The notes below the pieces were generated by a model. It worked only from the letters and a program-made list of their open reading frames with translations, was not told the origin of the DNA and searched no databases. Made by a program: the position numbers and the translations under genes. Below, piece by piece: positions 1 to 54,494 of a stretch of DNA of 54,494 bases. The stretch lies in contig JAFZBS010000005.1 in assembly GCA_017561575.1 (NCBI GenBank), forward strand, positions 1 to 54,494. Reading direction: 5' to 3'. The DNA is from Candidatus Saccharimonadota bacterium. Its GTDB lineage: Bacteria; Patescibacteriota; Saccharimonadia; Saccharimonadales; Saccharimonadaceae. Each line of letters starts with the position of its first letter. Within the stretch, counting starts at the first letter, position 1.

Positions 1-701
1 ACTTTGCCAGTATAAGTATCGGCAGCTTGAGTATTGGAGATATAGGCAGCATAAGTAGTAGTTAGTTTAGCACCTAGTGTTTGATCCGTAGCGGATGAAA
101 AGGTGGCGACCTTTTCATAATCATTTGGCACTGCATGATAGCTATCAAAGCTATTAGTAATAGTAAGATTGGCTGGATTATAAGCAGTACTATCAGTTAC
201 TTTGGCTAGTTTCATTGCCCATTGTGAAGTACTACCTGAAGTAGCAGTACCGGTAGGAATAGTAGCATTAGTATTAGCACCAAGCATATTGGTAACGCCA
301 TATTCATCACCAGAGAATCCTACCGCATAAATGGCAAAACCCGAAGCATCATTACAAAAAGCGGTTAAAGTAGTTTGTCCTATACCATTTGGATAATAAT
401 CATTACCACCAGAATAAATACCATTAAGAAGTGTAGCGTTATGAGCCGAATCTACTACGGCAGTGAGCGAACAAGAAGATGGAACTGTAATAGTAGCAGT
501 AGAAACGACAGAATCATCGTCAGCAAAGACGTTTGTGGGTAAATTTGCTAATACCATTGCAGCAATAGTTGTAATACCTACTAATGCAATACAACTACTA
601 AACATAATATTATGTTTTTGAATCTTGAGATTATGACTTTTCCGCTCTCTATTAAAAAGCGTTTTATGTTTTCCAAAAACAATATTATGTTTATCGTGCA
701 T
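1..701 (-). CDS. FISUMP-family surface protein, 3' part cut by window edge
   Basis: Open reading frame from the ATG at 701 to the left edge with no stop, about 233 codons. The N-terminus has a basic cytosolic start with KHNI-type repeats, one hydrophobic signal/anchor segment (about residues 33-55) and then a secreted region nearly identical to the N-terminal ~230 residues of the next two genes (motifs CSLTAVVD, LLNGIYSGGNDYYPNG, QWAMKLAKVTDS). By homology the missing part should hold the InlB-type repeat and the C-terminal FISUMP domain. It is the third member, in transcription order, of a tandem family. The start is set by the promoter at 710-738, which leaves almost no leader. Function unknown; surface adhesion or recognition is inferred. 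Confidence 0.85.
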   Translation of the reverse strand, partial: MHDKHNIVFGKHKTLFNRERKSHNLKIQKHNIMFSSCIALVGITTIAAMVLANLPTNVFADDDSVVSTATITVPSSCSLTAVVDSAHNATLLNGIYSGGNDYYPNGIGQTTLTAFCNDASGFAIYAVGFSGDEYGVTNMLGANTNATIPTGTATSGSTSQWAMKLAKVTDSTAYNPANLTITNSFDSYHAVPNDYEKVATFSSATDQTLGAKLTTTYAAYISNTQAADTYTGK

Positions 702-709
702 ATACTTAT

Positions 710-738
710 ATATTAATCTTTGCTTTGGGGTTTGTCAA
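710..738 (-). promoter_or_regulatory. Near-leaderless promoter of the first (partial) FISUMP gene
   Basis: On the minus strand TTGACA (733-738), a 17-bp spacer and TAATAT (710-715) precede the ATG at 701 by 8 nt. The same arrangement, down to the bases TAATATATAAGTATATG, stands before all three array genes. Confidence 0.75.
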
Positions 739-753
739 TGGCGAGAAGAAACC

Positions 754-772
754 GCCTAGCTGCCAGCTAGGC
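754..772. repeat. Palindrome across the FISUMP stop codon
   Basis: GCCTAGCTG-C-CAGCTAGGC: 9-bp arms with a 1-nt centre, overlapping the stop codon (756-758). There is no T-run after it on the minus strand, so it is not an ordinary terminator. It lies 10 bp beyond the end of the hypervariable stretch, where some DGR targets carry a required hairpin. Confidence 0.7.
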
Positions 773-2789
773 ACCTAATAGAGTTGCCGTTGTACTTATT
801 GTTATATTCGGTACCTGGGTTGACACTGGAGCTATACAGGAACATGCCGTACGAACCGAGGTTGTTATTACTCGCAGTAGACGACCAATAGCTCCCGCTA
901 CTGCCTCTATTATTGACCGACGAATTAATGGCGTAGCCGGAGTAGAGGAAATTGTTAGGATAGCTTCTGAGGGCAATGGAAGCGTTAGTGCCTTCTGAAT
1001 CGCCTGTGTAGTATGGAGCGGTGCTACTGTCGTAGTTAGCTGGGTTAGTACCGCCATTAATACCAGTGACAACGAGTGCCCAGAAGTCATTAGTAGCTTC
1101 TCTAGTTTTATTGCCACCACGCGGTAGTTTCCAGCCAGCTGGGCAAAGCGAAGTGTTTACAGTTTCACTAGTTTTACCATCCGCATCAGTAGCAGTAGGG
1201 CTAGTATAGTATATAGTGTTAGCTAGAGCTGCAGACCAAGTATAATAGTTGCCATAGGAGTAAACGTTTTGGTTTCTTTCAGTCATATTAGCCACAGTAG
1301 TATTTGGGTTAGTAGTACTATCCGTGTTGGTATTATCATTACGGTATCTTGGCATACGATAACCAGCATAATTGGTTTGGCTAATATCTATAGTGGCAGT
1401 ACCACTCTGGGTGCCAGCATAGTAGATGGAATTAGCGGTAGTAGGTTCTGTAGCGCTACCAGAAGAAGCGACGAAGTTGGCTGTTTCTGGCGTAGCTAAG
1501 CCAATAAAGTTGCCATAGGTGGTAGACTTACCATAACCTTGTGAGAGGGCTTCATTAGTGGCACCAGCTGTAGCATCATAGTCTAGCCTTAAGTTCTCAA
1601 TCATCCAACATTTGCCATCGGCAAGTTTTGCTACGGCATAGGTATTATTATCACGTTGGTCAGTAAGAGCAGTGACGGCACCTTGGGCTAGGCTACTACA
1701 ACCGTTCCAGTTTTGGAGACTACCAGCTGATGGTACCCAAACAGCATAGAGTGAGAGACCTTCAGTGCTATACTGTCCTGCGGTGAAAGTAATGGTAGCA
1801 TTAGGACCATAAATGTGATAGCCAGCATTAGCACCAGTACCGTTGCCGCTAGCATCATTAGCGCCAAGTTCCCAGTCATACTTATCGCTCCAGCCAGCGA
1901 AACCATAACCTGAACGTTTGAAATTAGAAGCCCATAGTACAGCCGAGGTAGCAGTTGAGCCAATGATTTGGTCTCCCATAGTGTCTTCTACTAGATTACC
2001 AGCATTAGGAAAATAGCCAATCCTATTAGCGCCAGTAGTGTGTGCAATATTTGGTGCATTTGTAGCCGGGTGAACCAATGTGTATTTGACCTTACCCGTA
2101 TAAGTATCTGCCGTCTGAGTGCCGGATATGTAAGCTGCATAAGTAGTAGTGAGTTTGGAACCTAGAGTTTGGTCTGTGGCGGATGAGAAGTTGGCTACTT
2201 TGGTGTATGTATTTGGCACTGCATGATAGCTATCAAAGCTATTAGTAATAGTAAGATTGGCTGGATTATAAGCAGTACTATCCGTTACTTTAGCTAGCTT
2301 CATTGCCCACTGTGAAGTGCTACCTGAAGTAGCAGTACCAGTAGGAATAGTAGCGCTAGTATTATTGCCTAGCATATCAGTGGCACCATATTCATCACCA
2401 GAAAAACCTACTGCATAAATAGCAAAGCCTGAAGCATCATTACAAAAGGCAGTTAATGTAGTCTGCCCTATACCATTTGGATAATAATCATTACCACCAG
2501 AATAAATACCATTAAGAAGTGTAGCGTTATGAGCTGTGTCTACTACGGCGGTGAGTGAGCAGGCTGATGGGATGGTGATGGTGGTCGTGGAGATGGTGGA
2601 ATCATTTTCAGCAAAGACATTTGCGGGGACATTGGCTAATACGATAGCGGCAATGGCAGTGATGCTTATTAATGCAAAACAGCTGCCAATCACAATATTA
2701 TGTTTTTGAATTACAAGATTATGATTTTTGCGCTCTCTGTTAAAAAGCGTTTTATGTTCCCTTAAAACAATATTATGTTTATCGTGCAT
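756..2789 (-). CDS. FISUMP-domain surface protein with hypervariable C-terminus
   Basis: 677 aa. A basic N-terminus with KHNIV repeats and one hydrophobic segment (about 35-58) suggests Sec export with a membrane anchor. A beta-rich domain follows (about 60-245), then an InlB/Listeria-Bacteroides-type repeat (about 265-355; GYGFAGWSDKYDW, LYAVW) and a C-terminal FISUMP domain (about 370-677; DGKCWMIENLRLDYD, LCPAGWKLPRGG, YWSSTA, SIRCLAGS). FISUMP is the Fibrobacter succinogenes major paralogous domain. Residues 619-669 differ sharply from the neighbouring paralogue at scattered positions set in an invariant frame, as in C-type-lectin-like ligand-binding loops. The ATG at 2789 follows a consensus promoter by 8 nt. 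Probably a surface adhesin or receptor; ligand unknown. Confidence 0.88.
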   Translation of the reverse strand: MHDKHNIVLREHKTLFNRERKNHNLVIQKHNIVIGSCFALISITAIAAIVLANVPANVFAENDSTISTTTITIPSACSLTAVVDTAHNATLLNGIYSGGNDYYPNGIGQTTLTAFCNDASGFAIYAVGFSGDEYGATDMLGNNTSATIPTGTATSGSTSQWAMKLAKVTDSTAYNPANLTITNSFDSYHAVPNTYTKVANFSSATDQTLGSKLTTTYAAYISGTQTADTYTGKVKYTLVHPATNAPNIAHTTGANRIGYFPNAGNLVEDTMGDQIIGSTATSAVLWASNFKRSGYGFAGWSDKYDWELGANDASGNGTGANAGYHIYGPNATITFTAGQYSTEGLSLYAVWVPSAGSLQNWNGCSSLAQGAVTALTDQRDNNTYAVAKLADGKCWMIENLRLDYDATAGATNEALSQGYGKSTTYGNFIGLATPETANFVASSGSATEPTTANSIYYAGTQSGTATIDISQTNYAGYRMPRYRNDNTNTDSTTNPNTTVANMTERNQNVYSYGNYYTWSAALANTIYYTSPTATDADGKTSETVNTSLCPAGWKLPRGGNKTREATNDFWALVVTGINGGTNPANYDSSTAPYYTGDSEGTNASIALRSYPNNFLYSGYAINSSVNNRGSSGSYWSSTASNNNLGSYGMFLYSSSVNPGTEYNNKYNGNSIRCLAGS
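783..935 (-). other. Candidate DGR-type variable region, copy 1
   Basis: 51 codons of the 756-2789 gene (residues 619-669). Aligned with 2871-3020 they show 24 differing codons and a one-codon indel. Twenty-two of the 24 can be explained by changes at adenines of a common template, for example AAT/TTT, AAT/TAT, AGC/TAC (twice), AAC/TAC (twice), TTC/TAC, TAT/GGT and ATG/GCG. The codons between (TCG, GTC, GGG, TGG, CTC, CCA, ACC and others) are identical even at third positions. Only two differences are plain third-base T/C changes. Confidence 0.65.
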
Positions 2790-2797
2790 ATACTTAT

Positions 2798-2826
2798 ATA
2801 TTAATCTTTGCTTTGGGGTTTGTCAA
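2798..2826 (-). promoter_or_regulatory. Consensus leaderless promoter of the second FISUMP gene
   Basis: Minus strand: TTGACA (2821-2826), 17-bp spacer, TAATAT (2798-2803), then 8 nt to the ATG at 2789. Transcription is expected to begin at or within about 2 nt of the start codon. Confidence 0.75.
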
Positions 2827-2841
2827 TGGCAAGAGGAAACC

Positions 2842-2860
2842 GCCTAGCTGCCAGCTAGAC
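2842..2860. repeat. Palindrome across the FISUMP stop codon, second copy
   Basis: CTAGCTG-C-CAGCTAG with one outer mismatch and a further G-C pair, on the stop codon at 2844-2846. It has the same position relative to the variable region as the copy at 754-772. Confidence 0.65.
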
Positions 2861-4769
2861 ACCTAATAGAGTAGCCGTTGTACTTACCGTTGTAATTGGT
2901 ATCTGGGTAGACAACGGATCTACCCAGGTACGCGCGGTACGAACGGAGGTCAGTATTCGCAGTAGACGACCAATAGTACCCGTAGCTGCCTCTATAAAAG
3001 ACCGACGAATCATTGGCGCTGCCGGAGTAGAGGAAATTGTTAGGGTAAGCTCTCAAGGCAATGGAAGCATTAGTGCCTTCTGGGTCGCCTGTATAGTATG
3101 GTCGAGTATTGCTATCATAGTTAGCTGGGTTGGTGCCGTTATTGATGCCGGTGACAATCAGTGACCAAAAGTCATTAGTAGCTTCTCTAGATTTATCGCC
3201 ACCACGTGGCAGTTTCCAGCCGGCTGGACAAAGTGAGGTATTTACTGTTTCACTGGTTTTGCCATCAGCATCGGTGGCGGTAGGACTATCATAATATATA
3301 GTGTTAGCTAGAGCTGCAGACCAAGTATAATAGTTACCATAGGAGTAAATGTTTTGGTCTGCATCAGTCATATTGGCTACATTAGTATTTGGATTGGTAG
3401 TACTATCTGTGTTGGTATTATCATTACGGTATCTTGGCATACGATAAGCAGGATAATCAGTGGTATTGATATTAATGGTGGCAGTACCACTTTGAGTACC
3501 ACTATAATATATACTGTTAGCAGTAGTATAAGTAGTGAAGTTTATTGTTTCTGGCTTAGCTAAGCCAATAAAGTTGCCATAGGTAGTAGATTTACCAAAG
3601 CCCTGGGATAGCGATTCGGTAAAGTTAGCATCATAGTCTAATCTTAAGTTCTCTATCATCCAGCATTTACCATCCGCGAGTTTTGCTACGGCATAGGTAT
3701 CATTGTCACGTTGGTCAGTAAGAGCAGTGACATCACCAATGTTCATAGAATTGCAACCATTCCAGTTTTGAAGATTACCTGCCGATGGGACCCAGACAGC
3801 ATAAAGTGAGAGACCTTCAGTGCTATATTGTCCAGCAGTAAAGGTAATAGTAGCGTTAGGACCATAAATGTGATAGCCGGCATTAGCACCAGTACCATTG
3901 CCGCTAGCATCATTAGCGCCAAGGACCCAGTTGTATTTATCAGACCAGCCAGCAAAACCATAGCCTTCACGTTTGAAATTAGAGGCCCAGAGTTCAGCCG
4001 AGGTAGCACTATTTGAAACGCTTTGGTCCCCCATAGAATCCGTCACACTACTAGGCCCTGGAGAATAGCAGATTTTACCACCAGCACAAGCCACTGGCTG
4101 AGCCGGAGTTTCTGGTAGAGCACTAGCTGGGTGCACCATGGTATATTTCACCTTCCCGGTATAAGTATCCGCGGCCTGATTAGCTGAGACAAAAGCGGCA
4201 TAGGTAGCAGTGAGTTTAGAGCCTAGAGTCTGATCAGTAGACGAAGAAAAGCTAGCTACTTTAGTATAGTCACTTGGTACTACATGGTAATTATCAAAAC
4301 TATTGGTGATGGTGAGGTTAGAAGGATTATAGGCAGTGCTATCAGTCACTTTAGCTAGTTTCATCGCCCACTGCGAGTTATCTCCAGAAGTAGCAGTACC
4401 GGTAGGAATGGTGGCACCAGAAGTACCTATCATAGTATTATCACCATAGGTATCACCAGAAAAGCCCACTGCATATATAGCAAAGCCTGCATTGTCATTA
4501 CATACAGCTTTGATAGTAGTACTACCTATACCATTAGGATAATTGTCATTACCAGAATAAATACCATTAAGTAAAGTAGCGGTGTGCTCAGCATCAACAG
4601 TCGCAGACAATGAGCAAGAAGATGATACATTTACGGTTGCTGTGGCGGTAGATGAAGATTCTGCCGCAACGCCTGGAACAATATTAGACAATAATAAGCC
4701 AGTCACGATGGTTATACCAACAAGACTAAGGCTGCCACAAAAGATAACTCTATAGATTTTATTATGCAT
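2844..4769 (-). CDS. FISUMP-domain surface protein with hypervariable C-terminus, first gene of the array
   Basis: 641 aa from the ATG at 4769. An in-frame TTG at 4793 would add 8 residues, but it lies inside the promoter, so it was not used. The layout matches the next gene: hydrophobic export segment (about 5-30), beta-rich domain, InlB-type repeat (about 240-330) and FISUMP domain (about 345-641; DGKCWMIENLRLDYD, LCPAGWKLPRGG). It lacks the KHNI-repeat N-terminus of its two neighbours. Residues 584-633 form the hypervariable stretch. Outside that stretch, differences from the paralogue are largely silent. Likely a cell-surface binding protein; the ligand cannot be told from sequence. Confidence 0.88.
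   Translation of the reverse strand: MHNKIYRVIFCGSLSLVGITIVTGLLLSNIVPGVAAESSSTATATVNVSSSCSLSATVDAEHTATLLNGIYSGNDNYPNGIGSTTIKAVCNDNAGFAIYAVGFSGDTYGDNTMIGTSGATIPTGTATSGDNSQWAMKLAKVTDSTAYNPSNLTITNSFDNYHVVPSDYTKVASFSSSTDQTLGSKLTATYAAFVSANQAADTYTGKVKYTMVHPASALPETPAQPVACAGGKICYSPGPSSVTDSMGDQSVSNSATSAELWASNFKREGYGFAGWSDKYNWVLGANDASGNGTGANAGYHIYGPNATITFTAGQYSTEGLSLYAVWVPSAGNLQNWNGCNSMNIGDVTALTDQRDNDTYAVAKLADGKCWMIENLRLDYDANFTESLSQGFGKSTTYGNFIGLAKPETINFTTYTTANSIYYSGTQSGTATININTTDYPAYRMPRYRNDNTNTDSTTNPNTNVANMTDADQNIYSYGNYYTWSAALANTIYYDSPTATDADGKTSETVNTSLCPAGWKLPRGGDKSREATNDFWSLIVTGINNGTNPANYDSNTRPYYTGDPEGTNASIALRAYPNNFLYSGSANDSSVFYRGSYGYYWSSTANTDLRSYRAYLGRSVVYPDTNYNGKYNGYSIRCLAGS
2871..3020 (-). other. 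Candidate DGR-type variable region, copy 2
   Basis: 50 codons (residues 584-633) corresponding to 783-935. Variable codons are mostly of the NNC/NNT kind expected from mutated AAC/AAT codons (TTT, TAT, TAC, GAC, GGT, GTT, GAT). The fixed frame between them is base-for-base the same as in the other copy. Confidence 0.65.
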
Positions 4770-4777
4770 ATACTTAT

Positions 4778-4806
4778 ATATTATCCCCGCCAAAGAATAA
4801 AGTCAA
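4778..4806 (-). promoter_or_regulatory. Leaderless promoter of the first FISUMP gene
   Basis: Minus strand: TTGACT (4801-4806), 17-bp spacer, TAATAT (4778-4783), then 8 nt to the ATG at 4769. The spacer sequence differs from the other two copies but the elements and spacing are kept. Confidence 0.7.
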
Positions 4807-4814
4807 GCAATTTA

Positions 4815-6881
4815 TTATTCCCACACCGGCAAATCTTCCGGAAACGGGTCTAAATCACTCTCACCAAAATCATCATCGTTAAATACATCGTCGCCATAAT
4901 CCTTAAATCCATCTCCATCCTCATCACGATACCCCACCGAACCATACGGATTATATCCTAGCTCCGTCAAAAATCTTGACGGCATATTATAATTCCGACT
5001 ACCAAACGAATATCGCGACATCGCATACGTCAAAAACAACCTCCGCATTGCCCGCGTCATCCCTACATACATTAGTCGCCGTTCTTCTTCCAAATCGCTC
5101 TCATTATCATACGCCCTAGACCCCGGGAAAAGCCCCTCCTCGAGCCCCACCACAAACACCACTGGAAATTCCAGTCCTTTCGCCGCATGTAAAGTCATCA
5201 AAGTCACCGCATTTTTTCCAGTCACCTCATCTGCCGACGACATCAAACTCGCATCCGCCAGAAAATCATCCAAACTCGCAAATTCCGCTGCGTTCGAAGC
5301 CAATACTTCCAAGTTTCGCATTCTCTCTTCTGCCGCCGGCGTCCCGTCATCCGTCAATCTTTGAAAATCAAAATACGCCACCACTTTTCGCACCACTTCA
5401 CCAGGATTTACCACATTTTCACCCCTATTATATGCAACACTTGTTGCATTTCTTATTTCTTCCAAAAATCGTGTAAGTCTCACCAAACCATTGCGCGCCT
5501 TTACTGCATTTAACACATCCGGAAGGTCCGGATTAAGCAGCGGGTTAGCATCGTTCATCGCATCCATTGCCATTAATAGCTTATTTAACGACACTTCGCC
5601 AATTCCAGACAGTACATTCTTTACTACCCTCTCAAAACTCACCTTATCGCGCCCATTTACAATCAGCCTCAAAATCGCCAGCACATCCTTCACTTCCTTA
5701 CGATCATAAAATCTCACCCCGCCCACAATTTTGTATGGCACATGCCCCGCCATAAACGCTTTTTCAAACGCATACGATTGCGCATTTGTCCGATAAAGCA
5801 CCGCAAAATCCGCATAATCGGGGTATTCCTTTTGCATCCTTAGAATCGTTCGCACCACAAATTGCGCTTCCTTTTCCTCATCCGCCAAACTCTCAATCTC
5901 TACCGGCGCACCTTTCCCAGCTTCTGTGAACAAAACCTTATCCGTCCGCGTCTTATTGTTATTGATAATCTTTTGCGACGCCTCAAGGATATTTCCCGTC
6001 GAACGATAATTTTGCTCCAACTTCACCACTTTTGCTCCCGGAAAATCCCGTTCAAAATTCAAAATATTCGTAAAATCCGCCCCTCGCCACGAATAAATCG
6101 ACTGCCAATCATCCCCCACCACACAAATGTTGCGTTTTTCATTCACAAGTAGTTTCACCAAATGATATTGCACTGCGTTCGTATCCTGATACTCATCAAT
6201 TAGAATATGTTCAAACTTTTTTTGCCACTTCTCCCGCACTGCCAAGTTATTAGAAAATAGTTCCAAAGTTTTTAAAAGCAAGTCATCAAAATCAAGTGCT
6301 CCCGCTTTTTCCTTTTCTTTTTCATAAGCCTCAAAAACTTTTGCGATGTCGCGTTGGTTCGGATAAAGCGCTTTCGCTGCATATTCTTCCGGCCCTCGAC
6401 CTTGATTTTTTTCGCTCGAAATTATCGATTGAATCGATTTCGGCTTCAGAGCCTTTTTCTCTGAAAGTCTCAAATTCTTCATAATACGCTTAATTAATGA
6501 AATTTGGTCATCCGTATCATAGATCACAAAATCCCGGTCAAGTCCCGCCGCCTCCGCTTCAATTCTCAATATTTTTACGCAAATCGAATGAAACGTCCCC
6601 ATATATGGCATGAAAGAACGCGGAGGCTCTTGCGACCCGTCCCGAGAATGAGCTTGCAAAAGATTCCATAGTCTTCCCCGCATCTCTTTCGCCGCCTTAT
6701 TCGTAAACGTCACAGCGAGAATGTTTGATGGCTTCACTCCACGTGCCAGCAAATTCGCAATCCGATGCGTCAAAGTCTTAGTCTTGCCCGACCCCGCACC
6801 AGCCAGTATCAACACCGGCCCTTCAAGACATTCTACCGCCTCTTTTTGCCGCTCGTTTAAGCCTTCAAAAATCTCATCCAT
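4815..6881 (-). CDS. UvrD/PcrA-type superfamily 1 DNA helicase
   Basis: 688 aa, 3'-5' SF1A helicase used in DNA repair and in clearing replication forks. Visible motifs in order: Walker A GAGSGKT (about 28-34), Ia TFTNKAAKEM, II DEYQDTN (about 229), III GDDWQSIYSWRGA, IV QNYRST, V TLHAAKGLEFPVVF and VI RRLMYVGMTRA. Length is normal for PcrA/UvrD; the C-terminal tail is acidic (DEDGDGFKDYGDD). The promoter TATAAT at 6888-6893 lies 6 nt before the ATG, so the mRNA should be leaderless. PcrA, UvrD and Rep cannot be separated with certainty from sequence alone. Confidence 0.95.
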   Translation of the reverse strand: MDEIFEGLNERQKEAVECLEGPVLILAGAGSGKTKTLTHRIANLLARGVKPSNILAVTFTNKAAKEMRGRLWNLLQAHSRDGSQEPPRSFMPYMGTFHSICVKILRIEAEAAGLDRDFVIYDTDDQISLIKRIMKNLRLSEKKALKPKSIQSIISSEKNQGRGPEEYAAKALYPNQRDIAKVFEAYEKEKEKAGALDFDDLLLKTLELFSNNLAVREKWQKKFEHILIDEYQDTNAVQYHLVKLLVNEKRNICVVGDDWQSIYSWRGADFTNILNFERDFPGAKVVKLEQNYRSTGNILEASQKIINNNKTRTDKVLFTEAGKGAPVEIESLADEEKEAQFVVRTILRMQKEYPDYADFAVLYRTNAQSYAFEKAFMAGHVPYKIVGGVRFYDRKEVKDVLAILRLIVNGRDKVSFERVVKNVLSGIGEVSLNKLLMAMDAMNDANPLLNPDLPDVLNAVKARNGLVRLTRFLEEIRNATSVAYNRGENVVNPGEVVRKVVAYFDFQRLTDDGTPAAEERMRNLEVLASNAAEFASLDDFLADASLMSSADEVTGKNAVTLMTLHAAKGLEFPVVFVVGLEEGLFPGSRAYDNESDLEEERRLMYVGMTRAMRRLFLTYAMSRYSFGSRNYNMPSRFLTELGYNPYGSVGYRDEDGDGFKDYGDDVFNDDDFGESDLDPFPEDLPVWE

Positions 6882-6887
6882 TACACC

Positions 6888-6893
6888 ATTATA
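6888..6893 (-). promoter_or_regulatory. Leaderless -10 element of the helicase gene
   Basis: TATAAT preceded by TTTTTGC, ending 6 nt before the ATG at 6881. Confidence 0.65.
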
Positions 6894-6907
6894 GCAAAAA
6901 ACTAAGT

Positions 6908-8458
6908 TTAAATACCAGTAAGTGGTTCAATATTTGCCCCAAGGTGACGAAGTCTTGCTGCGAAATCTTGATAACCACGTTTAATTGGGTAAATATTACG
7001 CAAAATTGAAGTCCCTGGCGCCGCCAACATGCCAATTAGCACCACTACCGCCGGACGAAGCGCCTGCGGCGCCACCATTTCAGCCGGTCGCCAATTCGTC
7101 GGCCCCTCAATATACACGCGGTGTGCATCAAGAAGCTCAATCTTAGCATTTAAATTCGAAAGTTCCGTAATGTAAATCGCCCGATTTTCAAACACCCAGT
7201 CGTGAATCAAAGTCCTACCCTTACTTACTGCCGCAATCACCGAGAAAAATGGCAAGTTGTCAATGTTTAGTCCCGGAAATGGCATCGGGTGAATCTTATC
7301 TATCGGCGCCACTAAATCTGACTTGTGAATTGTCAAATCCACCAACCTCGTCCGCTCATTATTAGACAAATATTCCGCCGACCGGTCAATTTTTGCATTC
7401 ATACTTTTTAGCACTTCAAGCTCAATTTCCAAAAATTCAATCGGCGCACGCCTCACTACAATCTCAGACTTAGTCACGAGTGCCGCCGCAATAAAACTCA
7501 TCGCCTCAATCGGGTCTTCTGACACATTGTACTCCACATCCGCATCAATCATTGCCTTGCCATGTACCACTAACCTCGTAGTGCCAATACCGCTAATTTT
7601 TACACCTAATCTTTCCAGGAAAAAACAAACATCCTGCACCATATAATTCGGCGAAGCCCCTACAATCGTAGTCTTGCCACTAGAGAGTGCCGCTGCCATC
7701 AATACATTTTCGGTCACCGTATCGCCACGTTCAGTTAGTACAATATAGCGATCCGTATATTTATGCAAAGTCTCTTGCCTCACCGTCACTTCATAAAAAC
7801 CACTATTACATTCCGCATCCACATCAAGCCCAAATGATTTCAAAGCCTGAATATGCGGCTCTACCGTCCGCGTCCCAAGTGAACAACCACCTGCATATGG
7901 AATTCTAAAACGCGAATATTTGTGAAGAAGTGGACCTAAAAACATGATAATTGAACGCGTTTTTCTCGCCGCCTCAACATCCATTTCATCTAACTTTAAT
8001 TCACGTGGTGATATAATTTCTAGGTCACGATGGCGGTTGCGCCAATAGCATTTTACGCCAATTGACTCCAAAACTTCAATAATTCTAAAAACTTCTTCAA
8101 TCCTCGCCACGCGTTTAAGAAGCGTCTTGCCTGAGTTTAAAAGTGCCGCACAAAGTAGCCCTACGGCCGCATTTTTAGACGTATTTACAGTAATTTCACC
8201 ATGTAGCTCCTGTCCACCACGAATCCGATAACTTTGCGAAGCAAGGTCATTTATAGAGAGAATTTGTGCCCCAAATGTCTCAGAAAGCTTTTTTATCATT
8301 TCAAGCGAAATATTTTGCCCACCTTTTTCGATGCGATGAATTGCCGACTGGCTTGTACCAACTTTTTCTGCTAATTCACCCTGCGTCCAGCCTTTTTCTG
8401 TCCGCATTTGTTCAATGGTTTCACCAATCACCTCGTTATAAGTCTTTGCCTTTTTCAT
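6908..8458 (-). CDS. murA: HTH-MurA fusion: UDP-N-acetylglucosamine 1-carboxyvinyltransferase
   Basis: 516 aa. MurA transfers enolpyruvate from PEP to UDP-GlcNAc, the first committed step of peptidoglycan synthesis. Residues 1-70 form an XRE-type helix-turn-helix (GWTQGELAEKVGTSQSAIHR), and about 78-516 are the EPSP-synthase-like fold. The catalytic cysteine is Cys192 in GGCSLGTR, so a wild-type loop sensitive to fosfomycin is expected. The active-site lysine is Lys95 in TSKNAA, and the C-terminal RGYQDFAARLRHLGA arginine motif is present. A usual MurA is about 420 aa, so the HTH is extra. Its own leaderless promoter (TATAAT 8465-8470) diverges from that of pgk. The HTH may bind DNA to autoregulate; this is inference. 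Confidence 0.93.
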   Translation of the reverse strand: MKKAKTYNEVIGETIEQMRTEKGWTQGELAEKVGTSQSAIHRIEKGGQNISLEMIKKLSETFGAQILSINDLASQSYRIRGGQELHGEITVNTSKNAAVGLLCAALLNSGKTLLKRVARIEEVFRIIEVLESIGVKCYWRNRHRDLEIISPRELKLDEMDVEAARKTRSIIMFLGPLLHKYSRFRIPYAGGCSLGTRTVEPHIQALKSFGLDVDAECNSGFYEVTVRQETLHKYTDRYIVLTERGDTVTENVLMAAALSSGKTTIVGASPNYMVQDVCFFLERLGVKISGIGTTRLVVHGKAMIDADVEYNVSEDPIEAMSFIAAALVTKSEIVVRRAPIEFLEIELEVLKSMNAKIDRSAEYLSNNERTRLVDLTIHKSDLVAPIDKIHPMPFPGLNIDNLPFFSVIAAVSKGRTLIHDWVFENRAIYITELSNLNAKIELLDAHRVYIEGPTNWRPAEMVAPQALRPAVVVLIGMLAAPGTSILRNIYPIKRGYQDFAARLRHLGANIEPLTGI

Positions 8459-8464
8459 GCAGTA

Positions 8465-8514
8465 ATTATATCACAGGGTGCATATTTTTGTAAAGACTTT
8501 AGATGTGCTATAAT
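8465..8514. promoter_or_regulatory. Divergent leaderless promoters of murA and pgk
   Basis: Minus-strand TATAAT at 8465-8470 ends 6 nt before the murA ATG (8458). Plus-strand TATAAT at 8509-8514, in the extended form TGCTATAAT, ends 6 nt before the pgk ATG (8521). Only 62 bp separate the two start codons. Confidence 0.7.
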
Positions 8515-8520
8515 TAACCT

Positions 8521-9573
8521 ATGAAGACAATCAAGGATATCAACGTACGAAACAAAACAGCCTTAGTCCGCGTCGACTATAATGTACCTTTAGAAAACGG
8601 CAAAATCACGAGCGACCTACGCATTCGCGCCAGTCTCCCAACTTTACAATATCTCCGTGAAAAAGGCGCCAAGAAAATCATCTTACTTTCACACCTCGGT
8701 CGCCCCGAAGGCAGAGACAAATCGTTGTCGCTAAAGCCAGTCGCAAGTGCCCTAAATGATCTTATTGGCAACGTCACTTTTATCGATGACGTTTCCGGTC
8801 CAGACGTTGAATCCGCTGCCAAAAAGACCAAAAATGGCGGCATTTTACTCCTTGAAAATCTCCGCTTTTCTGCTGGCGAAGAAAAAAACTCTCCGGACTA
8901 CATTCGCGAAATAATAGACTCTGTTAATCCTGATTTTTACGTCCAAGATGGCTTTGCGGTCGTTCACCGCGCTCACGCTTCTACCGACGCAGTCAAAGAA
9001 TATCTCCCAGTTTACGCTGGTCTCCTAGTTGAAAAAGAAGTTGAAAACCTCTCAAAGGTCATCAGCCATCCCGCCAAACCATTTTTGATGATTATCGGTG
9101 GCTCCAAGGTCGAAGACAAACAGCCCTTAATTGACCGTTTTGCACCTAAAGCCGACCAAATCGTCGTCGGTGGCAAAATTGCCGCCGATGGTTACAAATC
9201 AACTCACAAAAACGTCTATGTCGCCGAAGATTTCGATGAAGACGCCGAAGGCCACAAACTTGATACCGGCCCAGTCTCTACTGGCAAAATCGCAAACTAC
9301 ATCACCGACGCCAAAACTATTGTCTGGAACGGTTTACTCGGCAAAGCCGAAGATCCGGCTTATGCTACCTCTTCTACCATTGTCGCCGAATTAATGGGCG
9401 AAAAAGAAGACGCCACTACTATTATTTGCGGTGGCGACACTGCTGGTTTTGTTGAAAACCTCACCGCCGAGCACAAAAGCCTCAAATATTCTCTTCTCTC
9501 CACCGGTGGTGGCGCCGCACTTGAATATTTACTCGGCAAAAAACTCCCTGGTCTCGAAGCCATAGAGCAATAA
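8521..9573 (+). CDS. pgk: Phosphoglycerate kinase, short form
   Basis: 350 aa; converts 1,3-bisphosphoglycerate and ADP to 3-phosphoglycerate and ATP in glycolysis. Substrate-side motifs are clear: RVDYNVP (17-23), LLSHLGRPEG, ENLRF and HRAHAS. The C-terminal nucleotide domain has GGSKVEDK, VWNG and CGGDTAGF, ending STGGGAALEYLLGKKLPGLEAI. Typical bacterial PGKs are 390-400 aa; the missing ~40 residues fall between the GGSKV region and the WNG motif. The usual GPMGVFE after WN reads GLLGKAED. The gene ends 1 bp before the end of the convergent pyk gene, so the two 3' ends meet back to back. Confidence 0.93.
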   Translation: MKTIKDINVRNKTALVRVDYNVPLENGKITSDLRIRASLPTLQYLREKGAKKIILLSHLGRPEGRDKSLSLKPVASALNDLIGNVTFIDDVSGPDVESAAKKTKNGGILLLENLRFSAGEEKNSPDYIREIIDSVNPDFYVQDGFAVVHRAHASTDAVKEYLPVYAGLLVEKEVENLSKVISHPAKPFLMIIGGSKVEDKQPLIDRFAPKADQIVVGGKIAADGYKSTHKNVYVAEDFDEDAEGHKLDTGPVSTGKIANYITDAKTIVWNGLLGKAEDPAYATSSTIVAELMGEKEDATTIICGGDTAGFVENLTAEHKSLKYSLLSTGGGAALEYLLGKKLPGLEAIEQ

Positions 9574-9574
9574 T

Positions 9575-11008
9575 TTAAATCTTTCTCACCATCACGGTGT
9601 CAGTGCCATATCTGTTTTTGTCGCCAGAAACAATCACCGCAAGCAAATCTTTTTTACCTTCTTTAGTTTTAAGGTAACCGCTTTTCTTCAGTTCCTTGAC
9701 AAGGTCCATTCCAAAATGCTCCGAATATGGTCTTACAAACGCCGAATTCGCATATATGAGAGCTAGCTGATTTGCTACTCGCTGATTAGAAGTTACCGAC
9801 ACAATTGGTACATTTGGCCTCTCCGACGCCATTTTGGTCGCCGTGGCCCCAGTTGCAGTTTGGCAAATAATCACATCCGCCTCAATTTTCTCCGCCAGTC
9901 TCGCCGTCGCTTCCGAAAGTGCATCGTAAATTACACTTTCGCCAGTCTCATATTTATGAATTCCCGCCACTGGTGAATTATTTTGCGTATAAAGAATCAC
10001 TTTCTTCATTTCCTTCACCGTCTCGACAGGATAAGAACCATTTGCCGTTTCATCCGACAACATCACCACATCCGCCCCCTGTATTACAGCCGTCGCCACG
10101 TCCGATACTTCCGCTCTTGTTGGCTCCGGATTGTCCACCATTGACGACATCATTTGTGTTGCTACAATCGCAAGCTTGCCGTATATCCGGCACAGCGCTA
10201 TGAGTTTCCTCTGTATTATCGGCACCACTTCCGCCCCCGCTTCAACCGCCATGTCGCCCCTCGCCACCATAATGCCATCTGACACTTTGACGATTTCCTC
10301 CAAATTTTCATCCGAGGCAATCGCTTTTTTTGTCTCAATTTTGGCAATGACCTTCGCCGTCGAGCCATACGAGAGCAAAATTTGTTTTAGTTTTTCTATA
10401 TCACTCGCCGATTGCACAAATGACAACGACACGTAATCATAATCCTGTGAAGCTCCATACTCAATATCAGCTAAATCTTTTTCGGTCAAAATATCCCCGC
10501 CAAAATCCGTATCCGGTAAATTAATACCTTTTTTAGACATAATAAAACCATCATTTAAAATCTCGATTTTTATTGCGGTATCACTTACAATTTCACGAAT
10601 CACCGCCTTCACCTTACCATCAAACATCGACAATGGCTCGCCCACACGACATTTTTCCGCCAAATTAAACTGCACTGGCACCACAAACCCACCATCATGT
10701 TCAAAGCGAGTATCTGATTCAAGAGTCAACTCATCACCTTTATGCAAATCAAGCCTATTATCCTTTAGCATTCCCAAACGAATTTTTGGCCCCTGCAAAT
10801 CCTGCAAAATCGCCACACTACGCCCTTTTTTCTTGGCCGCTTCCCTAATCCATTTTATCTGTTGGTCACGCTCTTCACCTGAGCCATGCGAACAATTCAA
10901 TCTACAACCATTCACGCCGGCCATAATCATCTCCTCGATAATTTCCGGTGAATTCGTCGCTGGCCCTACCGTCGCCAAAATCTTTGTCCGCTTAAAAAAC
11001 TTGCTCAT
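9575..11008 (-). CDS. pyk: Pyruvate kinase
   Basis: 477 aa; makes pyruvate and ATP from PEP and ADP, the last glycolytic step. Motifs: TKILATVGPATNSPEIIEEM (7-26), RLNCSHG, LQDLQGPKIRLG, AKIETKKAI (catalytic lysine), VARGDMAVE, ATQMMSSMVDNPEPTRAEVSD and the C-terminal allosteric-type domain (TGATATKMASERPNVPIVSVT). Length is normal. The likely promoter is TAATAT (11015-11020), 6 nt before the ATG, again leaderless. It converges with pgk, so both lower-glycolysis ATP-yielding enzymes lie together on opposite strands. Confidence 0.95.
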   Translation of the reverse strand: MSKFFKRTKILATVGPATNSPEIIEEMIMAGVNGCRLNCSHGSGEERDQQIKWIREAAKKKGRSVAILQDLQGPKIRLGMLKDNRLDLHKGDELTLESDTRFEHDGGFVVPVQFNLAEKCRVGEPLSMFDGKVKAVIREIVSDTAIKIEILNDGFIMSKKGINLPDTDFGGDILTEKDLADIEYGASQDYDYVSLSFVQSASDIEKLKQILLSYGSTAKVIAKIETKKAIASDENLEEIVKVSDGIMVARGDMAVEAGAEVVPIIQRKLIALCRIYGKLAIVATQMMSSMVDNPEPTRAEVSDVATAVIQGADVVMLSDETANGSYPVETVKEMKKVILYTQNNSPVAGIHKYETGESVIYDALSEATARLAEKIEADVIICQTATGATATKMASERPNVPIVSVTSNQRVANQLALIYANSAFVRPYSEHFGMDLVKELKKSGYLKTKEGKKDLLAVIVSGDKNRYGTDTVMVRKI

Positions 11009-11054
11009 ATAATTATATTACCACAATTTAAACTTTTTATGCTAAAATAAAACC

Positions 11055-11609
11055 ATGGGTACTACCAAAAAATCAAAATCTTCAAAAAAGACCACTAAAC
11101 CCACCCCACAAAAAACCCGAGCAAGAGCTACCAAAATTTCCGCCCACACTCCTCGCGTCAGCACAGCTCGACGGAGCACCAAATCAAGCAAATCTCGTCA
11201 ATTATTTTTGATTTCCAAACGCTCCATCCTTGCCGTCATTATTCTAGCCATGCTCACCGTTATTTTAACCCTCCTATTCTCTAACTTCTACGACCCAGAA
11301 AAACTCACCACCAAAAGAATCGAGGAAATCACTGCCGATTATTATGAAACCTACTTTTACCCCCGCATCGAGAATTATGGCACTACCGACAAATCTATGT
11401 CCGATATTATGTCACGCTACAAAGAAACCGGCTTCTCCAAAATCACGCTTCGCCAGCTCCTTCTCTTTGATAGCGCGCGTCACGCTGATCTCTCCAAACT
11501 TCTCACCAAATATTGCGATCCCGAGGCCACTTATGTCAAAATATACCCCGACGAGCCCTATGGTAAAACCGATTATCACGTAGATTATACCTATTCTTGT
11601 GCATTTTAA
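11055..11609 (+). CDS. Small single-pass membrane protein, function unknown
   Basis: 184 aa. Residues 1-55 are strongly basic and low in complexity (many Lys, Thr, Ser). One transmembrane helix follows (about 58-80; SILAVIILAMLTVILTLLF), then an extracytoplasmic domain of about 100 aa with EEITADYYETYFYPRIENY and two cysteines near the end (KYCDPEATYVKIYPDEPYG, YSCAF) that may form a disulfide. I do not recognise the family. TAAAAT at 11043-11048 ends 6 nt before the ATG, giving a leaderless start. Its promoter diverges from the pyk promoter. Membrane anchoring is well supported; the role is not. Confidence 0.75.
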   Translation: MGTTKKSKSSKKTTKPTPQKTRARATKISAHTPRVSTARRSTKSSKSRQLFLISKRSILAVIILAMLTVILTLLFSNFYDPEKLTTKRIEEITADYYETYFYPRIENYGTTDKSMSDIMSRYKETGFSKITLRQLLLFDSARHADLSKLLTKYCDPEATYVKIYPDEPYGKTDYHVDYTYSCAF

Positions 11610-11611
11610 GC

Positions 11612-11640
11612 TTGACTTTTTTAGTAAAGTGTGCTATAAT
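11612..11640 (+). promoter_or_regulatory. Consensus promoter of the GC-rich secreted-protein gene
   Basis: TTGACT (11612-11617), 17-bp spacer, TATAAT (11635-11640) in the extended form TGCTATAAT. The ~85-nt leader ends in a strong Shine-Dalgarno AGGAGGAAAA before the ATG at 11732, unlike the leaderless neighbours. Confidence 0.75.
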
Positions 11641-11731
11641 TAAAGTATTCGTGTTCTCATGACGTACCTTAATTTTTAGTGTTTTATTAGGGTGCGCCAA
11701 AAAATCTTATTGTTATGAGGAGGAAAAACTC

Positions 11732-12553
11732 ATGAAAAAAACAATAGTATTCATTTTGGCAATCGTTCTTGCCGTTGGCATCTTAGCCACCGGCACCCTG
11801 GCAGCCACCTGGACTAGTCGCCAAGAAAAAGCTCACGAGCTCGCCGACGGCGCGCGCGAATTGGGCTATGGCGACGACAGCCCCGCCGTCGTTGTAATGC
11901 AGGATATCTGGTGGTTGGAGCATGGCTCCGACTTCGAGGGATCCTACTACTACAGCGCCCGCACCGGGCGGTACTACACCCTCACCCCCAGCGAGGGACG
12001 CGGCGCCGACGGTAGCTACTTTGATGGTGAGTACCAGTGGTACTTGGATGAGGAGTCCGGGTACTACTACCGCTACGACCGAAATGGTCGTTGCGTATGG
12101 GGCGAGCGCGCCCGGTACTACGAAGAGTACCAGGGGCGCAAGCTCTGGTTCGGTCTCGTCACAGATGTCGACAAATACGTCGACAAAACGGAAGCCGAGC
12201 AGGTGGCCAGATTCATCCTGTCCTACACGGATGGGACCGAATCTACCCGGTTTAAGGCAGAGCTGGCCTGGTGCCTGCTAAACTGCAAAGGCGGTGGCAC
12301 CATGAAGAAGGCCCTCGACAAGTTCGAGGACTATAATTCTAAGCTCAAGCTCGACACCGACCGCGGCAAAGAAGCCCTGGCTATCGCCAAGGACGTCCTG
12401 TTCCGCCTTGCGGCGGAAAACAGCGGCGTCGTAGCCTCCGGACGAGTCCTGCCTAAGGACTATTCCTGGATGTGGGAATACGATGGCGAAATCTACTTCC
12501 GCCAATCCAGGAACGGGGAGAACTGGGATCACTCCAGTGATTCCCCCTACTAA
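11732..12553 (+). CDS. Secreted aromatic-rich protein, possible SleB/CwlJ-like wall hydrolase
   Basis: 273 aa with a clear signal peptide (MKKTIVFILAIVLAVGILAT, cleavage likely near ALAA about residue 25). Residues 60-130 are rich in Tyr/Trp with repeats such as YYYSARTGRYY and SGYYYRYDRNGRCVWG, somewhat like WW or choline-binding repeats. The C-terminal ~115 residues (EAEQVARFILSYTDG, ELAWCLLNCKGGG, GRVLPKDYSWMWEYDGEIYF) resemble the end of SleB/CwlJ cell-wall hydrolases; this is a weak, motif-level call. The gene is visibly richer in GC than its neighbours, uses C/G-ending codons and has a strong ribosome-binding site, so recent transfer is plausible. A terminator follows directly. Confidence 0.7.
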   Translation: MKKTIVFILAIVLAVGILATGTLAATWTSRQEKAHELADGARELGYGDDSPAVVVMQDIWWLEHGSDFEGSYYYSARTGRYYTLTPSEGRGADGSYFDGEYQWYLDEESGYYYRYDRNGRCVWGERARYYEEYQGRKLWFGLVTDVDKYVDKTEAEQVARFILSYTDGTESTRFKAELAWCLLNCKGGGTMKKALDKFEDYNSKLKLDTDRGKEALAIAKDVLFRLAAENSGVVASGRVLPKDYSWMWEYDGEIYFRQSRNGENWDHSSDSPY

Positions 12554-12560
12554 AACACTA

Positions 12561-12592
12561 GGAAAATCCCCGGCAGCCAGCCGGGGTTTTCC
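12561..12592 (+). terminator. Intrinsic terminator of the 11732-12553 gene
   Basis: GGAAAA-T-CCCCGGC / GCCGGGG-TTTTCC stem (13 paired bases, one bulged T, loop AGCCA). Confidence 0.85.
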
Positions 12593-12633
12593 ATTCTTGC
12601 ATTTTTTCACCATTCTTGCTATAATATATATGC

Positions 12634-12708
12634 GGTCTCTTAGTATAACGGTTAGTACATCGGGTTTTCATCCCGACAACGCGGGTTCGACTCCCGCAGA
12701 GATCACCA
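12634..12708 (+). tRNA. tRNA-Glu (TTC)
   Basis: 75 nt with encoded CCA. Acceptor GGTCTCT/AGAGATC (one G-T pair), anticodon loop TTTTCAT with anticodon TTC, D-loop with GG, T-loop TTCGACT. All standard. A TATAAT at 12620-12625 lies 8 nt upstream. The last 20 nt recur at 12876-12895. Confidence 0.95.
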
Positions 12709-12719
12709 AGAATAAAAAG

Positions 12720-12743
12720 AAGCCCTTCAGGGCTTGTTTTTTA
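12720..12743 (+). terminator. Terminator after tRNA-Glu
   Basis: AAGCCC-TTCA-GGGCTT stem followed by GTTTTTT. Confidence 0.85.
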
Positions 12744-12801
12744 TTCTTTGATTTTTGACGGGAGACGAACCCGTAGGGTTCGCTCGTGGTAGGAACCGAG
12801 C

Positions 12802-12830
12802 AAAAATCCAGAATTTATTCTGGATTTTTT
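12802..12830 (+). terminator. Second terminator-like stem in the tRNA-Glu tail region
   Basis: 12-bp stem AAAAATCCAGAA / TTCTGGATTTTT with loop TTTA; symmetric, so it could act on either strand. Confidence 0.6.
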
Positions 12831-12848
12831 GAGGTGACGCCCCACGAA

Positions 12849-12875
12849 TTGTTTCGCGCATATAGCGCGAAACAA
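12849..12875. repeat. Perfect 11-bp inverted repeat before the tRNA-Glu tail copy
   Basis: TTGTTTCGCGC-ATATA-GCGCGAAACAA, directly abutting the second copy of the tRNA 3' end at 12876. Confidence 0.7.
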
Positions 12876-12913
12876 ACTCCCGCAGAGATCACCAAAATTA
12901 TTCTATAAAAAAC

Positions 12914-12937
12914 GCCCCGTAGGGCTGTTTTTTATTC
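12914..12937 (+). terminator. Terminator after the tRNA-Glu tail copy
   Basis: GCCC-CGTA-GGGC stem followed by TGTTTTTT. Similar in form to the one after the true tRNA; it faces the end of the convergent gene at 12947. Confidence 0.6.
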
Positions 12938-12946
12938 ATTGAGCCA

Positions 12947-14437
12947 TCATAGTCCTTGTGCTGGGTTGATTGGGTCCGAGTTTTGATTACTTTCGCCAGA
13001 AACAATCTCAGGTGTTTTTGGTTTACGGTCGTGCTTCTTCTTTACGATTATCGCCACTACTACGCTAATAATTAAGACTCCGCCAACAATACAGGAAACC
13101 AGGACCGGAATGTTTACGTTCGATCCGGTGTCGCTATTAGAAACGTCTTGCACTTCGCCGGTAGTGGTTTCTGTGCTGTCATTAAGGAATGATGCCGGCG
13201 CTGCTCCTTGGTTGATAGAGATCTCAGCCCCATTGACGTAAAGCTTATAGCCATTGGCATAAATATTTGAGTTATCAGACGTAGTGTTCACTAATGAAGC
13301 TACATATGAATCGCCAGTCAAAACGACGATAGATTCTGCGTCTAATGTTAGTTTTATATTTCCGCCGTTCTCAACAGTGCCTTTATAGTAACTCCCAGTT
13401 AGGTTCATATTTAGCGAAGAAATGCTATCGATAACGATATCACCAATAATCTCTTGTGAAGTCGCATTCAAAGTTACATTGCCGCCGTTTGAACCAGAAG
13501 TGCCCCATTTGCCGCTCTGCGCGCGTAAGAATGCGCCGGTAGAGTCATTGTTTGTGAACTTGTTGCTCGTAAGGTTGATTACCGCGGTTGTATTGGTGAT
13601 AAAGAAATGATCGCCTTTATTCGTAATGAATGTGCTATTCTTAGCTGTAAAAGTACCAGTGCCAGTTTCGGCATCGCCGCTCATGGATTGGTAAATAAAG
13701 ATATTCTTGTATGTCTCGGAATTGCCATTGAGCTTGTTATTCGTATCGGTTACCGTGGTCGATTCTAGCGTGACGCTATTTAGGCCCTCAATTACGACGC
13801 CCTCAGACGCAGTTGCGGTGAGCTTGGCATTTTTAACGGTAATATCAGCGGTAGAATAAATCGCCGGGCTACCAGTACCACTAGAAGTGTAGCTACCGCC
13901 CTCAATAGTGAGTGTTCCGCCACCACGATCACTACGAATTGGCGCAGAAGAATTGCCCGAAGTTTCTACGGTTAGATTAGTAGCATTAAGCGTGCCGCCG
14001 CCAGTAACCATAACACCGCCGGAATTATTGGAGCTAGTCGTGATTTTTGTGTCGGTAATATTAATCGTACCGGAATCATAAGCAAAGACAGCATTAGCAT
14101 GGGAGCCATTAGTAGTGATTGTGCCACCTGTAATATTTAGAGTTGCTTTGTTATACGCAAAGACTGCGGCATTGGTACCATAAAAGTCAGAGTTGTCACC
14201 ACTATCGTCGCCAGTTTTATTAATTGTAGGATTAGAAATAGTGACCGTAGCGCCAGAAACTAAAAGAGCGTTCTCAGCTGAGCCAGTGCTAGAATAGCTT
14301 TGATCTGACAGAGTAGCGTCACTAGTTAGCTCGGTAGCGCCACTATGTGAAACATTGCTTGAATCCTGTCCACCAGGCGCTCCACCTGGACCACCGCTCG
14401 GTGGTGTGCCCCCTGGTTGTTGTCCTTGATTTTGCAT
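12947..14437 (-). CDS. Beta-helix repeat surface protein with C-terminal membrane anchor and no signal peptide
   Basis: 496 aa. Residues 1-25 are a Gly/Pro/Gln-rich stretch. Residues 30-420 are Thr/Asn/Ser-rich with repeated beta-solenoid strands (for example ATLNITGGTITTNGSHANAVF, DSGTINITDTKITTS and GTLNATNLTVETSG). One transmembrane helix lies at about 447-470 and a short basic cytosolic tail follows (KKKHDRKPK). The start is fixed by a good ribosome-binding site (CAAGGAGCTTATATG) and a TATAAT at 14463-14468, yet no signal peptide is present. Similar Thr/Gly-rich proteins occur on gut Firmicutes; transfer from there is possible. Probable adhesin or surface filler; not known. Confidence 0.8.
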   Translation of the reverse strand: MQNQGQQPGGTPPSGGPGGAPGGQDSSNVSHSGATELTSDATLSDQSYSSTGSAENALLVSGATVTISNPTINKTGDDSGDNSDFYGTNAAVFAYNKATLNITGGTITTNGSHANAVFAYDSGTINITDTKITTSSNNSGGVMVTGGGTLNATNLTVETSGNSSAPIRSDRGGGTLTIEGGSYTSSGTGSPAIYSTADITVKNAKLTATASEGVVIEGLNSVTLESTTVTDTNNKLNGNSETYKNIFIYQSMSGDAETGTGTFTAKNSTFITNKGDHFFITNTTAVINLTSNKFTNNDSTGAFLRAQSGKWGTSGSNGGNVTLNATSQEIIGDIVIDSISSLNMNLTGSYYKGTVENGGNIKLTLDAESIVVLTGDSYVASLVNTTSDNSNIYANGYKLYVNGAEISINQGAAPASFLNDSTETTTGEVQDVSNSDTGSNVNIPVLVSCIVGGVLIISVVVAIIVKKKHDRKPKTPEIVSGESNQNSDPINPAQGL

Positions 14438-14462
14438 ATAAGCTCCTTGTTTTCTATTATTA

Positions 14463-14468
14463 ATTATA
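14463..14468 (-). promoter_or_regulatory. -10 element of the beta-helix protein gene
   Basis: TATAAT (GGTATAATTAA on the minus strand), followed by a leader of about 20 nt with AAGGAG before the ATG at 14437. Confidence 0.55.
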
Positions 14469-14531
14469 CCGTAAAAGCTTAAAAATAAGCTTAAAACGAT
14501 ATATTATAAGAATCGCACTATTAAGCTTTCT

Positions 14532-14583
14532 CATTGACATTGTAAGCTCTTAAGAGAGCTTTTGCATTGACATTGGCGGCTCT
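14532..14583 (+). repeat. 52-bp direct repeat, downstream end of the redox operon
   Basis: Runs from CATTGACATTG to GGCGGCTCT. It contains an internal duplication of CATTGACATTG around a 7-bp stem AAGCTCT-TAAG-AGAGCTT. The copy at 17577-17627 is the same except for one missing T. The two copies bracket exactly the four minus-strand genes 14614-17508. Confidence 0.9.
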
Positions 14584-14613
14584 TTTTTCTTTGAGGTTAC
14601 ACTTAAAGCGGTA

Positions 14614-15105
14614 TTATTCGGCGCTAAAGGCCACAGATACGCTGCCGTCGCCAAGGTTTGGTAAGTTATCGATATGTCCAATTTTCGTATAGCTATAGCT
14701 TGTATCGAAAGATTTATAGAATATAACGAGACAATTGTCGCCAAATAGCATTACGTCGCCAGCCTCGATATGCTTCGGGCTATAAGTATTTGTTGGCAAC
14801 GAATTATCTAGATAAACATATTTTTCGTTACTATTTAAATCACTCATAGATACTTCTAGCGGTAGCTCTTTCAAAAGCGCAGAAACAGTAGAATTATCTT
14901 CTAATTCTATCTCTAGCCTCTCGCCATTTATGGTCGCATATATTTTATCCATTTTTGCAGTCTCCGTTTGCGAATTCGTAGGATTTAGGTTTGGATCAGT
15001 GTCTGGCTTACGATTGTTTATTAAAATCGCTGCAACAACTACCGAAACGATAATGACAACTAGAATCGGTATAGATATTGTCAGCTTTTTATTTAACACA
15101 GACAT
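14614..15105 (-). CDS. Membrane-anchored cyclophilin-like fold protein
   Basis: 163 aa. One N-terminal membrane segment (about 7-29; LTISIPILVVIIVSVVVAA), an Asn/Thr-rich linker, then a cyclophilin-like domain of the small bacterial type (about 52-163; IYATINGERLEIELEDNSTV, SALLKELPLEVSMSDL, EAGDVMLFGDNCLVIFY, GSVSVAFSAE). This domain is commonly found beside flavodoxins and reductases in Firmicutes; its biochemical role is unknown. The gene is the last of a four-gene operon, 1 nt after the hydrolase stop, with GAGGA overlapping that stop as the ribosome-binding site. Export to the outer face of the membrane is likely. Confidence 0.8.
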   Translation of the reverse strand: MSVLNKKLTISIPILVVIIVSVVVAAILINNRKPDTDPNLNPTNSQTETAKMDKIYATINGERLEIELEDNSTVSALLKELPLEVSMSDLNSNEKYVYLDNSLPTNTYSPKHIEAGDVMLFGDNCLVIFYKSFDTSYSYTKIGHIDNLPNLGDGSVSVAFSAE

Positions 15106-15106
15106 T

Positions 15107-16147
15107 TTAATCCTCTATATTCTCCCTGATAAAGCTTTCAATCTTATCAAACGGAATAATATCTTTCTGGTCATACAAGTCACAATGCGAAGCACCCTCT
15201 ACGATTAGGAGTTCTTTATTGCTATCGCGCGTTTCGCCAACTGGTGCATTGCCGGTATATGGCGCCGGTGCGTTGTTGGTTTCAAATTCGTGACCGGTCA
15301 TTCCAATAAATGAATCCTCGCCCATGTAGCGTGAATGTGCCTTTTCGCCATGAATTATCAGGACAGCATTCTTGATTTCGTTAGAATTCGTAAATGCCGT
15401 TGTGTTAGCGAGTGAAATATTGCCAGTCATTGCCCAGCCATCGTTGGAGTTAAGGCTACGCTTATGATATCCACGATCTGTTTTATAATATGCGTGGTAA
15501 TCTTTCAAGAATTGCGGTGCGTCTTCTGGCAACGGATCAATAACTCCGCCAGCACGCTTTAATTCGCCGTTTTTATAATCTTCGGTGCGCTGAGCATTGA
15601 TAGCTTCTTTTGCTTTTTGGCGCGACTCGGCGGAATCTTCGGAATCAAAGTAGCCATTACGAGCTACGCGTGGCATATCATACATTGTCATGCAGACAGT
15701 CGCTTTTATGCGCGTGTCTAGACAAGCTGTTTGAAGTGCTACGCCACCCCAACCACAAACTCCTATAATAGAAATCTTTTCTGGATCCACATTATCTAAA
15801 TTGCTTAAATAATCTACGGCTGACTGAAAATCTTCAACATTTAAATCCCAGCTCGTAACGTAGCGCGGTTCACCACCCGATTCGCCGGTGTAAGATGGAT
15901 CGAATGCGATAGTAAGGAAGCCGCGTTCGGCCATTTCTTGCGCATAAAGACCGCTAGACTGCTCTTTGACTGCGCCGTATGGACCAGAAACAGCAATGGC
16001 TGGGAGTTTTCCGCTCACATCTTTTGGCTCGTATAGATCTGCTGCAAGCTCAATTCCGAAGTGGTTCTTAAAGGTAACCTTTCTGTGGTTTACTTTGTCG
16101 CTTCTTGGGAAGACTTTATCCCATTCGTCAGTTAATTGTAATGCCAT
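15107..16147 (-). CDS. Alpha/beta hydrolase of the dienelactone-hydrolase/YcjY-like type
   Basis: 346 aa, cytosolic. An N-terminal substrate-lid region (VTFKNHFGIELAADLYEP) leads into the alpha/beta fold. The nucleophile elbow is GVCGWGG (about residue 155), with Cys or Gly where GxSxG is usual, so either Cys is the nucleophile, as in dienelactone hydrolases, or the site is altered. AVLIIHGEKAHSRYMGED carries the acid loop and VEGASHCDLYD the catalytic histidine. RBS GGAG before the ATG. Its neighbours are an aldo-keto reductase and a flavodoxin with 2-9 nt gaps, so they are surely co-transcribed. Substrate unknown. Confidence 0.85.
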   Translation of the reverse strand: MALQLTDEWDKVFPRSDKVNHRKVTFKNHFGIELAADLYEPKDVSGKLPAIAVSGPYGAVKEQSSGLYAQEMAERGFLTIAFDPSYTGESGGEPRYVTSWDLNVEDFQSAVDYLSNLDNVDPEKISIIGVCGWGGVALQTACLDTRIKATVCMTMYDMPRVARNGYFDSEDSAESRQKAKEAINAQRTEDYKNGELKRAGGVIDPLPEDAPQFLKDYHAYYKTDRGYHKRSLNSNDGWAMTGNISLANTTAFTNSNEIKNAVLIIHGEKAHSRYMGEDSFIGMTGHEFETNNAPAPYTGNAPVGETRDSNKELLIVEGASHCDLYDQKDIIPFDKIESFIRENIED

Positions 16148-16149
16148 TT

Positions 16150-16992
16150 TTACTCCTTTTCATATTCTGGCTTCCAGGCCGCATATCGCTGTAACTGTTC
16201 TTCGGTACCGTTATAGTAGCGCACACCCTTATCTAGCTTAGCGATTTCTGCCATTTCATCGTCAGTGAGTGCGAAGTTAAAGATATCAGCATTTTCTTTA
16301 ATATGCTCTGGGTTGCGGCTACCCGGAATTACGATAAAGCCCATTTGGTTGTGCCATTTCAAAATAATTTGCGCCGGAGATTTACCATATTTTTCGGCGA
16401 GTTTAGAGAAGATCGGCTCGTTCACCAAGCTCTTATCACCATGACCAAGTGGATACCAGCACATAATCTTAATGCCTTTAGGGTCTGTAGTTGCACGCGT
16501 TTCTTTTTGTGTAAAATACGGATGGCACTCCACCTGCATAACTTGTGGCACAATTTCGCATTCTGCTAGCAGTTCGTCTAGATACTTGCCCTCAAAGTTG
16601 GAAATACCGATCGCCTTAATTTTGCCATCTCTGCAGGCTTTTTCTAGCATTTTGTAACCAGCGCGCCAGTTTCCGGCTGGCTGATGAAGAAAGAGCAAAT
16701 CAATATAATCTAAACCAAGTCGCTCCAATGTTTCATCAATTGCATTCTCGTTCTCATATTCTGATGGCCAGAGTTTAGTAGAAACAAAAACTTCTTCGCG
16801 CTTTACGCCTGATTTTTTAATGCCGCGACCAGTACCACGCTCGTTCATGTAGGCATTGGCAGTATCTACTAAATGATAGCCAGATTTCAGCGCCGCCTCG
16901 ACGGATTTTTCAGCTTCTTCTGGCGTAAATGTAAACACGCCGATACCAACAGTTGGCATTTTGATTCCGTTGTTTAATGTTGTATATTCCAT
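16150..16992 (-). CDS. Aldo/keto reductase
   Basis: 280 aa, NAD(P)H-dependent carbonyl reductase with a TIM-barrel fold. Family motifs: MPTVGIGVFTF, the catalytic Asp/Tyr region LVDTANAYMNERGTGRGIKK (Asp43, Tyr48 approximate), the catalytic Lys in VSTKLWPSEY, the His in DLLFLHQPAGNW, and KAIGISNFEGKYLDELL. The nucleotide-binding end reads VIPGSRNPEHIKENADIF. Length is normal for the bacterial 2,5-diketo-gluconate-reductase-like group. RBS GGAGACAAT. Second gene of the operon; it may reduce or detoxify reactive aldehydes together with the flavodoxin and hydrolase, which is inference from context. Confidence 0.93.
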   Translation of the reverse strand: MEYTTLNNGIKMPTVGIGVFTFTPEEAEKSVEAALKSGYHLVDTANAYMNERGTGRGIKKSGVKREEVFVSTKLWPSEYENENAIDETLERLGLDYIDLLFLHQPAGNWRAGYKMLEKACRDGKIKAIGISNFEGKYLDELLAECEIVPQVMQVECHPYFTQKETRATTDPKGIKIMCWYPLGHGDKSLVNEPIFSKLAEKYGKSPAQIILKWHNQMGFIVIPGSRNPEHIKENADIFNFALTDDEMAEIAKLDKGVRYYNGTEEQLQRYAAWKPEYEKE

Positions 16993-17001
16993 ATTGTCTC
17001 C

Positions 17002-17508
17002 TTAGAATCCTATTTTAGCTAACCAGTTTTTAATAGTTTCGGTTTGGTCAGTCGGCGTGCCGCCATCTGGATCTACACCGATATCGCCACCACGAATCGG
17101 CAAGCCCTCTAAAATATTGGCGTTCGGTTCAAATTCTTTGATTTTCGCATATGTTCCACCATCACCAGAGCCCTCATGAGTATTGAATGGGATAATGTTT
17201 TTGCCAGAGAAGTCGTAGTCGTCAAAGAACTTGTAAATAATCATTGGAAGAGTGTAATACCACATCGGATAACCGACAAAAATGTTGTCGTATTCTTCTG
17301 GATTGGCGCTGATTCTGTATTCTGGGCGCGCATTATCGTCACGTTCTTTCTCTGCGACTTTCGCTACCTCATTGTAGTCTGCTGGGTAAGGAGAAACTGG
17401 TTCAAGCTTAACAATATCCCCACCGATTAATTCGTGGATCTTATTCGCGAATTTTTCCGTATTTCCCATGTGTGAGAAATATACAATTAGTGTTTTGCCG
17501 TCTTTCAT
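17002..17508 (-). CDS. Flavodoxin
   Basis: 168 aa, FMN-binding electron carrier of the flavodoxin-4/FldA-like group. The phosphate loop is at residues 9-17 (YFSHMGNTEKFA), followed by the flavin loops IFVGYPMWYYTLPMIIYKF and PFNTHEGSGDGG. Its close relatives sit beside aldo-keto reductases in Firmicutes. First gene of the operon, with a strong RBS (GGAGACTGGCC before ATG) and a TATAAT at 17555-17560, giving a normal leader instead of a leaderless start. The style of ribosome-binding sites and the flanking direct repeats suggest that this operon came in from another lineage. Confidence 0.93.
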   Translation of the reverse strand: MKDGKTLIVYFSHMGNTEKFANKIHELIGGDIVKLEPVSPYPADYNEVAKVAEKERDDNARPEYRISANPEEYDNIFVGYPMWYYTLPMIIYKFFDDYDFSGKNIIPFNTHEGSGDGGTYAKIKEFEPNANILEGLPIRGGDIGVDPDGGTPTDQTETIKNWLAKIGF

Positions 17509-17554
17509 GGCCAGTCTCCTTTAAAGTTGCTATTTAAGATAATGTTCTACTTTA

Positions 17555-17560
17555 ATTATA
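17555..17560 (-). promoter_or_regulatory. -10 element of the flavodoxin operon
   Basis: TATAAT (GTTATAATTAAAG on the minus strand), about 45 nt before the flavodoxin ATG; no good -35. The upstream direct repeat starts 17 bp further out. Confidence 0.55.
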
Positions 17561-17576
17561 ACATGCGGCTATTTAC

Positions 17577-17627
17577 CATTGACATTGTAAGCTCTTAAGA
17601 GAGCTTTGCATTGACATTGGCGGCTCT
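17577..17627 (+). repeat. Direct repeat, upstream end of the redox operon
   Basis: 51 bp, identical to 14532-14583 except for one T in a run (AGAGCTTTGC against AGAGCTTTTGC). Same orientation. It abuts the structured RNA candidate at 17628-17819. Confidence 0.9.
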
Positions 17628-17819
17628 ACTGCTTGTCCGGGTTGCTAATGCTTTGGGTTGTATATTCATTAGTTCTACTGAGGCCGGGGATATAGTTTGT
17701 AGGATATAAAATACTGATAATACCCCTCACTCGGTAGAAGTCCTTTTGCGAGGATATTCCAATTCGATTGGACGCGGTTCACCATAGGAGAATTTGAGCC
17801 GTCAGAAGGCTCATTTTTG
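17628..17819 (+). ncRNA. Structured non-coding RNA candidate (possibly raiA-like)
   Basis: About 190 nt with nested helices: CTAATG...CATTAG, a long outer stem TTCTACTGAG/CTCGGTAGAA enclosing GGGG...CCCC, hairpins TCCT-TTTGCG-AGGA and CCAAT-TCG-ATTGG, and a terminator stem at the end (17796-17819). No credible ORF on either strand; short frames such as 17779-17988 are probably spurious. Size, compactness and terminator suggest a conserved Firmicutes-type RNA such as the raiA motif, but this is from memory of its general form and was not tested. Confidence 0.55.
17796..17819 (+). terminator. Intrinsic terminator closing the structured RNA
   Basis: GAGCC-GTCAGAA-GGCTC stem followed by ATTTTTG. 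Confidence 0.75.
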
Positions 17820-18230
17820 TTGCCAATAACAGAATGGGATTACACGACGATGAAGGAATAACCTCGGTTTTGCGGATGTGAATAGTTTTGCCGTTTATAT
17901 AATGTCCAGAGAAACCTGCAACACAGAGCCATAAAACCAACCTTAATATAACCATGTATAATCTCCTATATACACAAAGAGATCCCATCCAGAAAAAGAA
18001 GAGTCACCGCAATTCTTATCGCCACATCAAATTCGCACACTATCATACATAAAGGAGAGCGATCGGAGGATTACTCTCCACTCCTCACAAGTGAGGTGAC
18101 AAAGTGCCCGAGAAAAACTATGTAAGACATCTCGACAACTAAGCTCACAAAGTTCGCTATATGTCTCAAAAACGAAGTGAACCAGGGGAGCTCACCACTA
18201 TAGTTAGGAGACAAACTCAGTAAAATATGT
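17820..18230. other. Gene-free stretch with minor hairpins
   Basis: I see no supported gene here. The minus-strand frame at 17779-17988 (69 aa) runs across the terminator and lacks a ribosome-binding site. A perfect CCTCAC-AA-GTGAGG stem lies at 18083-18096, next to GGAGAG/CTCTCC. No promoter other than the one serving 18244. Confidence 0.5.
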
Positions 18231-18236
18231 TATAAT
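18231..18236 (+). promoter_or_regulatory. Leaderless -10 element of the 18244 gene
   Basis: TATAAT ending 7 nt before the ATG at 18244. Confidence 0.65.
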
Positions 18237-18243
18237 TCATATT

Positions 18244-18780
18244 ATGGAACAGCCACAAGAAACCAACGGAATTATTGCATTAGTTATCTTTATGGTTGTT
18301 TGTTTCGCCATCATGGCTGTATGTATTCTTTCTAGCCTCAAACAAAGGAAAGGCAGATTCGTAGATACATCGGATGCTACGCTAATAAAAAGTGACTACA
18401 AAAATGCCGAGATTGGCTTTGTCTATACCTCCATGTTCGGGAAGAAGGGTGCTATCATGACAGATAAAAACATTATTCTTCTAAATAAGAATACCGTAAA
18501 CTATTACTCTGTTCTCGATAAAAAAGGATTGGGAAAACTATCAAGTGCTTTTCTACATGTTCTGGCAGGTCATCTAGTAGGGTGTACAGTTGATGCGATA
18601 ATGGGAGAAAAGAGACGGTTGGTGTTCATAGAACTAAATAATGGCAAACAGGTGCTGGCAATAACCACTGGTTATTATTATGATGATTATATCCAGGGCA
18701 AATGTACGAAGAAAAAGATGGACGAAAAAGACCTCGAACGAGTGCAAAGAATACTTGGTGAGACCAACGTAAAACTTTAG
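18244..18780 (+). CDS. Single-pass membrane protein, function unknown
   Basis: 178 aa. One N-terminal transmembrane helix (about 10-32; IIALVIFMVVCFAIMAVCIL) is followed by a cytosolic or surface domain of about 145 aa. That domain is mixed alpha/beta (KGAIMTDKNIILLNKNTVNY, RRLVFIELNNGKQVLAITTGYYYDD) and could be a small PH-like or SHOCT-type membrane-associated domain. No family recognised. Leaderless start. It sits between the structured RNA and a broken zinc-ribbon gene, in a region that looks accessory. Only the membrane segment is a firm claim. Confidence 0.7.
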   Translation: MEQPQETNGIIALVIFMVVCFAIMAVCILSSLKQRKGRFVDTSDATLIKSDYKNAEIGFVYTSMFGKKGAIMTDKNIILLNKNTVNYYSVLDKKGLGKLSSAFLHVLAGHLVGCTVDAIMGEKRRLVFIELNNGKQVLAITTGYYYDDYIQGKCTKKKMDEKDLERVQRILGETNVKL

Positions 18781-18789
18781 CTAATAACG

Positions 18790-19164
18790 ATGGACGAACT
18801 ACAAACAGAATCAGAAGCAACAAAAACTTGCACCAAATGTGGCGAAATTAAGCCTCTAAGTATATTCGGTAGGAATGCTAGCTATAAAGATGGGCATACT
18901 TCACAGTGCCTAGAGTGCTCAAGAAAACACGATAGATAGAAGGCTAAGGATCCTAACCGTAGACAAGCAAATATAGAGAGAAGTAGGAAGTGGTATGAGC
19001 AAAATAAGGACACACCGAAGCTAAAGAAATATAAACACAAATATACTATGGACCACAGCGAAAAAGCAAAGGTTAGGGTTAAAGAATGGTATTACAACAA
19101 CAAAGAAAGGTCTCTAGCTCATGGTAGAGAGTGGGCTAAAAGCCATCCAGAAAAGGTAAACTAA
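18790..19164 (+). pseudogene. Zinc-ribbon/HNH-associated-type protein broken by an in-frame TAG
   Basis: An ATG at 18790 opens a frame that meets TAG at 18937-18939 (codon 50) and then continues open to TAA at 19162-19164, 124 codons in all. Before the stop: KTCTKCGEIKPLSIFGRNA, SYKDGHTSQCLECSRKH, a CxxC...CxxC zinc ribbon of the kind found at the N-terminus of phage HNH nucleases. After it: Lys/Arg/Trp-rich repeats (SRKWYEQNKDTPKLKKYKHK, VKEWYYNNKERSLAHGREWA) of the matching continuation. The HNH core itself is absent. The sense of both halves in one frame points to a single substitution or to readthrough. It lies 9 nt after the 18244 gene. Confidence 0.7.
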
Positions 19165-19194
19165 TCTAAACTAGCTAATGTGGTTCATAAGGTT

Positions 19195-19238
19195 TCAAAA
19201 AAATCCCCAAGACAACTTAGAAGGTTGTGGGGGGATTT
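19195..19238 (-). terminator. Intrinsic terminator of the tRNA-like-ended RNA
   Basis: Minus-strand stem AAATCCCC...GGGGATTT with inner ACAAC/GTTGT, followed by a T-run (plus-strand A-run 19197-19203). Confidence 0.8.
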
Positions 19239-19459
19239 TCCGGTGGTACCCATGCCAAGAATCGAACTTGGGAGCTGGTTTTAGAAGAACCTGCCAAGGA
19301 ATCCACCAAACATGGGCAATTTACCAAGTATAGCCCGTGCCTTCTACTATATAACCTTTCGATTACCCCTTTCGGGCCTAGGGCTTGGTTTCCTGCAAGC
19401 GACGCGTTCCCAGCCGCTATAGCCTAGGCTACGTCCTTCGGAGTCATGGACTACAGGTA
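19239..19459 (-). ncRNA. Structured RNA ending in a tRNA-like domain with encoded CCA
   Basis: The minus-strand transcript is bounded by a TATAAT (19466-19471) and a terminator (19195-19238). The last 74 nt (19244-19317) fold like a tRNA: acceptor GCCCATG/CATGGGT, T-arm CCAAG-TTCGATT-CTTGG, discriminator A and CCA. The loop CTTCTAA would read as tRNA-Arg(TCT), but a proper D-stem is missing and a stretch reading TGGATTC recalls the D-loop analogue of tmRNA. Upstream are about 140 nt with stems (for example TAGCCTAGGCTA and CCCGAAAGGG). No tmRNA tag reading frame ending in ALAA was found. Either an odd tRNA-Arg behind a structured leader or an unknown tRNA-like RNA. Confidence 0.55.
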
Positions 19460-19465
19460 TTCATT

Positions 19466-19471
19466 ATTATA
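19466..19471 (-). promoter_or_regulatory. -10 element of the tRNA-like-ended RNA
   Basis: TATAAT on the minus strand, about 6-7 nt before the expected RNA start near 19459. No clear -35. Confidence 0.5.
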
Positions 19472-19555
19472 ACATGTTTTAGCTAAAAACATAATTTTTC
19501 ACAAAAAACTATGCGCGCGGTAGGGTAAAAGAATATAAATCACCAAAAATAGTTT

Positions 19556-22387
<2,832 letters not shown>

Positions 22388-22407
<20 letters not shown>

Positions 22408-23266
22408 TTTCTAGTCTCTCGATTCGTTTTTCAATTGGTGGATGAGTACTTAGCAAATTATTAAAAAATCCCTTCCTCAAAGGATCATTAATATACATCG
22501 AAGCCGCCGCCACATTCTGGCTCTTCATTGGCTGCGAATGTGATTGCAATTTTTTTAATGCATCAATCATCCCTTCTGGATAACGCGTAATATTTACAGC
22601 TGATGCATCCGCCAAATATTCCCTTTGCCTCGACACCGCCATTTGCGCCAACGCCGCAAGTATAGGCGACAAAATTGCAGCAATCAAAATCAAGAAATAC
22701 CCAACCGGGCTACCTTCATTATCGCGTCTGCGATTACCATAAAACATCATCCGATAAGCAATATCCGATATTAATCCCACCATGCACACCAAGCCAAACA
22801 CAATCATCGATACTCTAATATCATAGTTTTTCACATGTGACATTTCATGTGCCATTACCGCCGTGAGTTCTTTATCATTCATGATATCGAGCAGCCCAGT
22901 TGTTGCTGCAACCGACGCATGTTTTGGATCTCTACCGGTCGCAAATGCATTTGGCGCCGAATCATGTATAATATATACTTTCGGCATCGGTAGCCCTGTT
23001 GTAATCGATAAATTTTCAACAATGTTGTATAATCTCGGATTATCTTTTTTGGCAATCTCTTTCGCACCGGCCATCGCCATCGCTAGCGACCCAGCCGCAA
23101 AATACTGAATCAACGCATAAACAAGTGCCACCACAGATGTCCACACAGCAATCCACGGGTCATTATAAACCCACGCAAACACCCCGGCAATTGCCACTAT
23201 CATTAAAACAAACAAGAAAACGATAAACACCGTTCTTCTTTTATTTTGAGCAATTTGCTTATACAT
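22388..23266 (-). CDS. htpX: Membrane zinc metalloprotease HtpX
   Basis: 292 aa from ATG 23266, M48B family; degrades misfolded membrane proteins from the cytosolic side. Two N-terminal membrane helices (TVFIVFLFVLMIVAIAGVFA and WTSVVALVYALIQYF), the zinc motif HEMSH (His140, Glu141, His144), two later helices and the third-ligand region REYLADASAVNITRYPEG. An ATG at 23293 would add 9 residues but lies inside a long palindrome (23288-23326); the ATG at 23266 has GAGG upstream and gives the usual MYKQIAQNKRR beginning. It follows lemA, the classic pairing, but the palindrome lies between. Confidence 0.93.
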
Positions 23267-23287
23267 TTTTAGCCTCACATTCCTTGT

Positions 23288-23326
23288 AAACATAAAGTTA
23301 TGTTTTTAAAACATAACTTTATGTTT
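23288..23326. repeat. Perfect 19-bp inverted repeat between lemA and htpX
   Basis: Arms AAACATAAAGTTATGTTTT / AAAACATAACTTTATGTTT with a 1-nt centre. AT-rich; it may be a weak terminator, an attenuator for htpX, or an operator. It overlaps the alternative htpX start. Confidence 0.75.
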
Positions 23327-23344
23327 TTTGAAAGTTCAAGTTAG

Positions 23345-23929
23345 TTAAAACTTAACTTCTGGCGCTTTTTCAATCTTTGCCTTTTCGCTATCGGCAACTT
23401 CAAAGTAATCGCGCTTTTTAAAATGACCAACAATGTTGTTTACTACATTGGTTGGGAAAGTTTTTAGTTTAGTATTAAGTTCTTTTGCACCTGCGTTATA
23501 AAATCTGCGTGCTGCTTGGATTTTGTCTTCCACATCCTGCAGCTGCTCTTGCAATTTTACGAAATTTGAATTTGCTTTTAGCTCTGGATAAGCTTCCGCA
23601 ATCGCAAAAATCTTACCAAGCGCCGAAGTCATTTCTTTTTCTGCCTCCGCAGCCTGCTTTACGGTCTTTGCGCCCATTACTGCCGAGCGAGCTTCGGTCA
23701 CCATTTCAAAGGTTTCCTTTTCATGCTTCGCATAACCCTTTACGGTCTCGACGACATTTGGAATCAAATCCGCACGGTATTTAAGTTGAACTGTAATATC
23801 GCTCCAGGCTTCGTTGACGCGCTCATTGAGGCCTACCAAGCCATTGTATATTGCAATAATCGTACCCACGATCAGCAATAGTACAACCACTATTACAATT
23901 GCTATTATTGCTCCTGTGCTCATTGCCAC
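23345..23929 (-). CDS. lemA: LemA family protein
   Basis: 194 aa. An N-terminal transmembrane helix (about 5-27; GAIIAIVIVVVLLLIVGTII) is followed by the LemA coiled four-helix domain: YNGLVGLNERVNEAWSDITV, QLKYRADLIPNVVETVKGYA, HEKETFEMVTEARSAVMGA, ARRFYNAGAKELNTKLKTFP and REYFEV-like KKRDYFEVAD near the end. Membrane-anchored scaffold of unknown molecular role, usually next to htpX, as here. RBS GGAG before ATG and TATAAT at 23954-23959, so unlike its neighbours it has a normal leader of about 20 nt. Confidence 0.95.
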   Translation of the reverse strand: MAMSTGAIIAIVIVVVLLLIVGTIIAIYNGLVGLNERVNEAWSDITVQLKYRADLIPNVVETVKGYAKHEKETFEMVTEARSAVMGAKTVKQAAEAEKEMTSALGKIFAIAEAYPELKANSNFVKLQEQLQDVEDKIQAARRFYNAGAKELNTKLKTFPTNVVNNIVGHFKKRDYFEVADSEKAKIEKAPEVKF

Positions 23930-23962
23930 TCCTTATTTATGTTATATATAACTATTATAACA

Positions 23963-25228
23963 CTATTTTCCAACTGGAGCGCGATTATCTGCCGTAAATA
24001 CAATGTAAGTCGGATCGCGACGAACCGTCGTAGCATAAGTTGTGAAACCTTGCGAAAGCGAAGTTCTCCAAGCCAAAGCCGTCGAGCCGCCACCATCAAA
24101 GTTAAAAGCAAAATGACAACCACGACGTAGCGCTATGGTCGTCATATCATCAAAGTTCCAACCGCCACCATCTATACCTTCGCCCGAATTTGTAATAATT
24201 GTATAAGCATTATTTTTTCTCACACAAAACATCGACCGAGCACGATAACTAGAATAGTTGGCGATTTTGGTTTTGTATTCTGTTGCCGCCTTACCATTTA
24301 TTACTACCGGCGTAAATCCAGTCACCGCTGATACAATTTTGCGGCCCGAAACAGTCTTGCCAGTCATCGCGTCAGTATATGACGTTGTACCGTTTACGAT
24401 TGCCTTATTGGTATAACCAACATTGCCAGTCTCGTCAATCACCAAAGTTCTCGGAATTTTATCATCCTTTGTCTTTGCAACGACAACGCTACCATTCTGA
24501 ATAGCTGTCCCAACCGGTGAAGAATCTACCTCGTTAAAAATCCCAGCATTTGCTATCAAAACGATATTTTTACCCTCTTTACCAAGACGAATATTATTAA
24601 TATTATCAGCAAAATTCCCACGAAAAGTCGGCGCATAAACATATGGCACACCGTTTTCAACTTCTACATATGCATATTTATGCCCTTTATAAACGTTAGA
24701 CCAAACGGTAAAACTCGGAATAAGAGTACTCTTTTTTGTGACCGGTGCAGGCGCCTCTGTCGCAGGAGCCGGCTTTTCTGTTGGCTTTTCTTCTGGTTTA
24801 TCTTCTGGTTTATCTTCTTCCGGCTTGTTTACTTGTTCATTATTTTTAGGTTCCTCAGTTCTGCCGGCAATCTCTTTTTCTTCAACCTCACCAAAAGAAT
24901 TAGGAAGTTCAACCTGTTTTTTGGCTTTTTTATCTACCGAATTTTCTGGCTCATTCACTTCTTGGATAGTTTTCCCGTTTGTGCCAGTAATCCAAGAAAT
25001 CACCATATTGCCGGCTTTTTGCATTGTTTCACTAGATAAGAAAATCATTCCCGAAAATACCGAGAATAAACCAGCAATCAAAATAATACCAAGGCTAAAA
25101 GCCAACTTTTGGCTCTTTTTTAAAAACTGATAGCCTTGAAAAGTTTTGAGATATAAAATTGCGGCCCTGGCTAGCCCAAACGCTGCCACGACCCCTAAAA
25201 TGAATAATATTATCCCAAATACATTCAT
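23963..25228 (-). CDS. Phosphodiester glycosidase (NAGPA) family protein, membrane-anchored
   Basis: 421 aa from ATG 25228. The longer frame to 25255 crosses the -10 element, so it was not used. Two transmembrane helices at the N-terminus (VFGIILFILGVVAAFGLA and LAFSLGIILIAGLFSVFSGM), a linker of Glu/Pro/Lys repeats (PEEDKPEDKPEEKPTEKP) that could span the wall, and a C-terminal NAGPA domain (about 190-421) with IVLIANAGIFNEVDSSPVGT, RSMFCVRKNNAYTIITNSGE and NFDGGGSTALAW. Family members cleave sugar phosphodiesters such as exopolysaccharide or teichoic acid links. Given the polymer locus that follows, a role in trimming wall glycopolymers is a reasonable inference. Confidence 0.9.
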   Translation of the reverse strand: MNVFGIILFILGVVAAFGLARAAILYLKTFQGYQFLKKSQKLAFSLGIILIAGLFSVFSGMIFLSSETMQKAGNMVISWITGTNGKTIQEVNEPENSVDKKAKKQVELPNSFGEVEEKEIAGRTEEPKNNEQVNKPEEDKPEDKPEEKPTEKPAPATEAPAPVTKKSTLIPSFTVWSNVYKGHKYAYVEVENGVPYVYAPTFRGNFADNINNIRLGKEGKNIVLIANAGIFNEVDSSPVGTAIQNGSVVVAKTKDDKIPRTLVIDETGNVGYTNKAIVNGTTSYTDAMTGKTVSGRKIVSAVTGFTPVVINGKAATEYKTKIANYSSYRARSMFCVRKNNAYTIITNSGEGIDGGGWNFDDMTTIALRRGCHFAFNFDGGGSTALAWRTSLSQGFTTYATTVRRDPTYIVFTADNRAPVGK

Positions 25229-25234
25229 ATCTAC

Positions 25235-25240
25235 ATTATA
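25235..25240 (-). promoter_or_regulatory. Leaderless -10 element of the NAGPA-family gene
   Basis: TATAAT (TGCTATAATG) ending 6 nt before ATG 25228. Confidence 0.65.
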
Positions 25241-25282
25241 GCACATTTTACTCAAAAAGTCAATGCTTAAATCTGTTTCCTA

Positions 25283-25316
25283 AGGTCTTGCAAGCTACCA
25301 AGACCTGTGCTATAAT
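25283..25316 (+). promoter_or_regulatory. tRNA-Gly promoter with an inverted repeat over the -35
   Basis: TTGCAA (25288-25293), 17-bp spacer, TATAAT (25311-25316). An 8-bp inverted repeat AGGTCTTG...CAAGACCT (25283-25306, 8-nt loop) covers the -35 and most of the spacer, as an operator would. Confidence 0.6.
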
Positions 25317-25337
25317 AACACTATTAACACCTTTCGT

Positions 25338-25414
25338 GCGAATGTAGCTCAGTTGTTTAGAGCGCTTCCTTGCCAAGGAAGAGGTCGAGAGTTAGAGTCT
25401 CTTCATTCGCACCA
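25338..25414 (+). tRNA. tRNA-Gly (GCC) with U19 and A56
   Basis: 77 nt with encoded CCA. Acceptor GCGAATG/CATTCGC (7 perfect pairs), D-stem GCTC/GAGC, anticodon stem CTTCC/GGAAG with loop TTGCCAA, anticodon GCC. The D-loop reads AGTTGTTTA, so G18 is kept but G19 is T. The T-loop reads TTAGAGT, so C56 is A. The normal G19-C56 tertiary pair therefore becomes U19-A56, a covarying swap. The T-stem includes a G49-U65 pair. The variant T-arm is repeated in the downstream partial copy, which argues against a read error. Confidence 0.9.
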
Positions 25415-25467
25415 TTTTTTGTTCATTGCTAACTCTCGTACCTCCGGTGCGAGAGTTAGAGTCTCTT
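25387..25467 (+). repeat. Copy of the tRNA-Gly T-arm downstream of the gene
   Basis: GAGAGTTAGAGTCTCTT occurs at 25387-25403 (in the tRNA) and 25451-25467, in both cases followed after about 10 nt by a CACCA ending and a T-run. A 12-bp stem (25431-25457; AACTCTCGTACC / GGTGCGAGAGTT, one G-T pair) overlaps the second copy. Layout like that after tRNA-Glu. Confidence 0.75.
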
Positions 25468-25533
25468 GCGTTCTGCACCATTTTTGTGCCAGAAATATTA
25501 AACCCGCCCTAGCAATTTTCCTACCAAAATCAT

Positions 25534-26937
25534 CTAGAATCTAAAATAAATAAATGGATTGTATGAGCTATTCACTAACGCAAAAATACCAATCATGAAC
25601 AACACTATCAAAACCAAATCCAGTATAAACCGCCCAAACTTCTTTTTGAGAATCCATTTGCTAATTTTCTTCCCCACTGGAAACATAAAGATAATCCCCA
25701 GAATCATAAAATTAATATACGGCACAATCGAATAATTCTGCGCCAGAAAATCGCCCGCCGAAGCGCTCGGATGAAAAAACGCGTTGACCGTATATCCAAG
25801 ATCATCCAAAGTATTCACCCTAAAAAGCAACCACCCAAAATTTACAATAATAAAAGTATAAATCCAAGTGATAAACTTCGGCATTTTAGCAAGAAGCTTC
25901 CCCAAAAACTGCTTTTCAGCAAGCAGGATAATCATATAAAACACACCCCACAGCACAAAATTCCAACTTGCTCCATGCCAAAGCCCCGTAAGTAGCCACA
26001 CAATCGCAAAATTTCGCACCCACTTAATTTTTGAGCAACGATTCCCGCCCAAAGGAATATAAATATAATCGCGGAACCAAGTCGTGAGCGAAATGTGCCA
26101 ACGCTTCCAAAAATCCGTAATGGTAACCGCCGAATACGGATAGTTAAAGTTCTCATCAAAATCAAACCCAAAGATTTTACCAAGCCCAATCGCCATATCG
26201 CTATAACCAGAAAAATCATAATAAATCTGCAAAGTATACGCCAGTAGTGAAATAATAATTGCCGCCGGTCCTAGCGCCTGCGCAGAAGGGTTATTAAATA
26301 CCGTATCCGCAATCACCGCCACATTGTTAGCAATCAAAACCTTCTTCACGAAACCAACAATAAACCGCCTAAAACCATCACAAAATTTATCGAGCGAATG
26401 AGTGCGTTCCTTTAATTGTTTTTCAACATCTGAGTATCGCACAATTGGGCCAGCAATGAGCTGTGGAAACAGCGCAATATAAGTGCCAAGTGTAAAAATA
26501 TTTTTCTGCAACTTTACCTTTTTACGATACACATCAATCACATATGACAATATTTGGAATGTATAAAACGAAATACCAATCGGGAGCGCCAAATTTGTCT
26601 GCCCAAGGTTAAAATTAAATGCAAGGTTAAGATTATAAATTGCAAAATCAAGATATTTAAATATAAATAGTGCTCCAATATTCACTACTACTGCCACAAT
26701 TAGCCAAAGCTTCGCCACGCCTTTTTTCTTGCGTTTTTTGTCAATTAGTCGCGCGACAAAATAGTTAAATATTATTGACGCAATCATTAGTAAAACATAT
26801 TTTGGCTCACCCCAAGCATAGAAAATCAGCGATGCCACAAGCAAAATATAGTTTTTAAATTTATCATTCGCTAGAAAATATAACACCAACGTCACCGGCA
26901 AGAATACAAACAAAAATGTCAAACTACTAAATAGCAT
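25534..26937 (-). CDS. MBOAT family O-acyltransferase (AlgI/DltB-like)
   Basis: 467 aa integral membrane protein with about ten helices. MBOAT enzymes move acyl groups, usually acetyl or alanyl, onto extracytoplasmic polymers. Signature regions: YYDFSGYSDMAIGLGKIFGF, FWKRWHISLTTWFRDYIYIP with the family His, LGGNR, and LLTGLWHGASWNFVLWG with the second conserved His. Length is typical of AlgI. The ATG overlaps the end of the upstream gene (TAATG) and uses GGAG within it. Paired with the AlgJ/DltD-like protein, it most likely acetylates a surface polysaccharide or teichoic-acid-like polymer made by the genes that follow. Confidence 0.92.
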   Translation of the reverse strand: MLFSSLTFLFVFLPVTLVLYFLANDKFKNYILLVASLIFYAWGEPKYVLLMIASIIFNYFVARLIDKKRKKKGVAKLWLIVAVVVNIGALFIFKYLDFAIYNLNLAFNFNLGQTNLALPIGISFYTFQILSYVIDVYRKKVKLQKNIFTLGTYIALFPQLIAGPIVRYSDVEKQLKERTHSLDKFCDGFRRFIVGFVKKVLIANNVAVIADTVFNNPSAQALGPAAIIISLLAYTLQIYYDFSGYSDMAIGLGKIFGFDFDENFNYPYSAVTITDFWKRWHISLTTWFRDYIYIPLGGNRCSKIKWVRNFAIVWLLTGLWHGASWNFVLWGVFYMIILLAEKQFLGKLLAKMPKFITWIYTFIIVNFGWLLFRVNTLDDLGYTVNAFFHPSASAGDFLAQNYSIVPYINFMILGIIFMFPVGKKISKWILKKKFGRFILDLVLIVLFMIGIFALVNSSYNPFIYFRF

Positions 26938-28130
26938 TACTTCTCCAATCCTACGTTAGAATTTTTGTCGAAAATAAAACGTGAACTCATAATAAACAAA
27001 ACTTTATCTATTTTGTTATCTTTAATATACTTGCTAAACTCAAAATCCTCTTTTAAATTACTTTTATAATGACGTAAATCCACTGCAAAAGTTTTATTAT
27101 AATACTGCGCAATCAAAGGCGCTATAGGATTATCAAAAGAGTTTGAAATAATCAATAAATTTTCTTTTTCTGGCCGATGATAATCAAAAAGCACTTCGCC
27201 ATTATCTCCACCATAAACCCAACCATAAAAATTTAAACTTCTTTTATACGTATAATTATGCTTTATATAATCAGCGTAATGTCCATATTGTTTTTCCTTA
27301 CGATTTATAAAAGAATCGTGCTTTGGCAAATCATAATTGTAAAACTCGAATTCCTCCAAATAATCATATATCTGTACATCTTTTGCTCGCGAACCAAAGA
27401 AATACTCATGATTATTAACAAGATCATTTGGGGCAAGTGGCTTTTTTATTCCCATCATCTTCACGATGTCTTGATACGCTTGATACTGCCCATTATGATT
27501 TAAATGATGATCGGTTTTATAAAAATAATTCTTATATTCATCGTAACCGTTGTAGTGTAGACTAGATAACGTATAATTGCCTTTCATTCTCTCACGTAAA
27601 AGACTCTTTATATCAATTATTTTTTCGCCAATTGTAAAATCATAAATGTTCGACTCATCAAAATAATAATAATACGTATTGATTAGATTATTTACATGAT
27701 TGTATTTCTCAATATTTGCATCCATTACATTTAAAGTCTCTTTACTAAGTACTGCTGGAGGCGCCATCAGATAATCCTCACAATTAAACACCGCATTAGT
27801 ATATTGAGAACCTTTTAAAATAATATAACGATTGTGGCAAATCATATTATCTATGCCAAAATCTGACAAGTTGTTAATCACCTCACCATATTTAACGCGT
27901 ATTTTCTCACTAAAAGCAAACTGATCTGATAACGCTTTCTCAAAATTATCCTGGAACTTCCCACTCAAAAAATCACTGAATGTAAAATGACTAAACTGCG
28001 TCAAACTGCGATTTTCTGAAACAGATGTTTTTTGCGGCGTCTTCACTAATCCATACATCCCAAAAATAAAGACCAAAACAATCAGCCCCAAAAACACAGA
28101 ATTCTCTTGTACTCTTCCTCTACTCTTCAC
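26937..28130 (-). CDS. AlgJ/AlgX/DltD-like SGNH protein, partner of MBOAT
   Basis: 397 aa, GTG start at 28130. One N-terminal membrane helix (about 12-32; NSVFLGLIVLVFIFGMYGLV), then an extracytoplasmic domain with NRSLTQFSHFTFSDFLSGKF (a common AlgX/AlgJ opening) and the catalytic-type motif YKTDHHLNHNGQYQAY (about 205-220). The final segment reads LLIISNSFDNPIAPLIAQYY, the expected Ser-containing block, here after the DxxH block as in AlgJ-type circular order. It shares a 1-bp stop/start junction with MBOAT. Together they should finish polymer O-acylation outside the membrane. -10 TATAAT at 28140-28145. Confidence 0.85.
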   Translation of the reverse strand: MKSRGRVQENSVFLGLIVLVFIFGMYGLVKTPQKTSVSENRSLTQFSHFTFSDFLSGKFQDNFEKALSDQFAFSEKIRVKYGEVINNLSDFGIDNMICHNRYIILKGSQYTNAVFNCEDYLMAPPAVLSKETLNVMDANIEKYNHVNNLINTYYYYFDESNIYDFTIGEKIIDIKSLLRERMKGNYTLSSLHYNGYDEYKNYFYKTDHHLNHNGQYQAYQDIVKMMGIKKPLAPNDLVNNHEYFFGSRAKDVQIYDYLEEFEFYNYDLPKHDSFINRKEKQYGHYADYIKHNYTYKRSLNFYGWVYGGDNGEVLFDYHRPEKENLLIISNSFDNPIAPLIAQYYNKTFAVDLRHYKSNLKEDFEFSKYIKDNKIDKVLFIMSSRFIFDKNSNVGLEK

Positions 28131-28139
28131 AATACAACT

Positions 28140-28145
28140 ATTATA
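28140..28145 (-). promoter_or_regulatory. -10 element of the AlgJ-MBOAT operon
   Basis: TATAAT 9 nt before the GTG at 28130, so a leader of only 2-3 nt. Confidence 0.55.
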
Positions 28146-28222
28146 TCATATATAACTACTTCACACCATGCAAACTACTAAATACATAAATAGCATAACT
28201 GGATTTTTAGACCATTTTATGA

Positions 28223-28228
28223 TAAAAT
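28223..28228 (+). promoter_or_regulatory. Leaderless -10 element of the polymer-synthesis operon
   Basis: TAAAAT ending 6 nt before the ATG at 28235; diverges from the AlgJ-MBOAT promoter 80 bp away. Confidence 0.55.
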
Positions 28229-28234
28229 ATACCT

Positions 28235-29002
28235 ATGGTAAAAAATTCATCAGCACCCCTGATTAGTATTGTTGTACCTGTTTTTAATGCCGAAAAATAT
28301 CTCGCCGAGACCATCGCAACCGTCATAAATCAAACTTATCAAAACTGGGAGCTCATTCTCGTCAATGACGATTCAAAAGACAACAGCAAAGAAATTGCCA
28401 AACCATTTTTAAAAGACAGACGCATTAAGTGGGTTGATTTACCCAAAAATTCCGGCAATGGCGCAACGCCACGCAACAAAGGTGTCGCACTTGCCAAAGG
28501 TCGCTACATCGCCTTTTTGGATGCTGACGATCTCTGGGCTAATTGCAAACTTGAAAAACAACTTGAATTCATGCAGCAAAACGATTGCCCGTTTTCATTC
28601 ACTAGCTACGAATTTACCGATAAAAAAGGCCGCCCCAACGGCAAAAAAGCCATCGTACCAAGCAAACTCACCTACAAACAGGCCCTCAAAAACACTACAA
28701 TTTTTACTTCCACCGTCATGTTAGATTTAGATAAGCTCACCAAAAACGACATCAAAATGCCAAATGTGCCCAGCGAAGACACCGCCACTTGGTGGCAAAT
28801 TCTAAAGAAAATTCCCGCCGGCTACGGTATGCCAGAAATCTATTCATACTATCGTCGTAGCGAAGACACCCTTTCTTCCAACAAACTCGAGGCCATTCGT
28901 CGCATTTGGAATCTATATCGTAAAGTTGAAAAAATCAACCCCCTAAAAAGCTCCTATTATTTCTGCTTTTATGCCATCAATGCCGTAAGGAGACGTGTAT
29001 GA
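28235..29002 (+). CDS. GT2 family glycosyltransferase
   Basis: 255 aa, GT-A fold. N-terminal ISIVVPVFNAEKYLAETIAT, nucleotide-sugar block LVNDDSKDNS (43-52), the DxD-type LDADDLW (95-101) and a C-terminal acceptor part with PSEDTATWWQILKK (the conserved ED). No membrane helix, so it works on the inner face. It is the first gene of a tight plus-strand operon and overlaps the next by 4 bp (ATGA). Likely adds one sugar to a lipid-linked or wall-polymer precursor; donor sugar unknown. Confidence 0.92.
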   Translation: MVKNSSAPLISIVVPVFNAEKYLAETIATVINQTYQNWELILVNDDSKDNSKEIAKPFLKDRRIKWVDLPKNSGNGATPRNKGVALAKGRYIAFLDADDLWANCKLEKQLEFMQQNDCPFSFTSYEFTDKKGRPNGKKAIVPSKLTYKQALKNTTIFTSTVMLDLDKLTKNDIKMPNVPSEDTATWWQILKKIPAGYGMPEIYSYYRRSEDTLSSNKLEAIRRIWNLYRKVEKINPLKSSYYFCFYAINAVRRRV

Positions 29003-32000
29003 AAAAAATCCTTGAAAACTTAAAATATATCAAGTTTTACGATATCATTTCTATATTCATTTTTATTCTTTTATTAATTCCTTCACTTTTTTACAAACTT
29101 TATCTCCTTATTACTCGTCAACAAATCTGGCTCATCACCGAAGACGGTCACTACGCTCGCGACAATGGCTACTATTTCTTTAAATACATGCGCGAAAAAC
29201 ACAAAAAATTCCGTGCCTACTATGTAATAGATAAAAAATCCCACGACTACGCCAAAGTTAAATCTTATGGCAACATCGTCCAATTCAGGAGCATCAAACA
29301 TTGGATTTACTATATGACCGCCAAATATAATATCAGTAGCCAAAAAAACGGCAACCCGGCACAAGCACTTTTTTACATTTTGCACGTAAAACTCGGTCTA
29401 TTTAATAATCGAGTTTTCTTGCAGCACGGTATTACCATCAACTATGGCGACTGGCTCACCTTTAATAACACAAAATTTAAAATCGTGACTTGTGGCGCAG
29501 CTAAAGAACATGATTTTTTTAAGAACACACTTGGTTATTCCGAAGATAATACATTATATACCGGCTTTCCGCGTTTTGATAGCCTAAAAAATACTAACAA
29601 AACTAACCAAATTCTCATTATGCCAACTTGGCGCAACTGGCTCGGTCGCGAGACCAATAATTTCGCTAAGAAAGAATCATTCAAAAACACCAATTATTAT
29701 AAAAACTGGAATGGTCTCATCAATAATCCTGACTTTATCAATTTCATCGAAAAAAACGATATCAAAGTCAAATTCTATCCTCACGTCCATATGCAAAAAT
29801 TCCTAAGTGAATTTATGTCAAAATCCAAAAACATCGAAATCATTTCTACTGATGTTGATATCCAAACCGCCATGAAAGAATCCGCTATCATGATTACCGA
29901 TTTTTCAAGCGTCGCCATGGATTTCGCCTACATGGAAAAACCAATCTTCTATTTTCAATTTGACCAAAAAGAATACCGCGAAAAACAATTAAAGCCCGGC
30001 TATTTTGATTACGAAAAAGACGGCTTTGGTCCAGTAGTAACAAATCAAAAAGATTTAATATCAAAACTTAAAAGCTCCTTCAAAAAAGGCAACTTTTCAA
30101 ATCCATCAAAATACCAAAAACGCGAACACGAATTTTATAATACAAAAGATACCAATAATTCAAATCGCATTTACGAAGCATTATTAGCAAAAGAAACGAA
30201 TGAACACCCAATTATTTCAAATATTATTCTTCCAGTATTATACTTCTGCTATATATTCATGTTTAACATATATGGTCCAATCGATTCTAGCTTCTTAGTT
30301 GGCGGTTTACTGTTTCTATTCTTCATTATTAATAAGCCATTTCGGAATCATACCATAAAACTATTAAGAAAACAGAACATTGAAAAAACAATCCTGATAA
30401 CGGGAATAATACTTTTATGGAGCATTGCAGCCATACTAATAAATCAGTCTAACGATCTTAGCCTACTTAGAAACTTTTGCAAAGTCTTGATAACAATTTT
30501 AATTGGATTCTATCTATACTCAGCTACAGATTATTATAATCAATCGTCAAAAATTGTTAATTATATTCTTATTGCCTTCCTCATGCAAACTATTTTTCAA
30601 TGGATTTGTTTTGCATCACCAAACTTTTCTGATGCTTTCAATTATTTCCGCAGTAGTGACGCAATTCAAGTTGCCAAACGTTATAAAGGTTTTCGCGGCA
30701 TTGCGCTTACAAAAACACCATACTTCGTTCTTTCGGTTTCATATGCACTATCATTCATAATTTATGCAACAAAGTATAATACACTATTCAAAAACCATAC
30801 AATTCTAAAAATCATTGGGTTTATTGTTCTAGTTTCAGGCAATATTTTTGCCGGAAGAATCGGTTTTATTGGACTATTGTTCGTACCATTCTTGATAAAC
30901 TGGCGAAACATCAAATGGCGCCGACCATCAAAACGTGCCGTCGCAGCAATTATTGCAATTGTGCTGGCAATCACTGGTATATCGGCTATAGTATATAATA
31001 CACCACAAGGAAAGAGATTATCTAAATACGCCTTCGAAATAACTAATAATCTTTTTGCGGGCAAGGGTGTTAGCACCGGTTCTACTAATAAATTGTTTGA
31101 GATGTTCGACCATTCATTTGCTCCAAAAACATTACTAATTGGCGACGGACGCTTTGAGGGCAATAACAATCAATATTATATGAAAACCGATGTTGGATAT
31201 TATCGCAAAATCTATTTCGGAGGTATTGTTTTCTTATTGCTAATAATAGCCTGGCATTTTTCGCTATTTAGACGAAAAACTAAAGCGGCCATCTTGATAA
31301 CCATTCTGTTATTTACAGCTGAACTCAAAGGCGTTTCAATAGGACAAAATGCCATGGCTTATGCAGCAATAATAATGTTTATACTTTGCTCGAATAATTA
31401 TTATGAAAAGCTCCACCTTGGCGTCAAAGCCTCCGTCCTTCTCCCAACCCTAAACACGAACGAACAATATCTTAAAAAATCCATCACCAGCATCCTCATG
31501 CAAACCCACCAAAACTTTGAGTTCATTATTGTTGTAGATGGTGGCAACGATGATAAATTCATCACTAAAAATTTCAAAGACGACCGCATCATAATAATCA
31601 AACATGACAAACCTCATGGCATCGCCAAATCTCTAAACGAAGCTATTAAAACCTCCACCGGCAAATACCTTATTCGCATGGATGCTGACGATATATCAAG
31701 AAATACCCGCCTCGAAGAACAAATTATCTACATGGAAGAACATCCTGAAATTACCGTTGCTGGCACTTTTGTCGACAAATTCGGCGATAGCAGAGTTCTC
31801 GCCTGCGAATCTTTCACTAAACCAAATGATATTTATGCCAAGTCCCTCTTCGTTGCGCCCATCATCCACCCGTCCGTAATCATGCGCGCATCCACCATTA
31901 AAGATAACAAGGAGTTTAATTATAATCCAACCTATGAACGCGCCGAAGATTACGAACTCTGGCGCCGTATCATGGAAAGCGGCCACAAAATTTCTACCAT

Positions 32001-32406
32001 GAAATATTTTGGCCTCTTTTACCGCGTCCACGCTAATCAAATCAGTACTGCCAAACGCGAAGAACAATCAAAAATCCTTACCAAAATTTATAACAATTCC
32101 CTGCAAGCTCTCCATCTTCCCGATTCCAACGAAAAATATCTCTTCATACTTTCTGGCCGTTCCAAACTAAACAATAAAAAAGACCTAAAACGCTTTATCA
32201 AAAAAGTATTGTTAAACAATAAAAAATATAAAGTCTATAATCAGTATTCTTTGAGACGCACACTTCTCGCCGCCTACAACCTCACCTGTCTCAAAAATAA
32301 AACCCTGGTCTTTCCTAATATCTACTTCATTTCTTTTTGCACACGCAAACTATTCTATAAGCTACTCTTCATCCCAGCAATTAAGAATAAAAAGAGGTAT
32401 AATTAA
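28999..32406 (+). CDS. Three-module protein: CDP-glycerol transferase-like, O-antigen ligase/polymerase-like, GT2
   Basis: 1135 aa. Module 1 (about 1-400) is a TagB/TagF-type CDP-glycerol glycerophosphotransferase with an N-terminal membrane helix: QHGITINYGDW, ILIMPTWRNWLGRE, VKFYPHVHMQ and ESAIMITDFSSVAMDFAYM. Module 2 (about 405-800) has ten or more membrane helices with the pattern of the Wzy/O-antigen ligase superfamily, including GFRGIALTKTPYF and GRIGFIGLLFVPFLI. Module 3 (about 810-1030) is a GT2 domain: VLLPTLNTNEQYLKKSI, VVDGG, IRMDADDISR and ERAEDYELWRRI. Such a fusion would couple priming, polymerising or transfer, and sugar addition for one polymer. The ATG overlaps the upstream stop. 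The three family calls are firm; the combined role is inferred. Confidence 0.9.
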   Translation: MKKILENLKYIKFYDIISIFIFILLLIPSLFYKLYLLITRQQIWLITEDGHYARDNGYYFFKYMREKHKKFRAYYVIDKKSHDYAKVKSYGNIVQFRSIKHWIYYMTAKYNISSQKNGNPAQALFYILHVKLGLFNNRVFLQHGITINYGDWLTFNNTKFKIVTCGAAKEHDFFKNTLGYSEDNTLYTGFPRFDSLKNTNKTNQILIMPTWRNWLGRETNNFAKKESFKNTNYYKNWNGLINNPDFINFIEKNDIKVKFYPHVHMQKFLSEFMSKSKNIEIISTDVDIQTAMKESAIMITDFSSVAMDFAYMEKPIFYFQFDQKEYREKQLKPGYFDYEKDGFGPVVTNQKDLISKLKSSFKKGNFSNPSKYQKREHEFYNTKDTNNSNRIYEALLAKETNEHPIISNIILPVLYFCYIFMFNIYGPIDSSFLVGGLLFLFFIINKPFRNHTIKLLRKQNIEKTILITGIILLWSIAAILINQSNDLSLLRNFCKVLITILIGFYLYSATDYYNQSSKIVNYILIAFLMQTIFQWICFASPNFSDAFNYFRSSDAIQVAKRYKGFRGIALTKTPYFVLSVSYALSFIIYATKYNTLFKNHTILKIIGFIVLVSGNIFAGRIGFIGLLFVPFLINWRNIKWRRPSKRAVAAIIAIVLAITGISAIVYNTPQGKRLSKYAFEITNNLFAGKGVSTGSTNKLFEMFDHSFAPKTLLIGDGRFEGNNNQYYMKTDVGYYRKIYFGGIVFLLLIIAWHFSLFRRKTKAAILITILLFTAELKGVSIGQNAMAYAAIIMFILCSNNYYEKLHLGVKASVLLPTLNTNEQYLKKSITSILMQTHQNFEFIIVVDGGNDDKFITKNFKDDRIIIIKHDKPHGIAKSLNEAIKTSTGKYLIRMDADDISRNTRLEEQIIYMEEHPEITVAGTFVDKFGDSRVLACESFTKPNDIYAKSLFVAPIIHPSVIMRASTIKDNKEFNYNPTYERAEDYELWRRIMESGHKISTMKYFGLFYRVHANQISTAKREEQSKILTKIYNNSLQALHLPDSNEKYLFILSGRSKLNNKKDLKRFIKKVLLNNKKYKVYNQYSLRRTLLAAYNLTCLKNKTLVFPNIYFISFCTRKLFYKLLFIPAIKNKKRYN
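32398..32403 (+). promoter_or_regulatory. Internal leaderless -10 element in front of the 32410 gene
   Basis: TATAAT overlapping the last codons of the three-module gene, ending 6 nt before the ATG at 32410. Confidence 0.6.
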
Positions 32407-32409
32407 ATC

Positions 32410-33795
32410 ATGGCACAAAATAACATTAGTAATTTAATTGACAATTATACATTTGCAAAATTTGCTTTAAACGAAAACGAAAAATACAACATCGCCACTG
32501 TAAAAGCCATTGATCTTTTAAATCCTAACCGTTTCGACCTTGTTGCCAAATATATGTATTTATTTTTCAAAATAAATCACATCAAGTCTGATCTCGCCGA
32601 AAAAGTCTACGAAAAGCACATTGAAATCTTTTCTGAAGGCAAATGGAATGAGCCTGGCAGTGACACCAAAAAATCTTTTGCAGATTTTACTAAAGAATTT
32701 GACGATATATATAATAGCATCAAAAAAGACGGTTTTGATGCAAAAAAATCTCTCATCCCTATCGGCAACGATGGCGTTATTATCAATGGTGGCCATCGTA
32801 CCGCAGCGGCCATGTTTTTAAACAAAGAAGTTACCGTCCTCGAAATACACAATCATACTGGCCCACGTTACGATTACAAACATTTCGAAAAAGCTAGAAT
32901 GCCCCGCGAATACTTAGATTTTCTTGCCCTAAACTACGTCAAACTAACCCCCAAGTCTACTTTTGCCATTTGTCTTTGGCCTAGAGCTGTCAGCATGAAC
33001 AAAACTAAAGAATGTGAAGAATTGATTTCAAAATACACTTCCATTATTTACAAAAAAACCATGCCACTCAGCAAAATCGGACTCAAAGATTTTATGATGC
33101 ATCTATATCATAATGAAAAATGGGTCGGTCGTGAAAAAAGTAATTTCATGGGCGTCTATGGCAAACTCGACGTTTGTTATGCCGAAGCCGACACTATCGT
33201 CTATTTCGTTGAAGCCAAAGATCTCGCTACTATTGTGGATCTCAAAAACCAAATCCGTTCCATTTTTGGTATTGACAAACATTCCGTCCATATCACTGAT
33301 ACCGAAAGCGAAACCCACCTCGCCGCCGATTTAATTCTAAATCCCAACGGCATCCTCGCCATTAATTGTGGCTATCCAGACAAGCTTAATCCCAAGCTCG
33401 ATAGTCTTCGTGTCAAAATTAGTGAAAGAAAAAATCAAAAAGTCATCTTGAACCCACTCTATACTCTTCAATACTTTGGTTACGATATCAAAGTAAAAGA
33501 TAATGATTTTTATAATATTGATGATTTATCACGTGACGTTGTCTATGATACACGAAATTTCTTTTTATATCGTGGTTTCAAACTTCTATCGCCAGAATAT
33601 GCCAAAGAGTTATCAAATGACAAACACGCAAATCTCTTCGATGCCATCATTAATATGAAAAAACTTAAAACCAAAGCCAAAATCAAAGAAGGCTTTGCTA
33701 AGGCTTGGTATTTAACCAAACGCAAAGGTCGTGGCGCTTTGAAAAAAGTCGGCCTGCTTGATACCTACTATAAAATTCGGAAGCGAAAACAATGA
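32410..33795 (+). CDS. Unknown protein with a ParB/Srx-like motif, in the polymer locus
   Basis: 461 aa, no membrane segment. Residues 100-140 (IPIGNDGVIINGGHRTAAAM) recall the GxHR motif of the ParB/sulfiredoxin nuclease-like fold. The middle part (about 150-260) has KARMPREYLDFLALNYV, and a further block reads HITDTESETHLAADLILNPN (about 297-316), which recalls domains seen in capsule-locus enzymes. The C-terminus is strongly basic (KRKGRGALKKVGLLDTYYKI). Kinase, nucleotidyltransferase or ligase activity cannot be assigned. It overlaps the flippase gene by 4 bp, so it most likely serves the same surface polymer. Confidence 0.75.
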   Translation: MAQNNISNLIDNYTFAKFALNENEKYNIATVKAIDLLNPNRFDLVAKYMYLFFKINHIKSDLAEKVYEKHIEIFSEGKWNEPGSDTKKSFADFTKEFDDIYNSIKKDGFDAKKSLIPIGNDGVIINGGHRTAAAMFLNKEVTVLEIHNHTGPRYDYKHFEKARMPREYLDFLALNYVKLTPKSTFAICLWPRAVSMNKTKECEELISKYTSIIYKKTMPLSKIGLKDFMMHLYHNEKWVGREKSNFMGVYGKLDVCYAEADTIVYFVEAKDLATIVDLKNQIRSIFGIDKHSVHITDTESETHLAADLILNPNGILAINCGYPDKLNPKLDSLRVKISERKNQKVILNPLYTLQYFGYDIKVKDNDFYNIDDLSRDVVYDTRNFFLYRGFKLLSPEYAKELSNDKHANLFDAIINMKKLKTKAKIKEGFAKAWYLTKRKGRGALKKVGLLDTYYKIRKRKQ

Positions 33796-35237
33796 ATAAA
33801 ATAAAAAACCTAATCCACAAATATAAAACCATGAATTATCAAGCCAAAGCTGGCATTTGGTTTGTTTTTTGTAGTTTTCTCCAAAAAGGGATTAGTTTTA
33901 TCACCATTCCAATTTTTACCCGAATTCTGTCTACCGAAGATTATGGTATTACTAATCTTTTTGCCACCTGGTCTTCACTGCTTGTTTTATTTGCTACGCT
34001 CAATCTGTCCGGCGGCGTTTATAGTCGTGGCCTCCTTGAATTTAATCACAAAAAATATACTTCCGCCGTTCAGGGCCTTGCTACCTTGTGTTCACTCATT
34101 GTCACTATTTTAGTTCTCGTCTTTCAAGATTACCTCACTCAGATTTCCGGCCTACCCGCACCTGCGATCTACGTCATGTGTGTCTACTTCTTCGTTATAG
34201 CCGGCATTAATTTATGGACCGTCAAACAACGCTTTATTTACAAATACAAAGCCCTCATTATCGTTACCATCATTAATTCCATTATTTCTACTATTTTCGG
34301 CCTGCTCGCAGTACTACTATCATCTAGTGACAAAGGTGAAGCCAAAGTTATTTGGTCTACTGTCGGTATCATTATGGTTGCCTTGCCATTTTATATTTAC
34401 AACTTCGCCAAAGGCAAGACCTTTTTCGACAAAAAAATGTGGAAGTATTCCCTCTCGTTCAACCTACCACTTTTGCCACATTACCTGTCCAATTTAATAT
34501 TACATCAATCTGACCGCATCATGATTGGCTGGTTTACGGGCGCTGCCGATGTTGCACTTTATAGTGTCGCTTATTCTGTTTCATCCATCGTCAAAGTCCT
34601 AACCGACGCCATTGGTCAAGCCATGATGCCCTGGCGCTACCAAAATATGAAAAAGAAAAACTACCAACTTATTAACAAGGTTAGCATTTCTTTACTCGTT
34701 TGTGTTGCTGCTGTTGTTGCTGTCGTCAATCTCCTTGCTCCAGAAATCATTCGTATTTTTGGTGGTGAAGCTTACATGGAAGCCATTTGGGTTGTTCCTC
34801 CCATCATGCTAAGCGTCTTCTTCATCTTTATCTATGGTATGTTTGCACACATTGAATTCTATTTTCTCAAAACCAAATTCATGATGGTCGCTTCCATTAT
34901 TAGCGCTGCGCTAAATATTTTACTCAACTACATTTTTATTCAACAATTCGGCTACGTCGCTTGCGCCTATACTTCATTATTCTGTTACATGGTTTATACA
35001 TTCTTCCATTACGTCTATATGTGTATCGTCTGCAAAAAAGAAATTGGCATCACCAGTATTTACAATGCAAAAAGCATCATTTCAATCATCATTGCTACAT
35101 TTGCAGTCACAGCACTTTCTGCCGCATTATATGATTTTGCCATCCCTCGCTTTGCGCTCATTGCAATTGTCTTAATAGTCGCTATAATTAAAAGGAAGAC
35201 CATCAAATCACTAATAAAAACAGGATTCAAAAAATGA
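33792..35237 (+). CDS. Wzx-like oligosaccharide flippase (MOP/PST family)
   Basis: 481 aa with about 12-14 transmembrane helices; moves lipid-linked glycans across the membrane. Typical opening KAGIWFVFCSFLQKGISFIT followed by PIFTRILSTEDYGITNLF (both Wzx hallmarks); later PHYLSNLILHQSDRIMIGWF and GQAMMPWRYQNMKKKNY. Length and motif order match the PST polysaccharide transport family. ATG overlaps the stop of the preceding gene and its own stop overlaps the following ATG. With the polymerase-like and glycosyltransferase modules this completes a Wzx/Wzy-type export route. Confidence 0.93.
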   Translation: MNKIKNLIHKYKTMNYQAKAGIWFVFCSFLQKGISFITIPIFTRILSTEDYGITNLFATWSSLLVLFATLNLSGGVYSRGLLEFNHKKYTSAVQGLATLCSLIVTILVLVFQDYLTQISGLPAPAIYVMCVYFFVIAGINLWTVKQRFIYKYKALIIVTIINSIISTIFGLLAVLLSSSDKGEAKVIWSTVGIIMVALPFYIYNFAKGKTFFDKKMWKYSLSFNLPLLPHYLSNLILHQSDRIMIGWFTGAADVALYSVAYSVSSIVKVLTDAIGQAMMPWRYQNMKKKNYQLINKVSISLLVCVAAVVAVVNLLAPEIIRIFGGEAYMEAIWVVPPIMLSVFFIFIYGMFAHIEFYFLKTKFMMVASIISAALNILLNYIFIQQFGYVACAYTSLFCYMVYTFFHYVYMCIVCKKEIGITSIYNAKSIISIIIATFAVTALSAALYDFAIPRFALIAIVLIVAIIKRKTIKSLIKTGFKK

Positions 35238-36247
35238 GCACTTATTACATTTTTAAAACCAGCGCAACAAAAACCGAAATCAAAAACGCCAAAGAAACAC
35301 CAGTTCATCTTACGCCAGCACAATCCCTTCGTCTTTTTGGCACTGATTGCCTAGCAAACAAAGATATTACTCTCCTCGAAATCACACCAAAAGACGACAT
35401 TCTTTTTTCCGATATCATTAACGGACACTATTACTCTGATTGCAATCCCGAAATATCCAAACTTCTTTCTACAAGCAAAAATCTCTTCGGTTTTTCTAGT
35501 GAACATTTAAACCAAATATTAAAAGAAATTGTTAAAATTGACAAAAACGGAAATCTCTCTTTGCTTGGTGAAAACGGCTGGCCGGATTTAAAAACTCTTT
35601 TTCGCACTCTAAAAAAACTTGGTACTCACTATGTCGTTCTACGCAAATATGAAACTTTGCCAGACAGTTTTCAAGACGGCGATCACGATATAGACTTACT
35701 CTGCGGCAATTTAGCCGAAATGTTACTTATTACTGGGGCCACCAAACGCAGTGTTGGTATCAGCGGTTATCAATTGGTCATTGATAGCGAAAAAACTGAT
35801 TTTGATATCCGCTTTGTCGGCGATAATTATTATGACTCTAGTTGGGCAAACAATATCCTGTCATCACGTCAGTTTAACGTAAATGGCATTTCTGTCATGA
35901 CCAAAGAAAACCAACTTTTCTCCATCCTCTATCATTGTCTTACGCAAAAGAAATCAATTTCAAATTATTATTCCAAGGAAATCTCTAGGCTCATCAATCT
36001 AATCTTTAATAAAAACCTCCCCACCTCCACAAATGCTCTCCTGGATCTGCTTGCAAGCTTCATGAAATCCCACGCCTATACATGCCCCAAACCTAGAGAC
36101 GCTTCCGTCATTCAAAATAAAGCAAATATTAAAATTATTAAGCGTAAACTCGGCAAGCAAAATGAGCTGCTAAGAAATATCTATATTAAAACGCCAAGCA
36201 AAATCCGAAACAAACTCCCCGGCACCCAGAAATTCTACAAATCATAA
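35234..36247 (+). CDS. Nucleotidyltransferase-like protein of the polymer locus, role unknown
   Basis: 337 aa, soluble. Residues 125-210 look like a minimal nucleotidyltransferase fold: HYVVLRKYETLPDSF, then DGDHDIDLLCGN with the spaced acidic residues DxD, and TDFDIRFVGDNYYDSSW as the third acidic strand. Similar stand-alone domains occur in capsule and teichoic-acid loci, where some add phospho-groups to sugars. The N-terminal 110 residues and the basic C-terminus (IRNKLPGTQKFYKS) are not recognised. Overlaps the flippase stop by 4 bp. The nucleotidyltransferase assignment is moderate; the substrate is open. Confidence 0.7.
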   Translation: MSTYYIFKTSATKTEIKNAKETPVHLTPAQSLRLFGTDCLANKDITLLEITPKDDILFSDIINGHYYSDCNPEISKLLSTSKNLFGFSSEHLNQILKEIVKIDKNGNLSLLGENGWPDLKTLFRTLKKLGTHYVVLRKYETLPDSFQDGDHDIDLLCGNLAEMLLITGATKRSVGISGYQLVIDSEKTDFDIRFVGDNYYDSSWANNILSSRQFNVNGISVMTKENQLFSILYHCLTQKKSISNYYSKEISRLINLIFNKNLPTSTNALLDLLASFMKSHAYTCPKPRDASVIQNKANIKIIKRKLGKQNELLRNIYIKTPSKIRNKLPGTQKFYKS

Positions 36248-36257
36248 CCACTCATGT

Positions 36258-36263
36258 TATAAT
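36258..36263 (+). promoter_or_regulatory. -10 element of the LCP gene
   Basis: TATAAT (TGTTATAATTATT) 9 nt before ATG 36273; near-leaderless. It supports this ATG as the real start although the frame breaks downstream. Confidence 0.55.
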
Positions 36264-36272
36264 TATTAAATA

Positions 36273-37939
36273 ATGGGTATTCCTATCAAACAAATCGAAC
36301 CACAGCTGATTTCTGATTTTGTTCCCGTCAAAAAAAGAAAAAAACTGAATCCGCACCAGAGCTTCCAAAACCTACAAAACTCAAACCTCAGCCAGAAAAA
36401 ATTCAAATTAAACCCAAAAAACCAATCCTAGCTCTTATCGCCGCCTTTTTCTACTTTGTCTTTCTTTTGTCTGCTCTTACAGTTTGCGGCACCATCATTT
36501 GGCTCTCCATTCTCCCACTAAAATACCTGTCCGTCGTGATAGCCTTCATCATCATTCTTGCCGCCATTCTCGGATATTTTACTTTCAAAAGACCTTCCAC
36601 TAAAAAAACCAAGAAAAAATCAAAAAAGCACACCAAAGCCAAATCCACCAAAGGCAAAGCAAGTGTCAAAACTAAAACCGGCCACCTTACCAAGATAATC
36701 TGCATCTTTTTCGATTTACTTTTTACAGCCATACTAGGCATTATTTATGTTTATCTAAACCATACTATCGGTTTCATGGATTCTATTCAGGCCTCAGAAT
36801 ATCAAATCGACAATTATTACATTCTCGTTAAAAAAACCTCCCGCTTTACTACGCTCGAAGAATTAAACGGCCACAGCGTCGCCGTCTACGATGATGGCAG
36901 TGAAAATTATGAAAAAGCCTTCGGTATGCTCAAAGAAAAAGTTTCTCTCACCGCCACCGACTGGGGCAGCGTTACAAACGCCGTAAACGCCACCATCAAT
37001 GGTTCTTCTGATTCTCTATTTATCAAAAGTTCCCTTACCGAATCACTCTCTGAGTTTATGGATAATTTCTCAATCGACAATTTCAACATTTTAGATACCA
37101 TCGAAATCAAAACCGAAATTACCACCACCGCTGATAGTAATATTAATATTTCCGAAGATTCCTTTAATATATTCATCAGCGGTATCGACACCTACGGTAC
37201 TATTTCTACCGTCGCAAGAAGCGACGTCAATATGATTGTCACCGTCAACCCACGCACACACACCGTATTACTTACTAGCATCCCACGCGATTTCTACGTC
37301 CAGCTTCATGGCACCACCGGTCTCAAAGACAAACTCACCCACGCCGGTCTGTATGGCATCAATATGTCAATTAATACCATCCAGGATTTATTTGGTATCA
37401 AAATCGATTATTATATTCGTGTCAACTTTGACTCCACCATCAAGCTAATCGATGCTCTTGGCGGTATAGATATCACTCCAGATTTCACTTTCTCAAGAAA
37501 AACCAACGGTATTTACTGTTCATACGAAAAAGGTCGCGTCAACCATCTCGATGGTTTCTGTGCGCTACGCTACGCTCGCGAACGCAAAGCTTATGGCGCT
37601 GGCGATTTACATCGCATTCAAAATCAACAAGAAGTCCTCGTCGCAATTATCGACAAGCTCACATCTTCCAAAGTTCTTCTTGCTAGATATACCGATATTT
37701 TATCTTCCCTAAGCGGCACCCTCGAGACCAACATCCCCAGCAGCCAAATCTACAAGCTCGTCAACAATCAACTCGACACCATGCCTTCCTGGAAAATTGA
37801 GCGTATCGCCACTACCGGCACCCATATTGACGCCCCAACTTACACATTCGGCTCACAACTTCTCTACGTTTTTGTCCCAGATATGGAAAGTGTGGCTAAA
37901 GCCGCTAAAAAGATTGAAGCCGTCATGTCTGCAAACTAA
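36273..37939 (+). CDS. LytR-CpsA-Psr (LCP) family polymer-attachment enzyme, frameshifted near its start
   Basis: The LCP domain is clear: IFISGIDTYGTISTVARSDV, VNPRTHTVLLTSIPRDFYV, INMSINTIQDLFGIKIDYYI, LIDALGGIDI, CALRYARERKAYGAGDLHRI and QNQQEVL. LCP enzymes attach wall polymers from lipid carriers to peptidoglycan outside the cell. Three membrane helices precede it. The main frame has no good start: it opens after a TGA near 36318 and first offers TTG at 36467, inside a membrane helix. A promoter-supported ATG at 36273 begins MGIPIKQIEPQLISDFVPVK in another frame, and a -1 shift (or one extra A) at the A7 run 36340-36346 joins both into one sensible protein of about 555 aa. Confidence 0.8.
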
Positions 37940-38002
37940 ACATTGTAATATGTAATTGTTATGCTATAATAAAAACATAATATTATAAAATAAAAACATA
38001 AA

Positions 38003-38986
38003 ATGGATATCGCATTACAAATTGTTTTACTAATCGTCGGCTTTGTAATTCTAATCAAAGGCGCAGATTGGTTAATTGACGGCGCATCAAGCACCGCCTC
38101 GCACTTCAAAGTTAGCAAACTATTAATTGGGCTCACCATTATCGCTTTTGGTACCGGCGCACCAGAACTCGCCGTTTCAATTTCTTCACTTCTCAGTGGT
38201 ACTACTGATATGCTCCTTGGCAACGTTATTGGTAGCAATATATTAAATATATTATTACTTATTGGTATCGCCGCAGTTATCAAGCCAATTCGCGTCAAAA
38301 AGGATACTGTTAGCAAAGAGCTCCCTTTGCTACTCTTAATTTCTACTATTCTCATCGTTCTTTTCCTTGACACCCTCCTCATGAACGCTGACGCCAACAC
38401 CATTTCTCGCGCCGACGGCATTATTTGTCTACTTTGTTTCTCAATTTTCCTATTCTATATCATTTCCATGGCTCGCAAAAATCGCAAAGCAAAAAAAGAA
38501 GTCGAAAAACCCAAATTCAAACTTGGCATTTCCCTTCTTCTGGTAGTAATAGGCCTAGCGGGTGTTGTCGGCGGCGCCGAACTCGTTGTGACATCTGCTT
38601 CTACCATCGCAAGTGCCATGGGTGTGTCAGATCGCATCATCGCACTTACCATCGTCGCCTTCGGCACGTCACTCCCAGAACTTATCACCACTATCAAAGC
38701 CGCCAAACGTGGCGAAAACGAACTCTTGATTGGCAATATTATTGGTAGTAATATATTTAATATTTGTATAGTACTCGGGCTCCCCGTTACTCTTTTTGGT
38801 ACCGTCACACCAAAAAGCTTTGAGCTAATTGATATAGTCATGTTAGTTGGCTCAGCCGCAATACTACTCCTCGTTTCCCGCAGTGGCCGTAAAATCACCC
38901 GTGGCGAAGGTGCACTCATGCTTACGACATTTGCCCTATATTACGGCTTTCTCGTCTTCACGACGATTTCGGCTCTTCCTAACTGA
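38003..38986 (+). CDS. Calcium/sodium antiporter, CaCA family (YrbG-like)
   Basis: 327 aa with about ten membrane helices in two inverted halves. Each half carries the alpha-repeat: AFGTGAPELAVSISSLLSG with GNVIGSNILNILLLIG, and AFGTSLPELITTIKAAKRG with GNIIGSNIFNICIVLG. The glutamate in (A/L)PEL and the GSN motifs line the ion site. Length and arrangement are normal for bacterial K+-independent exchangers. Exports Ca2+ in exchange for Na+ or H+. Its -10 is likely TGCTATAAT at 37965-37970, about 30 nt upstream; it does not belong to the LCP operon. Confidence 0.94.
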   Translation: MDIALQIVLLIVGFVILIKGADWLIDGASSTASHFKVSKLLIGLTIIAFGTGAPELAVSISSLLSGTTDMLLGNVIGSNILNILLLIGIAAVIKPIRVKKDTVSKELPLLLLISTILIVLFLDTLLMNADANTISRADGIICLLCFSIFLFYIISMARKNRKAKKEVEKPKFKLGISLLLVVIGLAGVVGGAELVVTSASTIASAMGVSDRIIALTIVAFGTSLPELITTIKAAKRGENELLIGNIIGSNIFNICIVLGLPVTLFGTVTPKSFELIDIVMLVGSAAILLLVSRSGRKITRGEGALMLTTFALYYGFLVFTTISALPN

Positions 38987-39015
38987 GTCAGTTTATGATA
39001 CAATTATTCCAAGGT

Positions 39016-39089
39016 GGTGCTTTGGCGGAGTGGTTACGCAGCGGTCTGCAAAACCGCGTACACCGGTTCAATTCCGGTAGGCACCTCCA
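39016..39089 (+). tRNA. tRNA-Cys (GCA)
   Basis: 74 nt with encoded CCA. Acceptor GGTGCTT/AGGCACC, anticodon stem GCGGT/ACCGC with loop CTGCAAA, anticodon GCA, T-arm ACCGG-TTCAATT-CCGGT, discriminator T as expected for Cys. Its end lies 12 bp from the stop of the convergent giant surface gene. Confidence 0.95.
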
Positions 39090-39100
39090 TTTTTAAAGCA

Positions 39101-42100
39101 TTATTTCAAAATACACCGTACTGCATTACCATAGAAAGGATCCACTGTCCCATAAGAATAAACATGCCCAGCATCAGAATGGAAAGTACTAGCGGGATTA
39201 TAACGATCAGTCGTATCGACGGAAGTCGTCCAATAAAGAATAAAATCATAAAATGAACCCGCCAAGTAATACTTTGAAAGTGGCAATGATAGCTTAACCT
39301 GAACGCTATTTGGATCATCAGCAGACATTGACTCGCCGACCATCACGCTGGTCGAACAAGCCGAACCCTTAATCGCAGTACAAAGATAATAAAAAGTCGA
39401 ATATCCTGGCATCCCCCAATTGGCTGGACATAAATCACCCAAAACTACACCTGTACCACCAGTAGGAGTACCACAATAACTACCAGCCGTCGCCGCACAA
39501 TAATTATAATTAACACCTCCCCTGTTTTGCCCCAAACCGAAGGCACCCATAGAATACCCAGATGGAACTCTTACATGCATTGGAACAAAGGCTTCATTAA
39601 CCTGACTGGTATTAATAAATGGTATATTCCTATCTTTTTGAGTTGTCCAAGTCTCTCCCGTCCATGAATTTTTCAACGTTGCGAGCGATGTGCTATCAAT
39701 ATTAGTATTACTCGTCGTAAGACCGTTCATCACAGTAGAATTGCTAATATCAAGAGCTAGGCTATCTAGCATCCAACAATTTCCATCTGCTAATTGTTGT
39801 ATCCAGTAAATCCTATTGTCGCGCGTATCGTATGCCGGTCTGGCCGTCGTAGTACAGCTTGAAGATGTCACATTCTGCATCGTAAGCGATACGGACTGTC
39901 CAGTAAGCGTAATTGTAGCATTACCAGTCACAGTATAACCAGTATTTTGGTAGTTTTGATTTACGAATGAACCCGCAGTAGCAGACCAAGAAGAGAATGC
40001 GTATCTCGTACCATAATTACCATAGATATGATAGGTCCCCGCTCGGGCTTTTGTTGTCTGATTATTAGTGTATGCCACGCCGTCAAACACAATGTTACTA
40101 GCATTTGATGTCTTAAATGTGATTGTATAACCCGGGTCAAGAATACACCTTACGGAATAACCATAATAGCGAGGGTGATTAGTATTCGCCGGAAAGACGC
40201 CACTGGACCTATTAAATAGAATATACATATAATTCGGTTGGTTTCTCGTTGAAGACAAGAAATAACCGTACTGGCCGTAACTACCAGAACCGTTGTTGAA
40301 GTTGCCTGATAGAGGAACGGACAAAGTATTACGATATAGTGCATCATCACTATTTATGGTAGAAGTTGTATAAAGAGCAGAATACTCACCAGCACTGCCA
40401 CCCGTAGGCATTCTCCACCCAGCCGGACATACGTCATAATAATTATCACCATCAGGTGTCCCACCACTCGAAGAACCATCACCAAAGCAATAGTAGCCCA
40501 CGCTAGCAGCACAATAGTTATAATAGACACCAATTTTACCCTGTCCTAATCCATAAGCCCCCTCATTTGTGCCAGTATAATTCTCTGCGGAAGATGGCCT
40601 TAAAGTGACACTCTTATAGGTAGCACTAGAAAGTGGCCGAGAATAGCTATATGAAGATGTCCAGTTTGCATTAGTAGCCGTCGGAAAACGATCCGAAGTA
40701 GTACCACCACCATTCTTAAAGTAATTCAACGCATCAGCATATAGATTGGTATTGCTAGTAGACAACGAATTCACGATAGACGAATCAGTAAGATCTAGTG
40801 CAAGGTTGTCTAGCATCCAACAGTTACCATCTGGTAGTTGCTGCACCCAGTATACAGAATTATCACGATTATCATAGACTGGGCGAGCGGTAGTAGTACA
40901 GTTAGATGTAGATAAGTTCTGCATTGCAGTATTTACATATTGTCCAGTTAGGGTGATAGTAGCATCGCCAGTGACGGTGAAGGCAGTATTTTGGTAATTT
41001 TGGTTTTCAAAGGTACCAGCCGTAGTAGACCAGGACGAGAATGCATACCTTGTACCATAATTGCCATAAATATGGAACTTTTTGCCAGTCGCTTCGCCTG
41101 CAGATATCGTAAGCGTCTGTCCATCTGTATAAGTTACGCCGTTAAAGACAATTCCAGTAGCATTATTGGTTCTAAAGGTGATCGTATAAATTGGCATTAA
41201 ACACCTAACGCTTAAGCCGTAATTTAAATGTTCAAAACTATTAGGCGAAACACTATACGCAGATACATGAAGATCATACGCATCCATAACATTGCGCCCA
41301 GTAGAAGACCAGAAAGAACCATTGTTACCGCGATTAGCAGCCATACCACCATTAAAGCGACCTGATAATGGCGTAGATAAAACATCACGAAAAGTAGCAT
41401 TATTACTATTAATTGCAGCATTTGTATAGAGGGCATTGTACTCGCCAGAGCTACCACCAGTAGGCATACGCCAGCCAGCTGGACAGACGTCATAAATACT
41501 ATTGCTATAAGTATTACCAGCCGAAGTTCCATTACCAAAACAATAGTAACCTACGCTAGCAGCACAGTAATTATAATATGCGCCAATCTTGCCTTGTCCG
41601 AAACCATAAGCCCCCTTAAGAAGACTTGTGGAACTTGTTGCATCAGACGGCATCGCCACACTATTTTTTTCATTCATATAAGTAAGTGGCTGAGAATAAC
41701 TGTCAATAGAGCCGAATGTACCGTAGGCGGCTGTTGGATAGCGATCAGAAGTTGTGCCACTACCATCTTTGAATTTGGCGAGTGAGGTAGAGTCTAGGTT
41801 GGTATTAGTATTAGACAAACCATCTACAATAGTAGAGTCCGTAAGATCTAATGCCATATTGTCTAGCATCCAGCACTTACCATCCGGTAGTTTCTGTACC
41901 CAGTAGACAGTATTGTCGCGAGTATCGTAAACTGGTCTCGCAGTAGTAGTACAGTTTGCAGCAGACAAGTTTTGAATCGCAACAGTAACTTGTTGGCTAG
42001 CTAGAGTAATTGTAGCACTACCAGTAACAGTATAGGCTGTATTCTGGTAGTTGGAGTTTTCTAGTGTACCAGCCGTAATAGTCCAGGAAGAGAAAGCATA

Positions 42101-43204
42101 TTTTGTAGCATAATTACCATAAATATGATATGGGCTAGTTGCCTCACTCGCCCTCACCGTCCTAGTCTGATTGTTGGTGTAAGCTACGCCATCAAAGACT
42201 ATATTGGTAACATTGGCACCGGTCACAAAGGTCAACGTATAAATGCTGTCCCACATTGCATAAAGTGTAGGATTATTAGCAACAGTTTGATCTATGCCGA
42301 AGTTTAAATTTGTACCATCACCATCAGGATTATAAATAGTACCATCACATGTGTCGTAGCCATTAGCGGTAGTAACTGTTCCAAAACACCAACCTAGAAA
42401 ACTATAGCCTGTACGAACTGGGACGAGATTACTGAGTGCGATATTAGTAGCTGAAGCATCACCAGATTGATTAGCTGGCATATTGGTGACGGTATCAGTA
42501 GTGTTTTTATCGTATGTAATAGTATAAGTAATCGTATTTGCTACGAATTCTAGAATGAAGGTATCATTAGCATAAGTACCAGAAGGACTATTATAGTCTG
42601 CCCTAAAGCCTAATCCTATAGTGTAATCATCGGCATTGTCTACACCATTGCTACTGTTAGCAGAAGATGTGGCTCTAAGCGTAGCAGCATTCACACTAGT
42701 AGGAGCAGGATAATAGGTAGTAGTGTTAGCAGCAGAATTATAATAACTTGGTATATAGCCCCATCTATTATTCAATGCTTGACCCGCTGCATCACTAGAT
42801 GAGAAGATTGCTTCTGTCGTAGAGCTTGATATAGTACTAATATTATGGCTGTTTCCATCCGTGAGCGTGGTATTGCTACCTGTAGAAGTCATAGTCAATG
42901 TATAGCCAGTATAATTATTAGTACTAATACTAAAGGCTGCTTTCTCACTACTAGATGATGTAGCAAAAGTACCAGTAGGAGAACCCATAGCGAGACTAAC
43001 CGAAGCTACTGGATTAGTGCTAGTAAAAGTAAGTGTAGAAGCAGTAGGCGTGCCAGCAGTAGCGTTAGCGGTGTCTGTAATATTATATAAAGGTACAAAT
43101 ACGGCAAATAATAATGCCACTAAACAAAGACAAGCCAAAAAAGAACAAAACCTTAAGACATTTTGATTAAATCTAAGCCAGACTTTTGTTTTTCCAATAA
43201 ACAC
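39101..43204 (-). CDS. Giant surface protein with three FISUMP domains
   Basis: 1367 aa, GTG start at 43204 with GGAGG upstream and TATAAT at 43228-43233. Export segment about 18-40 (CSFLACLCLVALLFAVFVPL). Residues 45-250 are a Thr/Ser-rich beta region, 252-325 an InlB-type repeat (RTGYSFLGW, LYAMW). Then a unit repeated three times: a beta module (FHIYGNYGTRYAFSSW, QNTAFTVTGDATITLTGQ) followed by a FISUMP domain (DGKCWMLDNMALDLTDS, YYNYCAASVGYYCFG, VCPAGWRMPTGG, SVRCL). Cysteines are conserved between units and may be paired. Related to the array at the left edge but not close. Probably a large adhesin; convergent with tRNA-Cys. Confidence 0.9.
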   Translation of the reverse strand: MFIGKTKVWLRFNQNVLRFCSFLACLCLVALLFAVFVPLYNITDTANATAGTPTASTLTFTSTNPVASVSLAMGSPTGTFATSSSSEKAAFSISTNNYTGYTLTMTSTGSNTTLTDGNSHNISTISSSTTEAIFSSSDAAGQALNNRWGYIPSYYNSAANTTTYYPAPTSVNAATLRATSSANSSNGVDNADDYTIGLGFRADYNSPSGTYANDTFILEFVANTITYTITYDKNTTDTVTNMPANQSGDASATNIALSNLVPVRTGYSFLGWCFGTVTTANGYDTCDGTIYNPDGDGTNLNFGIDQTVANNPTLYAMWDSIYTLTFVTGANVTNIVFDGVAYTNNQTRTVRASEATSPYHIYGNYATKYAFSSWTITAGTLENSNYQNTAYTVTGSATITLASQQVTVAIQNLSAANCTTTARPVYDTRDNTVYWVQKLPDGKCWMLDNMALDLTDSTIVDGLSNTNTNLDSTSLAKFKDGSGTTSDRYPTAAYGTFGSIDSYSQPLTYMNEKNSVAMPSDATSSTSLLKGAYGFGQGKIGAYYNYCAASVGYYCFGNGTSAGNTYSNSIYDVCPAGWRMPTGGSSGEYNALYTNAAINSNNATFRDVLSTPLSGRFNGGMAANRGNNGSFWSSTGRNVMDAYDLHVSAYSVSPNSFEHLNYGLSVRCLMPIYTITFRTNNATGIVFNGVTYTDGQTLTISAGEATGKKFHIYGNYGTRYAFSSWSTTAGTFENQNYQNTAFTVTGDATITLTGQYVNTAMQNLSTSNCTTTARPVYDNRDNSVYWVQQLPDGNCWMLDNLALDLTDSSIVNSLSTSNTNLYADALNYFKNGGGTTSDRFPTATNANWTSSYSYSRPLSSATYKSVTLRPSSAENYTGTNEGAYGLGQGKIGVYYNYCAASVGYYCFGDGSSSGGTPDGDNYYDVCPAGWRMPTGGSAGEYSALYTTSTINSDDALYRNTLSVPLSGNFNNGSGSYGQYGYFLSSTRNQPNYMYILFNRSSGVFPANTNHPRYYGYSVRCILDPGYTITFKTSNASNIVFDGVAYTNNQTTKARAGTYHIYGNYGTRYAFSSWSATAGSFVNQNYQNTGYTVTGNATITLTGQSVSLTMQNVTSSSCTTTARPAYDTRDNRIYWIQQLADGNCWMLDSLALDISNSTVMNGLTTSNTNIDSTSLATLKNSWTGETWTTQKDRNIPFINTSQVNEAFVPMHVRVPSGYSMGAFGLGQNRGGVNYNYCAATAGSYCGTPTGGTGVVLGDLCPANWGMPGYSTFYYLCTAIKGSACSTSVMVGESMSADDPNSVQVKLSLPLSKYYLAGSFYDFILYWTTSVDTTDRYNPASTFHSDAGHVYSYGTVDPFYGNAVRCILK

Positions 43205-43227
43205 TTATATAACCTCCAATACCTACC

Positions 43228-43233
43228 ATTATA
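43228..43233 (-). promoter_or_regulatory. -10 element of the giant FISUMP gene
   Basis: TATAAT (GCTATATAATGG on the minus strand), about 24 nt before the GTG start; leader carries GGAGG. Confidence 0.55.
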
Positions 43234-43262
43234 TAGCATATTATTTTAAAGCACAAGCATTA

Positions 43263-44237
43263 TTATAATTTAATTAGCGGCTTTTTCGTCTTAGCAAGCA
43301 CCCCCGCCTTTTCAATCAAGGCACCTACCTTTTCATGCTCTTCTTTTTGTTTTTCAGCCGTAAATGCCGCCTGCTGCCTTCTCAAATCACCGTAAAATCC
43401 CGTCCCCCTCGCCGCATTCCAAAACAAATCTTCACACGGCACATCTTTATAATGCCACGGTTTATTAAACAGATTAAAATGCACCAACTTCGTATCCTTC
43501 GGGAGCTTTTTCTGCGGCTCAGCATTCCACTCCGCACCAAAATAACGTATTTTTCCTCTTAAAATCACGTTTGCATAATCCTGATCTGGTGCCACCAAAT
43601 CCGCATCGTACTTTTGAATCAGTTTTATCATCGTAGATAAATATTTCATCTTACGCATCTTTTTTAAGTCCATCAGCATCACCCCGTCATTCACATACTC
43701 ATCGTGTGGCACCCCTACCGCCTTGTCTACATAATCCCGAAACTCTGGCACCATCGTCACCTTTGGGTCCACCATCGCCGCAATCACTTCCGTTTCGCTA
43801 AGCTCCATATCAAACAACTCCCCGATATCCCCCCTGAGGATCGTATCGCTATCAATATATACCGCCTTCTCATACATTGGAAAAAGCCGCGGAATAAAAA
43901 ACCTATAATAATACACCGCTAGTGAAAAGAAATCCCCTGCCCCTTTTTGACGCCTTGTACAATACGCCACAATTACTCTCAGATATAAGTTGTGTGATAT
44001 CTTCTTAAACTGAATTGCCATATTTTTTGTCACCAAACTTCGGAGTCTAATCCGACTTGATAAGCTTAATCCATCATGCAAAATAATCACCCGATAATAC
44101 CGATCTTTATTAGATTTTTGTTCCAAAGAATGAATCGCCGCCGCCGCATATGGAGCATAGGCATTATTAATCGCAAGAAACACCGGCACAACTTTTGTCA
44201 GCGGATTCAAAGGTTTACCTGTTGCAAAAATACTCAT
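43263..44237 (-). CDS. GT8 family glycosyltransferase
   Basis: 324 aa, retaining GT-A enzyme of the LPS galactosyl/glucosyltransferase (LgtC/RfaJ-like) type. Opening VPVFLAINNAYAPYAAAAIH, metal motif YIDSDTILRGDIGELF (DxD at about 127-129), NDGVMLMDLKKM and the donor/His block LVHFNLFNKPWHY. The C-terminus is basic and coiled. It overlaps the end of the acyltransferase gene as ATGA, and a second GT8 lies just upstream, so the three genes likely decorate a glycolipid or polymer. Confidence 0.92.
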   Translation of the reverse strand: MSIFATGKPLNPLTKVVPVFLAINNAYAPYAAAAIHSLEQKSNKDRYYRVIILHDGLSLSSRIRLRSLVTKNMAIQFKKISHNLYLRVIVAYCTRRQKGAGDFFSLAVYYYRFFIPRLFPMYEKAVYIDSDTILRGDIGELFDMELSETEVIAAMVDPKVTMVPEFRDYVDKAVGVPHDEYVNDGVMLMDLKKMRKMKYLSTMIKLIQKYDADLVAPDQDYANVILRGKIRYFGAEWNAEPQKKLPKDTKLVHFNLFNKPWHYKDVPCEDLFWNAARGTGFYGDLRRQQAAFTAEKQKEEHEKVGALIEKAGVLAKTKKPLIKL

Positions 44238-45064
44238 TTTTTCGCCTTCTTTTTATACTCAAAATAATCATAAGTACTATTTTTACTATTCTTCACCAGA
44301 CTATTATACGCCTCTTCGGCTAATTTCGCCCGATTTTCGTCTTCAGATAACTTCGGATCTGGCCAAAACGGACCATCCACATAAATATCCATCCTCGGCA
44401 AATCGCCCTTCTTTTTATTCTTGCGTTTATGATAGGTCGTCGTCATCGTAAAAATCGGCAGATTATTTCGCACCGCATATTTAAAACTTCGGTCACCCGC
44501 TGGAAACTTTCTCACCCCAGTATAATATGGCCAAACGTGTGCCTCCGGATAAATCACCAGTACCTTTTTTTGCGCCAATCTCTTATCAACTGCATCATTG
44601 AACGCCTTTTTCTCGTCAGTCGTCTTGCCAAGTGGCAACCCACCGATATACGGCAAAACTTTCCCAATTCCTGGAATCTTCAAATTAACCGGCGAAATAA
44701 TCGTAAAAATCCGTCTATCTGCCGCAAGCGCCGGCCCAAACACGTCATGAAACGGATTGGTATGATTTGCGTAAATCACATAGCCCTTCCCCCGTGCCGC
44801 CTTTAGCTTCTCTCGCCCATAAAACTTCGCCTTCCAATATCCTCTCTCGTAATACTGTCCAAACAATTTAAAAATCCGAAACAGCGCCGCCGAGTACATT
44901 TTTACAAATGGGTTCTTCGGAATAAACTCATACCCCTCCGGCAACCCCACCTCAACTTTTTTTTCCTGCTCGTCAGTCTTGATTGGGTCATCTTCTTCCG
45001 AAACATAATAAAACACTCGCTCTTCTTTTGGGATATCCTTCTGGAATAACTCTGCTTTTGCCAT
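44234..45064 (-). CDS. PlsC-like 1-acylglycerol-phosphate/glycolipid acyltransferase
   Basis: 276 aa, LPLAT superfamily; moves fatty acyl chains to lipid acceptors at the membrane. The catalytic block is YANHTNPFHDVFGPALA, where the usual NHxxxxD is one residue longer (H-5x-D) unless the second His is used. The second block YPEAHVWPYYTG stands for the usual EGTR-type motif. GDRSFKYAVRNNLPIFTMTT follows as block III. RBS AGGAG before ATG 45064. Located between two GT8 genes, so a glycolipid acyl acceptor is as plausible as lysophosphatidate. The superfamily is sure; the substrate is not. Confidence 0.85.
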   Translation of the reverse strand: MAKAELFQKDIPKEERVFYYVSEEDDPIKTDEQEKKVEVGLPEGYEFIPKNPFVKMYSAALFRIFKLFGQYYERGYWKAKFYGREKLKAARGKGYVIYANHTNPFHDVFGPALAADRRIFTIISPVNLKIPGIGKVLPYIGGLPLGKTTDEKKAFNDAVDKRLAQKKVLVIYPEAHVWPYYTGVRKFPAGDRSFKYAVRNNLPIFTMTTTYHKRKNKKKGDLPRMDIYVDGPFWPDPKLSEDENRAKLAEEAYNSLVKNSKNSTYDYFEYKKKAKK

Positions 45065-45090
45065 AAATAACTCCTAGTACTACTAGTATA

Positions 45091-45912
45091 TCACAAATTG
45101 CCCTTAAGCTTAAGATATTCCTCTAAAATATCATCATATTCCGTAATTTTAAGCACCTTATGAATCTTTTCCACCTCAAACGATTTCACCTTTTGCACCC
45201 TAAAATATGGCCAAAACTTAAAATTGTTCGAAAAATGATGTAGCACCGTATCTTCCCGCGGCCTCTCACCCTGCTCGTTATACTTCCTCGGCATCAATTT
45301 GCGTTTCGAGATAGACTTATTTAGCGCCGCCTGATCAGCCAACATCATCCACCGTTTCGCGCAAAGCGCCACCGTCTTTTCAAACATCTTCGTCTTGCGA
45401 CACTCCTTCATATTAAACAGCATCACACCCGAATTCATATAATCAAACTTAAACAACCCATGATAATGATAAAAATTCTTACCATAAATATCAAGCACGC
45501 CCGCCGCTTCAATCCCATCTAAATCAGTATTATAAAACTCCGAAATATCGCCCCGGCAAACCACATCATAATCAAGATAAAGTAGTCTGTCACACTTCTC
45601 AAGCTCCGGAATCTTATCGGCATAAAGCCTCAGCATCGAACATGGCGTAAAATACGTCCCCATATTCTTCTTTGGCAGATTTTTCACAAAAACATCCGTC
45701 GCATCAATCAATTTTACAAAACTTTTTTTGTTATATTTCTTTACCAACGAATCCAAAAACTTCGCCGACTTTTCTGTAAATGGCTTCACCCCCTCATATC
45801 TAATCGTCGCAATATAAATATTCATCATTCCAGTATTGTTTTTTAATAGCGACAGTAACGACACAAGAAGACCATCGGCAATACCCTGGTCTCCACAGTA
45901 CAATATGTTCAT
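45091..45912 (-). CDS. GT8 family glycosyltransferase
   Basis: 273 aa from ATG 45912. A longer frame to 46056 would run through the terminator and tRNA-Leu and is rejected; TATAAT at 45920-45925, 7 nt before this ATG, confirms a leaderless start. Opening MNILYCGDQGIADGLLVSLL, metal-binding YLDYDVVCRGDISEFY, acceptor region FDYMNSGVMLFNMKECRK, ADQAALNKSI and final VLHHFSNNFKFWPY. It differs from the GT8 at 43263 enough to expect another acceptor or donor. Head of a possible three-gene unit with the acyltransferase and the other GT8. Confidence 0.92.
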   Translation of the reverse strand: MNILYCGDQGIADGLLVSLLSLLKNNTGMMNIYIATIRYEGVKPFTEKSAKFLDSLVKKYNKKSFVKLIDATDVFVKNLPKKNMGTYFTPCSMLRLYADKIPELEKCDRLLYLDYDVVCRGDISEFYNTDLDGIEAAGVLDIYGKNFYHYHGLFKFDYMNSGVMLFNMKECRKTKMFEKTVALCAKRWMMLADQAALNKSISKRKLMPRKYNEQGERPREDTVLHHFSNNFKFWPYFRVQKVKSFEVEKIHKVLKITEYDDILEEYLKLKGNL

Positions 45913-45919
45913 ATTACAT

Positions 45920-45925
45920 ATTATA
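45920..45925 (-). promoter_or_regulatory. Leaderless -10 element of the 45091-45912 gene
   Basis: TATAAT on the minus strand, 7 nt before ATG 45912, immediately after the tRNA-Leu terminator. Confidence 0.65.
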
Positions 45926-45927
45926 TC

Positions 45928-45964
45928 AAAAAACGAAACGGAATTCACTTTCGTTTCGTTTTTC
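45928..45964 (-). terminator. Terminator after tRNA-Leu
   Basis: AAAACGAAACG / CGTTTCGTTTT stem (11 bp) with T-runs on both sides, so active on either strand. Confidence 0.75.
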
Positions 45965-46014
45965 ATACTTGCTTTCTTTGCTAAACTTTCTTTCTTAAGA
46001 AAGTTTAAGTATAG

Positions 46015-46099
46015 TGGTAGCCGAGACGGGACTTGAACCCGTACGGATTTCTCCATTCGATTTTAAGTCGAACGCGTATACCAATTCCGCCACTCGGCC
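46015..46099 (-). tRNA. tRNA-Leu (TAA)
   Basis: 85 nt with encoded CCA and a long variable arm. Acceptor GGCCGAG/CTCGGCT (first pair G-T), anticodon stem TTCGA/TCGAA with loop CTTAAAA, anticodon TAA, T-arm ACGGG-TTCAAGT-CCCGT. All usual class II features. Confidence 0.95.
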
Positions 46100-46120
46100 A
46101 CTCTATTATTATATCATATT

Positions 46121-46624
46121 TTAATTAATTCTTACCGAAAGAAACTTTATTAGCAAGTATCCACCCACTATCGCAAACATAATCAAAGCCGTCCGAAGTG
46201 CCGTCTTTACTTCTGTATTATCCTTTTTACGCGCCACAAATGCCGCAATTATTGTATAAACCGTCACAAAGAGAGAAATGATTAGCATTATACCACTTAT
46301 CCCAGCAATCGCACTAATCATCGTCGAGCCAGCCATACCAAGCCCTCGCATATCCACAAAACTCACTGGTAAATTCACAATCAACCCGCCTAGTCCAATC
46401 GCTGTTGCAAAATTCGCCAATCTCTCCAGACTTTGCCTCTTCGCCTCAGACCCACGGCTAAAACCTTTAACCTTTGAAGTACTCGCTGGGTCAAGATAAG
46501 CCAGGTTTACTTTACCTTGTCTCTTTTCTTCTTCCTCAATCGCTTTCGCAGCCTTCTCACGCTCTTTTCGAATTCGTTCCTGTTTTTTGTAAGCCTCTGT
46601 TACTTGCTCGTCATTGTCTCCCAT
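46121..46624 (-). CDS. Small two- to three-helix membrane protein, function unknown
   Basis: 167 aa. The first 70 residues are charged with coiled-coil character (KKQERIRKEREKAAKAIEEE). Three hydrophobic segments follow (about 72-95 FATAIGLGGLIVNLPVSFV; 100-135 STMISAIAGISGIMLIISLF; 143-163 TALIMFAIVGGYLLIKFL). No family recognised. It begins 7 nt after the stop of the thioredoxin reductase-like gene, without a clear ribosome-binding site, so coupling is likely. Possibly an accessory to the upstream redox or acyltransferase genes; nothing more can be said. Confidence 0.75.
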   Translation of the reverse strand: MGDNDEQVTEAYKKQERIRKEREKAAKAIEEEEKRQGKVNLAYLDPASTSKVKGFSRGSEAKRQSLERLANFATAIGLGGLIVNLPVSFVDMRGLGMAGSTMISAIAGISGIMLIISLFVTVYTIIAAFVARKKDNTEVKTALRTALIMFAIVGGYLLIKFLSVRIN

Positions 46625-46630
46625 TGTTGC

Positions 46631-47389
46631 CTACCCTAAATATTTCACCGCCTCACTGGCTGCCATCGCTCCGTCACTAGCCGCCGTCACCAATTGGCGA
46701 AGCTCCTTTGTCCGACAATCCCCCGCCACAAATACTCCCACATGAGAAGTATGACAATCTTCGCCCGCCACTACATATCCTTCCCTATCTAAATCCACCA
46801 AGTCGCCAAATACCTTCGTCGCCGGCTCTCTGCCGATAGCCACAAACACCGCCTCCGCATCCTCTGGAATCGGGTCATCGTGATGTATATGATAAACCTC
46901 GGAACAAATATTGGACAAATACTGCATTTCGTGTTTTGCCGTATTGCCACTTCCCACCACTACCACCTTCTTACCTTTATAAAGAGCACCATCACATGTA
47001 GCACAATAAGAAATCGGCCTCCTTCCAGCATCTTTTTCCTGCTTTTCACTCAATCTTCTCGGCTCCGTGCCAGTTGCGATAATTAAAGCCGAGCAACCAT
47101 ATTCCGCCTCATCGGTTTTCACCACAAATCCTTCCCGCACATTAACGACTTCCTCATACTTTATTTCCACATCCAGCTCTTTTACCTGCGCCAAAATCTT
47201 GTTTGATAAATCCGTCCCAGAAATTTTAGCTTCACCTGGCCAATTCCCAATATTCAGCGTGTTAATGATTTGCCCACCACAAACTTTTTCCTCAATCAAA
47301 AGTACCGAACGCCCAGCCCTCTTTACGTAAATCGCCGCCGTCATCCCGGCAATTCCGGCGCCCACTATTATTGCATCGTATTTTTGCAT
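46631..47389 (-). CDS. Thioredoxin reductase-like flavoprotein with a shortened NADPH domain
   Basis: 252 aa from ATG 47389, which has GGAGGAG just upstream. An ATG at 47404 is part of that ribosome-binding site and is not used. FAD site GAGIAGMTAAIYVKRAG; GGQIINTLNIGNWPG; redox-active CATCDG (CxxC) in the proper place; second dinucleotide site GSGNTAKHEMQY. The final FAD block reads GVFVAGDCRTKELRQL and AASDGAMAA. Ordinary TrxB proteins have about 310 aa. Here about 50 residues after the second Rossmann motif are gone, including the HRRxxxRA block that recognises NADPH phosphate (HIHHDDPIPEDAEAVF instead). It may use another reductant. Confidence 0.88.
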   Translation of the reverse strand: MQKYDAIIVGAGIAGMTAAIYVKRAGRSVLLIEEKVCGGQIINTLNIGNWPGEAKISGTDLSNKILAQVKELDVEIKYEEVVNVREGFVVKTDEAEYGCSALIIATGTEPRRLSEKQEKDAGRRPISYCATCDGALYKGKKVVVVGSGNTAKHEMQYLSNICSEVYHIHHDDPIPEDAEAVFVAIGREPATKVFGDLVDLDREGYVVAGEDCHTSHVGVFVAGDCRTKELRQLVTAASDGAMAASEAVKYLG

Positions 47390-47390
47390 A

Positions 47391-48110
47391 TTACTCCTCC
47401 TCATTATTATATATCTTTTTAAGTTCAGTCATTTTGTCAAAATCAAATTCTTTCTCAAATTCCAAATTCAACTTCGCTGCATTTTCTGCAAAACTGCCAA
47501 ATACGCCAGCAAGCTCATTGTTTATCTCAGTTATCCGGTTTTTATAACAAGTATCTATACAATCTGCCACTGCGCCTACTTTCCCGGCAGCTTCACCAAT
47601 CACCGCATTCATCATCTCTGCCATTGCGACAATTTTTTCTTCAGCAAATTTAGTCTTATCAATCTTTAACCCCATAATCTCGTCTTTTGCCGCTTTTAAC
47701 TTTTCCTTAGTTATCTCATCCTTATTACCATATTTTTTATTAAACTCTTCTTGAAGCTTTGTCATCGCCTCCTTCATATTCTTTATTTCGTCTACCAGCT
47801 TCACCTTTTCATTTAGCGAGTCTACATAGCCACTAAGAGCATCCACAAATTCATCTTTATCCACCAGATAAAGTGAGTCAATCTCATTTATTCTCCCTTT
47901 CAACTCCGCAAGATTACTCTGATAAACTTCCGCGTCGCCTGTCACCACGGCAATTTTAATCATATCAAAATTGAGACCAATTCCAGCATAAGCTTCCTCA
48001 AATATCCTATCTTGACGCTCATATTCTTTTGTCACCATTGATTTTGCTTCATAAATTGCAAAACCCGTCACCGCAATGCTGCACAATAATGCAATTAGTA
48101 TCTTTTTCAT
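47391..48110 (-). CDS. Coiled-coil protein with N-terminal membrane anchor, function unknown
   Basis: 239 aa. Hydrophobic N-terminus (ILIALLCSIAVTGFAIY) serves as signal anchor. The rest is almost wholly helical and charged (VKLVDEIKNMKEAMTKLQEE, NKKYGNKDEITKEKLKAAKD, NAAKLNLEFEKEFDFDKM), with a few cysteines (VADCIDTC). No family known. ATG overlaps the stop of the OafA-like gene (ATGA) and its stop is 1 nt from the reductase ATG, so it is in a tight operon: RNase J, OafA-like, coiled-coil protein, reductase, small membrane protein. Extracytoplasmic helper or spacer protein is a guess. Confidence 0.78.
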   Translation of the reverse strand: MKKILIALLCSIAVTGFAIYEAKSMVTKEYERQDRIFEEAYAGIGLNFDMIKIAVVTGDAEVYQSNLAELKGRINEIDSLYLVDKDEFVDALSGYVDSLNEKVKLVDEIKNMKEAMTKLQEEFNKKYGNKDEITKEKLKAAKDEIMGLKIDKTKFAEEKIVAMAEMMNAVIGEAAGKVGAVADCIDTCYKNRITEINNELAGVFGSFAENAAKLNLEFEKEFDFDKMTELKKIYNNEEE

Positions 48111-50038
48111 AATCCGCTCACTACTCCATTAATTAAATTTGCATACGCCTGTCGTCCAGCCGGCGTCAAATGTGTATGATCGGCATAAGTATAGCTATTT
48201 ACGTTCGGCACCACTACTGATACCCAATCGGCAACACGTACATTGCTATAATTGTTTGCTACCCACTTTAGCACATTATTCTGCGCCTCGCGCGAATAAT
48301 CCCCACAATAACCCGTCACGAATACAAACTGATGCCCCGGCCCCGCCGTATCCATTATTGTCCGAATTGTATCAACTCCAAAGTTCACATAATTAGTCAC
48401 GAGTCCAATCACAATCACATATGGCAACTTTCCACCATTCGCCGCACGATATCCGGCCAATAAATTAATCGCATCGGTCATATTCCGCGACTGCAAAGCA
48501 TCCACAAAAGCTCCTGACACCGTATTATAAATCGCGTTCGTCGCTCCCACCACCACTGAATCGCCAAGCACCATCACTCTTGCCGAATTTAATGCCGACA
48601 CCCTGGAATAATTCGGTGTATTATAATAGGCCCGTCCCGACAAACTATAAGTTATTCCACCCCCAATATATACTGGGTAGGGTTTTGCGTACGCTGTCGC
48701 CGAATCAAAATATTTCATCACATCATTATTAAGAGTATTCGCAACCCCCACCATTCCGCTATAATCTATCTTCACATTTTCTACCGACTCTTTAGCTGTT
48801 TCATCAGCATTTTCCGCCACCACATTCAAACTTTCTTCAATTGAGGATCTATCTGGTGCTTTTATGAGCGCCATTACCGGCAAAATCAAACTAAGCATCA
48901 ATAGTAGCCAAAACCACACCTTGTGCTTCACACTAAATGGCATCAATACTTTTTGTAGCAAAATCGCAAGCACCACACTTGCCACAATGACAATATAAGG
49001 TATCACCTCGAGCGGCCAAAAATTCAACAAACTCGGCAGCACAATGTATAAACTATAATGTAGCAAATAAATTGCAAAAGAAAGCGTCCCTACGTACTCC
49101 AACACCTTTATAATTTTTGATTTTACTCCAGATGCATTTTGTAGTTTCAAAACCGACATTATCATTACAAGGCTTGCCGCCGTCGTCATCGGCAAAGCTA
49201 TCACGAATGTCTCTGGTGAAGCATAGTTGATAAATGGCACCATCGCCCCCACTCCCACGATACTTAAAATGAGTAGCAGAATCCATGCCCACCTTTTATC
49301 CTTTTTGGCAGGTACTATCTTCTTTGCAAATGAAAACGCCGCTAGAGCTCCACCCGCAAAGAAAGCTCCAATATGCGAATCAATCCCAAAATATGCCCTA
49401 TCAAATAGCCTAAATCTACCACCATAAATTGCCATCAAGACAAACGACAATACCGCAATCAACACACAAACAGCTGTCAACTGTTTATAGCGTCTCCTGG
49501 TTTTAAACTTCTCTATCGGCAAAAATTGGAAAAACCCGGCTATCACCAGATAGCTTACCACGCAAACCTGGAGTTCCAAAGCAAGAAACCATGTCTGATT
49601 AAAGAAATTTGGAATCAAAGAATTCTCATAAGTTGTACCGTTTATGATTGACATAATGTTTGTCGAAAACGTCACTGCATAAAGTGAGTTTTGCCTCGCA
49701 CCCGTCAAAATATCCGGGTCCGCAAAATACGCCAAACTTAAAGTCAAAATCATACAAAACAGCAATGTCGGGAGAAATCTCTTTAATCTTCCCCAGAAAA
49801 ACTGCCAAAAGCTCTTAATGTCGCCAAATTTTTCTTTTTCCTTCCAATCAGTCTTAATTAATTTCTGTACAATCAAAAACCCTGATATCGCAAAGAAGAT
49901 TTCTACCGCCAGGAATCCACCCGGGAAAACCCCCGGAAAAACATGATAAATCACTACAAGGATAATCGCAAAGCATTTAAGCGCATCAAACCCAACAATT
50001 CTCTTTTTTGCAATTTTTCCCGCAACCTTTTTTACCAT
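48107..50038 (-). CDS. OafA-like acyltransferase with C-terminal SGNH domain
   Basis: 643 aa. N-terminal acyltransferase-3 domain (about 12-400) with ten helices: GFDALKCFAIILVVIYHVFP carries the conserved His, followed by GGFLAVEIFFAISGFLIVQK and FNQTWFLALELQVCVVSYLV. A linker (about 400-450) leads to an extracytoplasmic SGNH-type domain (about 480-643) with RVMVLGDSVVVGATNAIYNT (GDS block) and the C-terminal DHTHLTPAGRQAYA (DxxH). This architecture is that of O-acetyltransferases acting on peptidoglycan or surface glycans (OatA-like). RBS AAGGTG at the RNase J end; 2-nt gap. Second acylation system in the window besides MBOAT-AlgJ. Confidence 0.92.
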   Translation of the reverse strand: MVKKVAGKIAKKRIVGFDALKCFAIILVVIYHVFPGVFPGGFLAVEIFFAISGFLIVQKLIKTDWKEKEKFGDIKSFWQFFWGRLKRFLPTLLFCMILTLSLAYFADPDILTGARQNSLYAVTFSTNIMSIINGTTYENSLIPNFFNQTWFLALELQVCVVSYLVIAGFFQFLPIEKFKTRRRYKQLTAVCVLIAVLSFVLMAIYGGRFRLFDRAYFGIDSHIGAFFAGGALAAFSFAKKIVPAKKDKRWAWILLLILSIVGVGAMVPFINYASPETFVIALPMTTAASLVMIMSVLKLQNASGVKSKIIKVLEYVGTLSFAIYLLHYSLYIVLPSLLNFWPLEVIPYIVIVASVVLAILLQKVLMPFSVKHKVWFWLLLMLSLILPVMALIKAPDRSSIEESLNVVAENADETAKESVENVKIDYSGMVGVANTLNNDVMKYFDSATAYAKPYPVYIGGGITYSLSGRAYYNTPNYSRVSALNSARVMVLGDSVVVGATNAIYNTVSGAFVDALQSRNMTDAINLLAGYRAANGGKLPYVIVIGLVTNYVNFGVDTIRTIMDTAGPGHQFVFVTGYCGDYSREAQNNVLKWVANNYSNVRVADWVSVVVPNVNSYTYADHTHLTPAGRQAYANLINGVVSGL

Positions 50039-50040
50039 AG

Positions 50041-52209
50041 TTACACCTTATTAATTACAGGTATCACAATTGGCGTATGCCCAGTCGCGTCAAACAGGAT
50101 ATGCGTAATATCTTCCTTAATTTCTTCTTTTAGTACTTTCATTTCTGGGTCGGTCGATATAGATTTATCAGTTTTTAGTCTCAGATAGTGCCTAATCTTA
50201 CCAATTAACTCTTCCGAATTATCCAAATAGATAAATGCTCTTGATACAATATCTGGCGTCTTCATTAGATGCCCTGTCTTTTTAGATAGTGTCAGCACAA
50301 TCACAAAAATCCCTTCACGCGAAATATGAATCCTGTCCTTCACCACTGCTTCATGCACCGGCTGGTCCGCATCATCATAAAGCTTGTTCCCCACATGAAT
50401 ACGCCCACATTTCCGAATTGTCTTATCTGGCATCAATTCGATAATATCACCATCGTCAGAAATCAATATTTTGTCACGAGAAATCCCAATCACGTTCTCC
50501 GCCATTTCGGCATTATGCTCTAACATGTAAAATTCACCATGATATGGCACATAATTGGTTGGGTGAAGTCTCGTCACAAAATCCACATGGTCTTCATAGT
50601 AAGCATGACCCGAGAGATGCAAAGGCCCAATATTGGTTAAATGTGTTTTGCCATTCTGAATCACTTGTGCACCCTCGCGCAGTAACCCATCCACTGTCGA
50701 TACTACGTGTGGCTCATTCCCTGGAATCGGATTTGACGAAAATACAATCGTATCTGTTGACTTAATTTTGATATACTTATGTGCACCAGTCACCATTCGA
50801 TTTAGCACAGCATTAAGTTCACCTTGCGACCCAGTACACACAATGCATACTTTCTCGTCAGGTAGCTTGATAATGTCTTCCATTTTTACGATAGTGTCTT
50901 TTGGTACCTTGATTGATTTAGACCGGAGCGCCACTTCAACGTTATTTATCATCGAAAAACCAGAAAACGCCACTTTACGTCCCCGAGCTGCCGCTTCCTT
51001 TAAAATCAATTCGATACGCTGAATTTGGGACGAAAAACACGAAATAATTACCCTTCCATTAGCATAGTGATCCATCACCTTACCAAGATTATCACCCACA
51101 TCGTATTCAGAATGTGGATGCCTACCTGGCGAGTCAATGTTGGTTGATTCATTCAGCATCAAATCAATACCTTCATTTTTAACAATCTCATCAATTCGTT
51201 CGTAATCAGTCTGGGTTCCCATTGGTTTTGCCTCATATCGCCAGTCACCCGAGAAATAAATCAATCCATTTGGTGTCCTTACCACGATTGCCGTATTGCC
51301 AGGAATTGAGTGCAAAGTATGAATAAATTCAACCGTAAAATACTGTCCTACCTTGATTTTCTCATGCTTAAACGGATCTACTGAAATATAATTCATATCT
51401 GGCGCATCATCCAGCTCAGACATTTGTTTCTTAATCATCCCAATTGTAAAATCTGTTGCATAAATTGGCGTCAAATTAGAAAACTTAGGTAAAAGATGCC
51501 TACATGCGCCAATATGGTCAAGATGAGCATGCGTAAAACAAATTGCCTTCACTTTCTCACGATTATCCTCCAGGTATTTAATATCTGGAATCAAATAGTT
51601 TACTCCTGGATAATCCTCTCCAGCAAATAACACGCCCATATCTATCACCAACATCTCACCCTTATATTCCACGATAGTCATGTTTTTACCAATCCCAAAC
51701 TCGCCCACACCACCAATCGGGATAATTTTTACCGCATCCGCATCCGGGCGCATATTCTTGAGTTTTGCATTTGTAATCTGTTCGCCATTATAGCCATTAT
51801 AGCGCGATTTATTTACTGGTATACCGATAATATGCTGTGTAGCCTGCGCATTGACGTCCTGGCTTAGCATTCGCTGATGATGAACCATATCGCCTTTTTT
51901 TACCGATACAGACAAATTAACCTTACGCTTTTCCGCCTCTGCTTTAGCCTTAGCCTTTGGCTCTGTTTTGGCTACTTTAGCAGGTGAAGCGCCAGCTTTT
52001 TTGCCGCGTAGTGCATTTTTTGTTGTCTTAGAAGCGTTTCTTGCCGAACCAGCCTTAGACTGCACTAACTCCGCATCTTTACCACCAGGAGCAAAATTTG
52101 AATTAAAATTCCGCCTCTGAGCCTCTTCAAATTGCCGTTTTATATCCGGCAATCTCTCCGCCCTTGATTTCAGGAGCCGGGCACGACGCTCTTCTTCATT
52201 TATTTTCAT
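50041..52209 (-). CDS. rnj: Ribonuclease J with a long basic N-terminal extension
   Basis: 722 aa; beta-CASP metallo-beta-lactamase RNase with 5'-3' exo- and endonuclease activity, a main mRNA-decay and rRNA-processing enzyme in bacteria lacking RNase E. Core starts near residue 155: IIPIGGVGEFGIGKNMTIVE, metal motif FTHAHLDHIGACRHLLPKF, FSGDWRYEAKP, then beta-CASP (ISCFSSQIQRIELILKEAA, CTGSQGELNAVLNRM) and HLSGHAYYEDHVDF. Usual RNase J is about 555 aa; the extra ~150 N-terminal residues are Lys/Ala/Arg-rich and of low complexity, which may bind RNA. RBS AAGGAA. Its promoter region diverges from nusA. Confidence 0.94.
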   Translation of the reverse strand: MKINEEERRARLLKSRAERLPDIKRQFEEAQRRNFNSNFAPGGKDAELVQSKAGSARNASKTTKNALRGKKAGASPAKVAKTEPKAKAKAEAEKRKVNLSVSVKKGDMVHHQRMLSQDVNAQATQHIIGIPVNKSRYNGYNGEQITNAKLKNMRPDADAVKIIPIGGVGEFGIGKNMTIVEYKGEMLVIDMGVLFAGEDYPGVNYLIPDIKYLEDNREKVKAICFTHAHLDHIGACRHLLPKFSNLTPIYATDFTIGMIKKQMSELDDAPDMNYISVDPFKHEKIKVGQYFTVEFIHTLHSIPGNTAIVVRTPNGLIYFSGDWRYEAKPMGTQTDYERIDEIVKNEGIDLMLNESTNIDSPGRHPHSEYDVGDNLGKVMDHYANGRVIISCFSSQIQRIELILKEAAARGRKVAFSGFSMINNVEVALRSKSIKVPKDTIVKMEDIIKLPDEKVCIVCTGSQGELNAVLNRMVTGAHKYIKIKSTDTIVFSSNPIPGNEPHVVSTVDGLLREGAQVIQNGKTHLTNIGPLHLSGHAYYEDHVDFVTRLHPTNYVPYHGEFYMLEHNAEMAENVIGISRDKILISDDGDIIELMPDKTIRKCGRIHVGNKLYDDADQPVHEAVVKDRIHISREGIFVIVLTLSKKTGHLMKTPDIVSRAFIYLDNSEELIGKIRHYLRLKTDKSISTDPEMKVLKEEIKEDITHILFDATGHTPIVIPVINKV

Positions 52210-52262
52210 AAGTTCCTTTTATTTTACAAGTAAATTCTATTACTCCTATTATAACAAAGCCC

Positions 52263-52291
52263 TTGCACTTTTTCAACCCATTTGCTATAAT
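52263..52291 (+). promoter_or_regulatory. nusA promoter and leader
   Basis: TTGCAC (52263-52268), 17-bp spacer, TATAAT (52286-52291, extended TGCTATAAT). The ~55-nt leader has a stem GACCG/CGGTC and then AAAGGAG before ATG 52352. Confidence 0.7.
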
Positions 52292-52351
52292 AAATATATA
52301 CATCATTGACCGGCTCGAAAGAGACGGTCGTTTTAGTAAAAAGGAGTAATA

Positions 52352-53458
52352 ATGGAAGGACTAGATTTAAAGCAGATGTCAGCAATGGTTGACATTATTG
52401 CTGAAGAAAAAGGTTTGCCGAAAGATGTTATCATCAATGTAATTGAACAAGCTATTGCCGCAGCCTGGCGTAAAGACAACGGCGATCGTGAAATGAATGT
52501 TCGCGCTGTATTAAACACCAACACTGGCGAAGCCGAGGTATTCGTCGCTCGTGAAGTCATTGAAGACGGTCTAGCATACAATCCATCAACCGAAATCCCG
52601 CTTGGGGAAGCTGGCAAAAAAGCCAAGATCGGTGATGTTGTAGAGGAAAGCCACAAGGTTTCAACTTTTGGCCGCGTTGCAGCAGGCACCGCTAAGCAAG
52701 TAATCATTCAACGTCTCCGCGAAGCTGAAAACGAAGCTGTGCTCTCTGAATACGAAGACAAAATCGGCACCGTAGTTACTGGTACCGTAGCTCGCATCGA
52801 GCCACGCATCATTCGTGTCGACGTAGGCCGTGGAAGCGGCATCATGCCAAAAAGCGAACAAATCGACGGCGAATTCTACACCGTTGGTTCCCGCATCAAA
52901 GTTCTTATCAAAAAAATCGAGCATGGCGACAAAGGCGCTCAGCTCATTCTCTCCCGTAGTTGTCCAGAATTCATTGAATACCTCTTCCGTCAAGAAGTAC
53001 CAGAAATTGATAATGGTACCGTCGAAATCAAAGGTATCGCCCGCGAAGCTGGTCGTCGCACTAAAATTGCCGTTACTAGCACTGTGCCAGGCATCGATCC
53101 AGTAGGCACTTTTGTTGGTGGACGTGGTGTTCGTGTAGGCGCCGTTATGAATGAAATTGGCGACAAAGAAAAAATCGATATCGTCACCTGGAGCGACAAC
53201 GCTTCCGAATATATCCGCGAGGCCTTGAGCCCAGCCGAAATCAACAAAGTCGAGATCGACGGCAAAAAGGCCAAGGTCTTTGTTTCCGAAGAACAACAAT
53301 CTATTGCTATCGGCAAACAAGGACAAAATGTTCGCTTGGCAAGCAAGCTCACAGGCTATGACATAGATATTGAGCTTGTCAAGTCAGTCAAGAAAAAGAA
53401 AAAGAACAACGTCGAAGACGCCCTTCTCTCTGCACTTGAAGATTCTGCAGAAGAATAA
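52352..53458 (+). CDS. nusA: Transcription factor NusA, short form
   Basis: 368 aa; binds RNA polymerase and nascent RNA and controls pausing, termination and antitermination. N-terminal domain (about 5-125; IAEEKGLPKDVIINVIEQAI, AAAWRKDNGDREMNV), S1 domain (about 133-200; GTVVTGTVARIEPRIIRVDV, GIMPKSEQ), two KH domains (about 200-345; REAGRRTKIAVTS, VGGRGVRVGAVMNEI, GKQGQNVRLASKLTGYDI). Ends in a Lys-rich tail then an acidic stretch; the acidic C-terminal repeats of proteobacterial NusA are absent, as in many Gram-positive-type NusA proteins. A terminator follows at once, so it is not in the usual rimP-nusA-infB operon. Confidence 0.95.
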   Translation: MEGLDLKQMSAMVDIIAEEKGLPKDVIINVIEQAIAAAWRKDNGDREMNVRAVLNTNTGEAEVFVAREVIEDGLAYNPSTEIPLGEAGKKAKIGDVVEESHKVSTFGRVAAGTAKQVIIQRLREAENEAVLSEYEDKIGTVVTGTVARIEPRIIRVDVGRGSGIMPKSEQIDGEFYTVGSRIKVLIKKIEHGDKGAQLILSRSCPEFIEYLFRQEVPEIDNGTVEIKGIAREAGRRTKIAVTSTVPGIDPVGTFVGGRGVRVGAVMNEIGDKEKIDIVTWSDNASEYIREALSPAEINKVEIDGKKAKVFVSEEQQSIAIGKQGQNVRLASKLTGYDIDIELVKSVKKKKKNNVEDALLSALEDSAEE

Positions 53459-53463
53459 GCTTT

Positions 53464-53501
53464 AAAAACCTCCGCTTGTATATGGAAGCGGAGGTTTTTT
53501 G
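53464..53501 (+). terminator. Terminator of nusA
   Basis: AAAAACCTCCGCTT / AAGCGGAGGTTTTT stem with a run of T; symmetric, so it also serves the convergent gene at 53506. Confidence 0.88.
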
Positions 53502-53505
53502 TTAG

Positions 53506-53958
53506 TTAGCTGCGAATATCTGCCAGACGAGTGTCTACGGCTTTGAAGCCAAACTTGCTGTAATAGTTCTCTGTGGATTGAATCACCATCGTTTCCGCCA
53601 GAAACGCCGCCACGATATAAACCACTTCCATGACTGATATGATGAGTATCCAAAAACAGATTGAACCAAGTACCGGCCAGAACCCTCTGGTAAAAAAGGC
53701 GCCTAACGGGCGATTAACCAGGAGGCACACCACGGTGGCACCAACCACCAGGATAATGGAGACCCCAAGGTATGCCGAACTATCATAACGCATCTTAATC
53801 GGGATTTCTTTACCACCACCACCAATCTGCGTCCGATGAACTGTTCGCACCATCTTTTGATACCTTCTTGGCACAAACGGGTTAAGACACCCGAGCAGCA
53901 CCATCAGCACCACACCGCCAAGCAAAACCGCAACAACTATTAACGTACCATTGTTCAC
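53506..53958 (-). CDS. Three-helix membrane protein, function unknown
   Basis: 150 aa from GTG 53958. A GTG at 53967 is in frame but sits only 1 nt behind AAGGGG, so the inner one fits the ribosome-binding site better; neither is certain. Membrane segments: about 5-25 (TLIVVAVLLGGVVLMVLLG), 67-90 (YLGVSIILVVGATVVCLLV), 102-125 (FWPVLGSICFWILIISVMEV). Between the first two lies a hydrophilic loop with QIGGGGKEIPIKMRYD. Codon use is GC-leaning compared with neighbours. TATAAT lies on the minus strand at 53990-53995. No family recognised. It lies between the nusA terminator and the rRNA operon end. Confidence 0.7.
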   Translation of the reverse strand: MNNGTLIVVAVLLGGVVLMVLLGCLNPFVPRRYQKMVRTVHRTQIGGGGKEIPIKMRYDSSAYLGVSIILVVGATVVCLLVNRPLGAFFTRGFWPVLGSICFWILIISVMEVVYIVAAFLAETMVIQSTENYYSKFGFKAVDTRLADIRS

Positions 53959-54009
53959 CCCACTCACCCCTTAAACAAATCTTAACTATATTATATCATC
54001 TTTAACATC

Positions 54010-54038
54010 AAAAATCCACCCCTTGGGGTGGATTTCTG
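54010..54038 (-). terminator. Terminator of the rRNA operon
   Basis: AAATCCACCCC-TT-GGGGTGGATTT perfect stem just after the 5S gene on the minus strand, with A/T runs. Confidence 0.85.
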
Positions 54039-54042
54039 ATAA

Positions 54043-54152
54043 TTTGGCACCTTCCTAGTTTCCCGCATTTGCAGTATAATCGGCGCGACTGGGCTTGACT
54101 TCTGTGTTCGGAATGGGAACAGGTATTACCCCAGCGCTATGGGCACCAAATT
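54043..54152 (-). rRNA. rrf: 5S ribosomal RNA
   Basis: About 110 nt. Closing helix TTTGGTGCCC/GGTGCCAAA, conserved loop CCATTCCGAACACAGAAGTCAAGC and GATTATACTGC, GCGGGAAACTAGG near the 3' end. Ends are estimated to within a few bases from the closing helix. Confidence 0.93.
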
Positions 54153-54249
54153 GTAATAACAGTGTCACTATTATTACTATTGATGTCCATAAGGTGAAGA
54201 TTTTAATGACACATCGGCGTTCAAACACCGATTGCTAGCTATGTTCAAG

Positions 54250-54494
54250 ACATAAAAAGGCGATGGACAAATTAGTACTTCTTAGCTCCATATGTTGCCA
54301 TACTTCCACTTAAAGCCTATCAACCTAGTCATCTACTAGGAGTCTCATAGGGAATTCTTATCTTGGAGTGGGCTTCGCGCTTAATATGCTTTCAGCGCTT
54401 ATCTCTTCCGAACATAGCTACCGGGCGATGCAGCAGGCGGCCACAACCCGTACACTAGAGATTCGTTCATCTCGGTCCTCTCGTACTAGAGACA
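54250..54494 (-). rRNA. rrl: 23S ribosomal RNA, 3' end (cut by window edge)
   Basis: The minus strand carries the conserved domain VI 3' region: the sarcin-ricin context AGTACGAGAGGACCGAGATG, TACGGGTTGTGG, AAGCGCTGAAAGCATATTAAG and GTACTAATTTGTCC near the end. The exact 3' end is estimated. With 5S downstream this is the tail of a 16S-23S-5S operon reading leftwards. Confidence 0.93.

Follow-up and report, generated by a model that had tools for sequence, protein, structure and literature searches.

Two neighbouring genes for putative surface proteins in a Candidatus Saccharimonadota bacterium very probably end in variable repeats (VRs) of a diversity-generating retroelement (DGR), whose reverse transcriptase (RT) and an Avd-like partner would rewrite the 3′ ends of FISUMP genes by way of a template repeat (TR) RNA. 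At the level of sequence, three things are established for this genome: adenine-directed variation, a homogenised framework, and a complete DGR whose FISUMP targets are both local and remote. In the proposed mechanism, the DGR RT and the Avd-like partner would copy the template-repeat RNA with misincorporation at adenines, and the mutated cDNA would then overwrite FISUMP surface genes at their 3′ ends, in cis as well as in trans. The window analysed here is the whole stretch of 54,494 nucleotides that carries the two genes; it starts at base 1 of contig C1.

FISUMP genes and variable repeats of the window

The FISUMP genes at the left end of the window, and the repeats at their 3′ ends, are as follows.

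3..701, (−): third FISUMP-family gene, an ORF open at the left edge; the contig end cuts it before the 3′ (variable) part
749..950, (−): variable repeat 1, 3′ end of FISUMP gene 1, crossing the stop codon; aligned with three paralogous repeats and with the TRs of contig C3 and of a sister genome
756..2789, (−): FISUMP surface gene 1, putative exported protein of 677 aa with a C-terminal FISUMP domain
2837..3035, (−): variable repeat 2, 3′ end of FISUMP gene 2; aligned like repeat 1
2844..4769, (−): FISUMP surface gene 2, with ATG at 4769; a longer TTG frame reaches 4793

Both window genes exceed the curated TIGR02145 cut-off of 41.65 bits and therefore belong to the FISUMP domain family: gene 1 scores 54.8 bits over residues 502–675 and gene 2 scores 54.5 bits, with a PF09603 match to gene 2 (28.1 bits) lying under its cut-off. 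The N-terminal part of the third gene is close to gene 1. The same 3′ region is present in two further FISUMP genes of the genome, located on contigs C6 and C7, and the framework common to the four repeats is TCGTCGGTC..AGAGGC..GGG..TATTGGTCGTCTACTGCG. The first-pass annotation had placed the variable stretches at 783–935 and 2871–3020. Their position, reading frame and one-codon indel are correct, and the number of differing codons is 23 of 50 with the best gap, not 24. The location of the repeats also holds, but their extent does not: they reach from about 749 to 950 and from about 2837 to 3035, because the template homology crosses the stop codon.

FISUMP genes are numerous in this reduced 623-kb genome (contigs C1–C8), with 33 matched stretches, several of them at contig ends. 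The window also encodes a three-module FISUMP protein of 1367 aa (39101–43204, −) with VR-like ends at 40145–40330 and 41201–41386. When an L148-type TR is used as a guide, 41 of 52 A columns and 63 of 118 non-A columns vary in its repeats; since the silent sites have drifted as well, these repeats look old rather than fresh.

Variation directed to template adenines

Within the window pair, codon positions 1, 2 and 3 differ 16, 12 and 5 times, respectively (50 codons, best gap). The TR of the sister genome G037 was taken as the template; it is not built from the four repeats, but was found by its likeness to them. Of the 35 columns that vary in the window pair, 28 are adenines in the template, and 28 of 62 A columns vary compared with 7 of 111 non-A columns (Fisher p = 2.5e-9), in agreement with the earlier proposal that the changes fit the adenines of one template. 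When all four repeats are considered (C1 twice, C6 and C7), 45 of the 62 A columns vary, compared with 15 of the 111 others (odds ratio 17, p = 6e-15). The varying template-A columns of the four repeats contain A 81, G 51, T 32 and C 16 times. The window pattern is real and far beyond chance; with the complete DGR and its FISUMP targets in the same genome, it bears out the initial suggestion of DGR-like variable regions at FISUMP 3′ ends.

A second line of evidence comes from the codon positions outside and inside the repeats. Third positions of the window pair differ in 34% of 200 upstream codons versus 10% in the repeat (p = 9e-5), as expected from the earlier remark that changes are mostly silent upstream and seldom silent in the repeat, whereas first and second positions together differ at 10% upstream and 22% in the repeat. 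All six pairs of repeats behave similarly: third positions differ at 23–34% in the 200 upstream codons and 5–14% in the repeat, and positions 1 and 2 at 6–11% and 22–34%, respectively. The third-position deficit has p < 0.05 in five of the six pairs and p = 0.054 in the sixth. Few third-position differences, combined with many at positions 1 and 2, are what repeated overwriting of a framework from one template would leave.

A DGR cassette on another contig

The first-pass annotation stated that the window contains neither an RT nor a template, and the searches agree; both are found solely on another contig of the same genome. RVT_1 has a single match in the genome, on contig C3, where the surrounding cassette (coordinates of locus L007) consists of the following features.

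3667–5544, +: FISUMP target gene
5853 to about 6060, +: TR
6041–7258, −: RT, 405 aa
7255–8061, −: accessory gene, directly upstream of the RT

Judged from its sequence, the C3 cassette is a complete DGR, comprising a DGR-type RT, an Avd-like accessory protein, a TR and a FISUMP target. The best solved structure for the RT profile is the BPP-1 DGR RT (8ub7, E = 4e-31), followed by a group II maturase (4.8e-7), and the RT motifs IGN..SQ and YVDD are invariant. The lack of any RT or template in the genome had been named beforehand as the result that would speak against a DGR; both are present, and all 22 mismatches between the C3 TR and its local VR over the first 192 nt are at TR adenines, with 15 changes to T, 6 to G and 1 to C. 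The match between the two extends to the stop codon and beyond. The C3 DGR also has a target at a distance: ~19 kb away, at the left contig end, another FISUMP gene carries a VR in which TR adenines account for 24 of the 27 mismatches.

The final codons of the C3 RT gene run antisense to the 3′ end common to TR and VR (GGTTTGTGCTTTTCCAG; L007 6030–6065), so that the RT coding sequence and the template overlap. Considered as an antisense spacer, the 3′ coding end of the RT has a synonymous conservation of 0.49–0.56 at its very end versus about 0.4, a slight rise.

Origin of the window repeats

The earlier proposal to look for a DGR RT with a matching TR succeeded in part: the RT and another TR are on C3, and the TR for the window repeats is absent from the assembly. 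No TR matching the window repeats was found in the 623-kb assembly with the inferred template as the query and E values up to 1; this template has an A at each varying column of the four repeats that holds an A. The leader that precedes the TR on C3 has no other occurrence in the assembly. A search for the second template (TR2) in 174 genus genomes and viral contigs returned only TRs of relatives. The assembly is 79.7% complete, and contigs C1 (at the left edge of the window), C3 and C7 each end within FISUMP genes; some contigs of relatives likewise end at these repeats.

The sister genome G037 contains a non-coding copy 89.8% identical to the inferred template, beside an RT gene. The matching TR, the RT, the accessory gene and a FISUMP target are located between murA and pgk in G037, and uvrD is also present. 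The window has the corresponding neighbourhood next to its FISUMP genes.

4815..9573, mixed strands: uvrD (−), HTH-murA-like gene (−) and pgk (+), a conserved neighbourhood marker

A second G037 cassette is located near ksgA, as is the C3 cassette. Given the assembly gaps, the contig ends in FISUMP genes and the synteny with G037, a second cassette would lie in the unassembled part of the genome, with TR2 probably located past one of the FISUMP genes that are truncated by a contig end. The murA-like protein of the window (6908–8458, −) has, by eye, an N-terminal XRE-type helix–turn–helix, and an HTH–murA fusion is also encoded in G037 (L066 5294–6886). Near the right end of contig C4 is a FISUMP 3′ end (L181 1361–1552, −) that shares 75% identity with the C3 TR and departs from it at 22 non-adenine positions. 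Only 27 of its 49 mismatches are at A; it was not assigned as a C3 TR target and may belong to a third template.

The main rival to this picture is that the window repeats are relics of a DGR whose TR was lost by this strain and that they no longer change. The missing TR would be explained in this way, and relatives do carry differing TR sets, but we consider the relic reading unlikely: the low third-position divergence of the framework relative to the flanking codons argues for recent copying from a common template, the reading frames are intact, and an assembly about 80% complete, with C1, C3 and C7 ending inside FISUMP genes, leaves room for the TR. Under the preferred reading, in which a DGR rewrites the window repeats, the mutagenic process would still be active.

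It is scarcely credible that the C3 RT writes the window repeats from the C3 TR. The two share a genome and a FISUMP family, and the C3 TR does have one remote VR; yet this TR has 69, 67 and 76 mismatches to the repeats C1b, C6 and C7, respectively, over half of them non-A (37–44 non-adenine differences in each), which refutes this origin for the C3 TR. Action of the C3 RT on a second, unassembled TR is possible. An account without any retroelement, in which the paralogues simply diverged under diversifying selection, whether or not gene conversion contributed, is highly improbable: divergence and recombination are to be expected in so large a FISUMP family, but the adenines of another species' template predict the variable columns, the C3 pair differs exclusively at TR adenines, and selection at the protein level is blind to the template base.

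Cassette layout in Saccharibacteria

RT relatives are present in 57 of 99 genus genomes and in 39 of the 63 good ones. Those with names are Candidatus Saccharibacteria, mostly from the ruminant gut; one of them is Candidatus Nanosyncoccus alces. TR/VR pairs were sought in 66 Saccharibacteria RT loci, with the criterion that at least 80% of mismatches are at A, and were found in 53; 1195 of the 1263 mismatches are at A, a percentage helped by the cut-off. FISUMP-type 3′ ends were recognised by reading in nearly all of the identified targets. In 50 of the 53 loci, the TR runs antisense to the RT, and in 48 it lies directly 3′ of it. The exceptions include L080 (1790–2009, 4312–4531), where the TR precedes the accessory gene on the same strand as the RT, L112, with the TR upstream of the RT, and L118, with the TR 1.5 kb downstream. 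In the more distant relatives L134, L136 and L149–L153, TR and RT are co-directional.

A TWTAAT box is found at most 420 nt upstream of the TR in 33 of 46 loci, versus 39% of shuffles. An intrinsic terminator follows the TR in 13 of 46 loci versus 7% in shuffles, which is suggestive only.

Structured leader of the template

The leader between the box and the TR consists of helix P1, a C-M-C-Y-T motif, hairpins P2 and P3 and the return strand of P1; it is apparently an undescribed, covarying three-way-junction RNA. Among 16 leaders, 18 of 19 pairs are changed on both sides, and the covariation score is 0.783; shuffles give 0.283 (sd 0.027), and sliding gives no more than 0.24. P1 was chosen for complementarity while the stretches were being cut, which makes its score circular in part; P2 and P3 were identified later, from the sequence alignment. 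A search with a covariance model built from the 16 leaders is a stronger test than this score. The model matched held-out loci at the expected place, including four without a previously recognised TR (L105, L106, L107 and L087). In 99 whole genomes, 20 of its 23 matches lie 205–482 nt 3′ of a DGR RT on the opposite strand, some of these being seed or held-out loci. The G037 leaders score under the threshold of the model, and some cassettes are thus missed. The first automatic leader descriptor, which recovered 79% of real and 31% of shuffled leaders at score 20, was too loose and was replaced by the covariance model. A comparison of three loci with Rfam revealed no such leader family.

The simplest guess is that the leader recruits the RT–accessory complex. 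A broader model, which we regard as evenly balanced between right and wrong, is that Nanosyncoccus-type Saccharibacteria make the template RNA as a unit of its own, convergent with the RT, that the 5′ three-way-junction leader takes the place of recruitment by the 3′ spacer of BPP-1, and that one or more cassettes per genome rewrite scattered FISUMP genes.

Accessory protein

A structural model of the accessory protein was made for the G037 relative (pLDDT 87). The predicted structure comprises an HTH, an alpha/beta part and a C-terminal four-helix bundle. In the model, this bundle resembles BPP-1 Avd (4dwl/8ub7; Z = 13.7, rmsd 1.8 over 101 residues) and also 2gsc (Z = 16.3). Helical bundles reach high Z by chance, so the Avd-like assignment rests also on the position of the gene. 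Pfam HTH_3 is found in 7 of 24 accessory relatives, and the C3 protein has no HTH. A PDB sequence search with the accessory protein gave weak matches only. MutS-like accessory proteins (MSL) occur in DGRs (PMC10053308), and it is a guess that the middle part of the accessory protein is an MSL.

Comparison with known systems

Remote targets are shared with the DGRs of Treponema denticola, in which one TR reportedly serves distant target genes; the target family and the lineage differ. The DGR of BPP-1 (brt, Avd, TR and the VR of mtd) has the same RT family, an accessory domain of the Avd fold and adenine-directed transfer from TR to VR at the 3′ end of the target. In BPP-1, the TR is co-directional and flanked by avd and brt; on its 3′ side, a structured spacer recruits RT–Avd and primes the cDNA (PMC12875486). 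Unlike this arrangement, with the TR sense to the RT and upstream of it, the Saccharibacteria TR is antisense and 3′ of the RT, with a structured leader 5′ of the TR, often with its own −10-like box. The Saccharibacteria accessory protein also differs in its added parts (an HTH in some, alpha/beta), and there are remote targets.

The first-pass annotation regarded DGR control of FISUMP proteins as new, but Fib_succ_major was already listed among DGR targets by Ye 2014 (PMC4159848), together with DUF1566, in human microbiomes. FISUMP domain proteins as variable proteins are thus common to both sets of systems; those of Ye 2014 are from human microbiomes, and that source does not name Saccharibacteria or TM7 and is not known to describe a remote FISUMP set. 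The DGRs of Patescibacteria/CPR are known as DGR clade 2 of Roux 2021 (PMC8144416), whose targets mostly lack recognisable domains and whose remote targets were undetected by the method used; remote targets are known in other organisms (PMC8144416). The present systems are likewise cellular Patescibacteria DGRs and differ in their FISUMP-domain targets and in one remote VR. An opposite orientation of RT and TR is shared with cassette pattern G5 of Yan 2019 (PMC6642488), in which the RT is inverted; the canonical pattern is over 20 times as common as G5. In contrast to G5, the inversion is close to fixation in a single lineage here and goes together with a conserved RNA leader.

FISUMP targets, CPR DGRs, remote targets and a rare inverted RT are therefore already known; the inverted template with a structured leader looks new, as a lineage-specific DGR variant. 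No report of Saccharibacteria FISUMP DGRs or of such a leader was found in the open literature, a search that left Wu 2018 and Paul 2017 outside its scope.

Biological implications

The leader has no Rfam match and lies on the opposite side of the template from the recruiting element of the best-studied DGR, which makes it a concrete starting point for asking how the template is located and primed by RT and Avd. It can also serve as a search model for DGR templates without a visible repeat pair, having matched downstream of the RT in four such loci.

Saccharibacteria live on other bacteria. Host cells or phages may be recognised by a binding surface built from the variable residues. The lectin-like (C-type lectin) fold suggested in the first-pass annotation finds no confirmation in the model of the FISUMP variable domain, which has a pLDDT of 51, and a PDB sequence search with this domain gave no match. 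To the question of how Saccharibacteria recognise their hosts, a mutator aimed at an exported FISUMP family, some of whose genes lie at a distance from the cassette, suggests an answer that can be tested, in which surface proteins are rewritten at set residues. Such a DGR would let the episymbiont keep changing the tips of its surface proteins.
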